Below are positions 1 to 64,000 of a DNA stretch of 64,000 nucleotides, in pieces. Where the stretch lies: contig NZ_JH711482.1 of NCBI RefSeq assembly GCF_000269805.1, positions 460,542-524,541 of the forward strand, in the 5' to 3' direction. The notes beneath the pieces were generated by a model. The model was not told the DNA's origin and did no database searches. It saw only the letters and a program-made list of their open reading frames with translations. Source of the DNA: Actinomyces massiliensis 4401292. Lineage in GTDB: Bacteria > Actinomycetota > Actinomycetes > Actinomycetales > Actinomycetaceae. How positions within the stretch are numbered: position 1 is the first letter of the stretch; every line of letters starts with the position of its first letter. The position numbers were made by a program, and so were the translations under genes.

Positions 1-1
1 A

Positions 2-307
2 GTCGAGGACCCCACGCCGGCACCGTCCCCCAGCGAGGACCCGACCCCGGCACCGTCCCCCAGCGAGGACCCCACGCCGGCACCGTCCCCCAGCGAGGAC
101 CCGACCCCGGCACCGTCCCCCAGCGAGGACCCCACGCCGGCACCGTCGGATCCCATGCCGGTGGACAGCGCTACGACTGAGCCGCCGTCAGGCGATGACA
201 CCCCGCTCGCCAAGACCGGGCCCGATAGCCTGATGTTCATGGGCACGTCTGCCGGCATCCTTCTGGCGGGAGCTGTCCTTCTGACTGCTCGCCGTCGTAG
301 CGAATGA
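2..307 (+). CDS. C-terminal part of a sortase-anchored surface protein (LAKTG signal), 5' end outside window
   Basis: The frame is open from the window edge and ends at TGA 305-307, giving 101 visible residues. It begins with Pro/Ser/Glu/Asp-rich decapeptide repeats (SEDPTPAPSP-type), a typical wall-spanning stalk. After a short spacer comes LAKTG at about 305-262 bases before the stop region, then a hydrophobic stretch of about 20 residues (ILLAGAVLLTA) and the basic tail RRRSE. This is a complete cell-wall sorting signal. The LAxTG form, rather than LPxTG, is known as the class E sortase preference in high-GC actinobacteria. The protein is therefore probably secreted and covalently attached to peptidoglycan. 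The N-terminal functional domain lies outside the window, so adhesin, fimbrial or enzyme function cannot be told. Confidence 0.88.
   Translation, partial: VEDPTPAPSPSEDPTPAPSPSEDPTPAPSPSEDPTPAPSPSEDPTPAPSDPMPVDSATTEPPSGDDTPLAKTGPDSLMFMGTSAGILLAGAVLLTARRRSE
5..147 (+). repeat. 30-bp coding tandem repeats (4.8 copies) with 60-bp higher-order pattern
   Basis: Units start at 5, 35, 65, 95 and 125 and each encodes the decapeptide EDPTPAPSPS. Copies 1, 3 and 5 share one synonymous form (CCCACGCCGG) and copies 2 and 4 another (CCGACCCCGG). The array therefore appears to have expanded in 60-bp steps. It probably continues upstream of the window. Confidence 0.95.
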
Positions 308-340
308 CCGAGTGATACTGCTCCATCCGGGAGTATGAGA

Positions 341-374
341 GTGGGCCCCCAGCCTTTTAAGGCTGGGGGCCCAC
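341..374. terminator. Bidirectional intrinsic terminator-like hairpin
   Basis: A perfect inverted repeat has 14-bp GC-rich arms (341-354 and 361-374) around TTTTAA. It sits between the convergent stops of the surface protein and the RNA methyltransferase. Only a short TTCAT follows on the plus strand, so T-tract support is weak, but position and stem strength favour a shared terminator. Confidence 0.8.
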
Positions 375-386
375 TTCATGTACTCC

Positions 387-1850
387 TCAGCGCTTACCGA
401 GCACGGCGATCGTCTCGAAGTGATGAGTATGCGGGAACATGTCCAAAGCGCTCAGCGCGGCCAACCGATAACCAGTTCCCATGAAGATCTTCAGGTCTCG
501 GGCAAGGGCCGCAGGATCGCAGGACGCCATGACAATACGATCCGGGCCGAGGGCCGCGATGGCCTCCACGATCTGACGGCCTGCTCCCTGACGCGGAGGA
601 TCGAGGACAACGACATCGGCGCCCTGCCCACCATCGGGCGTGAAGCATCCCAACTCCGCCACAGAGTCAGGGGTGACCCCACCAGCGAAAAGGCGAGCTC
701 CTTGTTGGGAATGAAGGCTCCGACGGGCATCGCGCACCGCCTGCTCCTTGCCCTCCAGCGAACGCACCGTTCCAGTCAGCATCGCCAGTGGCAACGTGAA
801 CAGACCCGCACCGGCGTACAGCTCGACCACGCGCACGCCCGCCGAAGCAGCTGAATCCAAAGGAGCATCGCCCGCCTTTGTGCCAGCTGCCGTCGGCGCG
901 CTGGACAAGGCTGCGCGCACGATCCGATCTACCAGAACAGCCGGAGCATCGCGGTGAATCTGCCAGAAGCCCTCGGCGTGGACGCTGTAACGCAACTCCC
1001 CCAAGCCCAAACCGGAGGCTCCCACAACCTCCTCGACGCGTCGGCGCCCAGTAACGCGCCCTGTTGGGGTCAGAAGCTGCTCCCATCGCCCAGACGACAG
1101 ACGCACCACCGGATCACCGCTACTCGGCGCAACGGCGTGAACACGCATGCCAGGCCGGTAATGGGCACGCCACAGAGCACGCTCGGTCAGGCCCAGGGCG
1201 CGGATCGTCGACACGGCCAGCGGCAAGGAAGTCACCGGGAGAACCGTTCCTGAGCGGAAGCCGTGCATCCCCGCCAGACCGTCATCCGTGATAGTCAGGG
1301 CGATCCTGGTCCGGGTACCGGTACCGGCCAATCGACGCGCACGCGGATCATCACCGGCCTCCGCAGCCGCCTCGCTCGGCATAGCCTCGACCGGAACCGC
1401 CCCCGTGCCGGCCGCCTCGGGCAGTGCGGCCACGGCCGCCGCGACCTCCTCCCCGCCGATGCGCCGCAGGCAATCGGCCAGCACCCAACGTTTCCAGGTT
1501 CGTTGGGCCGACAGGGCAACATGGCCGAGTTCCCCACCGCCCACTCCCCCGGGGCCGGCCTCACGCCACACCGAGCGAACGCGATCCGGCGAGGCCGACA
1601 GCACCTCGACAGCATCAGCGCGCCAGATCTTGGCGCTCTTCTCAGTCAGTACAGCCCGCACCACCTCACCGGGCAGAGCATGTCGCACGAAGACCACGCG
1701 TCCCGCAGGATCGTCATCAAGGCGGGCCACACAATGCCCACCATGAGCGGGCGAACCCACCCGCAGAATGATCTCCTCGGCTTCACCCGAGGTCTGCAGC
1801 CGCTCAGAGCCGCTGCGCGAACTATGACTGTGCGAACCATAACGGCTCAT
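387..1850 (-). CDS. TRAM-domain class I SAM-dependent RNA (uracil-5) methyltransferase, TrmA/RumA family
   Basis: The 487-residue protein has an N-terminal TRAM RNA-binding domain (about 22-85) and a C-terminal Rossmann methyltransferase domain. The SAM motif VVELYAGAGLFTLPLA, the DPPRQG motif and the nucleophile motif SCDPAALARDL (Cys444) are present, as is a conserved Glu near the C-terminus in HHFETIAVL (about 479). These residues are those that methylate C5 of uridine in tRNA or rRNA in this family. The 4Fe-4S cysteine cluster expected after the TRAM domain in RumA is absent: the equivalent stretch reads AGPGGVGGGELGH. It overlaps the upstream transporter gene by 4 nt (ATGA), so the two are translationally coupled. 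The same pairing occurs in mycobacteria (Rv2689c/Rv2690c). The exact RNA target is unknown. Confidence 0.85.
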   Translation of the reverse strand: MSRYGSHSHSSRSGSERLQTSGEAEEIILRVGSPAHGGHCVARLDDDPAGRVVFVRHALPGEVVRAVLTEKSAKIWRADAVEVLSASPDRVRSVWREAGPGGVGGGELGHVALSAQRTWKRWVLADCLRRIGGEEVAAAVAALPEAAGTGAVPVEAMPSEAAAEAGDDPRARRLAGTGTRTRIALTITDDGLAGMHGFRSGTVLPVTSLPLAVSTIRALGLTERALWRAHYRPGMRVHAVAPSSGDPVVRLSSGRWEQLLTPTGRVTGRRRVEEVVGASGLGLGELRYSVHAEGFWQIHRDAPAVLVDRIVRAALSSAPTAAGTKAGDAPLDSAASAGVRVVELYAGAGLFTLPLAMLTGTVRSLEGKEQAVRDARRSLHSQQGARLFAGGVTPDSVAELGCFTPDGGQGADVVVLDPPRQGAGRQIVEAIAALGPDRIVMASCDPAALARDLKIFMGTGYRLAALSALDMFPHTHHFETIAVLGKR

Positions 1851-3922
1851 TGCGTCTCTCCTGAGCTGGGCGAGGCAGGCAGACGACGGTGACGATCCTC
1901 CCGGCGAACGGCCGCATCGGCATCGGCGATCCCCTGAGCGGTGCGAGCGCGCAGGCCGTGGTGAATGTGGATCTCACCGGGCAGGCCGAGCTGCCAGGGC
2001 ACCGATGCCATCACGACTCCGGGAGTGAACAGCAGGGCCGTCTTGAGCCGCAGCGCAGTCTGATTGTGAAGGATCTGTTCCCACCAGTGGCGCACGAGGT
2101 ACTCGGGCAGGAAGACGACAACCAGGTCCCGTGGAGACTCACGACGCACAGAGCGCACATAGTTGACGATGGGCCGGGTGATGTCGCGGAAAGGCGAGTC
2201 CAGAATGGTCAAGGGCACGGGCAATTCCGCCTCCTCCCACGCGTCCAGGAGCCTGTCCGCGCTGCCGTCGCCGTTGTCCACGGTAACGGCCTCAATGGAA
2301 GTCGGGTACGTGGACTGGGCGTAGGTCAGGGCTCGCAGGGTGGGCTTGTGAAGACGTGAGGCCAGCACGATGGCATGGACATGGGCGGGCAGCACGCGCG
2401 CATCATGGAGATCGGAGATTGCCAGCTCATCGCTCACACGCTGGTAATGGCGGCGAATTCGGCTCATCACCAAGCAGAGGATCGCCATGATGGTCAAGGT
2501 GATCCAGGCGCCGCGGGTGAACTTGGTCGCCAGAACGATGAGCAGCACCAGGCCGGTGCCTCCCACGCCGATGGCGTTGATGATGCGGGAGCGCTGCATA
2601 CGGCCGCGCGCCTTGGGGTCGGTGGCGGTGGTCAACTCGCGCGTCCAGTGGCGGACCATGCCGACCTGCGAGAGCGTGAAGGAGATGAATACGCCGACGA
2701 TATAGAGCTGGATGAGCCGGTTGGTGTCGGCATCGAAACCGACGATGAAAGCGACCGCTCCCAGCCACAGAACGATGATGCCGTTGGAGTAGGCCAGGCG
2801 ATCACCGCGCTGGGAGAGCTGACGAGGTACGAATTCGTCACGGCCGAGCACACTGGCCAGCACCGGAAAGCCGCTGAAGGCAGTATTGGCGGCCAGGAAC
2901 AGGATAAGTCCGGTCACAGCGGTGATGAGGTAGAACATCGGCTTGAAGTCGGCGAAGACGGCCGCTGCGACCTGCCCGATGACCGGATCCTGATGGTATC
3001 CCCGGCCGAGCGGACGGCCGTTGCTGAGCAATTCGGTGGCCGGGTTCTCGACCATATGGACGCCGGCCGCCCCGGCCAGATGGATGATGCTCATGAGCAT
3101 CAAAGCGGCGATAGTGCCCAGCATGAGCAACGTAGTGGCTGCATTGCGGGACTTGGGGCGCTGGAAGCTGGGCACGCCGTTGGAGATCGCCTCGACTCCG
3201 GTCAGAGCAGCGCATCCAGAGGAAAAGGCGCGCAGAATGAGGAAGGCGCCGGCCAGGCCGGTCAGCCCCTGCTCCCATCCGCTCTGCGCGACGACCTCGT
3301 ACGCAGAGCTCTCCGCTCGTCCGAGCGTGCCGGTGACCTCCTGTACCAGGCCGACCACTGCCAGAACGCCGATGGCGGCCATGTACAGATAGGTCGGGAT
3401 GGCGAAGGCACCGCCCGACTCCCGACTCCCGCGAAGGTTGAGCAGTGCCAGGACAGTGGCGATGCCGATGGCGATCTCGACCTTGTGGCCTTCCGCCCAG
3501 GGCACGGCCGCAGCCAGATAGGAGGTTCCCGAGGACACGGATACGGCCACAGTCAGGACGTAGTCGCTCAGCAGTGCAGAAGCCACGAGCAGGCCGGCAT
3601 GCGGCCCCAGGTTGGTCGAGACGACCTCGTAGTCGCCCCCACCGGAGGGGTAGGCGTGAACAGTCTGCCGGTAGGAGGCGACCACCACCACGAGCACGCC
3701 GATGACCGCCAGCGCCACCCACGGGGAGATCACCGTGGCCGCGCTTCCCGCTACGGCCAGGGTGATGAGCACCTCGTCAGGTGCATACCCCACTGACGAA
3801 AGGGCGTCGGAGGCGAAGACCGGCAGAGCGATTCTTTTGGGCAGAAGAGTCTCCCCAAGCGCTCGGCTGGGCACCGGACGCCCGACGAGAAGCCGCTTGA
3901 CACGGTCGGCGAAATCACGCAC
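1847..3922 (-). CDS. APC-superfamily permease, KimA/YdaO-like (probable potassium importer)
   Basis: The 691-residue protein has about 12 hydrophobic segments (roughly 30-470) followed by a soluble C-terminal domain of about 200 residues. It starts at GTG 3922 with the family-typical lead-in LLPKRIALPVFASDALSSVGYAPDE. Some members of this APC branch (KimA of Bacillus) import K+ and have a USP-like cytoplasmic tail. Potassium rather than amino acid transport is inferred because the divergent neighbours are two TrkA/RCK proteins and because this arrangement matches mycobacterial Rv2690c beside ceoB and ceoC. It overlaps the methyltransferase gene downstream by 4 nt. Amino-acid transport remains possible. 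Confidence 0.8.
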   Translation of the reverse strand: MRDFADRVKRLLVGRPVPSRALGETLLPKRIALPVFASDALSSVGYAPDEVLITLAVAGSAATVISPWVALAVIGVLVVVVASYRQTVHAYPSGGGDYEVVSTNLGPHAGLLVASALLSDYVLTVAVSVSSGTSYLAAAVPWAEGHKVEIAIGIATVLALLNLRGSRESGGAFAIPTYLYMAAIGVLAVVGLVQEVTGTLGRAESSAYEVVAQSGWEQGLTGLAGAFLILRAFSSGCAALTGVEAISNGVPSFQRPKSRNAATTLLMLGTIAALMLMSIIHLAGAAGVHMVENPATELLSNGRPLGRGYHQDPVIGQVAAAVFADFKPMFYLITAVTGLILFLAANTAFSGFPVLASVLGRDEFVPRQLSQRGDRLAYSNGIIVLWLGAVAFIVGFDADTNRLIQLYIVGVFISFTLSQVGMVRHWTRELTTATDPKARGRMQRSRIINAIGVGGTGLVLLIVLATKFTRGAWITLTIMAILCLVMSRIRRHYQRVSDELAISDLHDARVLPAHVHAIVLASRLHKPTLRALTYAQSTYPTSIEAVTVDNGDGSADRLLDAWEEAELPVPLTILDSPFRDITRPIVNYVRSVRRESPRDLVVVFLPEYLVRHWWEQILHNQTALRLKTALLFTPGVVMASVPWQLGLPGEIHIHHGLRARTAQGIADADAAVRREDRHRRLPASPSSGETQ

Positions 3923-3980
3923 GACATCGAATCGTACGTCCGCGTTCCGCAGTGTCCAAGGTCAGGAGTACGGTTTTACC

Positions 3981-4646
3981 GTGCACTTCGTCATTATGGG
4001 CTGCGGCCGCGTGGGAGCCTCCATGGCCACTCAGCTCGACCGCATGGGTCATTCCGTGGCCATCATCGACCAATTGTCCGATGCGTTCCGCCGTCTTCCC
4101 ACCGAGTTCAACGGCCGTAAGGTTAAAGGAGTGGGTTTCGACCGAGACGCTCTGGAGCAGGCGGGTATCGATGAGGCCTACGCCTTCGCCGCGGTCTCCA
4201 ATGGTGATAACTCCAACATCGTGGCCGCCCGGGTGGCCCGGGAGCTGTACGGCATCGAACATGTCGTCGCTCGCATCTACGACGCTCGGCGCGCCGATGT
4301 CTACGAGCGGCTGGGCATTCCCACGGTGGCAACAGTGAGGCAGACGGCCGAGCAGATGATGCGACGGATCCTGCCCGGCGGAACAGCGCGGGAGATCGTC
4401 GACGTCTCCGGAGCCGTGGGTCTGGTCCAGCCCGACGTCTCCAGTGCCTGGGTCGGTATGACCATCGGCATGATCGAAGATCGCCTGAACGTCCGAGTCG
4501 CGTGGATCTCACGCGGGTCGACGGCGCTCGTGCCCCGATCTGCGACAGTGCTTCAAGAGCATGACCGGCTCCATCTCGCAGTTGCGACTGACAGGCTCGT
4601 GACTGTGCAACGGGCGCTGTCCCGCCCGCCTGCGAAGGAGGCCTGA
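3981..4646 (+). CDS. ceoB: TrkA-type RCK (RCK_N/RCK_C) potassium uptake regulator, CeoB
   Basis: The 221-residue cytosolic protein begins with a Rossmann NAD-binding motif (VIMGCGRVGASMA, about 3-15), has the conserved Asp after beta-2 (IIDQ) and ends in a RCK_C-like regulatory domain. RCK proteins bind NAD(H) and gate Trk/Ktr channels. Start GTG 3981 is chosen because the frame upstream is antisense to the transporter and family members begin at MxxVIMGCGRVG; AGGAG lies at about 3964. It is followed 3 nt later by ceoC. No TrkH/TrkG channel is visible in the window, so the partner may be the divergent APC permease or a distant channel. Confidence 0.9.
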   Translation: MHFVIMGCGRVGASMATQLDRMGHSVAIIDQLSDAFRRLPTEFNGRKVKGVGFDRDALEQAGIDEAYAFAAVSNGDNSNIVAARVARELYGIEHVVARIYDARRADVYERLGIPTVATVRQTAEQMMRRILPGGTAREIVDVSGAVGLVQPDVSSAWVGMTIGMIEDRLNVRVAWISRGSTALVPRSATVLQEHDRLHLAVATDRLVTVQRALSRPPAKEA

Positions 4647-4649
4647 GCA

Positions 4650-5369
4650 GTGAAGATCGTCATCACCGGCGCCGGCTCTGTGGGCCGCTCCATCGCCCGT
4701 GAACTCATCAGCCACGGTCATGAGGTCACGCTCATGGACCGCTCGCCAGACGCCATGCGCATCGCCTCAGTGCCCGAGGCCGACTGGCAACTCGCCGACG
4801 CCTGCGATGTCGATGCCCTGGCTGAGGCCGGAGCCGGCGAGTGCGATGTCGTCGTCGCCGCGACCGGTGACGATAAGTCCAACCTCGTGACCTCGTTGCT
4901 GTCCAAAACCGAGTACGGCGTGCCCCGAACCGTGGCACGCGTCAACAACCCGAAGAACGAGTGGCTGTTCGACGAAACCTGGGGCGTGGACGTGGCCGTA
5001 TCGACGCCTCGGATCATGACGGCGCTCGTCGAGGAGGCCGTCAGCGTCGGCTCGCTGGTATCGGTATTCACCTTCCACCAGTCCGGCGCCTTCATGCACG
5101 AGCTGACCCTGCCCGACGACTCCCCGGTCATCGGCGAACTCGTCAGCGACGTGGAGCTGCCGCCGCATACGGTCCTGGCAGCCATCCTGCGCGACTACCG
5201 CCCGATCAACCCAGATGGAGACGAGCGCTTCGAGCGCGGCGACGAGTTACTGTTCCTCACTGCCCGAGAGGGAGAGACCTCGTTGTACGAGCTTCCCGAA
5301 CTGTTCACCTCCACCGCCCCCGGGCCCGAGCTCACGCCCAGAAGCGACTCCTCGCCTCTGTCAAGCTGA
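4650..5369 (+). CDS. ceoC: TrkA-type RCK potassium uptake regulator, CeoC
   Basis: The 239-residue paralogue of CeoB has the nucleotide-binding motif VITGAGSVGRSIA at residues 3-15, followed by the acidic residue of LMDRSP. A RCK_C-like domain occupies about 135-220, and the acidic/proline tail is low in complexity. GTG 4650 starts 3 nt after the ceoB stop, with a strong Shine-Dalgarno AAGGAGG at 4635-4641 inside the end of ceoB. The pair probably forms a hetero-oligomeric ring that senses NAD(H) and controls K+ uptake, as inferred for the syntenic mycobacterial pair. Confidence 0.9.
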   Translation: MKIVITGAGSVGRSIARELISHGHEVTLMDRSPDAMRIASVPEADWQLADACDVDALAEAGAGECDVVVAATGDDKSNLVTSLLSKTEYGVPRTVARVNNPKNEWLFDETWGVDVAVSTPRIMTALVEEAVSVGSLVSVFTFHQSGAFMHELTLPDDSPVIGELVSDVELPPHTVLAAILRDYRPINPDGDERFERGDELLFLTAREGETSLYELPELFTSTAPGPELTPRSDSSPLSS

Positions 5370-5419
5370 GCCCCGCTCTGCAGGTCTGCAGGTCGAGAGC
5401 GTGCCCGACCGCTCGGCGA

Positions 5420-6142
5420 TCAGCGATTCGCGCGCTGGGAACTGGGCCGCACGATGAGCCAGGCGAACCAGATGCCCAAGCCGTACAGCGGTAGGCCGAG
5501 CACGACTCGGGACACGCCGAGTGCCCCCAGCGCAGCCTCACCCGCCAGGTAGAGAGGGACTTCCACTAGTAGACGAAGAACGAAGACAGCCGCGAGCACA
5601 CCGGTGGCGATGGCGTAACGCCGTCGGATTCCCGCCCGGGCCGGGTCGGTGCGCCAGGAACTGCCACTCGCAGGGCTCTCAGGACCCTCAGGGCTCTCAG
5701 CGTCTCCCCCACTCGTTGGATGCCACAGTTCCATGAGCACGCCGATCAGCGGCCGGCGCAGCAGCAAAGAGCCCAGGAAGGCGAGCAAGCACACGGCGTT
5801 GATCACCAGTCCGGTGGCGTAGAAATTGGACGCCTGCCCGCTGCGCCAGGCCCATGCGGCGCTCAGCACCGTTACCAGGGCACCACCCGCCACCTGTTTC
5901 AGATTCCGCCGCCGACCGCGCTGGGCGAGTCGCGCGAGAAGGGCCACGCCGCTCACGGTCAGGGAGGCGACAAGTGCTGTGGTCAACGCGGTCGGCGCCA
6001 CCGCCAGAATGACGACGAAAACGAGGATGGGGACCGCGGACTCCAGCACCCCGCGCCAGCCCCCGACCGCGGATACGGCATCAAAGCGCTCGGCGCCCAG
6101 GGCCCCGAGGCCCGAGGCGGACTGGTCGGCGCCAGTTCTCAC
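5420..6142 (-). CDS. DUF3159 integral membrane protein
   Basis: The protein is about 240 residues with five or six hydrophobic segments, beginning with GWRGVLESAVPILVFVVILAVAP and ending VVLGLPLYGLGIWFAWLIVR. This is the DUF3159 family, conserved in actinobacteria next to TrkA and OB-fold genes; its function is unknown. Start GTG 6142 is preferred because GGGAGA lies about 9 nt upstream; ATG 6172 has no visible ribosome binding site. The N-terminal region has a 9-bp repeat (5672-5698, Ser/Pro/Glu/Gly). The start lies 4 nt beyond the stop of the OB-fold gene, so the two are co-transcribed. Confidence 0.85.
   Translation of the reverse strand: MRTGADQSASGLGALGAERFDAVSAVGGWRGVLESAVPILVFVVILAVAPTALTTALVASLTVSGVALLARLAQRGRRRNLKQVAGGALVTVLSAAWAWRSGQASNFYATGLVINAVCLLAFLGSLLLRRPLIGVLMELWHPTSGGDAESPEGPESPASGSSWRTDPARAGIRRRYAIATGVLAAVFVLRLLVEVPLYLAGEAALGALGVSRVVLGLPLYGLGIWFAWLIVRPSSQRANR
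5672..5698. repeat. 9-bp tandem repeat (3 copies) inside DUF3159 gene
   Basis: Three 9-bp units (AGGGCTCTC, AGGACCCTC, AGGGCTCTC) encode a Pro/Glu/Ser/Gly linker in the minus-strand gene. It is one of many 9-bp arrays in the window. Confidence 0.8.
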
Positions 6143-6146
6143 AGAA

Positions 6147-6518
6147 TCATTCTCCCGGTGCGAGGATCTCATACGTCGGGTTGTAGATCGTGGGACGGGG
6201 CCGACCGGCGACAACCATGCCCTCAACCCTCAGATGCACGCCAGGACGTATCCCGGCGATCGATCGGCGTCCGATCCACACCAGATCCACCGACCCAGTG
6301 CCGTCGAAGAGCTGGCCGACCAGGACGGGCTTGTCGGTGGACGGTCTGAAGGTGATGGCCCGCAGCACGCCGGAGACCTCAGACCGCCGGCGGGCCCGAA
6401 GCTCGCCCACGGGCATGGTCCCCCGACGACGGGCCGTGATCGCCTCATCGAGAGCGTCGATATCCTCACGGCTGGAGCGCAGCCTCGAGAATGGCCCCCC
6501 AACAAGCGCGGAGCCCAC
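6147..6518 (-). CDS. Small OB-fold nucleic-acid-binding protein
   Basis: The 123-residue protein ends with a beta-rich OB-fold: SGVLRAITFRP..., VLVGQLFDGTGSVDLVWIGRR, LRVEGMV and YNPTYEIL. It matches the actinobacterial OB-fold family encoded beside DUF3159 and DUF3710 (Rv2694c in M. tuberculosis). The start is GTG 6518, 3 nt after the upstream stop. The fold suggests single-stranded nucleic acid binding; no target is known. Confidence 0.85.
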   Translation of the reverse strand: MGSALVGGPFSRLRSSREDIDALDEAITARRRGTMPVGELRARRRSEVSGVLRAITFRPSTDKPVLVGQLFDGTGSVDLVWIGRRSIAGIRPGVHLRVEGMVVAGRPRPTIYNPTYEILAPGE

Positions 6519-6521
6519 GAT

Positions 6522-7220
6522 TCAGCGGACCTCGGCGATGGTCGGCCCGGGCTCAAGAGGCTCAAGACCGGGAAGATCCTCGGCGGCGGGAGCAGTGCTG
6601 ATCCCGGGGGCGTGAAGCGGAAGAATCTCCCGCGGCGGCCTGGCGGCGCCATCGCGCACAACCACGATGTCGGCGAAAACCCCGCGCAGAACCCGTGAAG
6701 CCGCCTCATCAGTGGCGGCAGGGCCTTGGAGCACGCCGCGCAGGAACCAACGCGGGCCATCGACACCGATGAAGCGGGCCGCTACCGTCCCGTCCCGACC
6801 ATCGGGGGTGCGCACAGGAACATGAGCGAGAATCTCAAGGCCGTGCGGGCCGTCCTCCACGTCGAAACGGGCCCTGGCCCGGTCAAGTTCCGCGGTGATG
6901 TCCTCGCGCAGCTCATTCCAAATGCCTGCGGTGCGCGGCGCCGCGAAGGCACGGAGCTCGAGCGTGGAGCCGGCCAGGACCAGAACGGCGGCCGAAACCT
7001 CCTGACTCGATCCTCCAGGGCTCTCCAAGCGTATCTGCATCCCATCCACGGCGGGAATGCGCAGCGACCCCAAGTCGATCCGCCCCGCGGATCCGGGCCG
7101 CTCCGGCGCACGTGCAGCATCCCAAGGCCCGATGCCACTGTCGGATCCAGGCGCAGCGTCATCGGAATTGATGCTCGGTTCGCTCACGTCGCCTTCCTGG
7201 CGACGGGAGAACAGTCCCAT
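6522..7220 (-). CDS. DUF3710 domain protein
   Basis: The 232-residue soluble protein starts MGLFSRRQEG, the family's usual beginning. The core (about 60-205) contains RIDLGSLRIP, QIRLE, GSTLELRAFAAPR, GIWNELREDITAEL and WFLRGVLQGPAA. DUF3710 (Rv2696c-type) is conserved in actinobacteria and its function is unknown. In relatives the dUTPase gene dut often sits directly upstream, but here the upstream neighbour is DUF4193 and no dut is present. It probably forms an operon with the OB-fold and DUF3159 genes. Confidence 0.87.
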   Translation of the reverse strand: MGLFSRRQEGDVSEPSINSDDAAPGSDSGIGPWDAARAPERPGSAGRIDLGSLRIPAVDGMQIRLESPGGSSQEVSAAVLVLAGSTLELRAFAAPRTAGIWNELREDITAELDRARARFDVEDGPHGLEILAHVPVRTPDGRDGTVAARFIGVDGPRWFLRGVLQGPAATDEAASRVLRGVFADIVVVRDGAARPPREILPLHAPGISTAPAAEDLPGLEPLEPGPTIAEVR

Positions 7221-7286
7221 GAGGATCTCCTTATCGGGGTTATGGTGCTCCGCACTCCACGGGGATGCAGAGGCGCGGGTCTGCGG

Positions 7287-7592
7287 TCAGCCCGCGCAAT
7301 CGGTGCACACCGGCTGACCGGTGGCATCGTCGATATACGCCAACGAGCCGCGATGGTGAACCAGGAAGCACTCGGAGCACGTGAACTCGTCCTCCAACTG
7401 AGGAACGACATGAACGCTCAGCTCCTCGCGGGACAGGTCCGCGCCCGGAAGCTCGAAGCCCTCGGCGACCTCGTTCTCGTCCTCCTCGATAGCCTCCGAG
7501 GACTGATCCTTCTGCCGAGCGGTAAGCTCTTCGATGGAGTCGGACTCAGGCTCGTCGTCGTTCTTGCGCGGGGCGTCGTAATCGGTCGCCAT
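7287..7592 (-). CDS. DUF4193 zinc-ribbon-like protein
   Basis: The 101-residue protein starts MATDYDAPRK, has an acidic middle (EAIEEDENEVAEGFELPGAD), then the two-pair cysteine motif CSEC...CTDC near the C-terminus (about 72-99), which probably binds zinc. This is DUF4193, a small protein almost universal in actinobacteria and reported as needed for growth in mycobacteria. Its biochemical role is unknown. Its promoter should lie in 7593-7883, shared with the divergent sepH. Confidence 0.92.
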   Translation of the reverse strand: MATDYDAPRKNDDEPESDSIEELTARQKDQSSEAIEEDENEVAEGFELPGADLSREELSVHVVPQLEDEFTCSECFLVHHRGSLAYIDDATGQPVCTDCAG

Positions 7593-7883
7593 GGCCTGTC
7601 ACTCTCTCTCGTCGACGGCACTCGATCGGGCTCTCGGGCGGTTCGTGGCTCCGCCGGGACCGGCCATGACACCGAAAACCAGTGGCGGGCGACCCCTCCG
7701 AGCAGGGCACGCGCACCATAGCACCACGCACCGGCTGCGTGAACCAGGCCTGACGGCGATGCGGTAGGGCTCAGGGCGAACAGAGCCACATGCCGGCGTG
7801 CCACACCGGTCGACCTCCCGCAGCCCGCGCGGCGGGGATGGCACGCTGAGCCTGTACGACGGACACGAGGAGGCATATTCCCG

Positions 7884-9122
7884 ATGATCGAGCTCGAGCT
7901 GCTGGGCGCCAACGGTGACACCGTCGTGATGACCGACGGCACGGGTGAACGCTACAGCATCATTGTCGATGACGCCCTGCGCGCGGCCGTGCGCCGTGCG
8001 CGCCCAGCCGCACTGTCGCAGGCGATCGTACCGCCGAGCCCCGGTTCGGCTGTCCGCCCCCGCGAACTGCAGGCCTACATGCGGGCAGGCGCCAGCGCAG
8101 AAGAGGTCGCCACCATCACCGGCATGGATGTCGAGCACGTGCGCCGATTCGAAGGCCCAGTTCTTGCGGAGCGGGCATGGGCGGTTCGTCAGGCCCAAGC
8201 CTGCCGCATCGGCTGGGAGAAGGACTCTCCTGTTCTGGGCGAACTCGTTGTGGATCGTCTGGCCACCCGCGGGGTCGAGCCGACGAGCCTGCAGTGGGAC
8301 GCGTTGCGAGAGGGCCGTGACCCCTGGCAAGTGACCCTCGCCTTCGTCCAGAGTGCGCAAGCCAAGTTCGCCCGCTGGGAACTGGACATGACCGCCCGCG
8401 CAGTCAGTGCACTGGACGAAGAGGCACGGTGGCTCACGGAAGCCGCTGCGGCGCCCCGCACTCCGGCCGTCTTCGACCAGGACTCCCCCATCTCCGGCGC
8501 CTCGGCGTCCTCGGCTCCTACCACCGCAAGCCCGATGACGCCGACAGCTGCTGAACCGGCATTTGAACCGGCGCTGCATTCCGCCTCCTCGCCCGAGGCG
8601 GGGGAAGAGGCGGAGCAAGCGGCACAGACGGGAGAGTATGAGGACCTCAACGACCTCGAGGGCCTTGAGGGCTCGTCGACCGACGCGCTCTTGGCGGACC
8701 TGGCCTCCAGCCGCGGACGCAGGCTCGAGGTCGAACCCCCATTGGACGAGGATGAGGAGCCGGCAGCGCCGCTGACCTCCCCACGCGGGCAGGCCCAGAT
8801 CGTCTCGATGTCCGATCACCGCAAGGTCGCGATGGGTCAAGCGGGGCGCCATCCGGCCAACGCGAGGCGCCGCATCTCGGCCCCCAGCGCGGCATCCCCC
8901 GCGCCGTCTGCACCGACTACACCAACATCGACACCAACATCGCCTCAGGCAGCGGCCTCCGTTCACAGCGCTCCGACCATGCCGACGGCCCAGGTGGAGG
9001 AACGGATGAAGCAGGAGGGGCCCCCCGAGAGGCCGGCTACTCCCGCCCCCCGATCCAAGAGGCGTTCACGCCGATCCGTCCCGTCCTGGGACGAGATCGT
9101 CTTCGGTGCCAAGCCCGAGTAG
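7884..9122 (+). CDS. sepH: SepH, FtsZ-binding cell-division protein (DUF3071)
   Basis: The 412-residue protein has the DUF3071 domain at about 1-170. A helix-turn-helix-like motif lies in SAEEVATITGMDVEHVRRFE (about 74-93), followed by GPVLAERAW. SepH is an actinobacterial division protein; its N-terminal domain binds and stimulates FtsZ assembly. The remainder (170-390) is Ala/Pro/Ser/Thr-rich and probably disordered. The end is basic and ends RRSVPSWDEIVFGAKPE, a conserved tail. Start ATG 7884 has GAGGAGG at 7867-7873. It is transcribed divergently from DUF4193. Confidence 0.93.
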   Translation: MIELELLGANGDTVVMTDGTGERYSIIVDDALRAAVRRARPAALSQAIVPPSPGSAVRPRELQAYMRAGASAEEVATITGMDVEHVRRFEGPVLAERAWAVRQAQACRIGWEKDSPVLGELVVDRLATRGVEPTSLQWDALREGRDPWQVTLAFVQSAQAKFARWELDMTARAVSALDEEARWLTEAAAAPRTPAVFDQDSPISGASASSAPTTASPMTPTAAEPAFEPALHSASSPEAGEEAEQAAQTGEYEDLNDLEGLEGSSTDALLADLASSRGRRLEVEPPLDEDEEPAAPLTSPRGQAQIVSMSDHRKVAMGQAGRHPANARRRISAPSAASPAPSAPTTPTSTPTSPQAAASVHSAPTMPTAQVEERMKQEGPPERPATPAPRSKRRSRRSVPSWDEIVFGAKPE

Positions 9123-9191
9123 TACCAAGTTAAAACAAGCTGAGAACGGGCGAGAAACAGACTGCAGCGCACGTCCCGTTCTCCCGGCGGT

Positions 9192-10445
9192 TCAGGTCAT
9201 GGTCGTCAGCAGGGGAATCGTCATCTCCGCTCCCGTGAGAGAACCGTGCACACCGGGCATGGCGATCGCGAACGAGCTGTGAACGCGCGGGTCGACCACC
9301 ACCCAATCGTGATTCATCGCCACCAGAACATCGCCCAGAACGGCAGCCGCCCGCGGCCCGACCGGCCCCACGCACTGCGCCGCCTCGGCCCGCGTACCGA
9401 CCCACAGGGCCCGCTCACCGAGTTCGCCCCGCCATCGCTGAACAACCGCAGCGGCTATATCCGGGTCCGATCGGGGAACGTACAGATGGGTGAAGCGCGG
9501 CTCGCCCGCCACAGCAACGACATCGCGGGCCAGAGCGGGGCGCTCGGAAAGGTCGATGCGCCGATCGGCACTGGTATCGACCATGCCGTGGTCGGCGGTC
9601 AGAATGATGCGCGTGCCGGCCGGCACGCGGCGCGCAAGCTCAGCCATGGCGGCGTCAAGACGCTCGAGCTGCTCGAGCCACTGCATGGATCGCCAGCCGT
9701 GGGCGTGTCCGGTGTGGTCAAGCTCCCCGATGTAGAGGTAGACCAGGCGGACGCCCTGCCGAAGCGCCTCAACAGCGAGCCCGGGGCGGGCTTCGAGACG
9801 ATCCGCACCCCGATGGGGAGCACCGCGCAGGCCGGCGGAGGTCAGGCCCGAACCGACGAAGCGCGAGGGGCCGATCGTCACGGCCAACGGCGTGCCACGC
9901 TCGCTCTCGGAATGGGAATGACCCTGATCGCGCTCAAGGCGTTCGAAGATGGTGGGGACGTCCTGCCAGCTCCGCGGATTGGGAGCGTGTCCCTCCCATG
10001 TGATGAGGCACAGATTCTGCTCCGGATGCGGAGCCGTGCCCTCGGGCATGTCCCGGCGCAGCAACGGGTTGAGTACGGAGTATCCGACCATGCCGGTGAC
10101 GCCGGGAAGAGCGCCGGTGCCCAGCGTCGTCAGTGCAGCGGCCGTCGTTGAGGGCGCGCACGTCAGAGCAGCAGGACCGGGACCGGCCCGAGACCCGGAC
10201 AACCAGGATCTCAGCGTGGGCGCATGCCCCAGGCGTTCGCGAAGAAGTTCCAGGCCCAGCCCATCGACGAGCACGAGGACGGTCGGCACGCCGCCGGCGG
10301 AGTCATCGGCCAGCAGGCCCCACGAAAGGGCGGCGCGGCGGGCCTGCGTGTCAGAGGGCGCATCGGGCGAGGCGACGTCACGCAGGGCCAGTCCCGCACC
10401 GACCGCAGCAGCGCCCAGAACCTGACACAGGTGCGGCTGGTTCAT
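9192..10445 (-). CDS. Alkaline-phosphatase-superfamily phosphodiesterase/nucleotide pyrophosphatase
   Basis: The 417-residue protein shows the metal site of the superfamily. The first aspartate is in VLVLVDGLGLE (about 56-66). The nucleophilic Thr is in CAPSTTAAALTTLGTG. Asp and His ligands are in YIGELDHTGHAHG and TADHGMVD. These residues fit a two-zinc nucleotide pyrophosphatase/phosphodiesterase. No signal peptide is evident, so it is probably cytoplasmic. The start overlaps the DUF5998 gene end by 4 nt (ATGA), giving a two-gene operon often found beside sepH. The substrate is not predictable. Confidence 0.85.
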   Translation of the reverse strand: MNQPHLCQVLGAAAVGAGLALRDVASPDAPSDTQARRAALSWGLLADDSAGGVPTVLVLVDGLGLELLRERLGHAPTLRSWLSGSRAGPGPAALTCAPSTTAAALTTLGTGALPGVTGMVGYSVLNPLLRRDMPEGTAPHPEQNLCLITWEGHAPNPRSWQDVPTIFERLERDQGHSHSESERGTPLAVTIGPSRFVGSGLTSAGLRGAPHRGADRLEARPGLAVEALRQGVRLVYLYIGELDHTGHAHGWRSMQWLEQLERLDAAMAELARRVPAGTRIILTADHGMVDTSADRRIDLSERPALARDVVAVAGEPRFTHLYVPRSDPDIAAAVVQRWRGELGERALWVGTRAEAAQCVGPVGPRAAAVLGDVLVAMNHDWVVVDPRVHSSFAIAMPGVHGSLTGAEMTIPLLTTMT

Positions 10446-11035
10446 GCGCGCGCCGCAGTTCGGGCGGTCGCCTCAGACAGCGCTCGGGCGAAACGGTCCG
10501 CCCGGGCCAGCGCGGCGTCGCCCTCGACCCCGGCAGCGACACGAATGACGATGTCATCCGGCATGGAGAGCCCGGTCAACCCGTGTTCCGCCTCGCAAGC
10601 CGGATCGCCGCAGGTCGCCGGCTCAAGGTCGAGGCGACGCACGGCGCCCCAGCAGATCGCGATCGTCACCTCGGTCAGCTGCCCGCCGTCCGACGCGGGT
10701 TCGCGCACGCCGCGGGTCAGCGACACCGAGGAGATACGAGCGATGGGCACCGCCTCGCTGGTGGCCACCGCACCCGGCCGGCCGTCCTCCCGGGGGACGT
10801 CATCGACATGGACGATGATGAGCCGGCTGTCGGTCAGGGCGAGCACCGTCAAGTGACGATGGACCGCATCATCGAAGGTGGTTTCGGCCTGAACCAGGTC
10901 GACGACGATCTCCTCGCCGGCCACGGCGACGTCGAGCGTCCCCAGGACGAGTTCGGGATAGTAGCCGGCGCGGCGCACCTCCTCGGCCAGGGGCGTTGAG
11001 GCGGCGTCGGATCGGGCCTGCGCAGTCCAGTTCAT
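10442..11035 (-). CDS. DUF5998 family protein
   Basis: The 197-residue soluble protein starts MNWTAQARSDAA. Its core includes GYYPELVLGTLDVAVAGE, VVDLVQAETTF, HLTVLALTDSRLIIVHVDD and ISSVSLTRGVREP. I identify it as DUF5998 from its sequence and its place next to an alkaline-phosphatase-like gene in actinobacteria. Function is unknown. ATG 11035 is chosen because the frame further upstream lacks family-like sequence and enters the divergent promoter region before parC; no clear Shine-Dalgarno is visible. Confidence 0.75.
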   Translation of the reverse strand: MNWTAQARSDAASTPLAEEVRRAGYYPELVLGTLDVAVAGEEIVVDLVQAETTFDDAVHRHLTVLALTDSRLIIVHVDDVPREDGRPGAVATSEAVPIARISSVSLTRGVREPASDGGQLTEVTIAICWGAVRRLDLEPATCGDPACEAEHGLTGLSMPDDIVIRVAAGVEGDAALARADRFARALSEATARTAARA

Positions 11036-11163
11036 AAGGCGATCATGCCATCCACCTGTGACACGCCAGGAAACGCGCCGGCGCGTACAACAGTCGTTCA
11101 GAGCGCGATCGACCCCGTCACCTTCGGGTGTCGCTGCATCGTTTCGGCTCATCGTCGCGCATC

Positions 11164-13698
11164 ATGCATGGCATGCCGAAGTCCGCCGTGCAATCGCCTC
11201 CCCCCGTTGACGGTCTCATTGTCGACCAGGACCTTCCCACAGAGATGCGCACCTCCTTCCTGGAGTACGCCTACTCCGTGATCTATGCCCGTGCCCTGCC
11301 GGACGCCCGCGACGGCCTCAAACCCGTCCAGCGCCGCATCCTGTTCCAGATGGACCGCATGGGGCTGCGCCCCGACCGCCCGCATGTGAAGTGCTCGCGC
11401 GTCGTCGGCGATGTCATGGGGCGTCTTCATCCTCACGGCGATCTCGCCATCTACGAGGCCCTGGTGCGCCTCGCCCAGCCATTCACCATGCGCCTGCCAT
11501 TGGTCGACGGCCACGGCAACTTCGGCTCCCTGGACGACGGCCCGGCTGCGGCCCGCTACACCGAGGCCAGACTGGCCAGCAGCGCTCTGGCGCTGACGGC
11601 GGACATCGACGAGGACACCGTCGACTTCTCCCCCAACTACGACTACACACTCACCGAGCCCGACGTCCTGCCGGCGGCGCTCCCCAATCTGCTGGTCAAC
11701 GGCGCCTCGGGCATCGCGGTGGGTATGGCCACCAACATGCCGCCGCACAATCTCGTCGAGGTCATCGGCGCCGCCCGCCACCTCATCGAGCACCCCCAGG
11801 CCGCCCTGGAGGATCTCATGGCCTTCGTGCCCGGTCCGGACCTGCCGGCCGGCGGCATGATCGTCGGCCTGGACGGCATCCGTGACGCCTACCGCACCGG
11901 ACGCGGCAAATTCCTGACTCGCGCGACCGCACGCATTGAGAATGTCACCGCCCGCAAGAAGGGCATTGTGATCACCGAATTGCCCTACCTCGTGGGCCCG
12001 GAGAAGGTCATCACCCGCATCAAGGAGACGGTGGCCTCCAAGAAGCTTCAGGGGATCACCGACGTCGCCGACCTGACCGACCGCAAGAACGGCACGCGCC
12101 TGGTGATCACCGTCAAGAACGGCTACAACCCCGAGGCGGTGCTCGCTCAGCTCTACAAGCACACGCCGCTGGAAGACTCCTTCGGGATCAACAACGTGTG
12201 CCTGGTCGACGGCCAACCGCGCACGCTGGGCCTGCGCGAACTGCTCGATGTCTTCGTGCGTCATCGCCTGATCGTCGTGGAGCGCCGTACCCGATTCCGC
12301 CTGGGCAAGCGCAAGGAGCGCCAGCACCTGGTCGAGGGCCTGCTCATCGCGATCCTCGACATCGACGAGGTCATCCAAGTCGTGCGCTCCAGCGAGGATG
12401 CCGCCACGGCACGCACCCGCCTCATGCAGGTTTTCGACCTGTCCGAGCCGCAGGCGAGCTACATCCTGGAACTGCAACTGCGGCGCCTGACCAAGTTCTC
12501 AGTCATCGAACTGGAGAAGGAACGCGACTCCCTGGCCCAGGAGATCATCGAACTCGAGGCCATTTTGAACGACGAGTCGCTGCTGCGAGGTGTGGTCTCC
12601 CGCGAACTGGCTGCGGTGGCCGAGGAGTTCGGCACGCCCCGGCGAACGGTACTGCTCGAGGCGTCAGGAGCCGAAGCGCCGTCCGGAGCGGATGCACCCA
12701 ACGATTCAGCAGCGGCCGCCCCCGCCATGAGGCAGCAGACGGCGGCAATGAGCCTCATGGCCGGTGCCTCTGATATTCCATTGACCGTTCCCGACGACCC
12801 GTGCCGGATCCTCCTGTCCGCCACGGGACTGGTGGCGCGCGCAACCGGAGCAGAGCCGCTTTCACGAACCGGAGAGCGCCAGCTCCACGATGCGGTCACG
12901 AGCCAGGTCGCCACAACAGCACGCGGCCGGGTCGGGGCGATCACGGACACCGGCCGCCTGGTGCGGCTCGAAGTTGTGGCCGCTCCGGAGATCCCACGCC
13001 TGGACGGCGCGCCGTCACTGGCCGGGGGGCAGCCTGCACGCCTGCTGGTGGACATCGAGCCCGAGGAGAAGATCGTCGGACTGGTGCCGATCGGCTCCGC
13101 CGGCCACCCGCCGATCGTGCTGGCGACCGCCGCGGGTGTCATCAAGCGCGTCAAGCCCGGTGACGAGCCCAGTCGCGGGGACTCTTGGGAGGTGATCGCC
13201 CTCGCCGACGACGATCGTGTGGTCTTCGCCGCCACCGCCGCGGACTCCGACATTCTCACGCTGGTGACCTCGGACGCCCAGCTGCTGCGCTTCGAGGCCT
13301 CGAAGGTGCGTCCGCAAGGGCGCGGCGCAGGCGGCATGGCGGGCATCTCTCTGCGCCAGGGGGCGCGTGTCATCGCGGCTTCCGCGGTGCCCGCCGAGCT
13401 GCTCGCCGAATCCGTCGTCGTCACCATAGCCGACGCCGAGAAGGCGCTTCCCGGCACCGGGACGGGCTCGGTCAAGGTGACTCCGCTGGACCGCTATCCC
13501 GCCAAGGGAAGGGCGACCGGCGGAGTGCGGGCCCAGCGCTTCCTACGCGGCGAGGACGAGCTCATCCTCGCCTGGGTCGGGGTGGGCCCGGCCCGTGCGG
13601 TCGGGCCGGGCGGTCAGAGCGTCGGGCTGCCCGAGGTCGATGAGCGCCGCGACGGCTCCGGCTCGCCGCTGGCCGCACCAGTGGCCGGCATCGGCTGA
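11164..13698 (+). CDS. parC: DNA topoisomerase IV subunit A
   Basis: The 844-residue type IIA topoisomerase subunit starts at [10 protein letters not shown] (ATG 11173 is an equally possible start). It has the breakage-reunion core with [22 protein letters not shown] and the catalytic tyrosine in [10 protein letters not shown] (about 135). The GyrA-box-free C-terminal beta-pinwheel spans about 535-830. A linker rich in Ala/Gly/Asp (about 497-535) separates them. The ParC assignment over GyrA rests on the partner parE in the same window and the lack of an obvious QRRGGKG box. It relaxes and decatenates chromosomes with ParE. It is transcribed away from DUF5998. Confidence 0.92.
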
Positions 13699-13744
13699 AT
13701 GAGCCGCGCGCTGCGAGGACGGCGGACACCAGAGACGTCAGAAA

Positions 13745-14902
13745 TCATGCTGGGCCTGCTGAGCCTGCCGGTCCTGCCGGGCCGCTCTGGTGAGTCCACA
13801 GTCGCATGACCGTGGCCGCTGCACGCTCGGTATTCCCCGGCGCCGCGCAGAGCATGTCGGTCAGTGAAACAGTCTCGCCTTGCGAGTTCGACACGAGGGC
13901 CACGCAGCCGGTGGTCAGCAGTACCTCCGCATCGGAACGCACCCGGCCCGCTACGACAACGGTGGGCACCCCGTGCCTCTTGGCGACCTCGGCCACGCCG
14001 GCAGGAGTCTTCCCGGCAAGTGTCTGAGCATCGACCGAGCCCTCGCCGGTCAGAACGAGATCCGCCCCGCATACGGCCTCGGCCAGACCAACCGTACGGG
14101 AGACCAGATCGACTCCGGGCTCGAGTCGAGCCCCTAAGAAGGCGATGAGGGCGAACCCCAGCCCTCCGGCCGCTCCGGCTCCCGGCACCTCAGCGAGCTC
14201 GGCATGACCGCTCACATCCGCCCAGCGCGACAGCATCGCGTCGAGGTAATCGACATCCTGCGACCCGGCGCCCTTCTGGGGACCGAAGACGGCACTGGCA
14301 CCGTGCTCGCCCACCAGCGGGTTATCGACATCGCAGGCGACTTCGATCCTCAGGCCATCCAGCCTCGGGTCGAGACCGGAGTCGTCCACGGCTGCAAGCG
14401 CCCCGAGCGCCCTCGGCGTTGTCCCGATGACACGGCCCTCATGATCGAGGAATCGAACGCCGAGCTCCGCCAGCATGCCGGCGCCTCCGTCGTTGGTCGC
14501 AGAGCCGCCGACTCCCAGAAGAAGATGATCGGCGCCGGCGTCGAGCACAGTGCGGATCATCCGGCCCACGCCCCGGGTGTCCGAGTTCATGACATCACGC
14601 GCATGCCGGGCAACCAGCTCGAGCCCCGCGGCCGAAGCCATCTCGAATACCGCCGTGCCACCACTCATCGCCAGACGACCTGTGACCGGGCGTCCCAGGG
14701 CGTCAATGGTGTCGACCCCGCGCACCTGAGCCCCCAGAGCCGCGGCCACCGCATCGGTGAATCCCTCGCCGCCGTCGGACATGGGCACTTCGACGATCTC
14801 GGCATCCGGAACGACGGCGCGCACGCCGCGAGCCATGGCGGCCGCCGCCTCAGCAGCCGTCATGGCCTCCTTGAAAGAGTCAGGGGCGAGGACGACCTTC
14901 AC
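13745..14902 (-). CDS. glxK: Glycerate kinase (GlxK/GarK family)
   Basis: The protein is about 385 residues. It has the family signature VVLAPDSFKEAMTAAEAAAA at the N-terminus, then VPMSDGGEGFTDA, GVGGSATNDGGAGMLAELG and VLTGEGSVDAQT, which form the nucleotide and glycerate sites. It phosphorylates D-glycerate, feeding 2- or 3-phosphoglycerate to glycolysis. GTG 14902 fits the family start and has GAGGG about 9 nt upstream; a start at 14932 would add 10 atypical residues. The C-terminus ends in a collagen-like GPA/GSA repeat made of 9-bp units, an addition not needed for the fold. Confidence 0.92.
   Translation of the reverse strand: MKVVLAPDSFKEAMTAAEAAAAMARGVRAVVPDAEIVEVPMSDGGEGFTDAVAAALGAQVRGVDTIDALGRPVTGRLAMSGGTAVFEMASAAGLELVARHARDVMNSDTRGVGRMIRTVLDAGADHLLLGVGGSATNDGGAGMLAELGVRFLDHEGRVIGTTPRALGALAAVDDSGLDPRLDGLRIEVACDVDNPLVGEHGASAVFGPQKGAGSQDVDYLDAMLSRWADVSGHAELAEVPGAGAAGGLGFALIAFLGARLEPGVDLVSRTVGLAEAVCGADLVLTGEGSVDAQTLAGKTPAGVAEVAKRHGVPTVVVAGRVRSDAEVLLTTGCVALVSNSQGETVSLTDMLCAAPGNTERAAATVMRLWTHQSGPAGPAGSAGPA
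13748..13783. repeat. 9-bp tandem repeat (4 copies) at 3' end of glycerate kinase gene
   Basis: Four 9-bp units encode GPAGPAGSAGPA, the last residues of the enzyme. The array abuts the stop codon. Confidence 0.9.
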
Positions 14903-15076
14903 CTCACTCAACCCTCGCGGATGAGCTCGCACCTGGAGAGCTAATGAACCTCACGCTTCTCGATCCTCATATCGGTCATCCCTGTTTCCTTCTATTCTTG
15001 CTCAATCCTCACCACGTGTCTCCTCGCGCGCGAACATAGGCGGATCTCTAGAAATCGGCGTGACAACGACGATTAA

Positions 15077-15096
15077 TCACATGAATATGCATGTGA
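15077..15096. promoter_or_regulatory. Inverted repeat, candidate operator between glxK and amidohydrolase genes
   Basis: TCACATG and CATGTGA are perfect 7-bp arms separated by AATATG, forming a 20-bp dyad in the 240-bp divergent intergenic region. The region is notably AT-rich for this genome. A dimeric regulator of the GntR or similar class could bind here; the regulator is not identified. Confidence 0.5.
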
Positions 15097-15142
15097 CGTT
15101 CTAAGGAGAGACACGCTCCGATCTGCGGGCCCATAATCGCTC

Positions 15143-16774
15143 ATGGCCTCGCTCCTCCTACAACATGCTCGCCCTGTCCACTTCCGGACCCGCCACCAGC
15201 TCGGTCGCCTACGCGCGGCCACTCGCAGACCGCCGATGGACGGGCGCAGCCGGACGCAGCCGCCGCCCGAGCCCATCGACATCCGGGTCAGCGACGGCGT
15301 GGTCACGGAGATCGGCCCTGACTTGGAACCGCGGGGCGAACGCAGACTCGACGCCGAAGGCGCCTTCGTCATACCCGGTCTGTGGGACGCCCACGCCCAT
15401 CTCGATCTTGAGGCGGCCCGGCGCTCGAGGATCGATACGACAGCGACCCGGTGCGCGCAGGACGCTCTGTCTCTTGTAGCCGAGGCCATCGCCTCCCTGC
15501 CGGCAGGCGGCTCCATTCCCACAGTGCAGGGCTTCGGGCACCGACTGTCGAACTGGCCGCGAATCCCCACTGTGACCGAGCTCGACGCCGTTACCGGCCC
15601 TGTCCCCACCGTTCTCATATCCGGTGATGTCCACTCGGGCTGGCTCAACTCGGCAGCGCTGACTGCTCTGGGACTGCCCGCCGCAAGCGCGGACGACCCA
15701 GGGGCTCCTATGCGGGAGGACCCGTGGTTCGCCGTGCTCGACCGGCTCGACGAGATCCCGGGAAGCCGCGAACTACGCGAAACGGGCTACAGTCGAGTGC
15801 TCGCCGACATGCTCGCCCGCGGGGTGACCGGGGTTGTGGACATGGCCTGGGCGGGCGCGCCCGACGACTGGGCCCGGCGCTTGGCGGCCCTGAAGACGCA
15901 GAGCGGACTGCCCGAAGTCCTCCCCCGCATCCGTGTTGCGGTCTATCGCGGCAAACTGGAGCGGTGGATCGCAGCGGGCCTGCGCACCGGTGACCCGCTC
16001 CCGGGCTCGCCCGTCGGCGGCGACAACACCGCCGTGATCACGCAGGGGCCGCTGAAAGTCATCGCCGACGGCTCCATGGGCACGGCCAGCGCCCACATGT
16101 GCGAGCCCTATCCTCCCGAGTTCGCTGCGGAGCATCCTCACGGTGTGGCCAACATCGGGAGAGCGGAACTCACCGAACTCATGGCCCGCGCCACGCAGGC
16201 CGGATACGAAGCGGCGATCCATGCCATCGGCGACGCCGCAATGGAGGATGTCGCGGCGGCCTTCGCAGCCTCGGGGGCGACCGGGCGCCTCGAGCACGCT
16301 CAGCTGCTCCCGCGCGACTCGCTCACCCGGGGCGACAGTGCACTGGCAACCCTGGTGTCCTGCGGAGTGGAGCTGTCGGTCCAGCCGGCCCATCTACTGG
16401 ACGACTGCGAGGCCGTGGGGCGAGTGTGGCCGGGCTTGGAGGAGCGCACTTATGCCTTTGCGGACATGGTGACCGCCGGCGCTCTGCTGCACCTGGGCTC
16501 GGATGCACCGGTCGCACCGCTGGACCCATGGCTGGCGATGTCAACGGCAGTCGCCCGGAGCACGCCCGGGGGCAGTATCTGGTCACCCTCGCAACGGCTC
16601 AGCAACGAGGAGGTGCTGGCGGCCTCAGTGGACGGCGTCGGGCCGATCGCCGTCGGCTCACGGGCCGATCTCGTCATGCTGGTCGCCGACCCGCTCGCGT
16701 TGAGCGCGGAAGAGTTGAAACAGGTCCGTCCCGTGGCGACGGTCGTCGCGGGCGCGATCGCGCACACCGACTAA
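15143..16774 (+). CDS. Amidohydrolase family protein (YtcJ-like)
   Basis: The 543-residue metal-dependent hydrolase has the early His pair in VIPGLWDAHAHLDLE (about 75-90), a metal or substrate Lys/Asp region in LKVIADGSMGT, a His in AIHAIGDAAMED, RLEHAQLLP, and the late Asp in HLGSDAPVAPLDPWLAM. This motif set belongs to the YtcJ branch of the amidohydrolase superfamily, mostly of unknown substrate. The start is uncertain: MASLLLQHA resembles the usual first beta strand, but a 35-residue Arg-rich insert precedes the VSDGVVTEIG strand. AAGGAG at 15103-15108 is 34 nt from the ATG, too far to support it. Confidence 0.82.
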   Translation: MASLLLQHARPVHFRTRHQLGRLRAATRRPPMDGRSRTQPPPEPIDIRVSDGVVTEIGPDLEPRGERRLDAEGAFVIPGLWDAHAHLDLEAARRSRIDTTATRCAQDALSLVAEAIASLPAGGSIPTVQGFGHRLSNWPRIPTVTELDAVTGPVPTVLISGDVHSGWLNSAALTALGLPAASADDPGAPMREDPWFAVLDRLDEIPGSRELRETGYSRVLADMLARGVTGVVDMAWAGAPDDWARRLAALKTQSGLPEVLPRIRVAVYRGKLERWIAAGLRTGDPLPGSPVGGDNTAVITQGPLKVIADGSMGTASAHMCEPYPPEFAAEHPHGVANIGRAELTELMARATQAGYEAAIHAIGDAAMEDVAAAFAASGATGRLEHAQLLPRDSLTRGDSALATLVSCGVELSVQPAHLLDDCEAVGRVWPGLEERTYAFADMVTAGALLHLGSDAPVAPLDPWLAMSTAVARSTPGGSIWSPSQRLSNEEVLAASVDGVGPIAVGSRADLVMLVADPLALSAEELKQVRPVATVVAGAIAHTD

Positions 16775-16826
16775 TAGGGCTGCGCATAGGCCGCGAGCGC
16801 TGAGTCCGCTGTGCCGTCGCGGAACC

Positions 16827-17885
16827 TCATACGTCCAAGGCGTAGAGGATCGTGCCCCGGGTGGGGCTGTATCCCAGATTGCGGTACAAGTCCACGGCTC
16901 CGTTGGGATCGTCAGAATCAACGCCAGCCGCAGCGTATTCCATGCCGTCTCGCCGATAGGCGCGCATAGCGGCCGTCAGAAGCGCCGGAGCCACCCGCCG
17001 AGTCCGGTACTCGGCGAGCACCCCCAGCATATCCGTGTAACCCTCGCGCCACCCCAATGCCGCCCAGTCCTGCTCATAGCGGCCCGAGCGCAGGAAACCG
17101 GCCACACGCGCCCGGTCCCCCGAACGGTCCATGGCCACGAAGCTCCATCCGGGGGCGAAGTAGGCGCGCCCCGACCGCCACTCGTCCCGCGTCATCTCAC
17201 TCGCCTCGTACTCGCCGTCGGCCAGCTGGTTGTGCGCGATGCGGACGACCTCATCGAGATCGTCGTCCCACGGCTCGATGGTGAGGAATCCGTCGATATC
17301 CACCTCCGGGATGTCGTCGGTCAGGCTTCGGCGCACCTCGCGGTACCACCGTCGGGGTTCGAAGCCCAAGTCCCCCAAGTGCTCCTTCATGCGCGCATCG
17401 TCCTCCAGGACGGTGGTCACGATGTGAGCAGACGCCGCGGCCGCCGCCGATCCGGGCGCCGCCCCCGCGCGTTCGGTGCCGATGAGGTGGCGGGCGCGCT
17501 CCGTCTGCCAGTGCAGGAGAGCCCCGCCAATGCCCCGTTTGCGGAAGTCGGGGTCGACGACGCCGACCATTGAGGCGTAGATCTCCCCAGCAGGCCGCAA
17601 CCGCACCAATGCGAAGGCGCGCATGACGCCCAGGGCGTCCCGCCCGGCCACGCCGGAATAGGTCGGGTCGACGAAGTACTCCGCTGTCTCCTCGGCCGTC
17701 GTCCGGTAGGGCGGGTCGTCGACGGACTCCGCACGGGCGATGAGTCCCGCCAGCGCGCCATTGTCCAAAGGACTCAGCGGAGCCCAGAACAGGTCGCGTG
17801 GAAGCGCGGAACGCGGCCCGGGGCGCAGCATCGACCAGGGTCCGGAGACTCCTGCACGACGCGAGGATCCGTAGACGGGGGCCAT
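16827..17885 (-). CDS. GNAT acetyltransferase with two GNAT domains
   Basis: The 352-residue protein has two GNAT-like domains. The first contains the acetyl-CoA motif FRKRGIGGALLHWQ (about 105-118). The second contains RTRRVAPALLTAAMRAYRRDG, then a variant ending NGAVDLYRNLGYSPTRG. This resembles MshD-like tandem GNAT proteins, but mycothiol synthase function is not shown. The start ATG 17885 is firm: AAGGAGG lies at 17891-17897. The substrate is unknown. Confidence 0.85.
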   Translation of the reverse strand: MAPVYGSSRRAGVSGPWSMLRPGPRSALPRDLFWAPLSPLDNGALAGLIARAESVDDPPYRTTAEETAEYFVDPTYSGVAGRDALGVMRAFALVRLRPAGEIYASMVGVVDPDFRKRGIGGALLHWQTERARHLIGTERAGAAPGSAAAAASAHIVTTVLEDDARMKEHLGDLGFEPRRWYREVRRSLTDDIPEVDIDGFLTIEPWDDDLDEVVRIAHNQLADGEYEASEMTRDEWRSGRAYFAPGWSFVAMDRSGDRARVAGFLRSGRYEQDWAALGWREGYTDMLGVLAEYRTRRVAPALLTAAMRAYRRDGMEYAAAGVDSDDPNGAVDLYRNLGYSPTRGTILYALDV

Positions 17886-17972
17886 AGGCGCCTCCTTGCG
17901 CGGGTACCGGGTGGCAGACCCGGCGGTGACAGTGGCGACAACAGGTTACTCGAGACTACCGGGACTAAACAG

Positions 17973-18057
17973 GACTACTCGGAGCACTCGGACTACTCGG
18001 CACCATACCCGATACGAGTAACGCTCATACGTTCAGGTATTTCAGGTACTTCAGCAT
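17973..18057. repeat. Two short 9-bp tandem arrays downstream of parE
   Basis: At 17973-17999 there are three copies of GACTACTCG-like 9-mers, and at 18031-18057 three copies of TTCAGGTA-containing 9-mers. The second runs up to the parE stop codon. They fill most of the gap between parE and the GNAT gene. Confidence 0.8.
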
Positions 18058-20336
18058 CAGGCGTCGATGCGCTCACGGTCCACGTCTGATGCGCCCTCGA
18101 TGATGAAGCCGCGGCGGGGCTCGACCGCCGCTCCCATGAGGAGCTCGAAAACGTTCTCCGCCTCCAGGAGCTCGGCCTCATCGCCCAGGGTGATGCGCCG
18201 CAGGGTCCGGTGCTCGGGCTCCATGGTGGTCTCGGCGAGCTGGTGGGCATCCATCTCCCCCAGCCCCTTGTATCGCTGCGGCTCCTTGAAACCGCGCCCC
18301 TGCTTCTCCAGCTTGCGCAGAGTGCGCACCAGCTCATCGTCGGAGTAGGTGTAGATGATCTCCTTCTTCCGCCGCCCTGAGCCGGAGACCTCAATGCGGT
18401 GCAACGGCGGGACTGCCGCAAAAACCCGGCCGGCCTCGATCATGGGCCGCATATAGCGGAAGAAGAGCGTGAGCAGCAGAGTGCGGATATGCGCGCCATC
18501 GACATCCGCATCGGTCATGAGGATGACCTTGCCGTAGCGGGCCGCCTTGATGTCAAAGGTGCGCCCGGAGCCCGCTCCCACCACCTGGATGATCGCAGAG
18601 CACTCGACATTGCGCAGCATGTCCGCCTGTGAAGCCTTCTGGACATTGAGAATCTTGCCGCGAATGGGCAGGAGCGCCTGGAACTCGGAATTGCGGGCGT
18701 TCTTGGCGGTGCCGAGAGCCGAATCGCCCTCGACGATGAACAGTTCGGAAGCCGTTACATCGTCACTGCGACAGTCAGCCAGCTTGGCCGGCAGGGTCGA
18801 GGACTCCAAGGCGGTCTTGCGACGGGTGATCTCCTTGTGCATGCGCGCGCTGACGCGAGCGCGCATCTCCCCCACGATCTTCTCCTGCAGGGCCCGGGAC
18901 TGAGCCTTGAGGTCGCGCTTGGAGGACGTGAGGATGGCCGTCAGCTCCTTGTCCACGATCCTGGCGACGATCTGGCGTACCGGGGCCGTGCCCAGAACCT
19001 CCTTGGTCTGGCCCTCGAACTGGGGCTCCGGCACTCGCACAGTCACCACTGCGGTCATGCCGGCGAGGATGTCGTCCTTCTCGATGCGCCCATCTCGACT
19101 GGTGACCTTCAGGGCGCGCGCATTGGATTCGATCTGCTTACGCAGAACCTTGGTGACGGCCTGCTCGAAACCGGACAAGTGAGTGCCGCCCATGGGCGTG
19201 GCGATGATGTTGACGAAGGAGCGCTCAGTCGTGTCGTAGCCGATGCCCCAGCGCAGGGCGACATCGACGATGCAGGTGCGCGTCACTTCCACGGGACGCA
19301 GGTGACCACTGCGCCTGTCGAGCTGCTGAACGGTCTCGGTGTAGGTGCCCTGTCCGGTCAGACGGAAGGTGTCGGTCACGGAGCCGTCGGTGGCCAGGAA
19401 ATCGACGAAGTCCGCGGTGCCGCCCTTGGCGCGGAAGACCTCGGCGCTCTCGGCGGCGTCCTCTCCCAGGACTGCGGCCTCCAGCAGGTCTCCCGGGGCC
19501 TCGGTGACGCTCTTCGCCGCGGCGCGCATCGCCAGGTCATCGGTGGTCTTCGAACCCGACGACGACGCGTGCTCGGAGCGCGCGGCCTCATCGGCACTGC
19601 GCTCATCAGTCAGGGACAGGGTCAGTCCGGGCACGAGGAAGCTCGTCTGGCGCAGGCGGGCGCGCAGCGCCGCAGCATCGTACTCGGCCGGAGATGGAAA
19701 GATCTGAGGATCAGCCCAGTAGCGCACGCGAGTTCCGGTGACGCCGCGCTTGACCTTGCCGATCACGCGCAGCTCGGAAGCCTCGGTGTACTCCTTGAAG
19801 GGCGAGGCGAGGCTCGCCCCGCTCGGCGGATCGGCGAAGACCCCGGGTACGCCGCGACGGAAACTCATGGCGTAGGTCTTGCCCCCGCGGTCCACCTCGA
19901 CGTCCATGCGGGCGCTCAGCGCGTTGACGACGCTCGCGCCCACGCCGTGGAGGCCTCCGGCCGCGCCGTAGGACCCTCCCCCGAACTTCCCACCGGCATG
20001 GAGCTTGGTGTAGACGAGCTCCACGCCGGTCAACCCGGAGGAGGGCTCGATGTCAATGGGCACGCCGCGTCCGGTGTCCCGCACCTCAATGGAACCGTCG
20101 GCATGGACAACAACATCAATGCGGTCCCCATGGCCTTCCAGCGCCTCATCGACGCCGTTGTCCACGATCTCCCAGACGCAGTGCATCAGCCCCCGCTGGT
20201 CGGTCGAGCCGATGTACATGCCGGGACGCTTACGCACCGCCTCCAGCCCCTCCAGTACGGAGAGGTGGCGAGCGGAGTAGTCGCCGCGGGTGGTCTTGTT
20301 CTCAGAAGAGGGCACGGCCGGACTGTAACGGATCAT
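18057..20336 (-). CDS. parE: DNA topoisomerase IV subunit B
   Basis: The 759-residue type IIA ATPase subunit has the GHKL ATP site: VWEIVDNGVDEALEGHGD, DTGRGVPIDI and GGLHGVGASVVNALS. The Toprim domain has EGDSALGTAKNARN and LMTDADVDGAHI. The C-terminal end has QRYKGLGEMDAHQLAETTM. It pairs with ParC. An insertion of about 80 residues rich in Ala/Glu/Asp lies before the transducer region (about 240-330). ATG 20336 is used; GTG 20315 is possible and no strong ribosome binding site decides it. Confidence 0.95.
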   Translation of the reverse strand: MIRYSPAVPSSENKTTRGDYSARHLSVLEGLEAVRKRPGMYIGSTDQRGLMHCVWEIVDNGVDEALEGHGDRIDVVVHADGSIEVRDTGRGVPIDIEPSSGLTGVELVYTKLHAGGKFGGGSYGAAGGLHGVGASVVNALSARMDVEVDRGGKTYAMSFRRGVPGVFADPPSGASLASPFKEYTEASELRVIGKVKRGVTGTRVRYWADPQIFPSPAEYDAAALRARLRQTSFLVPGLTLSLTDERSADEAARSEHASSSGSKTTDDLAMRAAAKSVTEAPGDLLEAAVLGEDAAESAEVFRAKGGTADFVDFLATDGSVTDTFRLTGQGTYTETVQQLDRRSGHLRPVEVTRTCIVDVALRWGIGYDTTERSFVNIIATPMGGTHLSGFEQAVTKVLRKQIESNARALKVTSRDGRIEKDDILAGMTAVVTVRVPEPQFEGQTKEVLGTAPVRQIVARIVDKELTAILTSSKRDLKAQSRALQEKIVGEMRARVSARMHKEITRRKTALESSTLPAKLADCRSDDVTASELFIVEGDSALGTAKNARNSEFQALLPIRGKILNVQKASQADMLRNVECSAIIQVVGAGSGRTFDIKAARYGKVILMTDADVDGAHIRTLLLTLFFRYMRPMIEAGRVFAAVPPLHRIEVSGSGRRKKEIIYTYSDDELVRTLRKLEKQGRGFKEPQRYKGLGEMDAHQLAETTMEPEHRTLRRITLGDEAELLEAENVFELLMGAAVEPRRGFIIEGASDVDRERIDA

Positions 20337-20436
20337 GGTCGAACAGGTGTTCCTCCGCGCCGCGACCGGACCTGTGGTCTTCGTCAGCCTCCTCCGGCAT
20401 CAGCCGGCTCCGGTACGCGCACGACCAGCAGATCGA

Positions 20437-20492
20437 GTTCCCGAGGTCCCGAGTTCTCGAGTTCTCGAGGTCCCGAGTTCCTGAGGTCCTCA
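20437..20492. repeat. 8-bp minisatellite (7 copies) between parE and an unknown gene
   Basis: Seven consecutive octamers of the form G(T/G)TC(C/T)(C/T)GA lie in the noncoding gap. The last two copies show decay. An 8-bp unit would frameshift any coding sequence. No function is visible, although repeats of this type can vary in copy number by slippage and lie just upstream of the parE start on the minus strand. Confidence 0.9.
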
Positions 20493-20498
20493 CAGTTC

Positions 20499-21335
20499 TC
20501 AGCGGCTATCCGGAACGAGCCCCTGTACAGGCAGAGCCGGACTGACACGGGCACTGCCGATGCCGCGATTCGTCTTTCCCAGGCGGAAACGCACCTTGCC
20601 CTTCAAGACGGTGCCGGACACGGCCCGTCCGTCGACGAGCGGCTCACCGGGGAAGAGCGTGAAGGTCCATATACTGCCGAGGTCACTATCCGGAACGACG
20701 CCGTGAGGGGACTGAAGCAGACGCGCGCCCCACAGCTGACGAGTCATGAGCCGTCTGGTGTCAAAACCATCGATCTCGAAGTCCTGGCGCTGGGCAGCGC
20801 TGATCGTCTCGTAGCTCCCAGCGGAGATACCGCGCTCGGAGACAGCGGTGATGTACAGCCTCCAGCCCTCCAGTTCCAGCGCTCCGCCCGACAGATCCAC
20901 TCCAGGCCCCAGTGCGGGATCTACGAAGTCCTCTCCGAGCCCGGAGTTCTGCCCTTCCCGAACCTGACGCGGCAGAGCCCCGCGCGTGTCAAGTCGATCA
21001 GGCACCGGCACCACCAGCAAGCCGTACTCCACTTCCTCGGCGAAGCGGTAGCGGCCGAAGCGCTCACGAAGCCGGTCGATCGACTCGCCCGCCCGCGCCC
21101 ACTGCTCTTGGCTGATGCCGGCGGCGACAACCTCGACCGGCGAGGTCAGCCCGGCTTGATCCAGCAGGCTTCGCAGCGGGCGGTTGGACACCCAGCCCGA
21201 ATGCTTCAGGCGGTTCATCTCCCGATCCCGTACCGCGCGCCACTCACTGTGTCCGGCGTATCCAGTGCCTTCAGTGCCCTCAACGCCCTCGACGTCCCCG
21301 ATGTCCTCAACGCTCTTGCTCTCGGTGCTCGTCAT
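20499..21335 (-). CDS. Hypothetical protein of 278 residues
   Basis: I do not recognise this family. The start MTSTESKSVED is followed by an acidic Val/Glu/Gly low-complexity stretch encoded by six 9-bp repeats. The body has a helical region (RLKHSGWVSNRPLRSLLDQAG), then beta-rich segments such as YGLLVVPVPDRL, GWRLYITAVSERG, IWTFTLFPGEPLVDGRAVSG and GKVRFRLGK. No membrane segment, signal peptide or catalytic motif is seen. The late beta strands could form a small barrel. Its place between parE and DUF7455 may be lineage specific. Confidence 0.7.
   Translation of the reverse strand: MTSTESKSVEDIGDVEGVEGTEGTGYAGHSEWRAVRDREMNRLKHSGWVSNRPLRSLLDQAGLTSPVEVVAAGISQEQWARAGESIDRLRERFGRYRFAEEVEYGLLVVPVPDRLDTRGALPRQVREGQNSGLGEDFVDPALGPGVDLSGGALELEGWRLYITAVSERGISAGSYETISAAQRQDFEIDGFDTRRLMTRQLWGARLLQSPHGVVPDSDLGSIWTFTLFPGEPLVDGRAVSGTVLKGKVRFRLGKTNRGIGSARVSPALPVQGLVPDSR
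21263..21316. repeat. 9-bp tandem repeat (6 copies) in hypothetical gene
   Basis: Six degenerate 9-mers (such as CAGTGCCTT, CAACGCCCT, CGATGTCCT) encode the DIGDVEGVEGTEGTGY-type N-terminal tail of the minus-strand protein. The array ends about 20 nt inside the start codon. Confidence 0.85.
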
Positions 21336-21395
21336 AACGACACACTACGGCGATACGACCGTGAGTGTCCGGAGCACAGGCGCCGACTGCAGCCG

Positions 21396-21422
21396 ATACA
21401 GCAGACACAGCAGATACAGCCG
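21396..21422. repeat. 9-bp tandem repeat (3 copies), intergenic
   Basis: Three 9-mers (ATACAGCAG, ACACAGCAG, ATACAGCCG) lie in the divergent region between the hypothetical gene and DUF7455. Confidence 0.8.
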
Positions 21423-21557
21423 ACCGGCTCGGATCGACGGCGCCGCGCGACCACTGCGCATGTTCCCCGATGCGCCCTGGGCGAAAGCTCGTGCGCCTGG
21501 GGCGGAAACGAGCTCCTCCGAGTGATAAGCGCCCGGGGGCATGGTGGAATGCGAGCC

Positions 21558-21824
21558 ATGAGCACTATCAGCACCTCCGCCGCTCTCCGGGCGGCGACCT
21601 CCCTGGACGAGCAGCGCTCCTCCGCCATCGACGCCTCCGCCGAGCGCCCCTTGACCACCGCCGACCGCTGCGACGTGTGCGCCGCCCAGGCATACGTCCG
21701 TGTCGTGCTGCTGACTGGAGAGCTCTTCTTCTGCGCTCACCACGCACGCGAGCACGGCGAGAAGCTCAAGGAGGCCGCTCTGCTGTTCCAGGATGAAACG
21801 GCAAACCTCATGGCGAGCGACTAA
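21558..21824 (+). CDS. DUF7455 small zinc-binding protein
   Basis: The 88-residue protein has a CDVCAAQ pair and a CAHHAREHG pair (about 40-67), a CxxC/CxxH zinc knuckle around a short beta hairpin (YVRVVLLTGELFF). The family DUF7455 is conserved in actinobacteria close to parE or gyrB. ATG 21558 is chosen because the long upstream frame is antisense to parE. Function is unknown. Confidence 0.87.
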   Translation: MSTISTSAALRAATSLDEQRSSAIDASAERPLTTADRCDVCAAQAYVRVVLLTGELFFCAHHAREHGEKLKEAALLFQDETANLMASD

Positions 21825-22056
21825 CACGGGGGACCAATCAGTCCAACCCTGACCACCCCTGTTCGACCCGGTCCATACCTGCGCATTCCCGTGCATGACC
21901 GCGGCAGGCCCACGGCATGCCCATACTCTCCCCCTCATCCCGGTTCTCCTGGTTCGCAGTCTTCTGGTCTCCCCTCCAGGCCCCGCATTCGATGTCACGA
22001 GTCGGTGACCACCGCTGCCCGCTCAGGCATCCACCATGTTGTTGTTCGGTTTTTTC

Positions 22057-22078
22057 GGGTTCTGCTCGGGTTCTGCTC
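22057..22078. repeat. 11-bp direct tandem repeat, intergenic
   Basis: Two exact copies of GGGTTCTGCTC are followed by GGG. They lie in the 260-bp gap between the convergent DUF7455 and PaaK-like genes, which otherwise holds nothing I can assign. Confidence 0.85.
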
Positions 22079-22084
22079 GGGCAT

Positions 22085-23683
22085 TCATGTCCCCGGGCCT
22101 GTGTGCCCGGGGACGTCCGAGGTGAAGCGCCTCTTAGCGGCAGCGGCGTCGTTCAGGGGAACGACGGTCACCTCCTGGCCGAGCAAGGCCGCCAATGCGT
22201 CGCGCACCGCCCGAGTCACCTGTGACGTCAGCGGTCCATGCGGTGGCGCCACCTCAGCCCTCAGCGCACCGTGACGCCACTGGTGCACACTCCAGACGGC
22301 CGCCCCCTGACTCTGAAGGACCTGGACAAGACTGACTGAGGGAATCCAGGTTCCATCACCATGACGGTAGCGGACAGTAGCGCGCCCCTCCAGCCCCACG
22401 ATGACGGCCTCCGTGCCTCCCGGCGCATCCGGAGCCGCACGTAGTTCCAGAGCCCCGGTGTCGCCGGTGTCGTAGCGCAGAAGAGGCAGAAGAGGGTTGG
22501 TGGCGCTCGTGATGACGATCCGTCCTCGCCGGCCCGGGGCAACGGCAAGACCATGCTGATCCAGGATTTCCACGTGCACCGGCAGAGGGGCGACACGGTG
22601 ACCGCATCCGTCGGGGTCGCATGCGACGATCTCGGTCTCGCCCAAGGCGTAGACATCGAGAACGGGGGCCTTCCAGGTATCAACGAGCTCGGAGCGCGCC
22701 GCATCCGTCAGATGACTGGCGCCACTGACCACCGCCACTGGGCTAAGACCCGGTTCACGGCATGCCAGGGTCAGAAGAGGCAAAGGCGAGCCGGACAGGA
22801 CAAGCGGATCGTGGTGCACCCACCAGTCGTGCTGATGAGTCTCCTGATGCCACGCGTCCGGATGGAGATTGACACGGGCCATGAGAGCACGCTCGGCATG
22901 CGCGGTGAGCAGAGATGCGTAGGTGAAGGCACTGGTCTGGTCCACGATATTGGCCATGGCGAGGCGCTCACCGGCCTCATCCACATCCCAGTGCAATCCG
23001 AGTCTTTCCAGCCACCAGCGCAGGATCACGATGTCTGAGGCGAGGCCACGGGGGTGGAGGGGGATTCGCAACGAGGCCCCGGTGGATCCGGAACTCGTCC
23101 CTTCCAGGATCCGGTCCAGTTCTGCGTCCATGGGGACAAGATCGCCGAGTTCCCGAAGATCTCGACGGTCCAGCACCGGCAGGTCCGACAGCGCCGGGTG
23201 GGCGCCGATGTCTCCGTTGCGGCGCAGCCTTCGGTAGAAGGGGACCGTCTCAACAGCACGCACGGCCAGGGCATCGACCCAGGAGCGCGGGCCGGTCAAG
23301 GAGGTCTGGGCATAGGCTCCGCGACGCACGTCAGCAGCCAGCACGGCCAGCAGCGCCTGATCGGTCCGAGTCAGACGGTCACCGCAGGCATGCGTCCAGG
23401 CGGGAGCCATCGGCTCCTCGCGCAGCGCGGCCAGGGCCGCAAGCCCCGATGCGCTCACAGTGGGCCAGCGCTCAGTGTCGGGCAGGACGGCCGCATTCAT
23501 AGACGCGTACTCGGCGCGCGCAGCCGACGTCATCCCTGCGGTTCCCGACGCCGCAGGCGCAGCGGCGTCAGCGGACGATTGAGAGCGCGTGCTCCCAGGT
23601 CTGAGGCGCCTGGGATCGGAATCACCGGGGTGCCGAAGCCTCTTCGACTCACCACGATTGCGCAGCTCAGTCATTCCGCTCAT
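22085..23683 (-). CDS. PaaK-like adenylate-forming enzyme, last gene of the MoxR/VWA operon
   Basis: The 532-residue protein belongs to the phenylacetate-CoA ligase / F390 synthetase-like branch of AMP-forming enzymes. It has the ATP P-loop GTSSGSTG (195-202), YALGETEIVACDPDG (345-359), LLRYDTGD (401-408) and a C-terminal subdomain ending near AAAAKRRFTSDV. These are the elements that activate a carboxylate as acyl-AMP. The first 60 residues are charged and Ala/Ser-rich and probably disordered. The start overlaps the preceding gene by 4 nt (ATGA). The substrate is unknown; neither benzoate nor phenylacetate catabolic genes are nearby. Confidence 0.8.
   Translation of the reverse strand: MSGMTELRNRGESKRLRHPGDSDPRRLRPGSTRSQSSADAAAPAASGTAGMTSAARAEYASMNAAVLPDTERWPTVSASGLAALAALREEPMAPAWTHACGDRLTRTDQALLAVLAADVRRGAYAQTSLTGPRSWVDALAVRAVETVPFYRRLRRNGDIGAHPALSDLPVLDRRDLRELGDLVPMDAELDRILEGTSSGSTGASLRIPLHPRGLASDIVILRWWLERLGLHWDVDEAGERLAMANIVDQTSAFTYASLLTAHAERALMARVNLHPDAWHQETHQHDWWVHHDPLVLSGSPLPLLTLACREPGLSPVAVVSGASHLTDAARSELVDTWKAPVLDVYALGETEIVACDPDGCGHRVAPLPVHVEILDQHGLAVAPGRRGRIVITSATNPLLPLLRYDTGDTGALELRAAPDAPGGTEAVIVGLEGRATVRYRHGDGTWIPSVSLVQVLQSQGAAVWSVHQWRHGALRAEVAPPHGPLTSQVTRAVRDALAALLGQEVTVVPLNDAAAAKRRFTSDVPGHTGPGT
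22089..22114 (-). terminator. GC-rich hairpin at the 3' end of the seven-gene operon
   Basis: Ten-bp perfect arms (GTCCCCGGGC / GCCCGGGGAC) surround CTGTGT. The stem overlaps the last codons of the PaaK-like gene, ending 2 nt before its stop codon. No T-tract follows on the minus strand. It may stabilise the operon 3' end rather than terminate transcription. Confidence 0.4.
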
Positions 23684-24483
23684 CGCCCCGTGTAATGGGA
23701 TGCGGACTCACGAGCACGCGCCTGCGCGATTCGGCGCTCCACTTCACGACGGTGCTCGATCTCGGCCCGCAGGCTCATCGTGGTCTCCTGGCGGGCCAGA
23801 GTCGAGACCTCTTCCCATCGATCCGCAGTCTGATGGGGATTCTCCCCGGCAGCGCACAGGCCCAGACCGGCCAAGAAAGTACGGCAGACCTCCTGCCTCA
23901 CGGACTCAGAGGACGGCCAGGTGGAAGGAGGCACGAGAGTAGCGACCAGCAGCTCCAGAAAGGCCGTCATCCGTCCCACGCGGTCCACCAGGATCACGCC
24001 TGGCGGTCGAGGGGGCTCCTGCTCGAGAAGCTCTCGCAGGAGCAGCGCAGCCAATGCGCTCACCTGGCAGCAAGCCGCCGGATCTGGTGCGGACACGCCC
24101 ATGGTCAAGATCCTCAAGTGCTGAGACAGGCGAGAGCGCTCGATCTCCAGCGCCCCTCGCAAGCCCTCCGGCTCATGACCCGCATCTCTGAGAACATCCG
24201 CGAGCACAGCACGACCATCGACCCGGCTGTCCAGAAACACCGGGTCGCAATGGGCCAGGGCATGGGTGAGGCGGGCGAGATCGGGAAGAGGCGAGTCGGC
24301 CCGGATGGGCCACGGCGCTGCCAGAGCGCTGTCGACCACTTCCCGCCCGGACAGGAGGCGCACTGCCGTCGCCGGCTGCTCCACGCCGTCCTCAGGACCG
24401 GCTGCGGAGCTGACGGCATCCGGACGCCGTGGGAGCTCCTGCCCTGCCTGCTCTACCTGCCCTGTCAGCCATGTGCGACTCAT
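23680..24483 (-). CDS. Hypothetical helical protein of the MoxR/VWA operon
   Basis: The 267-residue protein matches no family I know. It is predicted mostly helical: SALAALLLRELLEQEPPR, MTAFLELLVATLV, EVCRTFLAGLGL and a charged C-terminal helix SLRAEIEHRREVERRIAQAR that could form a coiled coil (about 233-258). Its start overlaps the VWA gene stop (ATGA), and its stop overlaps the PaaK-like gene start. It may be an adaptor between the VWA protein and the adenylating enzyme, but this is only inference from position. Confidence 0.72.
   Translation of the reverse strand: MSRTWLTGQVEQAGQELPRRPDAVSSAAGPEDGVEQPATAVRLLSGREVVDSALAAPWPIRADSPLPDLARLTHALAHCDPVFLDSRVDGRAVLADVLRDAGHEPEGLRGALEIERSRLSQHLRILTMGVSAPDPAACCQVSALAALLLRELLEQEPPRPPGVILVDRVGRMTAFLELLVATLVPPSTWPSSESVRQEVCRTFLAGLGLCAAGENPHQTADRWEEVSTLARQETTMSLRAEIEHRREVERRIAQARARESASHYTGR
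24439..24465. repeat. 9-bp tandem repeat (3 copies) near 5' end of hypothetical operon gene
   Basis: CTGCCCTGC, CTGCTCTAC and CTGCCCTGT encode part of the Gln/Glu/Gly/Ala N-terminal tail of the minus-strand protein. Confidence 0.75.
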
Positions 24484-26366
24484 CGTGGCGCCTCCCAGAT
24501 GGCTCGTGCCAGGGCGGCGCTGAAACGGCGCACCTCATCAAGATTGCGCACGCTGTGAACGGCATATCCCCCGGGCAGCCGCAGCTCCTTGACACGCCTG
24601 GGGTCGGTATTGAGCAGGAGCGTGCCTCCGCCCCCGGCCGCTGTGAGCGCCCGCACCGCGATTCCCTCTTCATTGCTGGTGTCCGCGCATTCATCTGAGC
24701 GGTGGTCCGCGAACATGGAGACCACGCCGCCGTCGGAGACGACGGCGATGTGGCAGGGCGCCCGTCCGGCCCCATCCGCTCGAGCGGCCAGATGCGTGCG
24801 GGACAGGATTCCCAGCGGGAAGGATGTGGAACCGCCGAAATGAGCCACAATGGCGGCCAGGACCTCCTGCGCGTCCTGGGTGAAGCCATCCGTGCCGGCG
24901 ATCTGCTCGGGACCGGACCAGGTGGTGGCCTGAACGCGAGCGCCGCTGCGCAGCGCGGACAGAGCCAGGATGGCCCCCGCTAAGGCCACAGGCGACAGCC
25001 GTACGGCGGGATCGGGCATGGAGCCGGAGGAGTCGAGGTAGAGATCGAGGTTCGTGGGAACCATGTGCTGGTCCTCCCCCGGATCGCGCTCGAAGTGGCG
25101 ACGGCGAGTCGTCACCCCGGGCACCACCCACGGCGAGGCCGCCATCGTGGCGGACCAGTCGATATCGGCAAGGTCCTCCCCGGTCTCCCAGGTCTCCAGG
25201 TTCCCCATGAGGGGGTCGTCTCTGCCGGCCCGGCGCACGGGCGGCAGACGCACGAGATAGGGAGCGGCGGACTCCTGATAGTAGCGGGAGGCGATCTCCA
25301 GTGCGGGCATGTCGACACCCAGGCTGCGGGCCACGGCGGAAAGATCCGCGGGCTGAATGTCCTGAGACCGGCTCCCGGCGCCCTGAAGCGCAGCACCATC
25401 ATTATTGTTCTGCGAATCCTCAGGTGCGCGCGGGGCCGAAGGGCCGGCGCCGAGCACGAGCGGATCCTGCACGGGATGGATCACCGGCTTCAGAAGATCG
25501 GTGTCGCCGATCACGGAGACCGGCAGCTCTCCCGCCCCGGTGACGCCTCCGCAATCGCGCCCCGATCTTCCTCTCCCGGACATCCGCAGGCGCTGTGAGC
25601 GCTTCTGCTGGAGGTCCTCGTCCATGATCATGGGCCGCAGGAGTGCGGCGAAGCCGGCCGCCCCCTGAACCGGCGCGGAGGCGTAGACACGTGCCAGACG
25701 GGCCATGAGCCGTGCTTCGGTCTCTCCGGCAACCCCCTGCCGGTGCAGGGTTCCGGGCGCCAGTTCCCAGGCGATCTCGTAGCACCGCAAGTAGGTGGGC
25801 CACCATTGCGGCCCGGAGGCGTCAGGAATCTCCCGCCCGTGGGATTCGGTTTCCTGCCGGACCCGGCGCTCACTCACGGCACCAGCAGCCTCCACGGCCT
25901 CAACGGCCTCAACGGCCTCCAAGAGGGAGATCATGGACACGCCTCGATGGCGCTGAAGCTCATCGTTGATGAGCAGGTCGCACCACAGGTTGGCGACCAT
26001 GCCCACCTGCTCATCGCAATCGATCAGAGCGGAGCGGACACGCATGTGAATGCGGGCCGCAGTAGCCATATCCCCGGGTGCCAGCACATAGTGCCCTACT
26101 TCATGTGCGAGCAGCGCCAGAACAAGTTCCTCCGGACCGGCGGATCTGGCAGCAGTAGTACCCATGAGCGGTGTTGCGCGCCGCAGGTTCACATGAACGC
26201 TCATGGTGCGCAGATCGATCCAGGCCAGAGCGTCCTTCGACGATTTCTCCAGGAGCGTGGGCCGGTGGAGGCGAGTGATGGGGCTCCAGACGCGCTGCGC
26301 CCGTGGCCACACGGTCTCGGCCATGGCGAGCAACGGCTGGTGCGAATCCGTAGTGGAGGTAGTCAT
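24480..26366 (-). CDS. HExxH metallopeptidase-like / VWA-domain protein (DUF2201-like)
   Basis: The 628-residue protein has two parts. The N-terminal part carries the zinc motif HEVGH (88-92) and a later N-LWCD-LLIND segment (126-135), the pattern of the DUF2201 metallopeptidase-like domain. The C-terminal part is a von Willebrand factor A domain with a complete MIDAS: DSSGS (445-449), Thr514 in GGSTSF and Asp545 in VVSDGG. Between them lie a 9-bp-encoded Glu-Ala-Val repeat (about 150-162) and a long linker. DUF2201/VWA proteins are usually encoded beside MoxR ATPases, as here. ATG 26366 overlaps the preceding stop (ATGA). Peptidase activity is possible but unproven. Confidence 0.85.
   Translation of the reverse strand: MTTSTTDSHQPLLAMAETVWPRAQRVWSPITRLHRPTLLEKSSKDALAWIDLRTMSVHVNLRRATPLMGTTAARSAGPEELVLALLAHEVGHYVLAPGDMATAARIHMRVRSALIDCDEQVGMVANLWCDLLINDELQRHRGVSMISLLEAVEAVEAVEAAGAVSERRVRQETESHGREIPDASGPQWWPTYLRCYEIAWELAPGTLHRQGVAGETEARLMARLARVYASAPVQGAAGFAALLRPMIMDEDLQQKRSQRLRMSGRGRSGRDCGGVTGAGELPVSVIGDTDLLKPVIHPVQDPLVLGAGPSAPRAPEDSQNNNDGAALQGAGSRSQDIQPADLSAVARSLGVDMPALEIASRYYQESAAPYLVRLPPVRRAGRDDPLMGNLETWETGEDLADIDWSATMAASPWVVPGVTTRRRHFERDPGEDQHMVPTNLDLYLDSSGSMPDPAVRLSPVALAGAILALSALRSGARVQATTWSGPEQIAGTDGFTQDAQEVLAAIVAHFGGSTSFPLGILSRTHLAARADGAGRAPCHIAVVSDGGVVSMFADHRSDECADTSNEEGIAVRALTAAGGGGTLLLNTDPRRVKELRLPGGYAVHSVRNLDEVRRFSAALARAIWEAPR
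25888..25920. repeat. 9-bp tandem repeat (3.7 copies) in VWA gene
   Basis: GCCTCCACG followed by two GCCTCAACG units and a partial copy encode the EAVEAVEAVEA stretch of the minus-strand VWA protein, next to the metallopeptidase-like domain. Confidence 0.9.
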
Positions 26367-27331
26367 GGGATGCACCGAACGGCACGCTGGTCGTCAATGC
26401 CCTCGGAGGGCGGACAGATCTCCACCAGGTAGGAGTCGCTCAACACGCGTGCGCAAGCATGGTCGGGTGCCAGCCCGATGGCTGAGGCGCCATCGCTCTG
26501 AGAGGTTCGGGACTCTCGAGGGCTCAGTGGGCAGTGGTCAGGAGCCAGACGCACAGCGGCGGTCCCGTGCACGTCGGCGAGGAGCGCCCATGGCGCATCA
26601 TCAGCCCACAGCCACCAGGCCTGATCGGTGGCGCCGATAAGACGCGGTGGCGACACCCAGGAACCGCCGAACCCGAGAAACCCGCCCGTACGTCGCTTAG
26701 GGGCAGTCATGCCCGGCCAGAACCAACGATCAGCCAGGCAGGCTGCGGACAGCGCGGCGGGGTCTCCCGCGAATGCGCATCCGCTGGTCAAGGGAGCCAG
26801 AACGGCGTGCGGACTGCGGGCGAGAATCTGCAGAGCGGTAGCGCGCAGCTGAACGCTGCCGGTTCGCCATGACGCGAGGGCGGCGAGTTCCGTAGCCGCG
26901 ACGGCGGTTCCCCGCGTCGCGGACCGTCCCGGTTCCTCCAGGGCATGCGCCAGGGCGAGCCACATCTTCCAGGCCTCACGCGAGCTGCCGCCGGGAGCGG
27001 TATGGGTGAGAACAGTGACCAGAGCCTCGGGCTCGGTCCGCCATCGGGAGACGAGGTCGAGAGTCCCTGCCAGGCGCCCCCAGACGGGGTCCTCTGCACT
27101 CGGGCGCAATCCGGCCAGCCGGATCAGGGATATGAAGACAGCTTCCACCGCACCGGGGCCGGCGTCCGACACCTGGGAGCCCAGGCGCAGCGCCGTCGGC
27201 TCCAAGTCCGCGAGGCGAGCGAGTACCTCGGTATCCGCGCCCACCGCAGCTGCGCGGTCGGTGCGCGCCTGATGCAGCACCGCATTGGCCGTTTGACGGT
27301 GCCCGGTCAGAAAATCCCTCCACCGGGTCAC
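26363..27331 (-). CDS. Hypothetical protein between MoxR ATPase and VWA genes
   Basis: The 322-residue protein is not recognised. GTG 27331 is preferred because it overlaps the MoxR stop by 4 nt (GTGA) and has GGAG upstream at a suitable distance. The N-terminal half is helical and Ala/Leu/Arg-rich, compatible with a helical-repeat fold. The C-terminal half has Trp-rich beta-like segments (RWFWPGM, AWWLWADDAPWALLADV). No transmembrane segment or catalytic motif is seen. Its fixed place between ATPase and VWA partner suggests a third component of the machine; this is inference. Confidence 0.72.
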   Translation of the reverse strand: MTRWRDFLTGHRQTANAVLHQARTDRAAAVGADTEVLARLADLEPTALRLGSQVSDAGPGAVEAVFISLIRLAGLRPSAEDPVWGRLAGTLDLVSRWRTEPEALVTVLTHTAPGGSSREAWKMWLALAHALEEPGRSATRGTAVAATELAALASWRTGSVQLRATALQILARSPHAVLAPLTSGCAFAGDPAALSAACLADRWFWPGMTAPKRRTGGFLGFGGSWVSPPRLIGATDQAWWLWADDAPWALLADVHGTAAVRLAPDHCPLSPRESRTSQSDGASAIGLAPDHACARVLSDSYLVEICPPSEGIDDQRAVRCIP

Positions 27332-28953
27332 GGGCCGGCTCCAGCGGACGAGCCGGAATCCCATTCCAGCCAGGACATGTAGGCGGAGTAGCGCTGGTGG
27401 GCGTACTTCAGAGCCATGGCATCGTCAGCCACATGGCCATAGAGCTTGCCGCCGTAGCCCAGGGACCGGGCCAGGGACTCGATGCGAGCCAGTCGATGAC
27501 GGACCTCGGCGTGCGTCGCTCCAGTCAGCCCCTGGTGCAGCTCGGCAAGGACCTCCCCCACAGGATCGTCGATATCCAGGCCCGCGGCGTCATAGGCCAG
27601 ACAGGCAGTATCCATGAGCCCGCGCAGCCAGGAGACAGGGTCGTGAACCAGCAGACGGCCCTCATCGGAGGCGAACACCGGGGAGTCGAGATTGGGCTGG
27701 ATCTTGTCGCGCAAGACGAAGGGCAGCACGGCGCGCAGGTCCTCCAGGGCCACATCGCCGTGGCCCCGGAAGAAGGCCATGGCCTTGGCGTAGGTGATGA
27801 CGGCGTTCATGGCCCGCACACTCATGCCGGACAGGGTCTGGTCGGCCAGATCGGTCAGACGGTCCCGGCCCGTGGAGCGGCGCAGGAGCCCGGCCACATC
27901 ACCACCTGTCAGGCGAGCCGTGTCCTTGCTGCGGTACTCCAGCTGAGTGGCCGCGTGCTCGCAGACCTCGAGCTGGGAGGCGAAGAAGGCGAGGCGACGG
28001 AGCACCGCCTGGGGCACGCGCACGGATCGGATCTGAGCGGAGACGGCGTCATGCTCGGCCGCGGAGAAGACCACCTCGGCCGGGACATGCCGTTCAGGGT
28101 GGAAGTCTCCCTCCCGGCGCTGAATGAGCCCGGGCAGAAAACGAGGATTGAAGGGCAACGCCGCCACAGTGATGTCGATACGGTCCCGCAGCGCCTCGAC
28201 CACCTGGTAGGTGCCGCCTCCAGCATCATCATTGGCGGTGAGATACCAGGCGGCATCACCGGTCTCGTAGAGCTGGTCGTAAACCTCGACGTAGCCATCG
28301 GCCAGGACCGTCAGAAGCGCGGACTGCGTACGGGTGGGGATGCGGTTGTACTCGTCAATGATCTTGACACGCATCCCCAGCCAGGAGCGCCACGCCACAT
28401 CGATGTCCGCCAGAGACTCGGCACCCACGAGATCGCGCGGCAATGGCGTTCCGAACATATCCGTCACCGACAGCTGAGGGTGGCCGTGCTGCATGCTGCG
28501 ACGCACCTGCTCAACGGGGTAACCGGCGAGCACGCCCATGAGAATGGCGGAGGTGGTCTTGCCGCGTCCGGGTCCTCCGATGAGCAGACAGCGGCCGCGC
28601 ACCGCGAAGGTGAGCAGGGGCATGAGAACGAAGGAGGAGTATGACGGGGCGGTGGGCAGGTGAAGAGCGGCGCCGGTCTCCCCCAGATTCACAGTGGTGT
28701 CGGGCGCCCCATCCCCCATTTCGAATTCGATGTCGTAGTGCGGACTGATGATGGCCTCGTTGACCATCCAGTAGTAGGCGCGACGCAGTTTCTCATCCAG
28801 TGCCGTGCTCGTATTCGCAGTGCCAAGGGGCGCCGCGGAGGGGAAGACATCTGCGACGTCCAGGGAACCCGGGGCCGGCCCCACCGGCCTGGCGGGCTCC
28901 AGCCCGGAGGCACGGGGATCCGTGGGACTTGAGGGAACGTATCCGTAACCCAT
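27328..28953 (-). CDS. MoxR-family AAA+ ATPase
   Basis: The 541-residue protein has Walker A GGPGRGKTTSAILMG (about 121-135), the Walker B region VKIIDEYNRIP and sensor-1-like YLTANDDAGGGTYQ. These fit the MoxR branch, but with Glu-Tyr-Asn replacing the usual DEINR. A helical lid and a C-terminal extension of about 200 residues follow. MoxR ATPases work with VWA proteins to remodel or mature other proteins. ATG 28953 is chosen over GTG 28959: it forms TGATG with the nadR stop and has GAGGAG 5 nt upstream. Confidence 0.88.
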   Translation of the reverse strand: MGYGYVPSSPTDPRASGLEPARPVGPAPGSLDVADVFPSAAPLGTANTSTALDEKLRRAYYWMVNEAIISPHYDIEFEMGDGAPDTTVNLGETGAALHLPTAPSYSSFVLMPLLTFAVRGRCLLIGGPGRGKTTSAILMGVLAGYPVEQVRRSMQHGHPQLSVTDMFGTPLPRDLVGAESLADIDVAWRSWLGMRVKIIDEYNRIPTRTQSALLTVLADGYVEVYDQLYETGDAAWYLTANDDAGGGTYQVVEALRDRIDITVAALPFNPRFLPGLIQRREGDFHPERHVPAEVVFSAAEHDAVSAQIRSVRVPQAVLRRLAFFASQLEVCEHAATQLEYRSKDTARLTGGDVAGLLRRSTGRDRLTDLADQTLSGMSVRAMNAVITYAKAMAFFRGHGDVALEDLRAVLPFVLRDKIQPNLDSPVFASDEGRLLVHDPVSWLRGLMDTACLAYDAAGLDIDDPVGEVLAELHQGLTGATHAEVRHRLARIESLARSLGYGGKLYGHVADDAMALKYAHQRYSAYMSWLEWDSGSSAGAGP

Positions 28954-30119
28954 CAGCACTCCTCAAGGGCATCGGTGAGGACGTCGTCGTGCGGCCCGGC
29001 CGCGGTCTTCTCACGCTCGGCGCCGACGCGCAGCCCATCGCTCATCGTGCTGGCGCCGACATGAGCCTCCGACAACGGCGGGCTCATGGGCCTGGGCTCG
29101 GCTGCAAGCTCGTCGATGAGGGCGATGGCTTCAGCCATGCGCTCCTCGTGGCTGCCCTGCAATTCCACCCAGGGCACGGGACCGGCCGCAAGAGTCCGGC
29201 GGAAGGACTCCTGCATGTCGTGGCGGATGTGCTCGCCATCGCGCAATCCGTCCTGGACGAAGGGGATCTCGTCCCCGGTGAGCAGATAGAGATCCGGGCG
29301 ACGGGAAGCGGCCAGAGCCTCCACGCTGGCGGAACGACTGCCCATATACCGCTCATGCCATAGAGAGGTGGCCAGGACATCGGTGTCGGTGATGAGGAGA
29401 GGACGAGCGGTGAGTGCAGCGGCCTCGTCCTCCCACTGGGCCTGGACGCGGGCCACAAGATCGAATTCGACGCTGGCCCAGGCGGCATCCAGGCCTCCAG
29501 GGCGCTGCCGGCTCCACTGGCGTCCGAACTCGGGCACCTGCGGCAGGCGATAGTGGTCGCTCAAAGCGCGGGCGAGGGTCGTCGTGCCGGTGGACTCGGC
29601 GCCCACCACCGCGACGCGCCGTACGAACCACGCGCGTACGGGGGCGGGCAGCGCCCACCAATAACGAGCCGGGTCGGACCGTATCCGCCTCCCCGACACC
29701 GGCAGGGCCTGCCGGCCCGGATCGACCTGCAGCCATGAGGCGCCCAGCCGGGAGGCGAGCTCGGCCCCGTAACTGTCCGACGTCGCCACGGCGTCAACAG
29801 GGCCGTCGGCGGGGTCGAGGAGGGAGAGCATGACCGCCGTATGAGCCTGCCACGCCGTGGGGGACGCATAGTCCACCGGCTCGTCGTCGACGCCGGTGAC
29901 TACCCGGGCGCTGGGCAGGCAGACGCGCAGCCAGTCGGCGCGGAGCTCACCGGAGACGGATTCAGCACTGGAAGCCAGAACCTCAACGGTGACGCGTTCA
30001 CAACAGGCCAGGGCTTGGCGGATGAGGGACAGGTGCCCCGCATGAGGCGGATAGAACTTGCCGATGACAAGTCCGTGACGGTAGCGGGGAGCCGGGACGG
30101 CTGCCGGCTGCGCGCTCAC
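28953..30119 (-). CDS. nadR: NadR-like bifunctional NMN adenylyltransferase / ribosylnicotinamide kinase
   Basis: The 388-residue protein has an N-terminal nucleotidyltransferase domain with GKFYPPHAGH (HxGH motif) and VSGRRIRSDP (about 147-156), then a P-loop kinase domain from about residue 170. The kinase loop reads GAESTGTTTLARAL, with Thr in place of the Walker A lysine. With PnuC directly upstream (ATGA overlap), the pair should take up nicotinamide riboside, phosphorylate it and convert NMN to NAD. The Lys-to-Thr change could weaken the kinase or be a lineage variant. An Ala/Glu/Arg-rich C-terminal tail (about 330-388) is unusual. Confidence 0.88.
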   Translation of the reverse strand: MSAQPAAVPAPRYRHGLVIGKFYPPHAGHLSLIRQALACCERVTVEVLASSAESVSGELRADWLRVCLPSARVVTGVDDEPVDYASPTAWQAHTAVMLSLLDPADGPVDAVATSDSYGAELASRLGASWLQVDPGRQALPVSGRRIRSDPARYWWALPAPVRAWFVRRVAVVGAESTGTTTLARALSDHYRLPQVPEFGRQWSRQRPGGLDAAWASVEFDLVARVQAQWEDEAAALTARPLLITDTDVLATSLWHERYMGSRSASVEALAASRRPDLYLLTGDEIPFVQDGLRDGEHIRHDMQESFRRTLAAGPVPWVELQGSHEERMAEAIALIDELAAEPRPMSPPLSEAHVGASTMSDGLRVGAEREKTAAGPHDDVLTDALEEC

Positions 30120-30760
30120 GACTCGTGCTCCTCGACCAGCCTCGAGACGGGCGCCGGCGCATCGGGATCGTCCGGATCTGCCGCTCCCTCCTCACGACGA
30201 CGCAGCTCACGCCGCCAATCGCGCACCCCGACCAGGCACAGGGTGAGGAAGAGGACGTAAAGGAGCGCCGTCATCCACAGCCCCGTGCTGAGATGCATGA
30301 CGATGGTGAGAACATCGGTGAAGATCCAGAAGTACCAGTTGGCGATCCATTTGCGTCCCAGGGCGAACTGGGCGGCCACCGACGTGGCGGTCGTAACGCC
30401 GTCGAGCACGGGCGACGCCGAATCGCCGGTCCATCTCAGGATTTCTACAAGCACCGCAGCGCCCAGCGCCGTCAGCACGAGCAGTGCGGGAAGGGCGAGG
30501 CGCGCGGGCTTGTGAATCCGCAAAGGACCATCGCCGTGGTTCCCGCGCAGCCACCACCACCAGCCCATGAGGCCGAGCACTGCGAAGAGCACCTGCAGCA
30601 GGGCATTGGCATACAGGGCGTTGCGCCAGAACAGGATGAGAAAAACGACGTTGTTGGCAAGCCCCACGAGGAAGTTCCACACATTCTGCCGCACTGCGAG
30701 CCACACGCAGGAGGCGCCAGTGAGGACGCCGAAAACCTGCACCCAGTCGATCGTCGCCAT
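30116..30760 (-). CDS. pnuC: PnuC nicotinamide riboside transporter, first gene of the operon
   Basis: The 214-residue protein has about seven hydrophobic segments and PnuC hallmarks: SVWLAVRQNVWNF-like start, LANNVVFLILFWRNALYANALLQ, LMGWWWWLRG and WIANWYFWIFTDVLTIVMH. PnuC imports nicotinamide riboside by facilitated diffusion driven by intracellular phosphorylation. The charged C-terminal tail overlaps nadR by 4 nt. The promoter for the operon should lie in 30761-30786, next to the sigA terminator. Confidence 0.92.
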   Translation of the reverse strand: MATIDWVQVFGVLTGASCVWLAVRQNVWNFLVGLANNVVFLILFWRNALYANALLQVLFAVLGLMGWWWWLRGNHGDGPLRIHKPARLALPALLVLTALGAAVLVEILRWTGDSASPVLDGVTTATSVAAQFALGRKWIANWYFWIFTDVLTIVMHLSTGLWMTALLYVLFLTLCLVGVRDWRRELRRREEGAADPDDPDAPAPVSRLVEEHES

Positions 30761-30786
30761 GAACGCATACTACCGATCCGCGAAAC

Positions 30787-30820
30787 GGCGGCCCCGGGAC
30801 ACCAGGGTCCCGGAGCCGCC
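30787..30820 (-). terminator. Intrinsic-type hairpin between sigA and pnuC
   Basis: Arms at 30787-30800 and 30807-30820 pair over 14 bp with one mismatch around ACCAGG. The hairpin lies downstream of the sigA stop and upstream of pnuC, so it probably ends sigA transcripts. A short GTTTC follows on the minus strand. Confidence 0.65.
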
Positions 30821-30851
30821 GGACTCCTCGGGCGCGAGCGCCCGCCGATCA

Positions 30852-30869
30852 GTCAGTCCAGTCAGTCCA
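30852..30869. repeat. 9-bp tandem repeat (2 copies) spanning the sigA stop codon
   Basis: Two exact GTCAGTCCA units straddle the sigA stop codon (30862-30864). Confidence 0.7.
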
Positions 30870-32508
30870 GATAGTCGCGCAGTACCTGGCTGCGAGAGGG
30901 GTGGCGCAGTTTGGACATGGTCTTGGACTCGATCTGGCGGATGCGTTCGCGAGTCACCCCATAGACCTTGCCGATCTCGTCCAGTGTCTTGGGCTGGCCG
31001 TCAGTCAAGCCGAAGCGCATCGAGACGACGCCCGCCTCGCGCTCCGAGAGCGTATCGAGCACGGCGTGCAGCTGCTCCTGCAGAAGCGTGAAGCTCACGG
31101 CATCCGCCGGAACAACGGCTTCGGAGTCCTCGATGAGGTCGCCGAACTCGGAATCGCCATCCTCGCCCAGGGGTGTGTGCAGAGAAATCGGCTCGCGTCC
31201 GTACTTCTGGACCTCGACGACCTTCTCCGGAGTCATGTCCAGTTCGACTGCCAGCTCTTCCGGCGTGGGTTCACGGCCCAGGTCCTGGAGCATCTGACGC
31301 TGCACACGCGCCAACTTGTTGATGACCTCGACCATGTGGACGGGAATACGAATCGTACGGGCCTGGTCCGCCATGGCCCGGGTGATGGCCTGACGGATCC
31401 ACCAGGTGGCATAGGTCGAGAACTTGTAGCCCTTGGTGTAGTCGAACTTCTCCACCGCGCGGATCAGGCCCAGGTTGCCCTCTTGAATGAGGTCGAGGAA
31501 GAGCATGCCGCGCCCCGTGTAGCGCTTGGCCAGCGAGACCACCAGGCGCAGGTTGGCCTCTAGCAGGTGATTCTTGGCGCGCTGGCCGTCCTGGGCGATC
31601 CAGTGCAGCTCACGGCGGTATTTGGCCTCAAGGTCATTGCCCTGCGCCCCCAGCAAGTGCTCGGCGTACAGGCCGGCCTCAATGCGCTTGGCGAGCTCGA
31701 CCTCCTGGGCGGCGTTGAGCAGCGCCACCTTGCCGATCTGCTTGAGGTAGTCCTTGACCGGATCCGCGGTGGCCCCGGCGGTCACCACCTTCTGCGCCGG
31801 CTCATCGGCCTCGTCGGAGTCGGAGACCGTGAAGGAGCCGTCCTTGTCCTTGTCAGAACGGGACTTCCTCCCGGATCTCTTGCCCGCCGCCTTCTCGGCC
31901 TGCTCACGTCTGATGCGATCGAGTTCGCCGGTCAGGGCCGCGATGGAGGGCTGCATCTTGATGCCCTTGATGATCCAGCCGCGGAAGATGAAGCCGTTGC
32001 TCGTCAGGAACTCGCGGGCGACAACAGGATGCTCCTCCTCGGGGATCACGAAGCGGGGCACAGGACCATGGCCGTAGGGGGCCAGGGTGATCGGCTCCTC
32101 AAGCGTGCCATTGCCCGCCAGTTCGAGCCCCTCGACGGTGGTGCGGCTGCGCACGTAGAGGGTTGCGCCAGGTGCGAGCCTGACGCCCTTGAGAGCCGCA
32201 GCGGTGTTGAAGGGATTGCGCTTGGTGCCGTCGCCGTTCTCCTTCAGGCTCACATCGAGGTAGTAGTCCCGCAGCTCGGGAAGAGGCTCATCGTCATCCT
32301 GCGCTTCAGAGTCATCCGGCTCATCGGCAGTGACGCCGTCCTCACCCTCCTCCGTGTCATCGACGTCATCCGAGTCCTCGTCCTCGTAGTCGTCGTCCTC
32401 GGTGTCGTCATCGAGATCGTCGAAATCGAGATCATCGCTGTCCTCGGGAGTCTCGTCAATGTCATCAGCGCGCTGTGAGCGCTTCCGCGTAGCTGTGGAA
32501 GAAGGCAC
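30862..32508 (-). CDS. sigA: Primary sigma factor SigA/HrdB with an atypical N-terminal insertion
   Basis: The 548-residue protein contains sigma regions 1.2 to 4.2. Region 1.2 begins near [21 protein letters not shown] (about 249), region 2 has [19 protein letters not shown], and region 4.2 ends [19 protein letters not shown]. It directs RNA polymerase to housekeeping promoters. Residues 14-77 are extremely acidic. Residues about 80-155, possibly to 185, resemble a beta-helix protein: [35 protein letters not shown] and [18 protein letters not shown] know of no primary sigma factor with this segment. GTG 32508 is supported by AAAGGA 5 nt upstream. Confidence 0.95.
31954..32271 (-). other. Beta-helix-like segment inside sigA
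   Basis: This stretch encodes residues about 80-185 of SigA. The pattern of Tyr-Tyr start, NGDGT turn, [27 protein letters not shown] and [10 protein letters not shown] is the usual entry sequence of right-handed parallel beta-helix enzymes (pectate-lyase-like). The following [13 protein letters not shown] could be the first full rung. No catalytic residues are recognisable. The identification is by eye and needs profile searching. Confidence 0.55.
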
Positions 32509-32729
32509 GGAGTTCCTTTCGCGTGGGCGGACTGATCAGGATGGGGCGAGCGCCGGTCGGGTCGGTGACGCACTGACACGCTGGCGCACGTTGGTGGCCG
32601 ACGCAGCAGGCAACCCTCCAACTATAGCGTTTATTCCCACCGCCATCGCAGCGGCATCAGGGACCCCGCCCGCAGCTCCGCCGAGCTCGGCCGGGTTCGG
32701 CCGGGCTCCGCCCAGTTACGCTGATCACC

Positions 32730-33887
32730 ATGAATGGTCTCTCCCCTTCCCTTCGGGCGGTGCGCGCCGCTGTCGGCATCAGGCTCGTTCAGGTGATAGA
32801 CACTCATCGAGGCCGATGGGCCGACTTGAGCCCCGCCTCCGACGAACTGTTCGATACGGCCGATGCTCTCGTATCCTCGGGCAAGCGGATGCGTGCAGTG
32901 CTCGGCGCCGTCGGTCTCGCGCTGGGCACGCCCGGTGCGCAACCGCATAAGCGGAACCGGCTCATGACTGGCACCACCGCCTCTCACCTCGGAGCGGCGC
33001 TCGAGTTCTATCAGGCCAGCGCCTTGGTTCACGACGATGTCATCGATGCGGCCTTCACCCGTCGCGGACTGCCCACGGCGCATCGCCAATACACCGCCCA
33101 GCACGCCTCTTCGGGCTGGCGCGGTGACGCGACAACCTACGGGAACAGCGCGGCAGTGCTGCTGGGCGACCTGCTCATGTCGCTCGCCAGTGCCGAGATG
33201 GGCGCCGCCGTCAGACCGCTCGCCGAGAGTGCCCAAGCCGCGTCCGTCCGCGATGCCTTCGACGCCATGACCGCGGAAGTCGCCGTCGGACAGTTCCTTG
33301 ATGTGCGCAGCGAGGTGAGCGCCCTTCCCGCCCCCGAGGTTGATGCCGCTGCCGCAGGGCAGGCGATGCTCGACTCGGCGCTGGCCGTGGTGCGGCACAA
33401 GTCCGCCCGCTACTCGGTCATGCACCCGCTGCTCATCGGCGCGCTTCTGGGAGGCGTCACGACGGACAGCTCTCTCTACGCGGCACTGCGGGTGTTCGGC
33501 GAGGAGATCGGCATCGCATTCCAGCTGCGCGACGACGTTCTCGGCGTCTACGGAGACCCCGATCTGACCGGCAAACCGGCGGGTGATGACCTGCGCGAGG
33601 GCAAGCGGACGGTCCTGCTGGCCATGGCATGGCAACGGACAACCCAAAGCGGCCGGGCCCTGCTATCCCGTGTTCTGGCGAATCAAGATGCCTCTCCCAG
33701 TCTGATCGCCGCCGCAGCCGATCTGATCCGCGACTGCGGTGCCCTGGCCGCGCACGAGGAGAAGATCCTGACCCACACCCAGGCCGGCATCAGCGCTCTG
33801 GGCACTATTCCCCTGGAGGCGCTCGACGAGGCCGGTCGCACTGATCTTCTGGCTCTGTCCCAGGCCCTGACAGCGCGCAACGCCTGA
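32730..33887 (+). CDS. Polyprenyl diphosphate synthase
   Basis: The 385-residue trans-isoprenyl synthase has the first aspartate-rich motif DDVID (102-106) after VH, and the second LRDDVLGVYGDPD (about 266-278) followed by GKPAGDDLREGKRT. These bind the allylic and isopentenyl diphosphates through Mg2+. Product length cannot be read reliably. The order prenyl synthase - PASTA kinase - class II DAHP synthase matches idsA2-pknL-aroG in M. tuberculosis. It is divergent from sigA. Confidence 0.92.
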   Translation: MNGLSPSLRAVRAAVGIRLVQVIDTHRGRWADLSPASDELFDTADALVSSGKRMRAVLGAVGLALGTPGAQPHKRNRLMTGTTASHLGAALEFYQASALVHDDVIDAAFTRRGLPTAHRQYTAQHASSGWRGDATTYGNSAAVLLGDLLMSLASAEMGAAVRPLAESAQAASVRDAFDAMTAEVAVGQFLDVRSEVSALPAPEVDAAAAGQAMLDSALAVVRHKSARYSVMHPLLIGALLGGVTTDSSLYAALRVFGEEIGIAFQLRDDVLGVYGDPDLTGKPAGDDLREGKRTVLLAMAWQRTTQSGRALLSRVLANQDASPSLIAAAADLIRDCGALAAHEEKILTHTQAGISALGTIPLEALDEAGRTDLLALSQALTARNA

Positions 33888-33973
33888 GGCTCAATCCTCG
33901 AAAGAGGTCACTTCACGCGGAGCCGGCCCGCCAGTCGGTCTACCGTGTCCGATCTGCGCCGTAGAATCTGGTT

Positions 33974-36121
33974 GTGGTCAAGGATCCCCTCACCGGTCGC
34001 CTGGTCGACTCTCGCTACGAGATCGTCGACCTTGTGGCGCGTGGCGGAATGGCAACCGTCTACCGGGCATACGATCGCCGGCTCGACCGCGTCGTCGGGC
34101 TCAAGCTCATGCATGCCCACCTGGCCGACTCCCCCGACTTCGTCGCCCGATTCCGACGAGAGGCCCGCGCCGCGGCGCGCCTGTCGAATCCGGGAGTGGT
34201 CGCGGTTTACGACCAGGGCAGTCTCGAGGGCGTCGCCTACCTGATCATGGAATACGTCGAGGGACCGAATCTGCGCGATCTCATGGCGGCCGGCCCCTTG
34301 TCGGTACGCGAGGCCCTGGGACTGACCGCTCAGATCCTGCGTCCGCTGGGCGCCGCGCACCGCGCGGGACTGGTTCATCGCGACATCAAGCCCGAGAATG
34401 TTCTACTCCCGGCGGACGGCTCAGTCGCGAAGGTCGCCGACTTCGGACTGGCCCGGGCCGTTACTGAAGTGACGCAGACCACCACGGGCAATGTCCTGGG
34501 AACGGTGGCCTATCTCGCTCCCGAGCTGATCACCGCGGGCTCCTCCAGCCCCTGCGCAGACGTGTTCTCCGTAGGCGTCATCATCTATGAACTGCTCACC
34601 GGCGAGCAGCCGTTCATCGCCGACTCCCCCATCCAAATCGCCTTCCGCAACGTCCACGAGGACATTCCCCCGCCCTCGGCCCTGGCCCCGGACCTGCCCG
34701 CCGACGTGGACGAACTCGTATCCGCCATGACGCGGCGCGACCCGAAGCAGCGCCCTCAGCACGCAGACGAGGCATTGGCCCTCCTGCGCAAAACGGCCGC
34801 GTCCCTGTCCGAGGACCAGCTGCTGATCAAACGCGGGGGCGGAGCCGGCTCGGTGCGCACCCAGGATGTCCTCGCCGCCAACGCCGAGGCGGCGCGCACC
34901 GCCATGGGAGCCCAGTCCCCCGAGGAGATCGGCAACCCTGACAAACCCGACGCCGACGACGCACACAGCATCCACAGTGCTGTCGGTGCTGTCAGTGCCG
35001 ACAACCCTGACAGCACTCACAACGCCGACGGCACTGACAACGCTGACAACAGGGACTCCGAGACGACGCCAGGGGCGGGACTGCGCACGGTGTCGCTCCC
35101 GATCGGATCGATCGGGCCGGGCGCCCAGGAAATCGGTGACGGCCACACCCAGCACCTGGCGCGCGAGGAGCTGCTGCATGCCGACGACCAGGTCACGGCT
35201 GCGGTTCCACGCAAGGGCATCCGCCGGGTCCGACGTCGCGCGGTCCTCGGCGGAGCCGCAGCCGTGCTCCTGGGAGGCGGCGGCTGCTACGCCTGGTACG
35301 TTCTCAAGGGGCCCGGGCGGTCCGTTCCTGTTCCCGAGATCGTCGGCAAGACCTCCGAGGAGGCCCAGAGAGCCGTGGAGGATGCGGGACTGATCTGGGC
35401 GGCGCCCACGCGCGATTTCTCCGACACGGTTCCCGATGGTTCGGTCATCTCCTGCGAGCCGAGCCCGGGCGACAGCGCGCGCCTCAATCAGGAGGTCACC
35501 GCCGTGGTCTCCCGCGGTGTTGAGCAGAAGAAGGTCCCCGATGTCGTGGGCAAGACTCAGGAGGACGCGACCAAGGCCATCACGGACGCCGGTCTGACTC
35601 TGGGAGCGATCACCCAGGAGTACTCCAGCTCCGTGGCCTCGGGGCAAGTCGTCTCCTCCGACCCCGCGGCGGGGACGAGCGTCGCCCACTCCTCAGCGGT
35701 GGCGATCGTCGTCTCCAGAGGGCGCCAGACCGCGACCGTGCCCGACGTGACCGGTATGAACGTCGATCAGGCCAGAACTACTCTGGAGGCCGCGGGTCTC
35801 AAGCTCGGCACGCAGACGCAGGCGTTCTCCGACTCCGCGGCCTTGGGCACGGTCGTCTCCTCCAACCCGGCAGCCGGCGCGAACGGTGTTTACAACGGGG
35901 ATTCTGTCGCCGTGACCGTCTCGAAGGGACCGGAGAATGTCACGGTTCCAGATGTCAATGGGAAGAGCGAGGAGGAGGCCAAGAAGGCCCTGGAGGATCT
36001 GGGGCTCAAGGCGGAGATCAACAAGCGCCTCGGCGGCCCCTTCGGCACCGCTCGGTCAACCGATCCGGCTGCCGGCACCAGCGTCAAAGCAGGTTCCAGC
36101 ATCAAGATCAACATCTTCTGA
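33974..36121 (+). CDS. pknL: PknL-like membrane Ser/Thr kinase with four PASTA domains
   Basis: The 715-residue protein has an N-terminal kinase domain (about 1-275) with ARGGMATVY, Lys44, HRDIKPEN (catalytic Asp137) and DFG (156-158). An activation loop rich in Thr (TQTTTGNVLGT) is probably autophosphorylated. A transmembrane segment lies at about 418-440, followed by four PASTA repeats (about 450-715) that sense muropeptides. The juxtamembrane linker contains a 9-bp repeat array encoding Asp/Asn/Thr/Ala-rich sequence. GTG 33974 fits the family start. The mycobacterial substrate gene Rv2175c, between the syntenic genes there, is missing here. Confidence 0.93.
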   Translation: MVKDPLTGRLVDSRYEIVDLVARGGMATVYRAYDRRLDRVVGLKLMHAHLADSPDFVARFRREARAAARLSNPGVVAVYDQGSLEGVAYLIMEYVEGPNLRDLMAAGPLSVREALGLTAQILRPLGAAHRAGLVHRDIKPENVLLPADGSVAKVADFGLARAVTEVTQTTTGNVLGTVAYLAPELITAGSSSPCADVFSVGVIIYELLTGEQPFIADSPIQIAFRNVHEDIPPPSALAPDLPADVDELVSAMTRRDPKQRPQHADEALALLRKTAASLSEDQLLIKRGGGAGSVRTQDVLAANAEAARTAMGAQSPEEIGNPDKPDADDAHSIHSAVGAVSADNPDSTHNADGTDNADNRDSETTPGAGLRTVSLPIGSIGPGAQEIGDGHTQHLAREELLHADDQVTAAVPRKGIRRVRRRAVLGGAAAVLLGGGGCYAWYVLKGPGRSVPVPEIVGKTSEEAQRAVEDAGLIWAAPTRDFSDTVPDGSVISCEPSPGDSARLNQEVTAVVSRGVEQKKVPDVVGKTQEDATKAITDAGLTLGAITQEYSSSVASGQVVSSDPAAGTSVAHSSAVAIVVSRGRQTATVPDVTGMNVDQARTTLEAAGLKLGTQTQAFSDSAALGTVVSSNPAAGANGVYNGDSVAVTVSKGPENVTVPDVNGKSEEEAKKALEDLGLKAEINKRLGGPFGTARSTDPAAGTSVKAGSSIKINIF
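34964..35053. repeat. 9-bp tandem repeat (10 copies) in PASTA-kinase linker
   Basis: Ten degenerate 9-mers (for example CACAGCATC, GTCAGTGCC, GACAGCACT, GACAACGCT) encode the Asp/Asn/Ser/Thr/Ala-rich linker between the kinase domain and the membrane segment. It is the longest of the 9-bp arrays. Confidence 0.9.
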
Positions 36122-36208
36122 GCTCGGGGCTCCAGGCGTATCGCAAGACCACTCCCCCACCGAACCGCCGACCGTGAAAGCCACAGGCCGCACAAGGGGT
36201 AACAAGAA

Positions 36209-37549
36209 TCAACGGCGCAGCATCTCGGCGACCTCGAAGGCCATTTCCAAGGACTGCTGATGGTTCAGGCGTGGGTCGACGAGCGTCTCGTAGCGCCTGG
36301 CCAGGGCGGCCTCGTCGATGTGCTCCCCTCCGCCGAGGACCTCGGTGACGTCATCGCCGGTGAGTTCGACGTGAATCCCGCCGGGCACCGTCCCCAGCGC
36401 ACGGTGGACCTCGAAGAAGCCGCGGAGCTCGTCCATGACGGTGTCGAAACGGCGGGTCTTGTAGCCATTGTCGGAGGTGATGGTGTTGCCGTGCATGGGA
36501 TCGGTGACCCAGGTGACCGGGCGGCCGTCTGCCGTGATGGCTTCGATGAGTGCGGGTAGGGCTGCGCGAATCCGGTCGGCGCCCATGCGGGTGATGAGCA
36601 TCAGACGGCCGGCATCACCGTTCGGGTTGAGGTGGTCGACGAGCGCCAGGAGCTCGTCGGGAGTCGTCGTCGGCCCCACCTTGACACCGATCGGGTTATG
36701 GACGCCCTCCAGGAGGGCGACATGGGCGTCCTCCGCCCCACGCGTGCGCTCCCCCACCCACAGGAAATGGGCGGAGGTGTCGTACAGACGCCCTGAGCGC
36801 GAGTCCTCCCGGATCATGGCGTCCTCGTACTCAAGGAGCAGGGCCTCGTGAGCGGCGTAGAAGTCAACCTGTCGAAGCGCCTCGAAATCGACCCCGGCGG
36901 CCTCCATGAACCGCATGGCGCGGTCGATCTCCTCGGCGAAGGACTCGAAACGCGCGTAAGTCGGATTGGCTGTGAAACCGCGGTTCCAGGAGTGGACCTC
37001 TCTCAGATCCGCGTACCCGCCCATAGTGAAGGAGCGGATGAGGTTGAGAGTGGTGCCGGCCCGCAGATAAGCGTCGAGCATGCGATGAGGATCGGGAATA
37101 CGGGCGTCCCGGGTGAAAGCGTGGCTATTGACCGAATCCCCGCGATAGGCGGGCAGGGTGACGCCATCGCGCGTCTCGACGTCCGAACTGCGGGGTTTGG
37201 CGTACTGGCCGGCCATGCGCCCCATCTTGACCACGGGGGTGGAGGCGCCATAGGTGAGTACGGCGGCCATCTGCAGAATGGTCTGAAGCTTGAGGCGGAT
37301 GTTGTCAGCCGTGTTGTCGGCGAAGGACTCGGCGCAATCGCCTCCCATGAGCACGAAGGCCCGGCCCTGGCTGGCGGCCGCCATCTGGGCGCGCAGGGAA
37401 TCGACTTCGCCGGCGAAGACGAGCGGAGGTCGGGCGCGCAGGTCCGCACTCACTGCCCGCAATACGGCCTCATCGGGATAGGCCGGCTGCTGGGCGGCAG
37501 GACGGCGACGCCAACTGGCAGCGGTACGGGGGGCGGTCAACTCGTTCAT
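36209..37549 (-). CDS. aroG: Class II 3-deoxy-D-arabino-heptulosonate 7-phosphate (DAHP) synthase
   Basis: The 446-residue protein has class II motifs: PPLVFAGEVDSLR, GRAFVLMGGDCAESF (metal-binding Cys), GRMAGQYAKPRSS, WVGERTRGAEDAHV, GVKVGPTTTPDEL and WVTDPMHGNT. It joins phosphoenolpyruvate and erythrose 4-phosphate at the entrance to aromatic amino acid synthesis. ATG 37549 is chosen because class II enzymes begin near MxxxxxPRTAASWR; the upstream frame enters a hairpin. A 42-nt hairpin lies 28 nt upstream. Confidence 0.94.
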   Translation of the reverse strand: MNELTAPRTAASWRRRPAAQQPAYPDEAVLRAVSADLRARPPLVFAGEVDSLRAQMAAASQGRAFVLMGGDCAESFADNTADNIRLKLQTILQMAAVLTYGASTPVVKMGRMAGQYAKPRSSDVETRDGVTLPAYRGDSVNSHAFTRDARIPDPHRMLDAYLRAGTTLNLIRSFTMGGYADLREVHSWNRGFTANPTYARFESFAEEIDRAMRFMEAAGVDFEALRQVDFYAAHEALLLEYEDAMIREDSRSGRLYDTSAHFLWVGERTRGAEDAHVALLEGVHNPIGVKVGPTTTPDELLALVDHLNPNGDAGRLMLITRMGADRIRAALPALIEAITADGRPVTWVTDPMHGNTITSDNGYKTRRFDTVMDELRGFFEVHRALGTVPGGIHVELTGDDVTEVLGGGEHIDEAALARRYETLVDPRLNHQQSLEMAFEVAEMLRR

Positions 37550-37576
37550 CACGCGGGCCAGCATAGAGGCAGAGAA

Positions 37577-37618
37577 CCGGGGCTGGTGGCACCACGTGCG
37601 CGGTGCCACCAGCCCCGG
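37577..37618 (-). terminator. Strong hairpin between the phosphofructokinase and aroG genes
   Basis: Arms at 37577-37593 and 37602-37618 are perfect over 17 bp around an 8-nt loop. On the minus strand TTCTCT follows. It is probably the terminator of the upstream phosphofructokinase gene. It ends only 28 nt before the aroG start codon, so an aroG promoter must overlap it or aroG depends on read-through. Confidence 0.82.
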
Positions 37619-37714
37619 AGAGGCCCGGATAAGACGAACGGCGCTCGGCCCGCTCAGCGGATACGATTCGCCGGCCTCCGGTAAGACTTGGTCGGTAGGG
37701 CTTCTGATAAGGCC

Positions 37715-38944
37715 TCAGTGCTCGGCGCCGGCCTCCGCGGGCTCCACGCTCTGGCCCAGGTCGGCCATGAGCGCGGTGAACCAGTCCTGGGTGATGTCGA
37801 AGGGCTTGCCGCCGGCGATGCGCGGGAAGGCGATCGCCGCGAGCACGTCACCGTTGTCCTCATCCTGGCCGATGACGCCGGATTCGCCGCGCAGAGCGCA
37901 GTCGACGGCCAGGTCGCACATCTTCTTGATGAGGGCCAGGTCCTCGGCGTTGGCGTGGGCTGCGCGCGAGTAGTAGCCGGACTTCTGGACCATGACCTTC
38001 TCGGCGCCGATGAGCTCGGCGAACTGCTTGGCGAACCACTGGCCGGGGTTGATGGTGTCGAGTTTGACGTGACCGAAGGGATCGCGCTGGACCTCCTGAC
38101 CGGCCGCTTCCAACTCCGCGATGATCTCGGGGACGCCGGCACCCTCGGACAGGAAGATGTTGACGTTGCCCTGCTCGTCCATCAGTGCCTTGAGACGCTT
38201 GGCCTCGGCGGCCAGGTCCAGCTTCATCTCGGGCAGGAAGACGGCGTGGACGTCCCAGCGCTCCTTGGTCAGGCCGAGGGAGGGGGCCCAGTCCTTGGTC
38301 TTGAGCAGCTCGTGGTAGCGGCGAGCCGTCTCGGCGGTGAGGTAGCCGCAGTTGCGGCCCATGCACTCGTGCACGATGAGCATGCGGGGGTTGGAGCGGT
38401 GCTCGCCGATGACGTTGAAGGCGAAGCCAGCGCCCTCGTCGGCGGCGGTCCAGGCGCCCAGGGACTGACGGATGGGCACCACGTCGTTGTCGATGGTCTT
38501 GGGCAGGCCGACGACCGTCAACTCGTAGTCGTTCTCATGCAGGTAGGCGGCCAGGTCGGCGGCGGTGGTGTTGGTGTCGTCCCCGCCGATGGTGTGCAGG
38601 ACGTCGACGCCGTCCTTGCGCAGCTGCTCGGCCGCGAACTCAAGGGGGTTGACGCCCTCGGCCACCAGGCCGCGCTCGACGAGGTTCTTGGCATTGGTGA
38701 GCTTGACACGGGAGTTGCCGATCGGGGAACCGCCGAAGTCGCGCAGGATGCCGGCGTTCTTACGGGCCTCGTCGTCGATGACGATGTAGTTGCCGGTGAG
38801 CAGGCCGTGGTAGCCGTACTGGTAGGCGATGATCTCGACCTCGGGAGCGACCTCGGTGTAGCGCTCGATGAGGTCGCCGACGGCGGCGGACAGACAGGGG
38901 GCGAAACCGCCCGCGGTGAGCAGGGCGACGCGACGGATCGACAT
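37715..38944 (-). CDS. pfp: Pyrophosphate-dependent 6-phosphofructokinase
   Basis: The 409-residue protein has the PfkA-fold motifs GGDDT (120-124) and PKTIDND (148-154). The second Asp of GGDD and the Lys of PKT mark PPi-dependent enzymes; ATP enzymes have GGDG(S/T) and PGTIDND. It makes fructose 1,6-bisphosphate reversibly with PPi. ATG 38944 starts the conserved MSIRRVALLTAGGFAPCLSA. PPi use by Actinomyces phosphofructokinase is known; linkage to PPK2 in this window fits. Confidence 0.93.
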   Translation of the reverse strand: MSIRRVALLTAGGFAPCLSAAVGDLIERYTEVAPEVEIIAYQYGYHGLLTGNYIVIDDEARKNAGILRDFGGSPIGNSRVKLTNAKNLVERGLVAEGVNPLEFAAEQLRKDGVDVLHTIGGDDTNTTAADLAAYLHENDYELTVVGLPKTIDNDVVPIRQSLGAWTAADEGAGFAFNVIGEHRSNPRMLIVHECMGRNCGYLTAETARRYHELLKTKDWAPSLGLTKERWDVHAVFLPEMKLDLAAEAKRLKALMDEQGNVNIFLSEGAGVPEIIAELEAAGQEVQRDPFGHVKLDTINPGQWFAKQFAELIGAEKVMVQKSGYYSRAAHANAEDLALIKKMCDLAVDCALRGESGVIGQDEDNGDVLAAIAFPRIAGGKPFDITQDWFTALMADLGQSVEPAEAGAEH

Positions 38945-39058
38945 CGTTTGCCTTTCGTAGGAGGCGGGGTGTGACGGGCTCATCCTAGCGGGGCGGCAGC
39001 GCGGGCAGAACCGGATGGACACCCCGGATGAGCAGCTGTGAGGACTCGGGCCAACGGC

Positions 39059-39532
39059 CTACAGCAATCCAGCCAGCAGCCACAGATCGGCCACGACGTA
39101 CACGGCGGCATAGCCGCTGTGAATGGGCAGGTTAAGACGGACGAAGCGCTTGATCTCCTGCTCGGGCACGTCCTCGGAACCGCCCTCGGCCAGGCGCTCG
39201 GCACGCGCGAACCCGGAGACGACGTGAACTGCGAACCACAGGGGCATGGCGGCGACGGCGAAGATCTGCGCGGCCAGCGGCAGACGCCCCGCATTGAGGG
39301 CCAGCGACACGGCGGCCACCACGACCTGACCGAGAACCCAGATGGCATAGGTGGTACTCACGCGCGTATCGCGGTTGAAGGGCAGCAGTATCTGCTGAAG
39401 CTCCTGACGTCGACCATGGCTCAGCACATGAGTGAAGAAGGACCCCATGGTCACCACGTAGGAGATCATGAAGCCCGCCAGTACACCGGTGTAGACGGCG
39501 TTGAGGGCGTAGAGGACGTTGGGGAGATTCAT
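39059..39532 (-). CDS. Small integral membrane protein of unknown function
   Basis: The 157-residue protein starts MNLPNVLYALNAVYTG and has four hydrophobic segments (about 5-28, 60-80, 83-105 and 133-155). No family is recognised. It sits convergent with nothing and just upstream of the phosphofructokinase gene on the same strand but with a gap. ATG 39532 is favoured over the longer frame because it begins the first membrane helix. Confidence 0.75.
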   Translation of the reverse strand: MNLPNVLYALNAVYTGVLAGFMISYVVTMGSFFTHVLSHGRRQELQQILLPFNRDTRVSTTYAIWVLGQVVVAAVSLALNAGRLPLAAQIFAVAAMPLWFAVHVVSGFARAERLAEGGSEDVPEQEIKRFVRLNLPIHSGYAAVYVVADLWLLAGLL

Positions 39533-39628
39533 CGCACTTGATTCTAATGCACCAGCGGTGCAGCGCTTCATGGTGCTTCGCGGCCCTGAAGAAGCATCCG
39601 ATCGGCACTCAGGGTCCGGAGAGCCGGG

Positions 39629-40375
39629 TCATCCGCCCGCGACTCCGTAGAGGATTCCCCGCATGAGGGCGGGGTCGCCCAGGAAATGGGTCATGGCGTG
39701 GGCGACGTAGACCGGTGTGAGGCTGCGACCGCCATAGACGTAGAAGATCGAGAGAACGCCGAACAGGATGAAGGAGGAGAGCATGTAGGAGGGCCAGATG
39801 TGGTGCCCGACCACGCCGTGGTACACGCCCATGACTGCAGCGGTGATCACGACCTGGAGGAGTCTGGATGAGCCGCAGCGCTCCAGCCGGTCCAAGATGA
39901 GCCCGCGCACCGCGATCTCCTCACCGAAGGCCAGGACGAGGCCGATGGCCATCATGATCGGCCGCTGCCAGGACCAGGCCAGCGGGTCTCCGCCTCGGGC
40001 ATAGGCCATCGCTGTCCAGGCCAACCCATAGATGACGGCAATGATGAGCATCGGTGTGCGGGCGGGGCGCCCCCAGCCGAGTTCGGCGAAGCCTTCTCCC
40101 CGCCTGCTCTGACGCCAGCGGACGAAGCCGATGACCACGAGGCAGCCCACGAGGAAGAGCACATCGAGCACGAGGGCGCCGTTGAGGCTCGTCCCCCACT
40201 CGTCATAGACCCATTGCGCCCCCACGAAGAAGCAGGCGGCGCCGAGGACGCTCCAGAGCACTCCGATGGTCAGCCCCACCTCGCGCCACGCAGCGGCCCG
40301 GCTCAAGGGCGGACGCGACTCACCGGAGACGCGAAGATGATCGGACGATCGCTGCTTCTTCGTCATTCTTGTCAT
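39629..40375 (-). CDS. CPBP (CAAX protease/bacteriocin-processing) family intramembrane metalloprotease
   Basis: The 248-residue protein has about eight hydrophobic segments and the CPBP motifs EEIAVRGLILDRL (glutamate pair plus Arg) and MGVYHGVVGHHIWP (His). These form the metal site of Abi-type intramembrane proteases. Roles in the family include processing of membrane-bound peptides and, in some cases, immunity to bacteriocins; the substrate here is unknown. ATG 40366 is an alternative start. It is divergent from the PaaX-like regulator. Confidence 0.85.
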   Translation of the reverse strand: MTRMTKKQRSSDHLRVSGESRPPLSRAAAWREVGLTIGVLWSVLGAACFFVGAQWVYDEWGTSLNGALVLDVLFLVGCLVVIGFVRWRQSRRGEGFAELGWGRPARTPMLIIAVIYGLAWTAMAYARGGDPLAWSWQRPIMMAIGLVLAFGEEIAVRGLILDRLERCGSSRLLQVVITAAVMGVYHGVVGHHIWPSYMLSSFILFGVLSIFYVYGGRSLTPVYVAHAMTHFLGDPALMRGILYGVAGG

Positions 40376-40555
40376 TACGCACTCTTTTCACGTTTCGTTT
40401 TGAGAATGAGTCGTAACTTTATCCTGTCGGAGCACTCCCCTCAACAGACATCACGGAAATACCCGCGACGCCTGCTCGACCCCGTCAGGCCCCACGACGT
40501 CGCCGAACTCTGCGTGGCGCCCCGAAGTTCGACGACGCGGGCGGAGGATGAGGTT

Positions 40556-41371
40556 ATGACTCCACGCCAGCGCCGCTCCTCCGCCGTTGATCGCAGCACC
40601 ATCGCCTTCCTGTGCGGTCTGTGCGGAGTCGAGGAACTGCCCGGCCCCTTTCTCATCGAGGTCTTCGGCGCCCTGGGCATGAGCATCTCGGGCGCACGCT
40701 CCTACCTGGCCCGAGCGGTGGCCGACGGACGGCTCGCCTCCCACCGCCACGGCAGGCAGACCCTCTACTCCTTGAACGGCACTCTCTTGCGGCGCTACCG
40801 TACGGTCCGGCGGGGCTTCGATGGACGGCCGAGCTGGAACGGACACTTCCACATCGCCATCTACAACATCCCCGAGGCCCGCCGGCCGGAGCGCGACGCC
40901 CTGCGCGCGGCCGCGTTCGATGAAGGCTGGGCCTCGCCCCGTCCCGGAGTCCTGCTGGGCATACAACCGCCAGGCATCTGGGCCGACCGCACCGACTGCT
41001 CCACAGGACGCCTCGACGTCGACCTCAGCACTGCCAGAGAGCTCGCCGCCAGCGCATGGCCGCTGGACGAGGCGGCACAGCAGATCCGACACCTGGCCTC
41101 GCACCTGGAAGACATCAAGGCCCGCTACCGCGATCTGGACACCTCAGACACCTCGCGACCGGCTCTCCTGACCCGAGTGGTGGCGACGCACGAGATACTC
41201 AGCAACACCACCTACCTATGGGGCATGTTGCCGAACCTTCCCATGGAGCTCTTCCCGGAGGACTACCCGCATGATGTCCTGGCCCGGATCACCGCCGAGA
41301 TGGAGGGCCCGATCATAGTATCGGGAGAGCAGGCCGCAGCCCGACTGCTGGCCGACCACCAAAGCCCCTGA
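40556..41371 (+). CDS. PaaX-family transcriptional regulator
   Basis: The 271-residue protein starts MTPRQRRSSAVDRS with GGAGG about 8 nt upstream. A winged helix-turn-helix (about 15-85, IEVFGALGMSISGARSYLARAVADG) is followed by the PaaX-like central and C-terminal domains (WNGHFHIAIYNIPEARR; NLPMELFPEDYP). PaaX-type proteins repress aromatic catabolic genes and bind CoA thioesters. No such genes are near. The nearest adenylate-forming enzyme is 17 kb away. It may regulate the divergent CPBP gene; this is inference. Confidence 0.82.
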   Translation: MTPRQRRSSAVDRSTIAFLCGLCGVEELPGPFLIEVFGALGMSISGARSYLARAVADGRLASHRHGRQTLYSLNGTLLRRYRTVRRGFDGRPSWNGHFHIAIYNIPEARRPERDALRAAAFDEGWASPRPGVLLGIQPPGIWADRTDCSTGRLDVDLSTARELAASAWPLDEAAQQIRHLASHLEDIKARYRDLDTSDTSRPALLTRVVATHEILSNTTYLWGMLPNLPMELFPEDYPHDVLARITAEMEGPIIVSGEQAAARLLADHQSP

Positions 41372-41403
41372 GCCCCCTGAGCCCTCTGAGAGCTCTGAGA
41401 ATC
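41368..41403. repeat. 9-bp tandem repeat (4 copies) at the end of the PaaX-like gene
   Basis: CTGAGCCCC, CTGAGCCCT, CTGAGAGCT and CTGAGAATC follow each other. The first includes the TGA stop of the regulator, and the rest fill the gap to the convergent acyltransferase gene. Confidence 0.9.
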
Positions 41404-41415
41404 AGCCGTGGCTCA

Positions 41416-42333
41416 CTATCGTCTGCCCGCCCCGGCATCGCCACCGTCACCGTCGGTACTGTCAGTACCGTCGTTGATATCACCAACATCTGGGACTTCC
41501 GCAGGATCGCCGTCGCCGTCCTCATCGGGAGGCTCGGGAACCGCCACATCCGGGGCGGGGCGACCACCGGGGGCGGACACGGGCGCCGCCGCCGGGCGCC
41601 TGAGCGCTTGAGCCTCGAGCATCTGGCGGACAACCTCGTCCGCGGACCTCTTCTCGGCGTCCATGGCCTTCTTCACGTCAGCGGCATATAGGTCGACATA
41701 CTCCTGACCGGACAGGCTCATCAGGGAGTACATGATCTCATCGGTGATGGAGCGAAGCACGAAGCGGTCGTTCTCCAGCCCCTTGTACCGAGAGAAATCG
41801 AGCGGCTCGCCAACAACGATACCGACCCGGTGCCGTGTGGAGGGGATGGCCTGACCAATGGGCTGAGCCAGGTTCGAGCCGATCATGGCCACCGGAATGA
41901 CCGGGGCCCCTGTGGCCAGCGCGATGCGCGCCACCCCGGTCTTGCCTCGGTAGAGACGGCCGTCGGGGCTGCGGGTGCCCTCGGGATAGATACCGAAGAG
42001 CTCCCCGGAATTCAATCGATCGATTCCCGCCTGCAGTGCGGCCTGCGATGCCTGCCCTCCGGAGCGATCCACAGGAATGGTGCCGACGGCGGTCATGAAG
42101 TTCTTCACGACCCAACCCTTTGCGCCCTTACCGGTGAAGTAGTCGGATTTGCCGATGAAAGCAACCTCACGGTCCACCAGCAGCGGCAGGAAGAAGGAGT
42201 CGATCACGGCCAGGTGGTTGGAAGCGAGAATCGCAGCCCCCTCGACCGGGATGTTCTCCTCCCCCCGGATCCACGGCTGGTAAAGGATCTCCAGCGCGGG
42301 CCCGACAGCGGTTTTGATGCCTCGGTACCCCAC
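41416..42333 (-). CDS. 1-acyl-sn-glycerol-3-phosphate acyltransferase-like (PlsC family)
   Basis: The 305-residue protein has the PlsC motifs ASNHLAVIDSFFLP (NHxxxxD, about 38-51), GTIPVDRSG, and YPEGTRSPDG, which bind acyl donor and glycerol phosphate. GTG 42333 is chosen because AGGAGG lies just upstream; the TTG at 42354 lies before that site. The C-terminal 70 residues are Pro/Asp/Gly-rich and end in a DGTDSTDGDGGDAG tail coded by 9-bp units. The family makes phosphatidic acid or acylates other lipids; the mycobacterial homologue Rv2182c sits near Rv2191, as here. Confidence 0.88.
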   Translation of the reverse strand: MGYRGIKTAVGPALEILYQPWIRGEENIPVEGAAILASNHLAVIDSFFLPLLVDREVAFIGKSDYFTGKGAKGWVVKNFMTAVGTIPVDRSGGQASQAALQAGIDRLNSGELFGIYPEGTRSPDGRLYRGKTGVARIALATGAPVIPVAMIGSNLAQPIGQAIPSTRHRVGIVVGEPLDFSRYKGLENDRFVLRSITDEIMYSLMSLSGQEYVDLYAADVKKAMDAEKRSADEVVRQMLEAQALRRPAAAPVSAPGGRPAPDVAVPEPPDEDGDGDPAEVPDVGDINDGTDSTDGDGGDAGAGRR

Positions 42334-42445
42334 GGGACCTCCTGTGCTCGGCAACTGGCTGGGCTCTCCACCAGGTCCAGCCGTGTCCGCGCGGGGAGCA
42401 CGGATGCGGTTGGATCGGCGCCTTGGTGAAGTCTAGCCTCGCACT

Positions 42446-44272
42446 GTGGCCGACCATGCACCTGTCAGGTCTCCGAACGGCGAATCGGGGGCTCCGTCGG
42501 CCGCGCCCTCGCAGAGGCCGGTCGGACGCCGTCTCCCGGGCACATCAGGTCCGTCGGGCCTGTCGACCTGCGATCCTCCCGCAGGAATGCAGGCCTCCTT
42601 CGACGATATGGGCACGCCTCTGCGAGAGGTGACCTTCATCGCGGTCGATCTGGAGACCACCGGTGGCGCACCGGGCGCCCACGCAATCACCGAGATCGGC
42701 GCCGTGCGCGTGCGCGGCGGCGTCATCGACGGCGAGTTCTCCACCTTGGTCAACCCCGGCGCCGCCATCCCCGCACAGATCACCGTCCTGACAGGGATCA
42801 CGAACGCCATGGTGGTCGATGCCCCGCCGGTCGACGAGGCCCTGACGTCCTTCTTCGAATGGGCGCACTGGTCCGGTCCGGGGACGATCCTGGTGGCGCA
42901 CAACGCGCGCTTCGACATCGGCCACCTGCGCTGCGCCGCCCAGGAGTTGACACTGCCATGGCAGGAACCGCGCGTCGTGGACACCCTCGCCCTGGCGCGC
43001 AAGGCCTGGAGCCGTTCGGAGGTGCCCAACCACCGGCTGGGGACCCTGGCATCTTTCGTGGGCTCGCCCACAAGACCGACTCACCGCGCCCTGGACGACG
43101 CACGGGCCACAGTCGATGTCCTGCACGCCGTCCTGGAGGCTCTGGCTCCACTGGGAGTCACCCACATGGAGGATCTGGCGACCGCCGCCGATGCGGTGCC
43201 TGCGCGGCGCCGGGCCAAGAGCCGGATGGCCGACGGCCTGCCCACCGGCTGCGGCGTCTACCAGTTCCTCTCCCGCGCCGGCCAAGTCCTCTACGTCGGC
43301 TCAGCCGTCAATCTGCACCGCCGTGTGCGCTCCTACTTCACCGCGGCCGAGAAGCGAACGGCGATCGCACGCATGCTCGACGCAGCTGCCGCAGTCCGGA
43401 CCATCGAGACGGCGACCGAGATCGAGGCCAGGGTGCGCGAGCTGCGGCTCATCGCCGAACTCTCCCCTCCAACGAACAGACGCTCCAGAGCACCGCACCG
43501 GCAACCCTGGATCCATCTGGTGAACTCACCCGAGCCCCATCTGGCAACGACGACAACGCTGCCGAGCGACGAGGTACTCACCGCCATCGGACCGTTCCCA
43601 TCGCGATCCGCAGCACGGGAGGCGATACGCGCCGCGGAGTCCGTGCTGCGGCTGCGCGCCTGGGACGGACGGAATATGAAAGCAGTAGCCCGCAACGATG
43701 CGCCCGCCGATGCCGCCACCGCGTTGCGCTCCCTATCAGGGCAGGTGGATCTCATCGCCGTACCGTTACTGGAGCGCGTGACAGCCCTGGCGGACCAGGA
43801 GCGCTATGAAGAGGCCGGAATGTGGACCTCTCGCCTGCGCTCCCTCCTGCTGGGGGCTCACCGGGCTGAGAGAGCGCGTCCCTTGTTGACCTGCCCGCAT
43901 CTCATCGCGGCGCGACGGCGAGCGGGCGGCGGCTGGGAGTTGGTCGCCGTGCGCTGGGGACGGCTGGCGGGGAGCATGACCACGCCTCCGGGCGCGGATC
44001 CCCGCCCAGCCGTCGCCATGCTGCGGGCGACGGCACAGGTGGTGGAGCGACCCGCGCGCGTGGGGGCGGCGACCAGCGTCGAGGAGACGCTACTGCTGGC
44101 GGATTGGGTGCTGGAGGCCGGAGCACGTCTGGTGGAGGTCGATAGCACTGATAGCACCGATAGATCCGACGATACCGACCATGCAGGCCCGGGCAAGCGA
44201 GACGACTGCGCCGTGCTGAGCTGGCCCATCGGCGCGGCGGCCCGGCACCACCGGGTCATCAGGCAGCACTAG
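42446..44272 (+). CDS. DEDDh exonuclease / GIY-YIG nuclease fusion (Rv2191-type)
   Basis: The 608-residue protein has two nuclease domains. The N-terminal DnaQ-like exonuclease (about 55-230) shows IAVDLETTGG, VAHNARFDIGHLR and HRALDDARATVDVLHAV, completing the DEDDh site. A GIY-YIG (UvrC-like) domain follows at about 265-350 with PTGCGVYQFLSRAGQ and VLYVGSAVNLHRRVRSYF. The remainder resembles the UvrC-like C-terminal module without a clear RNaseH or helix-hairpin-helix part. The fusion is conserved in actinobacteria and suggests a DNA-repair role. A 9-bp repeat codes the TDSTDRSDDTDH tail. Confidence 0.87.
   Translation: MADHAPVRSPNGESGAPSAAPSQRPVGRRLPGTSGPSGLSTCDPPAGMQASFDDMGTPLREVTFIAVDLETTGGAPGAHAITEIGAVRVRGGVIDGEFSTLVNPGAAIPAQITVLTGITNAMVVDAPPVDEALTSFFEWAHWSGPGTILVAHNARFDIGHLRCAAQELTLPWQEPRVVDTLALARKAWSRSEVPNHRLGTLASFVGSPTRPTHRALDDARATVDVLHAVLEALAPLGVTHMEDLATAADAVPARRRAKSRMADGLPTGCGVYQFLSRAGQVLYVGSAVNLHRRVRSYFTAAEKRTAIARMLDAAAAVRTIETATEIEARVRELRLIAELSPPTNRRSRAPHRQPWIHLVNSPEPHLATTTTLPSDEVLTAIGPFPSRSAAREAIRAAESVLRLRAWDGRNMKAVARNDAPADAATALRSLSGQVDLIAVPLLERVTALADQERYEEAGMWTSRLRSLLLGAHRAERARPLLTCPHLIAARRRAGGGWELVAVRWGRLAGSMTTPPGADPRPAVAMLRATAQVVERPARVGAATSVEETLLLADWVLEAGARLVEVDSTDSTDRSDDTDHAGPGKRDDCAVLSWPIGAAARHHRVIRQH
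44141..44176. repeat. 9-bp tandem repeat (4 copies) near 3' end of exonuclease/GIY-YIG gene
   Basis: GATAGCACT, GATAGCACC, GATAGATCC and GACGATACC encode Asp-Ser-Thr-rich residues close to the C-terminus. Confidence 0.9.
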
Positions 44273-44311
44273 ATTGAATGACTGGATCAGAACTGGATCG
44301 GCTCTAGCGAT

Positions 44312-44755
44312 TCAGCCGGCAGGAACGACTGTGCCGGGCCGTGACCGAAGCGCCTTGGCGACCCCCTCCTGGAGAGCCATCGGATCGAGTGGGCGCGGCA
44401 CGACGACTTCGGCCTTGGACCAGGCGGCAAGCCAGTCGTCCTGCGGACGAGCGGTGAGGAGAACCACGGGCGGACGCTTGTCGAGCTCTGTGAACAGCTC
44501 GTGCGCCAGTCCCATACCGCCGAGCTTCTTAGTCTCGGCATCCAGAATCAGGGCGTCGAAGGGAGCTGCGCCCTCCTGAGCCCGATCCTTGACAGCCATG
44601 CGCACGCCTTCGGCTGTAGCGGCCTCCGTCCACTTCACCAGCGGCAGCCCCTTGGCAGGACGCCGGCCGACACCTTCCTTCACTTGGCGGCGCACCGTGA
44701 CATCGTCGGAGAAGACGAGAAGCTCGAGGCGGGCGTTCGCGACCTGGTCGGTCAT
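44312..44755 (-). CDS. Response-regulator receiver-like protein (stand-alone, partly degenerate)
   Basis: The 147-residue protein is a single CheY-like domain. It has acidic residues at 17-18 (FSDDVT), the phosphoacceptor Asp72 in LILDAETKK and a Thr in VVLLTARP. The usual Lys before the last strand is replaced: it reads VVVPRPLDP. No output domain or neighbouring histidine kinase exists, so it may be a regulator of protein-protein contact. ATG 44755 is chosen by family length. It is divergent from sodA. Confidence 0.75.
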   Translation of the reverse strand: MTDQVANARLELLVFSDDVTVRRQVKEGVGRRPAKGLPLVKWTEAATAEGVRMAVKDRAQEGAAPFDALILDAETKKLGGMGLAHELFTELDKRPPVVLLTARPQDDWLAAWSKAEVVVPRPLDPMALQEGVAKALRSRPGTVVPAG

Positions 44756-44836
44756 ACTGTCCTCCATGATAGGCGGAGTGTTTCTGCGGTCAGTGTAATC
44801 ACAGGCCCGCACCTGTCCGACCCAAAGATCAGCGCA

Positions 44837-44842
44837 TACAAT
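44837..44842 (+). promoter_or_regulatory. Candidate -10 box upstream of sodA
   Basis: TACAAT lies about 95 nt before the sodA start in an otherwise GC-rich divergent region. It is close to the TATAAT consensus of SigA. No strong -35 is visible at 17 nt spacing, so support is modest. Confidence 0.4.
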
Positions 44843-44934
44843 AAATCTTGTCCATGAAGACGAGAGACGTCTATATGACCGTCTGCGCAACGGACCCGCG
44901 ACCGCTCACGACCGACCCATGAAAGGCATCCATC

Positions 44935-45558
44935 ATGGCCGTGTACACGCTTCCCGAGCTCCCCTACGACTACGCCGCCCTTGAGCCGCACATCTCCGGG
45001 CGGATCATGGAGCTCCACCACGACAAGCACCACGCCGCCTACGTCGCCGGGGCCAACGCCGCCCTGGAGGCACTGACCGCCGCCCGCGACGCGGGGGACC
45101 TCGGCGCGGTCAACCTGTGGGAGAAGAACCTCGCCTTCAATCTGGGCGGCCACACCAACCACTCCGTGTTCTGGAAGAACCTCTCCCCCAATGGCGGAGG
45201 CCAGCCCGAGGGAGAGCTCGCCGAGGCCATCAAGGACTCCTTCGGCTCCTTCGAGAAGTTCCAGGCCCACTTCACCGCCACCGCCCTGGGCATCCAGGGC
45301 TCGGGCTGGGCGGTGCTGGCCTACGACTCCATCTCCGGCAAGCTCGTGGTCTTCCAGCTCTTCGACCAGCAGGGCAACGTGCCGGTGGGCACCATCCCGC
45401 TGTTCATGGTGGACATGTGGGAGCACGCCTTCTACCTGGACTACCTCAACGTCAAGGCCGACTACGTCAAGGCCATTTGGAACATCGTCAACTGGCAGGA
45501 CGTCTCGGAGCGCCTGCAGGCGGCGGTGGCCCGCGCCGAGGGACTCATCGTGCGCTGA
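44935..45558 (+). CDS. sodA: Superoxide dismutase, Mn/Fe type
   Basis: The 207-residue protein has the metal-binding pattern: His28 and the [10 protein letters not shown] region, [23 protein letters not shown] and [18 protein letters not shown]. It converts superoxide to hydrogen peroxide and oxygen. The sequence features are of the cambialistic/Mn type, but metal choice cannot be settled by eye. A strong terminator follows 56 nt downstream, so it is monocistronic. Confidence 0.96.
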
Positions 45559-45613
45559 GTGCGCTGACGGCCCACCGCCTCGGCCGCCGGCGACCCGCCC
45601 TGCTGCAGTAGAT

Positions 45614-45648
45614 CCGCCCCGCAACCGTGTGGTTGCGGGGCGGTTTTC
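45614..45648 (+). terminator. Intrinsic terminator of sodA
   Basis: Perfect 13-bp arms (45614-45626 and 45631-45643) enclose GTGT and are followed by TTTTC. This is a canonical rho-independent terminator, among the clearest in the window. Confidence 0.93.
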
Positions 45649-45686
45649 TCACAGGAAGCCTGACGGCAGGCCCGGGCGAACGGGCA

Positions 45687-46580
45687 TCATAAGGCCGCGT
45701 CGATGTCCATCACATGGGCTGAAGGGGGCACCGATTGCCCCTTCTGGTCGGTACCCGCCGGGGCCAGGACCATGACGCGGGAGCCCACCGGCACGCCCAC
45801 GAGACCGGCGAGGTTGGGCGCCGAGAACATGGGAATGATCTGTGGCTGCTGCTGGCCCCACGAGGATCCGGATGCAGAGCCGTCCCAGGAGGCGAAGGCC
45901 GTATTGGTCAGCAGCATCGAATCCTCGGTGATCGGCTCTCCCGCACCCCGCGCCAGGACGATCACCTCGGTCTCAGTCGGCTCGGCGGCGTCGGGGCCGA
46001 TCTCGACCGAGGGCTCGGCGCCGAGGGCGCCGGTGACGCTCACGCCCCGGTCGGCCGCAGTCTGATCACCCTCGGGCACTGCGTCGGCGGTCCCGGCCGC
46101 CAGTTCCTCGAAGGTACCCGCGTACTTGATCTCGATGATGAAGACGAGCGGCCCCGAGGGCTTGTCCTTTGCAGGGGTGTCGCCGTAGGCCTGGGCGGCA
46201 GGGATCGCCATCTCCAGGCGGTCGCCCACCTTGTGCCCGGGAAGCCCCTGGCTCCATCCCTCGATGACGCCGGAGAGCGGGAACAGTACCGGAACGCCCC
46301 TGGCGTAGGAGGAGTCGAAGGTCTTGTCCGAGTTCCACTTCCAGCCCGCGTACGAAACGGCCACGAGGTCGTCGGCGGAGACCTCCTTGCCCTGCCCCTC
46401 CTCCAAGGTTTTCACAGTGAGATCTGCGGGAGCCTCCTTCCCGCTCCAGGTGAGCGTCGGCTCGGTTCCGGCGTCACCGGAGACTTTGGGAAGGTTCTCG
46501 CTCTTCCCCGAGCAGCCGACGAGAACAACGAGCGCGACGGCGAGGATGAGCGAGGTCAGCGCGAGGGACGTGCGGCGCAC
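45687..46580 (-). CDS. Secreted FKBP-type peptidyl-prolyl isomerase lipoprotein
   Basis: The 297-residue protein begins with a lipoprotein signal (MRRTSLALTSLILAVALVVLVGCSG; lipobox LVGC, Cys23). The first FKBP domain (about 60-160) has DLVAVSYAGWKWNSDKTFDSSY, VIEGWSQGLPGHKVGDRLEMAIP and GPLVFIIEIKY, matching the active-site frame. A second, weaker FKBP-like half (about 190-297) lacks most of these residues. It probably folds proteins outside the membrane. It is convergent with sodA. Confidence 0.9.
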   Translation of the reverse strand: MRRTSLALTSLILAVALVVLVGCSGKSENLPKVSGDAGTEPTLTWSGKEAPADLTVKTLEEGQGKEVSADDLVAVSYAGWKWNSDKTFDSSYARGVPVLFPLSGVIEGWSQGLPGHKVGDRLEMAIPAAQAYGDTPAKDKPSGPLVFIIEIKYAGTFEELAAGTADAVPEGDQTAADRGVSVTGALGAEPSVEIGPDAAEPTETEVIVLARGAGEPITEDSMLLTNTAFASWDGSASGSSWGQQQPQIIPMFSAPNLAGLVGVPVGSRVMVLAPAGTDQKGQSVPPSAHVMDIDAAL

Positions 46581-46693
46581 GAGATCTCCTTAGGTGCAGA
46601 TGGTTGTCGTACCGGTGAACGCCATCGGCACCCGGTGAATGGCGGTGAATGGCGCCGCGTCGCCAACAGCAGTCGCGGGCCCTTTTTAGCAGG

Positions 46694-47089
46694 TCAGTTG
46701 AAAGACTCGCCGCAGGCGCAGGTTCCGGCGGCGTTGGGGTTGTCAATAGTGAAGCCCTGCTTCTCAATCGTGTCGGCGAAGTCGATGGTGGCGCCTGAGA
46801 GGTAGGGCACGCTCATGCGGTCGACGACAACCTCGACGCTGTCCATCTCACCGCCACCGGTCGAGAAGGAACGGACCGCATCGCCATCGAGCAGCCGCTC
46901 ATCGAAGTAGAGCTGATAGACCAGTCCGGAGCAGCCGCCGGGCTGCACGGCCACGCGCAGACGCAGGTCGTCTCGTCCCTCCTGGACCAGGAGGCTGGCG
47001 ACCTTCGCAGCGGCGGTCTCGGTGAGCAGGACCTCGTGCTCGGGAGCCTCAGCGGTCGTATCGGTCGCGGTCAGGGTCGTCTCTGCCAT
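46694..47089 (-). CDS. erpA: A-type iron-sulfur carrier (HesB/ErpA family)
   Basis: The 131-residue protein has the three conserved cysteines: VQPGGCSGLVYQLYF and CACGESF near the C-terminus (the second pair replaces the usual CGCGxSF with CACGESF). A-type carriers deliver 4Fe-4S clusters to apo-proteins. ATG 47089 is chosen because GAGGAG lies 7 nt upstream; the longer frame lacks it. It lies upstream of the FKBP gene on the same strand, 113 nt away. Confidence 0.9.
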   Translation of the reverse strand: MAETTLTATDTTAEAPEHEVLLTETAAAKVASLLVQEGRDDLRLRVAVQPGGCSGLVYQLYFDERLLDGDAVRSFSTGGGEMDSVEVVVDRMSVPYLSGATIDFADTIEKQGFTIDNPNAAGTCACGESFN

Positions 47090-47266
47090 GTCTTTACTCC
47101 TCATTGGGGGACGGTCGGGCACTCATGCGAACTCGCTAGTCTCGAACACCCCGGTGGGACATCTTGTTCCTACCACACTACTCGTCCATCTATTCGCAAC
47201 CACAGACCTTCGCGGACGGCAGTCGTCTCGGGCGGATGGCGTCCGCGACGGTTCGAGCCGGTCACG

Positions 47267-48934
47267 TCAGGCGAGAGTCACCAGTTCGAGGTACTCCCGA
47301 CTCCACAGATCCTCATCTCCATCGGGAAGCAGAAGCACACGGTCGGGCTCCAGGGCCTCAACGGCGCCCTCATCGTGGGTGACCAGGACGACTGCGCCGG
47401 CGAAGGTCGCCAGGGCCCGCAGGATCTCTTCGCGACTGGCCGGATCGAGATTGTTGGTGGGCTCATCCAGAAGCAGGACATTGGCACTGGAGACGACCAG
47501 TATGGCCAGGGCCAGACGGGTCTTCTCACCGCCGGACAGAACGTGCGCCGGCTTGTCCGCATCAGAGCCGGAGAACAGGAAGGAGCCCAGGACGCTGCGC
47601 ACCTCGGTGTCATTCATGCCGGGAGCGGCACTGCGCAGGTTCTCCACAACCGTGCGACCGTTGTCGATGGTCTCGTGCTCCTGAGCGTAGTAGCCGATCT
47701 TGAGGCCATGGCCCTCGATGACCTCGCCGGAGTCGGGAGCCTCGACACCGGCGAGGAGCCGGAGCAGAGTGGTCTTGCCGGCGCCGTTGAGGCCCAGAAC
47801 AACCACGCGACTGCCGCGGTCGATGGCCAGATCGACGCCCGCGAAGACCTCGAGCGAGCCGTAGGCCTTTGACAGCCCAGTCGCTCGGAGAGGCGTTTTA
47901 CCGCACGGGGCTGGGTCGGGGAAGCGGAGGTGGGCGACCTTCTCGACTGCCTGCTCGGCCTCCAGGCCCGCCATGAGTTGATCAGCGCGTTTGAGCATCT
48001 GCTGGGCCGCTACCGCCTTCGTGGCCTTGGCGCGCATCTTCTCTCCCTGGGCGCGCAAAGCGGTGGCCTTCTTCTCGGCGTTGGCGCGTTCGCGTCGACG
48101 CCGATGCTCGTCGTCGGCGCGTTGTTTGAGGTAGGCGTCCCAACCGAGGCGATAGACATCGAGGACCCCGCGGGTGGCATCGAGGTGCATGACCTGGTTG
48201 ACGGTGTCGCGAAGCAGATCGACGTCGTGACTGATGACGATGAAGCCCCCGGAGTAGGCGCGCAGATGATCGCGCAGCCACAGGACCGAATCGTGGTCGA
48301 GGTGGTTGGTGGGCTCGTCCAGCAGAAGCGTGTCCGGTTTCTGGAACAGGACGCGGGAGAGCTCGACTCGACGTCGTTGGCCTCCCGAGAGCGTACCGAT
48401 CTCCTGGTCCAGCACCCGGTCGGGAAGGCCGAGTGCCGACGCGATCCGAGCGGCTTCACTGGCGGCGGCGTAGCCACCGGCCATGGTGAACTCATGATCC
48501 AGACGCGTATATCGATCCAGGGCCTTGGCCATGGCATCGCCCTCTGTGCTGGCGATCCTCTCCTCGGCCTTGCGGATGCGTGTGAGCAGGGAGTCGATGC
48601 CCCGGGCTGACAGAATCCGGTCCCGAGCGGTTTCAGTGAGGTCGCCGACCTTGGTGTCCTGGGGCAGGTAGCCGACCGAGCCGTTGCAGGTGATGTCCCC
48701 CGTGTGCTCAACGGCCTCGAGGCCGTGACGCTCATCCGCGTCCGCAACTGCCTGACCGGAGCCCTGGGCCACCGAGGCGGCGGCCAGGAGCTTGGTCATC
48801 GTTGTTTTTCCGGCTCCATTGCGCCCGACCAGTCCGATGCGCATGCCCTTGCCCACCTGGAAGGTCGCTTCCGCGACGAGCTGTCGAGCGCCAATGCGCA
48901 TGGTGAGGTCCTGGACGTTGATCACGCGCGCCAT
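47267..48934 (-). CDS. ABC-F family ATPase
   Basis: The 555-residue protein has two ABC domains without a membrane part. Walker A sites are GLVGRNGAGKTTMTKLL (about 33-49) and GLNGAGKTTLLRLLAGV (about 345). Signatures are TLSGGQRRRVELSRV and VLSGGEKTRLALAIL; Walker B sites are LLLDEPTNHLDHDS and LLLDEPTNNLDPAS. A charged linker helix lies between. ABC-F proteins act on the ribosome; which subgroup this is cannot be said. ATG 48934 is chosen as the family start. Confidence 0.92.
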   Translation of the reverse strand: MARVINVQDLTMRIGARQLVAEATFQVGKGMRIGLVGRNGAGKTTMTKLLAAASVAQGSGQAVADADERHGLEAVEHTGDITCNGSVGYLPQDTKVGDLTETARDRILSARGIDSLLTRIRKAEERIASTEGDAMAKALDRYTRLDHEFTMAGGYAAASEAARIASALGLPDRVLDQEIGTLSGGQRRRVELSRVLFQKPDTLLLDEPTNHLDHDSVLWLRDHLRAYSGGFIVISHDVDLLRDTVNQVMHLDATRGVLDVYRLGWDAYLKQRADDEHRRRRERANAEKKATALRAQGEKMRAKATKAVAAQQMLKRADQLMAGLEAEQAVEKVAHLRFPDPAPCGKTPLRATGLSKAYGSLEVFAGVDLAIDRGSRVVVLGLNGAGKTTLLRLLAGVEAPDSGEVIEGHGLKIGYYAQEHETIDNGRTVVENLRSAAPGMNDTEVRSVLGSFLFSGSDADKPAHVLSGGEKTRLALAILVVSSANVLLLDEPTNNLDPASREEILRALATFAGAVVLVTHDEGAVEALEPDRVLLLPDGDEDLWSREYLELVTLA

Positions 48935-49121
48935 CGTACGGGTGCACCGGGTGATCCCCTGCCTGACGACCACCGGAAGCGCTCAGCGATCGGTCACATC
49001 CTGAGCCGCCTCGGCAGCACGCAGTTACGCAGTTCCCCCGCATCCCCACCCCGCATTCGAGCCTGCAGGGCCCCGGCCCGCTCCAGCACGTCCCCCGGTA
49101 CTGCACTTGCTCGAGAACGTT

Positions 49122-49790
49122 CTAATCCCACCAGAGCCAGGTCCCCAGAGGCCCGTGGCTCCAGTGACGGCGCACGGTCCGAATCTCATCGGGCATCGCC
49201 TCCGCGTTCAACTCGTAGCGGCTGCGGACCGTGTCCCATAGGACCAGGCACCCGCAGAATTCATCATGGACGTCGCTGATCTCGACCGTCAACAGGTCCC
49301 GATCCTCGATCCACAGACCCTCAACGGTTATCCGCTCATCGGGGCGCTGAGGGCCGATGGCGTACCCCGACAGGCGCACACGCCCCTCAGCGCCCGCACA
49401 GGCATGAAGGAGAGCGCCCAGGGTGGGCGCGAGGTTCTGGCGGTCGTCGAGCTGAGCAGGCGGAAGGATATTCAGCAGTCGACGCGCGACGCCCGGGCCC
49501 AGGTCGTGGTAGGGGGTGTAGTCCTCCTGGGGAGCACCTTCCTCAGTGATGAGGCCACGCGGATTATGACCGAACTCGGCAGGAATGACGGTGGATCGCA
49601 GTTCGTCGCGGCAGCGGGCGAGCTCGCGCCATACGCCCGCCCTGACGGTCCATCCGCGCGGCCCGTAGAGCCCCGTCCCATCCTCCTGATCCCAGTGGTC
49701 CTCCCGAGGCGGAGAGGCTGCGGCAGGGCCGGCATCGGCAGCCTCGCAGCGGGATTGGTCCTGATCGGCGTTAGAAGTGGTCGTCGTCAT
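49122..49790 (-). CDS. Hypothetical protein, acidic
   Basis: The 222-residue protein starts MTTTTSNADQDQSR and is not recognised. The core is soluble, with GPRGWTVRAGVWRELARCRDEL, TVEGLWIEDRDLLTVEISDVHDEFCGC and EIRTVRRHWSHGPLGTWLWWD. No membrane segment or catalytic motif is seen. Codon usage is like its neighbours. It has no close partner. Confidence 0.65.
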   Translation of the reverse strand: MTTTTSNADQDQSRCEAADAGPAAASPPREDHWDQEDGTGLYGPRGWTVRAGVWRELARCRDELRSTVIPAEFGHNPRGLITEEGAPQEDYTPYHDLGPGVARRLLNILPPAQLDDRQNLAPTLGALLHACAGAEGRVRLSGYAIGPQRPDERITVEGLWIEDRDLLTVEISDVHDEFCGCLVLWDTVRSRYELNAEAMPDEIRTVRRHWSHGPLGTWLWWD

Positions 49791-50178
49791 GGCAGTGACT
49801 CCTCAGGTATTCCTCACGATATGCGGCCGGCCCTCCCAACCGCGGCGGCGTCCTCACCGCCTGATCCGAGTGTGGGCGCGACGAGCTCTCCTGTGCCGAC
49901 CACCTGTGAACGCACCTCGCCCGAGTCATCATCGACCAGCCTGTGGAGCCCGGTAACGCCCTCGTGATACCCGTGCATGGACGATGCGGAGACAGCTGCG
50001 GAGATATCTGTGACGGCCGAAGCGCCCGATCTGACCACGCGCTGCAATCATCACGCTATCCTGTGCGTCAGTCCCAATTGCTTGGGACGGTCCCAACTCC
50101 TGGTCCTGAGCTCCCCTTAGTACCGCAGTACCGCTCATACTGCCGCGGAGGAGCACCACGACCAACGAAAGGCCCTTG
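49791..50178. other. 388-bp intergenic region upstream of the PTS gene
   Basis: The left half holds no convincing coding frame or RNA gene. The right part contains a TATCCT -10-like box at 50057-50062 and the GTCCCAA inverted and direct repeats described separately. The first 300 bp are otherwise unassigned. Confidence 0.6.
50071..50096 (+). promoter_or_regulatory. Candidate operator with three GTCCCAA half-sites upstream of the PTS gene
   Basis: GTCCCAA at 50071-50077 is inverted as TTGGGAC at 50082-50088 (4-nt spacer) and repeated as GTCCCAA at 50090-50096. It lies just downstream of a TATCCT -10-like box (50057-50062) and about 85 nt before the PTS start. Such a site would suit a dimeric sugar-responsive repressor; no regulator gene is adjacent. 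Confidence 0.6.
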
Positions 50179-52311
50179 ATGACAACAACAACCTCGGCCC
50201 CGGAGGCGATCCTCGCCGCCGTCGGCGGCCCGGAGAACATCACCCATCTCACCCACTGCGCGACGCGCCTGCGGTTCCAGCTCGTCGATGCCTCGGCCAT
50301 CGACACCCCCACCGTCGAGAAGATCCCCGGTGTCATGGGTGCGGTTCCGCAGTCCGGTGAGCGCTACCAGATCATCATCGGCGGCACCGTGCAGTCGATG
50401 TACGAGAGCATCATGGCGCTGCCGGAGATGAAGGACATCGGTGCCAAGGCCGCCTCCAACGACGACGTCAAGGCCGCAGCCCGAGCAGGCGGGATCCGCG
50501 GAAAGTTCGCCTGGGTGGACAACTTCTTCGAGTTCCTCTCCGACTCCTTCCGACCGCTCATCGGCGCGCTGCTGGGAGCCTCGATCTTCATCACCTTCAT
50601 GGCGCTGATGGGCACGCTCGGCATCATCGGCAACTGGGCGGACCCGCGTGTCACACTCACGCCGAGCTGGGCGTTCCTCAACCTCACCTGGCGCTCGGTC
50701 TTCTACTTCCTGCCGCTCATGGTGGCCTACAACGCCTCGAAGAAGCTCGGAGCGGATCCCTGGGTCGGCTTCTCCGTCATGGCCGTCACCATGCTGCCCG
50801 GATTCGCAGCGCTGGGAACAGTAGACCAGGCCACGAGCATGACCTTCATGGGGTCCGAGATCACGACTGTCAAGCTCTTCGGCGCCCTTCCCCTGACGAT
50901 CTTCGACTACGGATCGCAGGTCTTCCCGCCCCTGCTCCTGGCGGCAGTGCTCGGGCCGTTGACGAAGGGGCTCAAGAAGATCATCCCCGCTGACATCCAG
51001 CTGATCTTCGTGCCCTTCTTTGCCATGCTCATCATGATTCCGTTGACGAGCTTCCTCCTGGGACCGATCGGCGTCTACGTCGGCGCCTGGCTCGCCAACC
51101 TCCTGCAGGCGATCAACAACATCTCGCCCTTCATCTTCTGCATCATCATCCCGCTGATCTACCCCTTCATGGTGCCTCTGGGCCTGCACTGGCCCATCAA
51201 CGCGATCATGCTGCTCAACATCAACAACAACGGCTACGACTTCATTCAGGGCCCCATGGGCGCCTGGAACTTCGCCTGCTTCGGCGCCACTGCCGGTGTC
51301 ATGATCGTTGCCATGCGGCACAAGGAGAGGGATATGCGCGTCACCGCCACTGGTGCGCTCTTCGCCGGCCTGGTCGGCGGCATCTCCGAGCCGAGCCTCT
51401 ACGGTATTCACCTGCGCTTCAAGCGCATCTACCCGCGCATGCTCGTGGGCTGCGTCCTGGGCGGCATCATCCAGGGCATCTTCGGCGGCGTCACGACGCA
51501 CGCCTTCGTCTTCACCTCGTTGCTCACCATCCCCGCCTTCAACGGCGACGCCACGGGCGCGGATAGCACGAGCTCGATCGTCATCTACGGCGTTTCGGTC
51601 ATCGTCTCCTTCATCGTGGCGATGACCCTCGTCATCCTCTCGGACTACCGCACCCCGGAGGAGCGCGCCGAGATCGACAAGACCAACGCCGAGAACGAGG
51701 CCGATCTCGCTCTGGAGACCTCCACTGCCTCAGGCGAGGAGGCCGCATCGGATGGCGACGCCCAGACCGCCGACGCCCCCGCTGAGGAGGTTAAGCCCGC
51801 GCTGGTGCCGGGTGCGGTCACCGAGGTGCCCGCTCCGCTGACCGGAACGGTCATGCCCCTGGAAGACGTCACCGACCCGGTGTTCTCCTCCGGCGCCGTC
51901 GGCCAGGGCGCAGGTCTGACCCCCACCGGCGATATCGTGGTCACCGCCCCCGCAGACGGCACAGTCGTCGTCGCCCCCGACTCCGGGCACGCCTTCGGCA
52001 TCAACCTGGACAACGGAGTCGAACTGCTCATCCACGTCGGCCTGGACACCGTCAACCTCGAGGGCAAGGGCTTCGACGTCAAAGTCAAGCAGGGCGACCA
52101 CGTCACCGCCGGCCAAGAACTGGTCCGCGTCGACCGCGCCACCATCGAGGAGGCCGGCTACCCGCTGACCACACCGGTGCTCATCACCAACACCGCCAAG
52201 TTCGCCTCCGTCGAGATCATCGCCGACGGCGACACCACCACCGGCACCCCCCTCATCCGCGTCACCGCCCCGGCCGAGGACGCTGAGGAAGCTAAAGAAG
52301 CTGAGGACTGA
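50179..52311 (+). CDS. PTS EIIBCA sugar transporter, beta-glucoside family
   Basis: The 710-residue single-chain permease has EIIB (about 10-90, phosphocysteine Cys27 in HCATRLRF), EIIC (about 110-485, ten hydrophobic segments, with GGISEPSLYGIHLRFKR) and EIIA (about 555-690, His619 in ELLIHVGLDTV). The order B-C-A fits the glucose/glucoside superfamily. Sugar identity (cellobiose/salicin versus trehalose or sucrose) is not resolved. ATG 50179 is preferred to TTG 50176. The C-terminal tail EDAEEAKEAED is a 9-bp-repeat product. Confidence 0.93.
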   Translation: MTTTTSAPEAILAAVGGPENITHLTHCATRLRFQLVDASAIDTPTVEKIPGVMGAVPQSGERYQIIIGGTVQSMYESIMALPEMKDIGAKAASNDDVKAAARAGGIRGKFAWVDNFFEFLSDSFRPLIGALLGASIFITFMALMGTLGIIGNWADPRVTLTPSWAFLNLTWRSVFYFLPLMVAYNASKKLGADPWVGFSVMAVTMLPGFAALGTVDQATSMTFMGSEITTVKLFGALPLTIFDYGSQVFPPLLLAAVLGPLTKGLKKIIPADIQLIFVPFFAMLIMIPLTSFLLGPIGVYVGAWLANLLQAINNISPFIFCIIIPLIYPFMVPLGLHWPINAIMLLNINNNGYDFIQGPMGAWNFACFGATAGVMIVAMRHKERDMRVTATGALFAGLVGGISEPSLYGIHLRFKRIYPRMLVGCVLGGIIQGIFGGVTTHAFVFTSLLTIPAFNGDATGADSTSSIVIYGVSVIVSFIVAMTLVILSDYRTPEERAEIDKTNAENEADLALETSTASGEEAASDGDAQTADAPAEEVKPALVPGAVTEVPAPLTGTVMPLEDVTDPVFSSGAVGQGAGLTPTGDIVVTAPADGTVVVAPDSGHAFGINLDNGVELLIHVGLDTVNLEGKGFDVKVKQGDHVTAGQELVRVDRATIEEAGYPLTTPVLITNTAKFASVEIIADGDTTTGTPLIRVTAPAEDAEEAKEAED
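52276..52311. repeat. 9-bp tandem repeat (4 copies) at the 3' end of the PTS gene
   Basis: GAGGACGCT, GAGGAAGCT, AAAGAAGCT and GAGGACTGA encode the acidic tail and include the stop codon. Confidence 0.9.
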
Positions 52312-52359
52312 GGCGCGCAGCCGACCGACTGTCTCCCCTCAGGGAGACCGCTTGGGACA

Positions 52360-52410
52360 AACGCCGGTTCCCCGGCCCGCAGTAAGCTCGCGGGCCGGGG
52401 AACCGGCGTT
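52360..52410 (+). terminator. Very long hairpin after the PTS gene
   Basis: The arms 52360-52380 and 52390-52410 are perfect complements over 21 bp around a 9-nt loop. It lies 48 nt beyond the PTS stop and upstream of the PPK2 stop on the other strand, so it could serve both convergent transcripts. No T-tract follows. Confidence 0.8.
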
Positions 52411-52525
52411 ATAGCGGGGTTACTCGGGTATCGAAGACGCGCACCCCGCAACGGGCGAACGGCGCCGCCCCGCCCCCTCCCCCGCACGCGATCAGACGAA
52501 CAAGCAGGGTTCGGCTTCAGTTAAC

Positions 52526-53380
52526 TCAGTTAACGCCCTCGTCCTCAACGTCCACATAACGCTCGGGCGGCTCACCGGCACTCAGAGTCGCGGCGTAGTC
52601 GGGAACCTCCAACTGCAGGGATCGATCGGTGCGCTGATACCCGGTTGACGGCGGACGCTTCGGGAACTTCAATTCCGGCCGCTCAACATGGTGGTAAGGA
52701 ATGGAACCGAGCAGATGATGAATCACATTGATACGCGCCTTGCGCTTGTCCTCCGACTCCACCACGTGCCAACGCGCAGACTCGATATCGGTATGCACGA
52801 ACATGTCATCCTTGGCGCGCGAGTAGTCCTCCCAGCGGGTGACGGACTCCAGGTCGGTGGGCGACAGCTTCCAGCGTCGCATCGGATCGGTCAGCCTCGA
52901 CTTGAACCTCTTGTACTGCTCCTTGTCGGACACAGAGAACCAGTACTTGCGCAGCAGAATGCCGTCATCAACGAGCATTCGCTCGAAGATGGGGCACTGC
53001 TGCAGGAATCGCCGATGCTCCTCAGCGGTGCAGTAGCCCATGACATGCTCGACACCGCCGCGGTTGTACCAAGAGCGGTCGAATAGCCGAATCTCACCCG
53101 CCGCCGGCAAATGCGCTATATAGCGTTGAAAATACCACTGAGTGCGTTCGCGCTCAGTGGGCGCGGGCAGCGCCACCACCCGCGCAATACGCGGATTGAG
53201 ATACTCGGTGATCCGCTTGATCGCGCCGCCCTTGCCCGCTGCGTCACGACCCTCGAAGACCACGACGACCCGGGCGCCAGTGGACTTGACCCATTCCTGC
53301 ATCTCGACCAATTCGGCTTGCAGCCGCAGTAGCTCCGTCTCGTACAGGGAGCGATCCATTTTGGGGTGCTTCTTCGACAT
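52526..53380 (-). CDS. ppk2: Polyphosphate kinase 2 (PPK2)
   Basis: The 284-residue protein has the PPK2 Walker A FEGRDAAGKGGAIKRI (about 40-55), the Walker B-like RLFDRSWYNRGGVEHVMG, and SDKEQYKRFKSRLTDPMRRWKLSP. PPK2 transfers phosphate between polyphosphate and nucleotides. ATG 53380 starts MSKKHPKMDRSLYE, matching class I length. With the PPi-phosphofructokinase it suggests use of inorganic polyphosphate. Confidence 0.94.
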   Translation of the reverse strand: MSKKHPKMDRSLYETELLRLQAELVEMQEWVKSTGARVVVVFEGRDAAGKGGAIKRITEYLNPRIARVVALPAPTERERTQWYFQRYIAHLPAAGEIRLFDRSWYNRGGVEHVMGYCTAEEHRRFLQQCPIFERMLVDDGILLRKYWFSVSDKEQYKRFKSRLTDPMRRWKLSPTDLESVTRWEDYSRAKDDMFVHTDIESARWHVVESEDKRKARINVIHHLLGSIPYHHVERPELKFPKRPPSTGYQRTDRSLQLEVPDYAATLSAGEPPERYVDVEDEGVN

Positions 53381-53475
53381 ATCCGCAATTATGGCATAAA
53401 TCACGTCTTCTGACAGCCCGCTAAAGCCCTGACCGCAGCAGACCGAGTGCCAAGGAAGAGCTCGATCGCCGAGAC

Positions 53476-54339
53476 TCACCGAGGCATGCGCAGCGCCCAG
53501 AAGGCGACTGCCGCAGCAGCAGCCACGTTGAGGGAGTCGACTCCCCCTGCCATCGGAATGCGCACCACCTCATCGGCAGCCGCGACGGTGCGGCGCGAGA
53601 GCCCATCGCCCTCGGTCCCCAGCACGACAGCGACCCGGGAACCCGGCGCCGTACAGGCCTCGGAGGCGGCGAAGTCGTCCAGGCCCACGGAGTCATCCGA
53701 CAGGGCCAGGGCAGCCACCATGAAGCCCTGCTCATGGAGCTCATCCATGGCGGGCCAGCGCTCGATCCGGGTCCAGGGAACCTGGAAGACGGTGCCCATG
53801 GAGACCCTGACGCTGCGCCGGTAGAGGGGGTCGGCGCAGTGCGGGGTGACCAGGACGGCGTCGATCCCCAGGGCGGCGGCACTGCGGAAAGCGGCCCCCA
53901 CGTTGGTGTGATCCACCAGGTCCTCCAGGATGGCCACCCGTCTGGCGCCCTCTCCCCCGCGCACCGCGGCCAACAGGTCGCCGACACCGGCCAGCTCCGG
54001 CCGGTTCATGGCCGCCAAGGCGCCGCGGTGCAGGTGGAAGCCGGTGATGGACTCCAGCGCCTCCTCCGGTGCCAGGAAGACGGGCACCTCCCCGCCGTCG
54101 TCCGCTCCCCCGCATCCCGCAGCGGCGGCGATGACGGGCCGCATCTCCGGATAGTGGCGCTCTGCCATGAGGAAGGAGCGCGGGACGTGCCCGGCGGCCA
54201 CGGCGCGGGTGATGACCTTGGTGGACTCGGCCATGTACAGGCCGCGTTCGGTCTCCAGGCGGCGGCGCAGGGCCACATCGGTCAGGCTGGTGTAGTCGTT
54301 CAGGCGCTCATCGGCGCCGTCGGTGAGGCGAATGATCAT
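53476..54339 (-). CDS. SpoU/TrmH-family RNA 2'-O-methyltransferase
   Basis: The 287-residue protein has the trefoil-knot motifs NVGAAFRSAAALG (motif 1), VLGTEGDGLS (motif 2) and IPMAGGVDSLNVAAAAAVAFW (motif 3), preceded by a substrate-binding N-terminal domain (about 1-100). It methylates ribose 2'-OH of tRNA or rRNA. The ATG overlaps the ABC-transporter stop by 4 nt, so it is last in a three-gene operon. Confidence 0.92.
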   Translation of the reverse strand: MIIRLTDGADERLNDYTSLTDVALRRRLETERGLYMAESTKVITRAVAAGHVPRSFLMAERHYPEMRPVIAAAAGCGGADDGGEVPVFLAPEEALESITGFHLHRGALAAMNRPELAGVGDLLAAVRGGEGARRVAILEDLVDHTNVGAAFRSAAALGIDAVLVTPHCADPLYRRSVRVSMGTVFQVPWTRIERWPAMDELHEQGFMVAALALSDDSVGLDDFAASEACTAPGSRVAVVLGTEGDGLSRRTVAAADEVVRIPMAGGVDSLNVAAAAAVAFWALRMPR

Positions 54340-56333
54340 GGGCGGGGCCTCCCCGCCGAGTCCCGGCCCAGGCTCGCCATGAGCTCGTCTCGCTCGGCTG
54401 CGGGCTCATGGCGGACGGCCGGGCCGGAGAACTGGCTCTGGTAGAGCTCGTAATAGGCACCGTGAGCGGCGATGAGCTCATCGTGGCTGCCCTGCTCGAC
54501 GATATCGCCGTCCTCCATGACCAGGATGATGTCGGCATCGCGGATGGTGGACAGGCGGTGGGCGATGATGAAGCTGGTGCGGTTCCTGCGCAGCTCCATC
54601 ATGGCCTGCTGGACCAGCAGCTCGGTGCGGGTATCGACCGAGGACGTGGCCTCGTCCAGGACGAGGATGTGGCGTCCGGCCAGGAAGGCCCGCGCGATGG
54701 TCAGCAGCTGCTTCTCACCGGCGGACACGCCCGTGCCGGAGTCGTCGATCACCGTGTCGTAGCCCTGCGGCAGGGCGCTGATGATGTGGTCGGCACTGGC
54801 GGCCTGCGCGGCGGCGAGGACATCGTCGTGGGTGGCGCCCGGCTTGCCGAAGGCGATGTTCTCCTCAATGGTCCCCTCGAAGAGCCAGGTCTCCTGCAGC
54901 ACCATGCCGATCTGCTCGCGCAGCTCATCGCGGGTCAGGTCGCGCGTGTCGACGCCGTCCAGCGTGATCGAGCCGGACTGGGGGTCGTAGAAGCGCAGGA
55001 GGAGGTTGACCAGGGTGGTCTTGCCCGCGCCCGTGGGCCCCACGATGGCGACGCTCTGGCCCGGCTCGACCACCAGGTTGAGGTCGGTGATGAGCTCGGT
55101 GCCCGGGTTGTAGGAGAAGCGCACGTGGTCGAAGACGACGCGGCCCTCGACCTCGGCGGGCAGGTGGGCGCTGCCCGTCTCGGCCTCCTCGGGAGCGTCC
55201 ATGAGATCGAAGAGCCGCTCGGCGCTGGCGGCCCCGGATTGCAGCAGGTTCGCCATGGAGGCGAGCTGGGTGATCGGCTGGCTGAAGTTCTGTGAGTACT
55301 GGATGAAGGCCTGGACATCGCCCAGCGTCATGGTGCCGCTGGTGATCCTCAGCCCTCCCACCACGGCGATGATGACGAAGTTGAGATTGGAGATGACCCG
55401 CATGACCGGCTGGATGGTGCCGGAGATCCACTGGGCCTTGTAAGAGCCCTCGTAGAGGCGGTTGTTCTGCTCGGCGAACAGGTCCTCGAAGGCGCCCTCG
55501 GCGCTGAAGAGGGTCACGACCTCGTGCCCGGTGAAGGCCTCCTCGACGATGCCCGAGACCTTCCCCGTGGCGTCCCACTGCTCGGTGAAGTGCGGGCGCG
55601 AGCGCCGGGAGATGAGGGCGGCTGCGCCGATGGCCACGGGGATCGTCGCCAGCGCCACCGCGGAGAGCTCGCCGGAGACCGAGATCATCATGGCGGTCAC
55701 GCCGATGATGGTGATCAGCGAGTTGAAGGACTGCGAGATCGTCTGCTGGAGGGTCTGGGAGACGTTGTCGACGTCGTTGGTGACGCGGGAGAGCACGTCG
55801 CCGCGCGAGCCCTGATCGATGTAGGACACCGGGACGCGCGAGAGCTTGTCCTCCACCTGGGAGCGCAGGCGCTTGGCGGTGCGCTGCACCACCCTTGCCA
55901 GGATCAGGCCCTGGATCCACATGATGAGGGCGGCGGTGACGTAGAGCGCGGTGATCTGGGCCAGGACGACGGCGAGGCGGCCCGTGTCCAGCCCGGCCCC
56001 GACCGTGACGTCCATGCTGCTCACCATGGAGGCGTAGGTCTCGTGCCCCTGTTGGCGCAGCAGGGCGACGAGCCCCTCGCCCCTGGCGCCCGCGGGCAGT
56101 CCCTCGTGCGCGAGCAGCTTGCCCATGACGCCCTCGTAGATGATGTTGGTGGCCCGCCCGAGCACCCGCGGAGCCAGGACGTTGAGGAGGACGGAGGCGG
56201 TGGTCAGGACGACCACTGCGATGATCCTGGGGCGTTCGGGGCGCAACTCCCGTATCAGGCGCCTCCAGGCGCCGCGCGCGTCCTTGGCCTTGACGGTCGG
56301 GGCGCCCTGGTGGGGGCCGGGTCCCTGGCTCAT
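54336..56333 (-). CDS. ABC exporter half, permease-ATPase (canonical site)
   Basis: The 665-residue protein has six transmembrane segments (about 30-330) and an ATPase domain with Walker A GPTGAGKTTLVNLLLRF (about 424-440), signature TGVSAGEKQLLTIARA and Walker B ILVLDEATSSVD, with catalytic Glu present. It pairs with the next gene as a heterodimer. ATGA overlaps link it to both neighbours. The substrate is unknown. Confidence 0.93.
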   Translation of the reverse strand: MSQGPGPHQGAPTVKAKDARGAWRRLIRELRPERPRIIAVVVLTTASVLLNVLAPRVLGRATNIIYEGVMGKLLAHEGLPAGARGEGLVALLRQQGHETYASMVSSMDVTVGAGLDTGRLAVVLAQITALYVTAALIMWIQGLILARVVQRTAKRLRSQVEDKLSRVPVSYIDQGSRGDVLSRVTNDVDNVSQTLQQTISQSFNSLITIIGVTAMMISVSGELSAVALATIPVAIGAAALISRRSRPHFTEQWDATGKVSGIVEEAFTGHEVVTLFSAEGAFEDLFAEQNNRLYEGSYKAQWISGTIQPVMRVISNLNFVIIAVVGGLRITSGTMTLGDVQAFIQYSQNFSQPITQLASMANLLQSGAASAERLFDLMDAPEEAETGSAHLPAEVEGRVVFDHVRFSYNPGTELITDLNLVVEPGQSVAIVGPTGAGKTTLVNLLLRFYDPQSGSITLDGVDTRDLTRDELREQIGMVLQETWLFEGTIEENIAFGKPGATHDDVLAAAQAASADHIISALPQGYDTVIDDSGTGVSAGEKQLLTIARAFLAGRHILVLDEATSSVDTRTELLVQQAMMELRRNRTSFIIAHRLSTIRDADIILVMEDGDIVEQGSHDELIAAHGAYYELYQSQFSGPAVRHEPAAERDELMASLGRDSAGRPRP

Positions 56334-58111
56334 GCGGCCTCCTCGGCACTGATCTGCGACAGGACGATCTCCTGGTAGGTCGGGCAGCCTTCCATGAGCT
56401 CCTCGTGCGTGCCCAGTCCGACCACGCGGCCCTTGTCCAGCACGGCGATCTGGTCGGCGTCGCGGATCGACGCCACGCGCTGGGCCACGATGATGATCGT
56501 CGCGCCCCCTGTGGCCCGGCCAAGTCCCGCCCGCAGGCGCGCATCGGTGGCGTAGTCCAGGGCGGAGAAGGAGTCGTCGAAGATGTACACCCCGGCCGGG
56601 CGCAGCAGTGCTCGGGCGATGGCCAGGCGCTGGCGCTGCCCTCCGGAGAAGTTGACGCCGCCGGCGTCCACACCGTGGTCCAGGCCGTCATCCAGGGCCT
56701 GCACGAATCCGGCCGCCTGGGCCGCTTCCAGGGCGCGCCACAGCTCGGCGTCGTCGGTGTCGGGACCACCGCGCTGGAGGGTGGAGCGGATGGTCCCGGA
56801 GAAGAGGTAGGCCTTCTGCGGCACGGTGGCGATGGCGCGCCTGAGCTCGCGGGGGTCCAGGTCCCGCACATCGACGCCGTCGATGCGCACGGAGCCGTGG
56901 CTGACGTCGAGGAGGCGGGGCAGGAGGTTGACCAGCGTGGATTTGCCCGAGCCGGTGGAACCGATCAGGGCGGTGGTCGTGCCCGGAGCGATATCCAGGC
57001 TGATGCCGCGCAGGGCGCAGCTGTCTGCACCGGGGTAGCGCAGGGCGACGTCGTCCAGCTCGATGCGCCGGCCGCGGCCGCCCGCGGGGCCGCGTCCCGG
57101 CCCCTGATCGGCGCCATCGGGCGCCTCGGGCAGCCTGGCGGGATGCTCCGGCGCGGTGATGGAGGGCTGGAGGGCCATCACCTCCTGGAAGCGCCCGGCG
57201 GCGACCTGGGCGCGCGGCAGCATGCTGACCAGCATCACGGCGATCATGACGGAGAAGAGGATCTGCGTGATGTAGTTGAGGTAGGCGGTCAGGTCGCCGA
57301 TGGACATGCCGCCGCTGTCCACCCTCATGCCGCCGAACCAGATGACCGCCACCGAAGCGAGGTTCATGATGAGCTGGACCACCGGGAACATCAGCGCCAT
57401 GAGCTTGCCGATGCTCCAGGAGGTGGCGGTGAGCCGGCTGTTCGCCTCCTCGAAGACCTCGCGCCGCTGGGCGCTGCGGACGAAGGCCCGGATGACACGC
57501 ATGCCCTGGATCTGCTCGCGCATCACGAGGTTGACGCGGTCAATGCGGGATTGCTGGATGCGGAAGTGGGGCAGGAGGCGGCTGGCGATGAGGCCGACCA
57601 CCGCGGCGAGGAGCGGGACGAGCACCACCAGCAGGCCCGATAGGGGCACGTCCACCCTCAGCGCCATCACGGTCCCGCCCACGAGCATGATCGGGGCCAT
57701 GAGCATCATGGAGGAGATCATGAAGACCACCGACTGGACCTGCTGGATGTCGTTGGTGGAGCGGGTGATGAGCGAGGGCGCGCCGAATCGCGAGATCTCC
57801 TCGACGTTGAAGCGCTGGACGTGGCCGAAGATGTCCGCGCGCATGTCCCGCCCCAGGCCCATCGCCGATCTGGAGGCGACGTAGGTCCCCGCCACCGCCG
57901 CGGCCCCTTGGAGCGCGGTGATGGCGAGCATCTGGGCGCCCAGGCGCCAGATCGTCCCGGTATCGCCGGTGACGACGCCCCTGTTGATGATGGAGGCGTT
58001 GAGGGTGGGCAGCAGGAGCGCTGCGGCGGTTTCCAGGACCTTGAGCAGCAGGACGGCCGCTATCAGCCAGGCGTAGGGGCGCAGGTAGCGGCGAAGCGTC
58101 TTACGTAGCAC
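56330..58111 (-). CDS. ABC exporter half, permease-ATPase (degenerate catalytic site)
   Basis: The 593-residue partner has six transmembrane segments and an ATPase domain with Walker A STGSGKSTLVNLLPRLL and signature NFSGGQRQRLAIARAL. Its Walker B reads VYIFDDSFSALD: the catalytic Glu is Asp. Such asymmetric pairs are typical of heterodimeric exporters of the TM287/288 or LmrCD type, which move drugs or lipids. It is first of the three-gene operon. Confidence 0.93.
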   Translation of the reverse strand: MLRKTLRRYLRPYAWLIAAVLLLKVLETAAALLLPTLNASIINRGVVTGDTGTIWRLGAQMLAITALQGAAAVAGTYVASRSAMGLGRDMRADIFGHVQRFNVEEISRFGAPSLITRSTNDIQQVQSVVFMISSMMLMAPIMLVGGTVMALRVDVPLSGLLVVLVPLLAAVVGLIASRLLPHFRIQQSRIDRVNLVMREQIQGMRVIRAFVRSAQRREVFEEANSRLTATSWSIGKLMALMFPVVQLIMNLASVAVIWFGGMRVDSGGMSIGDLTAYLNYITQILFSVMIAVMLVSMLPRAQVAAGRFQEVMALQPSITAPEHPARLPEAPDGADQGPGRGPAGGRGRRIELDDVALRYPGADSCALRGISLDIAPGTTTALIGSTGSGKSTLVNLLPRLLDVSHGSVRIDGVDVRDLDPRELRRAIATVPQKAYLFSGTIRSTLQRGGPDTDDAELWRALEAAQAAGFVQALDDGLDHGVDAGGVNFSGGQRQRLAIARALLRPAGVYIFDDSFSALDYATDARLRAGLGRATGGATIIIVAQRVASIRDADQIAVLDKGRVVGLGTHEELMEGCPTYQEIVLSQISAEEAA

Positions 58112-58272
58112 GGCTGGAAGAGTACGTCAGACCTTCGCTACCGCCCCGCTACTCCCGCCACCGGCGAAAGCTGGAACAGGGCAGGGCACCCTCAGGCGGG
58201 ATCGCACACGACCGGTCCCTTACTCAAATCACTCCATCACTCCCCCGGCGGGCGAGAGTTCTGAGACGTGCG

Positions 58273-59466
58273 TCAGGCCCGATGCTGAGCAGTGGGCGGA
58301 ATCGAGGGCGGAGTGCCGTCGTGGTCGCCGGAAGGCTTCCCCTCAGCTGCAGTCCGCTCCCGCACTGATGCCTCGGACGCGCCGGCGCCCGACGGAGTGG
58401 CGTCATCCGCTATCTGAGTGGCGGATGCAACCTCGCCGCGGGCCTGCGCAAGGGCCTCTTCCGGCGTCTGCAGATTGGTCTGCGCCAGATTCGATGCGAT
58501 GTCGAGAGCGGAGTCCATGCCGGAGAGGTCGACGCCCGGTTCACCCTCGGCGCCGTCGTCAGACGGGTCCGAGCCCGACGGGGGCTTGTTGCCGCCAAGC
58601 GCGCCGGCGATACCGTTCAGCGCCGCGGTGAACTCGGTGGGAACGATCCACATCTTCGAGCTGTTGCCGTTGGCGATCTTGGGAAGGGTCTGCAGGTACT
58701 GGTAAGCCAGCAGTTTGGGATCGGCGTTGCCGCGGTGAATGGCGTCGAAGACCTGAAGGATCGCACGGGACTCGCCCTGCGCCTTGAGGATCGCGGACTG
58801 AGCCTGGCCCTCGGCGCGCAGGATCGCGGACTGCTTGTCACCCTCGGCCGTGAGGATCTGAGACTGCTTGACGCCCTCGGCCGTGAGGATAGCCGCACGG
58901 CGATCGCGCTCGGCGCGCATCTGCTGCTCCATGGCTCCCTGAATGGAGGCGGGCGGGTCGATGGACTTCAACTCGACATTTCCCACCCGAATGCCCCAGC
59001 GACCGGTCGCCTGGTCGAGAACACCGCGCAGCTGGCCATTGATCTGGTCGCGGCTGGTCAGCGTCTGCTCCAGGTCCATGGCACCGATGACATTGCGCAG
59101 CGTGGTCACCGTGAGCTGCTCGATCGCCTGCAGGTAGTTGGAGATCTCATAGGTGGCGCGCTTGGGATCGGTCACCTGGTAATAGATGACTGAGTCGATC
59201 GACACCACAAGGTTGTCAGAGGTGATCACCGGCTGCGGCGGGAAGGAGACGACCTGCTCGCGCAGGTCCACAGTGTTGCGCACGCGGTCGAAGAAGGGCA
59301 CAACGAAGTGGAGCCCGGCCCAGTACTCGGCCTGAAACTTGCCCAGGCGCTCCACGATGATGGCGTAGCTCTGCGGGACTATCCGTACGGCGCGGAAGAT
59401 GGCGATGATGATGAACAACGCCAGCAGCAGCAGAATGAAGATCGGGACAATAGTGAAATCGTTCAC
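58273..59466 (-). CDS. SPFH/band-7 domain protein (QmcA/YbbK-like)
   Basis: The 397-residue protein has an N-terminal membrane anchor (about 6-26) and a band-7 domain (about 28-250, IVPQSYAIIVERLGKF, VITSDNLVVSIDSVIYYQVTDP, AIEQLTVTTLRNVIGAMDLEQTL). A coiled-coil Ala/Glu/Gln/Arg region (about 185-235, AEGVKQSQILTAEGDKQSAIL) follows. Members form rings of lipid domains in the membrane and often work with NfeD proteins, encoded upstream here. The C-terminal 130 residues are low in complexity. Confidence 0.92.
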   Translation of the reverse strand: MNDFTIVPIFILLLLALFIIIAIFRAVRIVPQSYAIIVERLGKFQAEYWAGLHFVVPFFDRVRNTVDLREQVVSFPPQPVITSDNLVVSIDSVIYYQVTDPKRATYEISNYLQAIEQLTVTTLRNVIGAMDLEQTLTSRDQINGQLRGVLDQATGRWGIRVGNVELKSIDPPASIQGAMEQQMRAERDRRAAILTAEGVKQSQILTAEGDKQSAILRAEGQAQSAILKAQGESRAILQVFDAIHRGNADPKLLAYQYLQTLPKIANGNSSKMWIVPTEFTAALNGIAGALGGNKPPSGSDPSDDGAEGEPGVDLSGMDSALDIASNLAQTNLQTPEEALAQARGEVASATQIADDATPSGAGASEASVRERTAAEGKPSGDHDGTPPSIPPTAQHRA

Positions 59467-59584
59467 GCGAAGTATCTCCTGGTGTAGTCGGAACGGTCTG
59501 TCATGCTGTTATGCCGGTCGGGGCGGGGCTGGTAACCGGGCTCAGGACAGGTGCATGAGCGCCCCCGGGGACCTTGGTAGAGCC

Positions 59585-60142
59585 TCATGGAGCGTCCAAG
59601 GGGCGCCGAGCATCACTGGACATCAGTGATGCTTCACTGAGCGTCAGCTCGACGCCGCCCACGCGAACGCCCCAGCGGCAGGTGGTCCAGTTCAGCACAT
59701 CGCGCACCCGGACGCCGACCTGCTCACGGCCGGCCAGGACCTGCTCCAGGTCCATGGCCCCGACGACGTGACGCAGCGTGGTGATGACCAGCTGCTCACA
59801 GGCCTCCAGATAGTTGGGGACCTGATAGGTGGTGCGCACGGGGTCGATCACCTGGAAGTAGACGGTCAGGTCAGTACTCACCACCAGGCCGTCGGAGGTG
59901 GTCACCTGTCTCGGTGACATGACCATCTCCTGCTCACGCAGGTCCACCATGCTGCGCTCACGGTCGATGAAGGGCATGAGGAGGTGGAGCCCGGCCCGGT
60001 ACTCGGCGTGGAACCTCCCCCGCCGTTCGACGATGAGCGCGCAGGACCGCGGAACGAGTCGCACCGCGCGGAAGACGGCAATGCCGCCGAACAGGGCCAG
60101 CAGCAGCAGGATCAAGGACCAGACATCAGTCGGCTCGTTCAC
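59585..60142 (-). CDS. Truncated band-7 paralogue
   Basis: The 185-residue protein aligns with the first 185 residues of the downstream band-7 protein: a membrane anchor, IVERRGRFHAEYRAGLHLLMPF and VITTLRHVVGAMDLEQVL. It then ends in a short unrelated tail (SSDARRPLDAP) and lacks the coiled-coil that oligomerises the ring. It most likely arose by tandem duplication and 3' loss. It could be a shortened modulator or a decaying copy. Confidence 0.8.
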   Translation of the reverse strand: MNEPTDVWSLILLLLALFGGIAVFRAVRLVPRSCALIVERRGRFHAEYRAGLHLLMPFIDRERSMVDLREQEMVMSPRQVTTSDGLVVSTDLTVYFQVIDPVRTTYQVPNYLEACEQLVITTLRHVVGAMDLEQVLAGREQVGVRVRDVLNWTTCRWGVRVGGVELTLSEASLMSSDARRPLDAP

Positions 60143-60169
60143 CCGGAGCGCCTCCTGAACCGGCCCGGC

Positions 60170-60637
60170 TCACGCCGGCTGCCCGCCGGCGGGGACCCCC
60201 ACCGGCGCCACGACGGCTATGGCGCCGTCGATGCTGGTAACACGGACCGGATCGCCCACGTCAAGACGCGGGACTCCACCGCCAAGATTCTCAGCCAGGC
60301 GAGCGCTCCACTCCTCACCGCCCAGACGAATCCGACCCCCATGAACGTCAACAGCCGTCAGCGCAATAGCCTCACGCCCGATGAGAGCCTCGGCATTCGT
60401 ACGCATGTCGGGCGTTCCCTCAGTCAGACGACGCTTCGCCCAGGGCCTGATAGCCACGAGAAGAAGCACCGAGATCACGGCGAAGACGAGAACCTGAATC
60501 CACAGGGGAGCACCGAGGGCGGCCGCCACGGCCCCTCCCAGCGCTCCGCCTGCGAACATGAGGAACGTCAAGTCGGCGGTGAGCGTCTCAATGACGCCCA
60601 TGACGAGGGATGCGCCGAGCCACCAGAGCCAAGCCAT
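60170..60637 (-). CDS. NfeD family membrane protein
   Basis: The 155-residue protein has three or four hydrophobic segments (about 3-80) and a C-terminal OB-like NfeD domain (about 90-145: EALIGREAIALT, GRIRLGGEEWSARL, GDPVRVTSIDGAIAVV). It is the short NfeD1b type, without the ClpP-like protease part. It usually partners a band-7 protein, encoded just downstream. Confidence 0.92.
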   Translation of the reverse strand: MAWLWWLGASLVMGVIETLTADLTFLMFAGGALGGAVAAALGAPLWIQVLVFAVISVLLLVAIRPWAKRRLTEGTPDMRTNAEALIGREAIALTAVDVHGGRIRLGGEEWSARLAENLGGGVPRLDVGDPVRVTSIDGAIAVVAPVGVPAGGQPA

Positions 60638-60679
60638 CGTGTTTCTCCTTCGTATGCGATTCGGCGGCTGGTTAGCGGC

Positions 60680-61492
60680 TCAGGCGAGATGACGACCCGT
60701 GGGGGGCACGGCCGCACCGCGCGCGGTGTAGCGCCCGCGGTCCCAAGTGATCTCCAGCGGCAGGCCGAACGTTGTTGACATGACAGGGTCGGCCAGAACC
60801 TCGGTCAAAGGACCGGCCGCCACCGTCTCGCCCTGCCGCAGCGCGAGTGCGTGCGTGAAACCGGTCGGGATCTCTTCGAGGTGGTGAGTGGCCAGGAGTA
60901 TCGAGGGGGATCCCGGCCCCGAGATGATATCGGTCAGGGCGGCCAACAGCTGCTCGCGGCCGGCGACGTCGAGGCCCGAGGCGGGCTCGTCCAGGACGAG
61001 CAGCTCAGGGTCGGGCATGAGCGCGCGAGCGATCTCCACCCGCTTGCGCTCCCCCGAGGAGAGAGTGCCCCAGGCGCGTTCGGCCAGTTCGCCCGCACCG
61101 AGCGCGTCCAGGAGGGCGCGGGCGCGCTCGACGTCGAAATCGTCGTATTCCTCGCGCCATACGCCGATGCGTCCGTAGGAGGCGGAGAGCACGACACTTA
61201 TCACGAGCTCTCCTTCCGGAACCCGGCCCGCCAGGGCCGAGGAGCATAGGCCGATACGGGGATGCAGCTCGGAGACGTCCACGCGCCCCATCCGCTCGCC
61301 CAGGATGTCGGCCGTCCCCGAGGAGGGGAACAGCCTCGCCGCGGCAATGCGTGACACAGTGGTCTTACCCGCGCCATTGGGCCCCAGCAGCACCCAGTGC
61401 TCGCCCTCCTCGACGCTCCAGTTCACATGAGTAAGGATCCGGGTGGTCCCACGGTGGAGCGAAACGTCGTCGAGGCGGAGTACGGAGGTCAT
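60680..61492 (-). CDS. ABC transporter ATP-binding protein
   Basis: The 270-residue ATPase has Walker A LLGPNGAGKTTVSRIAAA (about 34-51), signature TLSSGERKRVEIARAL and Walker B LLVLDEPASGLD. It has no membrane domain and no permease gene beside it. It resembles ModF/YlmA-like ATPases of unclear role. ATG 61492 is chosen because the long upstream frame is not family-like. Confidence 0.87.
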   Translation of the reverse strand: MTSVLRLDDVSLHRGTTRILTHVNWSVEEGEHWVLLGPNGAGKTTVSRIAAARLFPSSGTADILGERMGRVDVSELHPRIGLCSSALAGRVPEGELVISVVLSASYGRIGVWREEYDDFDVERARALLDALGAGELAERAWGTLSSGERKRVEIARALMPDPELLVLDEPASGLDVAGREQLLAALTDIISGPGSPSILLATHHLEEIPTGFTHALALRQGETVAAGPLTEVLADPVMSTTFGLPLEITWDRGRYTARGAAVPPTGRHLA

Positions 61493-61592
61493 GTCTCTAA
61501 CTCTATCGTGCGGGGGTGACGTGAGTCCCACGTCCGAGGGACAAGACTGCCGGAAGGTCCAGCCCGCGCCATAACGGCTAAGGTGCAGCGGC

Positions 61593-62342
61593 GTGAGTCC
61601 TTTCGACCTGCCGGTTTCCGTCGTCCTGGCCCTGTGGGCGCCTCTCCCCTCCTCACGCGGCATCGCAGTCGTTGAGGGAGCCGATGGCGCCCACGAGGTC
61701 AACGACACCGACGACTTCAGCAACCCCGCGGGCGCAGCATCCCCATGGGGGCTGGGCAGACTGCCGCTGCACGCATGGCTCACCGCCTTCGGCCCGTTGT
61801 CACGAGTATCCGCAGTGCTCCCCTCTCCCGCCGATCCCCTGCCGGGCCTGGCGGCAGCCATCGACATCGGTGAATGCGTCCTGCTCGAAGCAACTGCTGG
61901 CCGTCGAGTACTGCTCATCCCAGAGACGACGGGCACGAGTGTGGTCTGGCGGACTGAGGACCTGGTGACCGCCCCGCCTCCTTTCAACGCCGGACAGGCC
62001 CGGCGCGATGTCCACGCAGCCACAGAGGAGGCGATAGACGCCCTGACCGAGCTGGACCTCGCCCGTGAGCGTCCCGAGCTCGCCGACGAGCTCACTGACC
62101 TGGTGACGGCCGCAGTCGACCCGCGAGTAGTGCCGCCATCCTTGGACAGCAGGCACCGCACGCTGCTCGAGCGCTCACTGAGGCTGGCGGCGATCTGCGA
62201 GCTGGCCCTGGCCGACGACGGGGCATCGGCCACCGCTCTCCAGGCGGAACGGCGCACACGGGTGCTGCGCCCCCTGCTGACGACAGCGCGCTACGGAGTC
62301 GCCGCCGCAACCGAGTGGTGGGGGCCGCGATCGTCGTCGTAG
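61593..62342 (+). CDS. Conserved actinobacterial hypothetical protein
   Basis: The 249-residue protein starts at GTG 61593 (MSPFDLPVSVVLALWAP). It has a beta-rich N-terminal half and a helical C-terminal half (ATEEAIDALTELDLARERPELADEL, RLAAICELALAD, RRTRVLRPLLTTARYGVAAATEWW). It is reminiscent of proteins encoded beside glgA/glgC in actinobacteria, but I can name no function. It is divergent from the ABC ATPase and convergent with glgA. Confidence 0.78.
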   Translation: MSPFDLPVSVVLALWAPLPSSRGIAVVEGADGAHEVNDTDDFSNPAGAASPWGLGRLPLHAWLTAFGPLSRVSAVLPSPADPLPGLAAAIDIGECVLLEATAGRRVLLIPETTGTSVVWRTEDLVTAPPPFNAGQARRDVHAATEEAIDALTELDLARERPELADELTDLVTAAVDPRVVPPSLDSRHRTLLERSLRLAAICELALADDGASATALQAERRTRVLRPLLTTARYGVAAATEWWGPRSSS

Positions 62343-62375
62343 TCGCGATCGCAGCCCCCTGCTCCGGATTCGGTC

Positions 62376-63605
62376 TCAGCCGTGGTCCAGAGCCCACCGG
62401 TAGACCTCCATGGTCTGCTCGGCGATCGCCGTCCAGGCGAAGTGCTCCTCCACGCGCTTGCGGGAGGCGACTCCCATGCTCTTGGCCCGGGCCTCATCGG
62501 TGGCCACCGCGGTCAGACGCTCGGCGAGGTCGGCGACGAAGCGCTCCGGGTCGATCGGCGTGCCAGTGCCGTCCTGCATCTGATCGATCGGAACCAGCAG
62601 GCCGGTCTCGCCGTCGACGATGACGTCCGGGATCCCGCCGGTGGCGGAGCCGACCACGGGCAGCCCCATGGCCATGGCCTCCAGGTTGACGATGCCCAGG
62701 GGCTCGTAGACGGACGGGCACACGAAGACGTCAGAGGCGCTCAGGACGGCTTGGAGCTGACGGTGCGGGAGCATCTCCTCGATGAGGATGACGCCGGTCC
62801 GCTTGGCCTGGAGGCCGGCCACGAGGGAATCGACCTCGGCCTTGATCTCCGCGGTATCGGGAGCGCCGGCGCACAGAACGACCTGGATGTCGGCGGGCAG
62901 TTTCTCAACGGCGCGCAGGAGGTGGGGCAGGCCCTTCTGACGGGTGATGCGCCCGACGAAGACCACTGTGGGGCGGGACGTATCGATGCCGTAGCGCCGC
63001 AGAACCTCTTGGCTCTCCGCCTCCCACTCGGCATCGGTCGGTGGGGCCCAGGCATCCAGGTCGATGCCGTTGTGGACGATCTTGACGCGCTCGGGATCCA
63101 CCTGCGGATAGGAGCGCAGAATGTCCTCGCGCATGCCGTGAGAGACGGCGATGACGGCGGTCGCTCCCTCATAGGCCTGACGCTCCGCCCAGGAGGACAG
63201 GGCGTAGCCCCCGCCGAGCTGCTCGGCCTTCCAAGGGCGCATCGGCTCCAGGGAGTGGGCGGACAAGATGTGCGGAATGCTGTAGAGCAGCCCGGACAGG
63301 TGCCCGGCGAGATTGGCGTACCAGGTGTGGGAGTGGACGATGTCGGCGCCCTCCACCCCGGGGACCATCTCCAGATCCACACCGAAGGTGCGCAGGGCCG
63401 CATTGGCGCCGTCGAGCTCAGCGACCTCCGGATAACCGGTCACGCCCGGGTCCGCACCCTCGGTGCCCGGCTCGCGCGGTCCTCCGAAAGCGTGCACGCG
63501 CACATCGGCCAGTGGGCGCAGAACCTTGGCCAGTTCATAGACGTGGACTCCGGCTCCGCCGTAGATGAAGGGTGGGTATTCCTTGGTCAGCAGATCGACC
63601 CTCAT
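62376..63605 (-). CDS. glgA: Glycogen synthase / GT4 glycosyltransferase, actinobacterial GlgA
   Basis: The 409-residue protein is a GT4 enzyme: GGAGVHVYELAKVL at the N-terminus (nucleotide-sugar loop), HSHTWYANLAGHL, VKIVHNGIDLDAW, VVFVGRITRQKGLPHLL and PSVYEPLGIVNLEAMAMGLPVVGSATGG (donor-site E-X7-E). It adds glucosyl units in glycogen or makes maltose-1-phosphate in actinobacteria. It is divergent from glgC, its substrate supplier. Confidence 0.94.
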   Translation of the reverse strand: MRVDLLTKEYPPFIYGGAGVHVYELAKVLRPLADVRVHAFGGPREPGTEGADPGVTGYPEVAELDGANAALRTFGVDLEMVPGVEGADIVHSHTWYANLAGHLSGLLYSIPHILSAHSLEPMRPWKAEQLGGGYALSSWAERQAYEGATAVIAVSHGMREDILRSYPQVDPERVKIVHNGIDLDAWAPPTDAEWEAESQEVLRRYGIDTSRPTVVFVGRITRQKGLPHLLRAVEKLPADIQVVLCAGAPDTAEIKAEVDSLVAGLQAKRTGVILIEEMLPHRQLQAVLSASDVFVCPSVYEPLGIVNLEAMAMGLPVVGSATGGIPDVIVDGETGLLVPIDQMQDGTGTPIDPERFVADLAERLTAVATDEARAKSMGVASRKRVEEHFAWTAIAEQTMEVYRWALDHG

Positions 63606-63879
63606 GGGTTGCGTCTCCTCGCTCGCGCCCTGCGCGCTGTTGAATCAGGTGGCTGGTCCAGGGTGGGAGGGCTCCCGGAACGTGAGCCGCCCCACGCCCG
63701 ACGGTATCGGCTTTGCGCCGACAACGGGGCGGTTTGCGCTATCCAGCGCCCGCATCGCATGAGGCCGCCCGCCGGTGACGACCGACTGATGAGATGGGGT
63801 CAGATGACTGGAGGACCATGGCCCGCTCCGCAGAAAACACATGACGAATACCTCATGAATCACCCCACAGGGTGGCTGG

Positions 63880-63896
63880 GGTCACGTATGGTGACC
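63880..63896 (+). promoter_or_regulatory. Inverted repeat just upstream of glgC
   Basis: GGTCAC (63880-63885) and GTGACC (63891-63896) flank GTATG, ending 2 nt before the glgC start codon. A regulator bound here would block initiation or translation. No Shine-Dalgarno is otherwise clear. Confidence 0.4.
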
Positions 63897-63898
63897 AC

Positions 63899-64000
63899 AT
63901 GGCTCAACCTCGTGTTCTCGCAATCGTCCTGGCAGGCGGTGAGGGCAAGCGCCTCATGCCCTTGACCGTCGACCGCGCCAAGCCCGCCGTCCCCTTCGGG
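63899..64000 (+). CDS. glgC: Glucose-1-phosphate adenylyltransferase GlgC (5' part only)
   Basis: ATG 63899 opens [19 protein letters not shown] followed by [15 protein letters not shown], the nucleotide-binding start of ADP-glucose pyrophosphorylase. It makes ADP-glucose for GlgA. The gene runs off the window after 34 codons. Confidence 0.95.

What the first reader, a model, noticed from the sequence alone, without database searches (positions are those of the whole stretch)
31954..32271. Primary sigma factor SigA contains a beta-helix-like insertion
Between an acidic N-terminus (residues 14-77, mostly Asp/Glu) and region 1.2 (from about 249) the protein has NGDGT-NPF, PGATLYV, ELAGNGT and [12 protein letters not shown], in the order and spacing of the cap and first strands of right-handed parallel beta-helix enzymes. 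Such a fold in a housekeeping sigma factor is not one I know. It could be a recruited protein-protein or glycan-binding module, or a non-functional insertion tolerated in the variable N-terminus. The reading frame is continuous through the segment.
Basis: partly seen in the sequence, partly recalled or inferred. Interest (0 to 1): 0.85.

Follow-up and report, generated by a model that had tools for sequence, protein, structure and literature searches.

The report
Fucosidase module inside housekeeping sigma factor
In bacteria of the genus Actinomyces, the protein that starts transcription of most genes carries a small domain related to one found in sugar-cutting enzymes, and the domain has been kept and conserved, which suggests it gained a new job inside the cell.

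Summary
SigA (window 30862-32508, minus strand, 548 aa) has the primary-sigma regions plus a ~111-residue module (78-188; 31945-32277) between an acidic tail and region 1.2. A profile of 20 Actinomyces copies matches the N-terminal cap of beta-helix enzymes (7v6m 6.2e-5; GH136 6kqs 1.5e-4). It is in SigA of 49 of 49 genus genomes and in 0 of 98 SigA N-termini read from other genera. It is a conserved island (83% identity, dN/dS 0.16) beside a fast-changing acidic tail (35%, 0.51), so neither a neutral insert nor an ordinary region 1.1. I read it as an exapted enzyme module refitted as a docking or plug domain, in a family whose SigA mostly lack a recognisable region 1.1; function is inferred. 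AlphaFold failed on shallow alignments, on the sigma core too, so the fold rests on homology. One other genus's SigA carries an Ig-like repeat of a VanY-type enzyme, hinting at a wider habit.

The parts
30862..32508 (-). sigA, primary sigma factor, 548 aa, GTG start
   Evidence: Pfam Sigma70_r1_2, r2, r3, r4 all above cut-off; NCBIfam NF004561 787.6 bits against cut-off 582; frame continuous
32278..32469 (-). acidic tail, residues 14-77 (net charge about -39)
   Evidence: composition; mean pairwise identity 35%, dN/dS 0.51 in the genus
31945..32277 (-). mini-beta-helix module, residues 78-188, related to the GH29 fucosidase accessory module
   Evidence: conserved island, 83% identity, 65 of 111 columns invariant, dN/dS 0.16
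31834..31944 (-). probable helix ([21 protein letters not shown], residues 189-209, 87% identity) and variable basic linker (210-225, 59% identity)
   Evidence: helix is the best-scored part of a failed model, so weak
31765..31833 (-). pre-1.2 stretch, residues 226-248 ([23 protein letters not shown]), also seen in SigA of other genera of the family
   Evidence: similar [20 protein letters not shown] in non-genus SigA; 93% identity in genus
30865..31764 (-). sigma regions 1.2-4, residues 249-548
   Evidence: 95% and 99.5% identity in genus for the two halves

Best explanation
SHOWN: Actinomyces SigA holds a ~111-residue module homologous by sequence to the N-terminal cap and first coils of right-handed beta-helix proteins, and most closely to a ~105-aa module carried by GH29 alpha-L-fucosidases of the same order. 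It is in all 49 genus genomes held, sits between the acidic tail and region 1.2, and is under purifying selection. INFERRED: a copy of the enzyme module entered sigA once, before the known species of the genus split, in a family whose SigA mostly lack a recognisable folded region 1.1; it was then refitted for the cytoplasm (an aromatic pair lost, a genus-wide set of Arg/Lys fixed). MECHANISM (my estimate 35%): the module is a folded docking domain, tethered by the flexible linker, that binds RNA polymerase, sigma itself or a transcription partner through its SigA-specific conserved residues and so positions the strongly acidic tail near the DNA channel, doing the kind of job region 1.1 does elsewhere (keeping free sigma off DNA, tuning open-complex formation). 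Origin and conservation: about 95%.
For: Distribution: 49 of 49 genus genomes at 75-100% identity. In 47 of 49 the module lies 115-127 nt upstream of the SigA core hit, same strand and contig; the other two were read directly and carry it in frame before region 1.2 (L015, L017). Outside the genus: 0 of 98 SigA N-termini match the module profile (best E 1.2; positive control 2e-69). Homology: PDB profile hits 6.2e-5 and 1.5e-4; a GH29-module query finds the SigA of all 49 genus genomes at E 3.9e-10 to 5.7e-5; hhalign 99.4% over columns 3-104 with GH29 modules, 98.0% over 3-73 with beta-helix-type caps, 0.2% with ordinary SigA N-termini. Tree of 39 modules: SigA one clade (99/96), SigA plus GH29 split from full beta-helices (98/98). 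Autonomy: in L197 the fucosidase ends just after the module, near where the SigA homology ends. Selection. Refitting: W131/Y133 of GH29 modules (6 and 9 of 10 rows) are not kept in SigA; basic residues at 97, 152, 165, 181, 184 are in 20 of 20 SigA rows and at 110, 122 in at least 90%, against 0-1 of 10 GH29 rows at each. In four genus genomes only 2-3 proteins have sigma region 2 at E 1e-6, so the module is probably in most holoenzymes.
Against: No structure: AlphaFold gave pLDDT 41 both times, also on the sigma core of known fold, so it says nothing either way. No function was tested. The module as a whole is neutral (charge about 0), so a 'basic face' is not shown; R120 is basic in 10 of 10 GH29 rows and 181 in 4 of 9 beta-helix rows, so not all SigA Arg/Lys are new. 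At 178-185 SigA (GWIIKGIKM) looks more like full beta-helix rows (W.I..L.L) than like GH29 rows, and in pairwise BLAST only 2 of 6 GH29 modules, but also one beta-helix protein (L046), align past query residue 100 (the chance frame L050 too): a beta-helix protein proper as donor is not excluded. The tree has long branches, the GH29 group itself only 82/66, and treekit warned that joins may be false. The module lies on the region-1.2 side of the acidic tail, whereas the region-1.1-like domains of other families lie N-terminal to the low-complexity stretch. Those domains match PF03979 only below cut-off (E 0.17 and 0.27; 1 of 3 tested not at all). RpoB and RpoC show no genus-specific insert that looks like a partner.
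Confidence: 0.7

Rival explanations
1. The module is a docking site for a regulator (an anti-sigma-like or metabolite-responsive protein) and has nothing to do with the role of region 1.1.
For: Genus-wide fixed residues, both hydrophobic (F153, F175, I180, I183, M185) and basic (R152, R165, K184). SigA of related bacteria meets other proteins: MoaB2 binds sigma A in M. smegmatis (start of the abstract of PMC11656743 in a search listing).
Against: No partner identified; co-occurring genus-specific proteins were not sought. RpoB/RpoC carry no matching insert.
Confidence: 0.3
2. The module keeps a carbohydrate- or nucleotide-sugar-binding function and makes SigA sense sugars.
For: Its nearest relatives sit in GH29 fucosidases.
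Against: An aromatic pair common in the enzyme modules is lost in SigA. I know of no demonstrated glycan binding by the enzyme module either, and did not search for it.
Confidence: 0.07
3. A tolerated, functionless insertion in a variable N-terminus.
For: It lies in a region that varies wildly between genera and is absent from SigA examined outside the genus.
Against: dN/dS 0.16 and 65 of 111 invariant columns, against 0.51 and 2 of 64 in the adjacent acidic tail; gap fraction 0.004; retained in 49 of 49 species.
Confidence: 0.05
4. Chance resemblance or convergence, not homology with beta-helix proteins.
For: Pfam and NCBIfam see nothing in the segment alone; identities to hits in other genera are only 29-49%.
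Against: Reciprocal hits in 49 of 49 genomes, profile-profile 99.4% with full-module coverage, clean negative control.
Confidence: 0.03

Closest known systems
C-terminal accessory module of GH29 alpha-L-fucosidases (PF01120, then F5/8 type C) in Actinomycetaceae and three other families of the order
   Same: Homology over ~101 columns, similar domain limits, neighbouring group in the tree
   Different: Those are large hydrolases that I take to be secreted (no signal predictor was run); SigA is a transcription factor. SigA lacks the W/Y pair and has its own Arg/Lys set
GH136 lacto-N-biosidase ErLnb136 (6kqs) and 7v6m
   Same: Cap and first-coil motif, E 1.5e-4 and 6.2e-5. ErLnb136 residues 242-663 form a beta-helix (passages of PMC7335108); the match starts at residue 251. 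That 7v6m is also a beta-helix is recalled
   Different: SigA holds only about two coils (inferred from the alignment), none of the later coils or the catalytic part
Sigma-70 region 1.1
   Same: A conserved domain in the N-terminal part of a primary sigma factor, next to an acidic stretch
   Different: No PF03979 match; its sequence relatives are beta-helix modules; it comes after, not before, the acidic stretch
Mycobacterium tuberculosis SigA N-terminal extension
   Same: Long, partly acidic N-terminal part ahead of region 1.2 that is needed for function: removal of residues 1-179 but not 1-132 abolishes initiation (abstract and passages of PMC10011835)
   Different: Described there as intrinsically disordered, with no folded module
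SigA of another Actinomycetaceae genus (g22, L063) with one Ig-like repeat
   Same: A module otherwise in a VanY-type carboxypeptidase of the same genome (53% identity) sits in the SigA N-terminus
   Different: Different module; one genome only

Membership tests
Primary (group 1) sigma-70 factor | Regions 1.2, 2, 3, 4 | tested here: met
   All four Pfam models above cut-off; NF004561 equivalog above cut-off
Primary (group 1) sigma-70 factor | Canonical region 1.1 (PF03979) | tested here: not met
   No PF03979 row at E up to 10 in SigA; related SigA of the order also miss the cut-off, so this does not exclude membership
Right-handed parallel beta-helix proteins | Cap and first-coil sequence pattern | tested here: met
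Right-handed parallel beta-helix proteins | Many stacked coils | tested here: not met
   Homology ends after about 104 columns, then helix and linker; Pfam Beta_helix not found
Right-handed parallel beta-helix proteins | Three-dimensional fold | tested here: inconclusive
   AlphaFold pLDDT 41.2 and 41.3, failing on the known sigma core as well
GH29-associated mini-beta-helix module | Full-length sequence homology and domain limits | tested here: met
GH29-associated mini-beta-helix module | Context: C-terminal to a GH29 catalytic domain and F5/8C domain | tested here: not met
   It lies in SigA; no GH29 in that ORF
GH29-associated mini-beta-helix module | Aromatic residues at positions 131/133 | tested here: not met
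   W 6/10 and Y 9/10 in GH29 rows; commonest SigA letters A (0.80) and H (0.50), found in 0 of 10 GH29 rows
Functional equivalent of sigma region 1.1 | Blocks DNA binding by free sigma, enters the RNAP DNA channel | not testable with these tools
   Needs biochemistry or cryo-EM

The most novel reading that the evidence does not exclude
In Actinomycetaceae the N-terminus of the primary sigma factor is an interchangeable domain socket. After loss of region 1.1, different lineages filled it with unrelated ready-made modules: a fucosidase mini-beta-helix (Actinomyces), an Ig-like repeat of a VanY-type enzyme (genus g22) and Rho_N repeats (genus g32). In Actinomyces the module became a working part of the housekeeping holoenzyme and took over region 1.1's role.
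Probability: 0.25. Interest if true: 0.88.

Novelty: new variant of a known kind. Interest (0 to 1): 0.7.

Why it matters
Primary sigma factors are among the most conserved bacterial proteins. A domain otherwise found in sugar hydrolases, fixed in the sigma factor of a whole genus, would be a clear case of exaptation from (apparently extracellular) enzymes into the transcription machinery. It makes the poorly understood N-terminal region of actinobacterial SigA testable, because here it holds a compact conserved module instead of a disordered tail. It also shows that Pfam and NCBIfam pass over such an event.

Tried and rejected
Structure: AlphaFold on the module (9 rows) and on SigA 78-548 (9 rows) gave pLDDT 41.2 and 41.3; no fold search was run on such models. 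Viral or plasmid origin: 0 of 27 pattern stretches in viral contigs encoded a relative; phage and plasmid records gave only partial weak hits (8 phage records at 7e-3 to 8e-3; 2 plasmid records at 5e-5 and 5e-3). Second copy in the same genome: the only other hit (E 0.112, one stop) lies over reading frames that look like methionyl-tRNA formyltransferase and an rRNA methyltransferase (names are my reading) and is chance. Partner insert in RpoB/RpoC: only changes of 1-3 residues and a ~20-residue Asp/Phe-rich RpoC C-terminal tail, 4 genus genomes against 7 others. Glycan sensing: disfavoured. Literature: 10 searches of the held PMC library; no listed title or abstract start describes such a module in a sigma factor. 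Three returned no paper at all, lists were capped (10 of 582), and subscription papers are not held, so this is no proof of absence.

Rows dropped: one search parsed 37 complete SigA frames (36 of 38 loci plus the window) and kept 30 distinct; L015 and L017 lack a complete frame. dN/dS used the 60 closest pairs, not independent (59 usable for module and acidic tail). Of 99 SigA loci fetched from other genera, 98 gave an N-terminus (L174 did not). Of these I read 20 in full (last 330 residues; one of them also); the rest I saw as their most hydrophobic 50-residue window. All 98 were searched with the module profile. In one search near-duplicate modules and L050 were dropped (39 rows kept).

Full report
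What is there. The frame at 30862-32508 (minus) is a complete primary sigma factor: Pfam regions 1.2, 2, 3 and 4 all pass their cut-offs and the best NCBIfam model is an RNA polymerase sigma factor equivalog at 787.6 bits against 582. Its neighbours are an NMN transporter, a polyprenyl synthetase and a PASTA-domain protein kinase. Ahead of region 1.2 lie a short basic start, a 64-residue acidic tail of net charge about -39, the segment in question (pI 7.0, charge about 0), a probable helix with a basic linker, and a short stretch also seen in SigA of other genera.

The segment is related to beta-helix proteins. Alone, the window's segment finds 7v6m, 6kqs and 7dmk as its best PDB matches, weakly (0.0045, 0.043, 0.15). 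A profile of 20 genus members raises them to 6.2e-5, 1.5e-4 (GH136) and 0.0099 (PL6); the other four of seven hits are two asparagine-tRNA ligase chains (0.041, 0.97) and two alginate lyases (0.72). The match to 6kqs starts at residue 251, and its paper places the beta-helix domain at 242-663 (passages of PMC7335108); that 7v6m and PL6 enzymes are beta-helices is recalled. Profile-profile comparison with seven beta-helix-type caps from the family gives 98.0% over columns 3-73. Nine exact N-termini of ordinary SigA from other genera give 0.2%. Pfam and NCBIfam show no hit for the segment alone.

Closest relative. Searching 213 genomes of the family, the segment hits 67: 49 of 49 genus members plus 18 genomes of ten other genera (genus membership). 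One genus member, G045, has a second hit, in a fucosidase. Of 15 weak-hit loci fetched, six carry the hit in a frame with GH29 alpha-L-fucosidase; five of these six were scanned and all five pass PF01120, four of them also an F5/8 type C model (L043 falls just short). Six look like full beta-helix proteins (Pfam Beta_helix above cut-off in L046, below it in L045, the other four by eye); L050 and L052 are short frames that look like chance, and L051 gave no protein-level hit. In reverse, a GH29 module as query finds the SigA of all 49 genus genomes, E 3.9e-10 to 5.7e-5. Profile-profile with six GH29 modules gives 99.4%, E 2e-21, over columns 3-104. A tree of 39 modules has SigA as one clade (99/96) and SigA plus GH29 split from full beta-helices (98/98); branches are long and the GH29 group itself is weakly supported (82/66). 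Of six order-level hits read, three are GH29 proteins with the same module (L196 by motif; L197 and L200 by eye; three other families) and three look like beta-helix proteins; in L197 the fucosidase ends just after the module. So the module looks like an autonomous domain more widespread than the genus, and SigA is the likely receiver. A beta-helix protein proper as donor is not excluded: the end of the SigA module (GWIIKGIKM) resembles those more than GH29 rows.

When and where gained. The profile was also run on 396 genomes of the order and 396 of the phylum (both samples drawn evenly, overlapping in part with each other and with the family). In the order 19 match: 7 genus members in SigA, and 12 weak hits elsewhere. 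In the phylum only the window's own genome matches at 1e-5. Where both places are listed, no weak hit coincides with the SigA; some SigA places were beyond the list. Directly, 0 of 98 SigA N-termini from other genera of the order match the module profile (best E 1.2; positive control 2e-69). In 47 of 49 genus genomes the module lies 115-127 nt before the SigA core hit; the other two were read directly. One gain before the genus radiated, with no loss seen, fits all this.

Selection. Over 30 distinct SigA of the genus, mean pairwise identity is 83% in the module (65 of 111 columns invariant), 87% in the helix, 35% in the acidic tail (2 of 64), 59% in the linker, 95% and 99.5% in the sigma core halves. 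Summed dN/dS over the 60 closest pairs is 0.16 (module), 0.51 (acidic), 0.05 and 0.02 (core). This is what a folded, used domain looks like. Against ten GH29 rows, about two dozen scaffold positions are shared (Tyr83, Asp85, Gly92, Gly94, Pro99, Gly114, Gly132, Gly134, Pro139, Tyr145 and others), while the aromatic pair at 131/133 is gone. Basic residues at 97, 110, 122, 152, 165, 181 and 184 are in 90-100% of 20 SigA rows and in 0-1 of 10 GH29 rows at each; position 120, by contrast, is basic in all GH29 rows, and 181 in 4 of 9 beta-helix rows. That suggests a kept scaffold with a changed surface, though the module's net charge is near zero.

The slot. Among N-termini of other families of the order, many carry a short helical region-1.1-like domain near the start (by eye); PF03979 sees two of three tested, only below cut-off. 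Most Actinomycetaceae SigA outside the genus that I read show Ala/Lys-rich and acidic low-complexity sequence. Exceptions: Rho_N repeats in the two g32 SigA fetched (E 4.8e-16 and 2e-18) and, in the one genome of genus g22, an Ig-like repeat 53% identical to repeats of a VanY carboxypeptidase in the same genome. This is the basis for my boldest reading, a domain socket; it rests on few genomes outside Actinomyces.

How it may work. In M. tuberculosis, SigA without residues 1-179, but not without 1-132, fails to start transcription, and the authors point to the acidic residues between (abstract and passages of PMC10011835); so the acidic N-terminal part of an actinobacterial SigA can matter. 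I propose that the Actinomyces module docks on RNA polymerase, sigma or a partner through its SigA-specific residues and places the acidic tail. Only the sequence facts are shown; docking, partner and effect are inference. In the four genus genomes tested only 2-3 proteins contain sigma region 2, against 2-12 in seven other genera, so whatever the module does probably touches most transcription.

What failed. Two AlphaFold runs gave pLDDT near 41 and could not fold the sigma core either, so they say nothing about the module. RpoB and RpoC show no genus-specific domain that could be a partner; RpoC has a ~20-residue Asp/Phe-rich tail. The held literature gave no earlier report in the listings I saw.

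Noticed in passing
L063 (G128:C46, record positions 7400-7654): SigA of genus g22 carries an Ig-like repeat 53% identical to tandem repeats of a VanY carboxypeptidase of its own genome (L144): a second enzyme-type module in a primary sigma N-terminus, seen in one genome.
   Followed up: partly
L140, L141 (genus g32); weaker L107, L106 (genus g6): Rho_N/SAP-like domains, two to three copies in L140/L141, at the N-terminus of SigA (PF07498 E 2e-18 and 4.8e-16; L107 only 0.048; L106 judged by eye).
   Followed up: partly
L072 (genus g7), start of SigA: A helical-looking stretch (STSALKAQWVEYRVNAGHLKRSEAQKMTKKELIDFAT) resembling HeH/SAP domains by eye; no Pfam hit.
   Followed up: no
L185-L188, RpoC C-terminus: RpoC of four genus genomes ends in a ~20-residue Asp/Phe-rich tail (DFxADFSDDFRTGFS..) absent from one genome each of seven other genera.
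   Followed up: no
L040, L041, L043, L044, L054: The GH29-linked ~105-aa module shows no Pfam hit at E up to 0.1; it could be defined as a new domain family. L196 and L197 carry it too but were not scanned.
   Followed up: partly
G000, G009, G010, G031: Only 2-3 proteins with sigma region 2 per Actinomyces genome, against 2-12 in seven other genera of the family.
   Followed up: no
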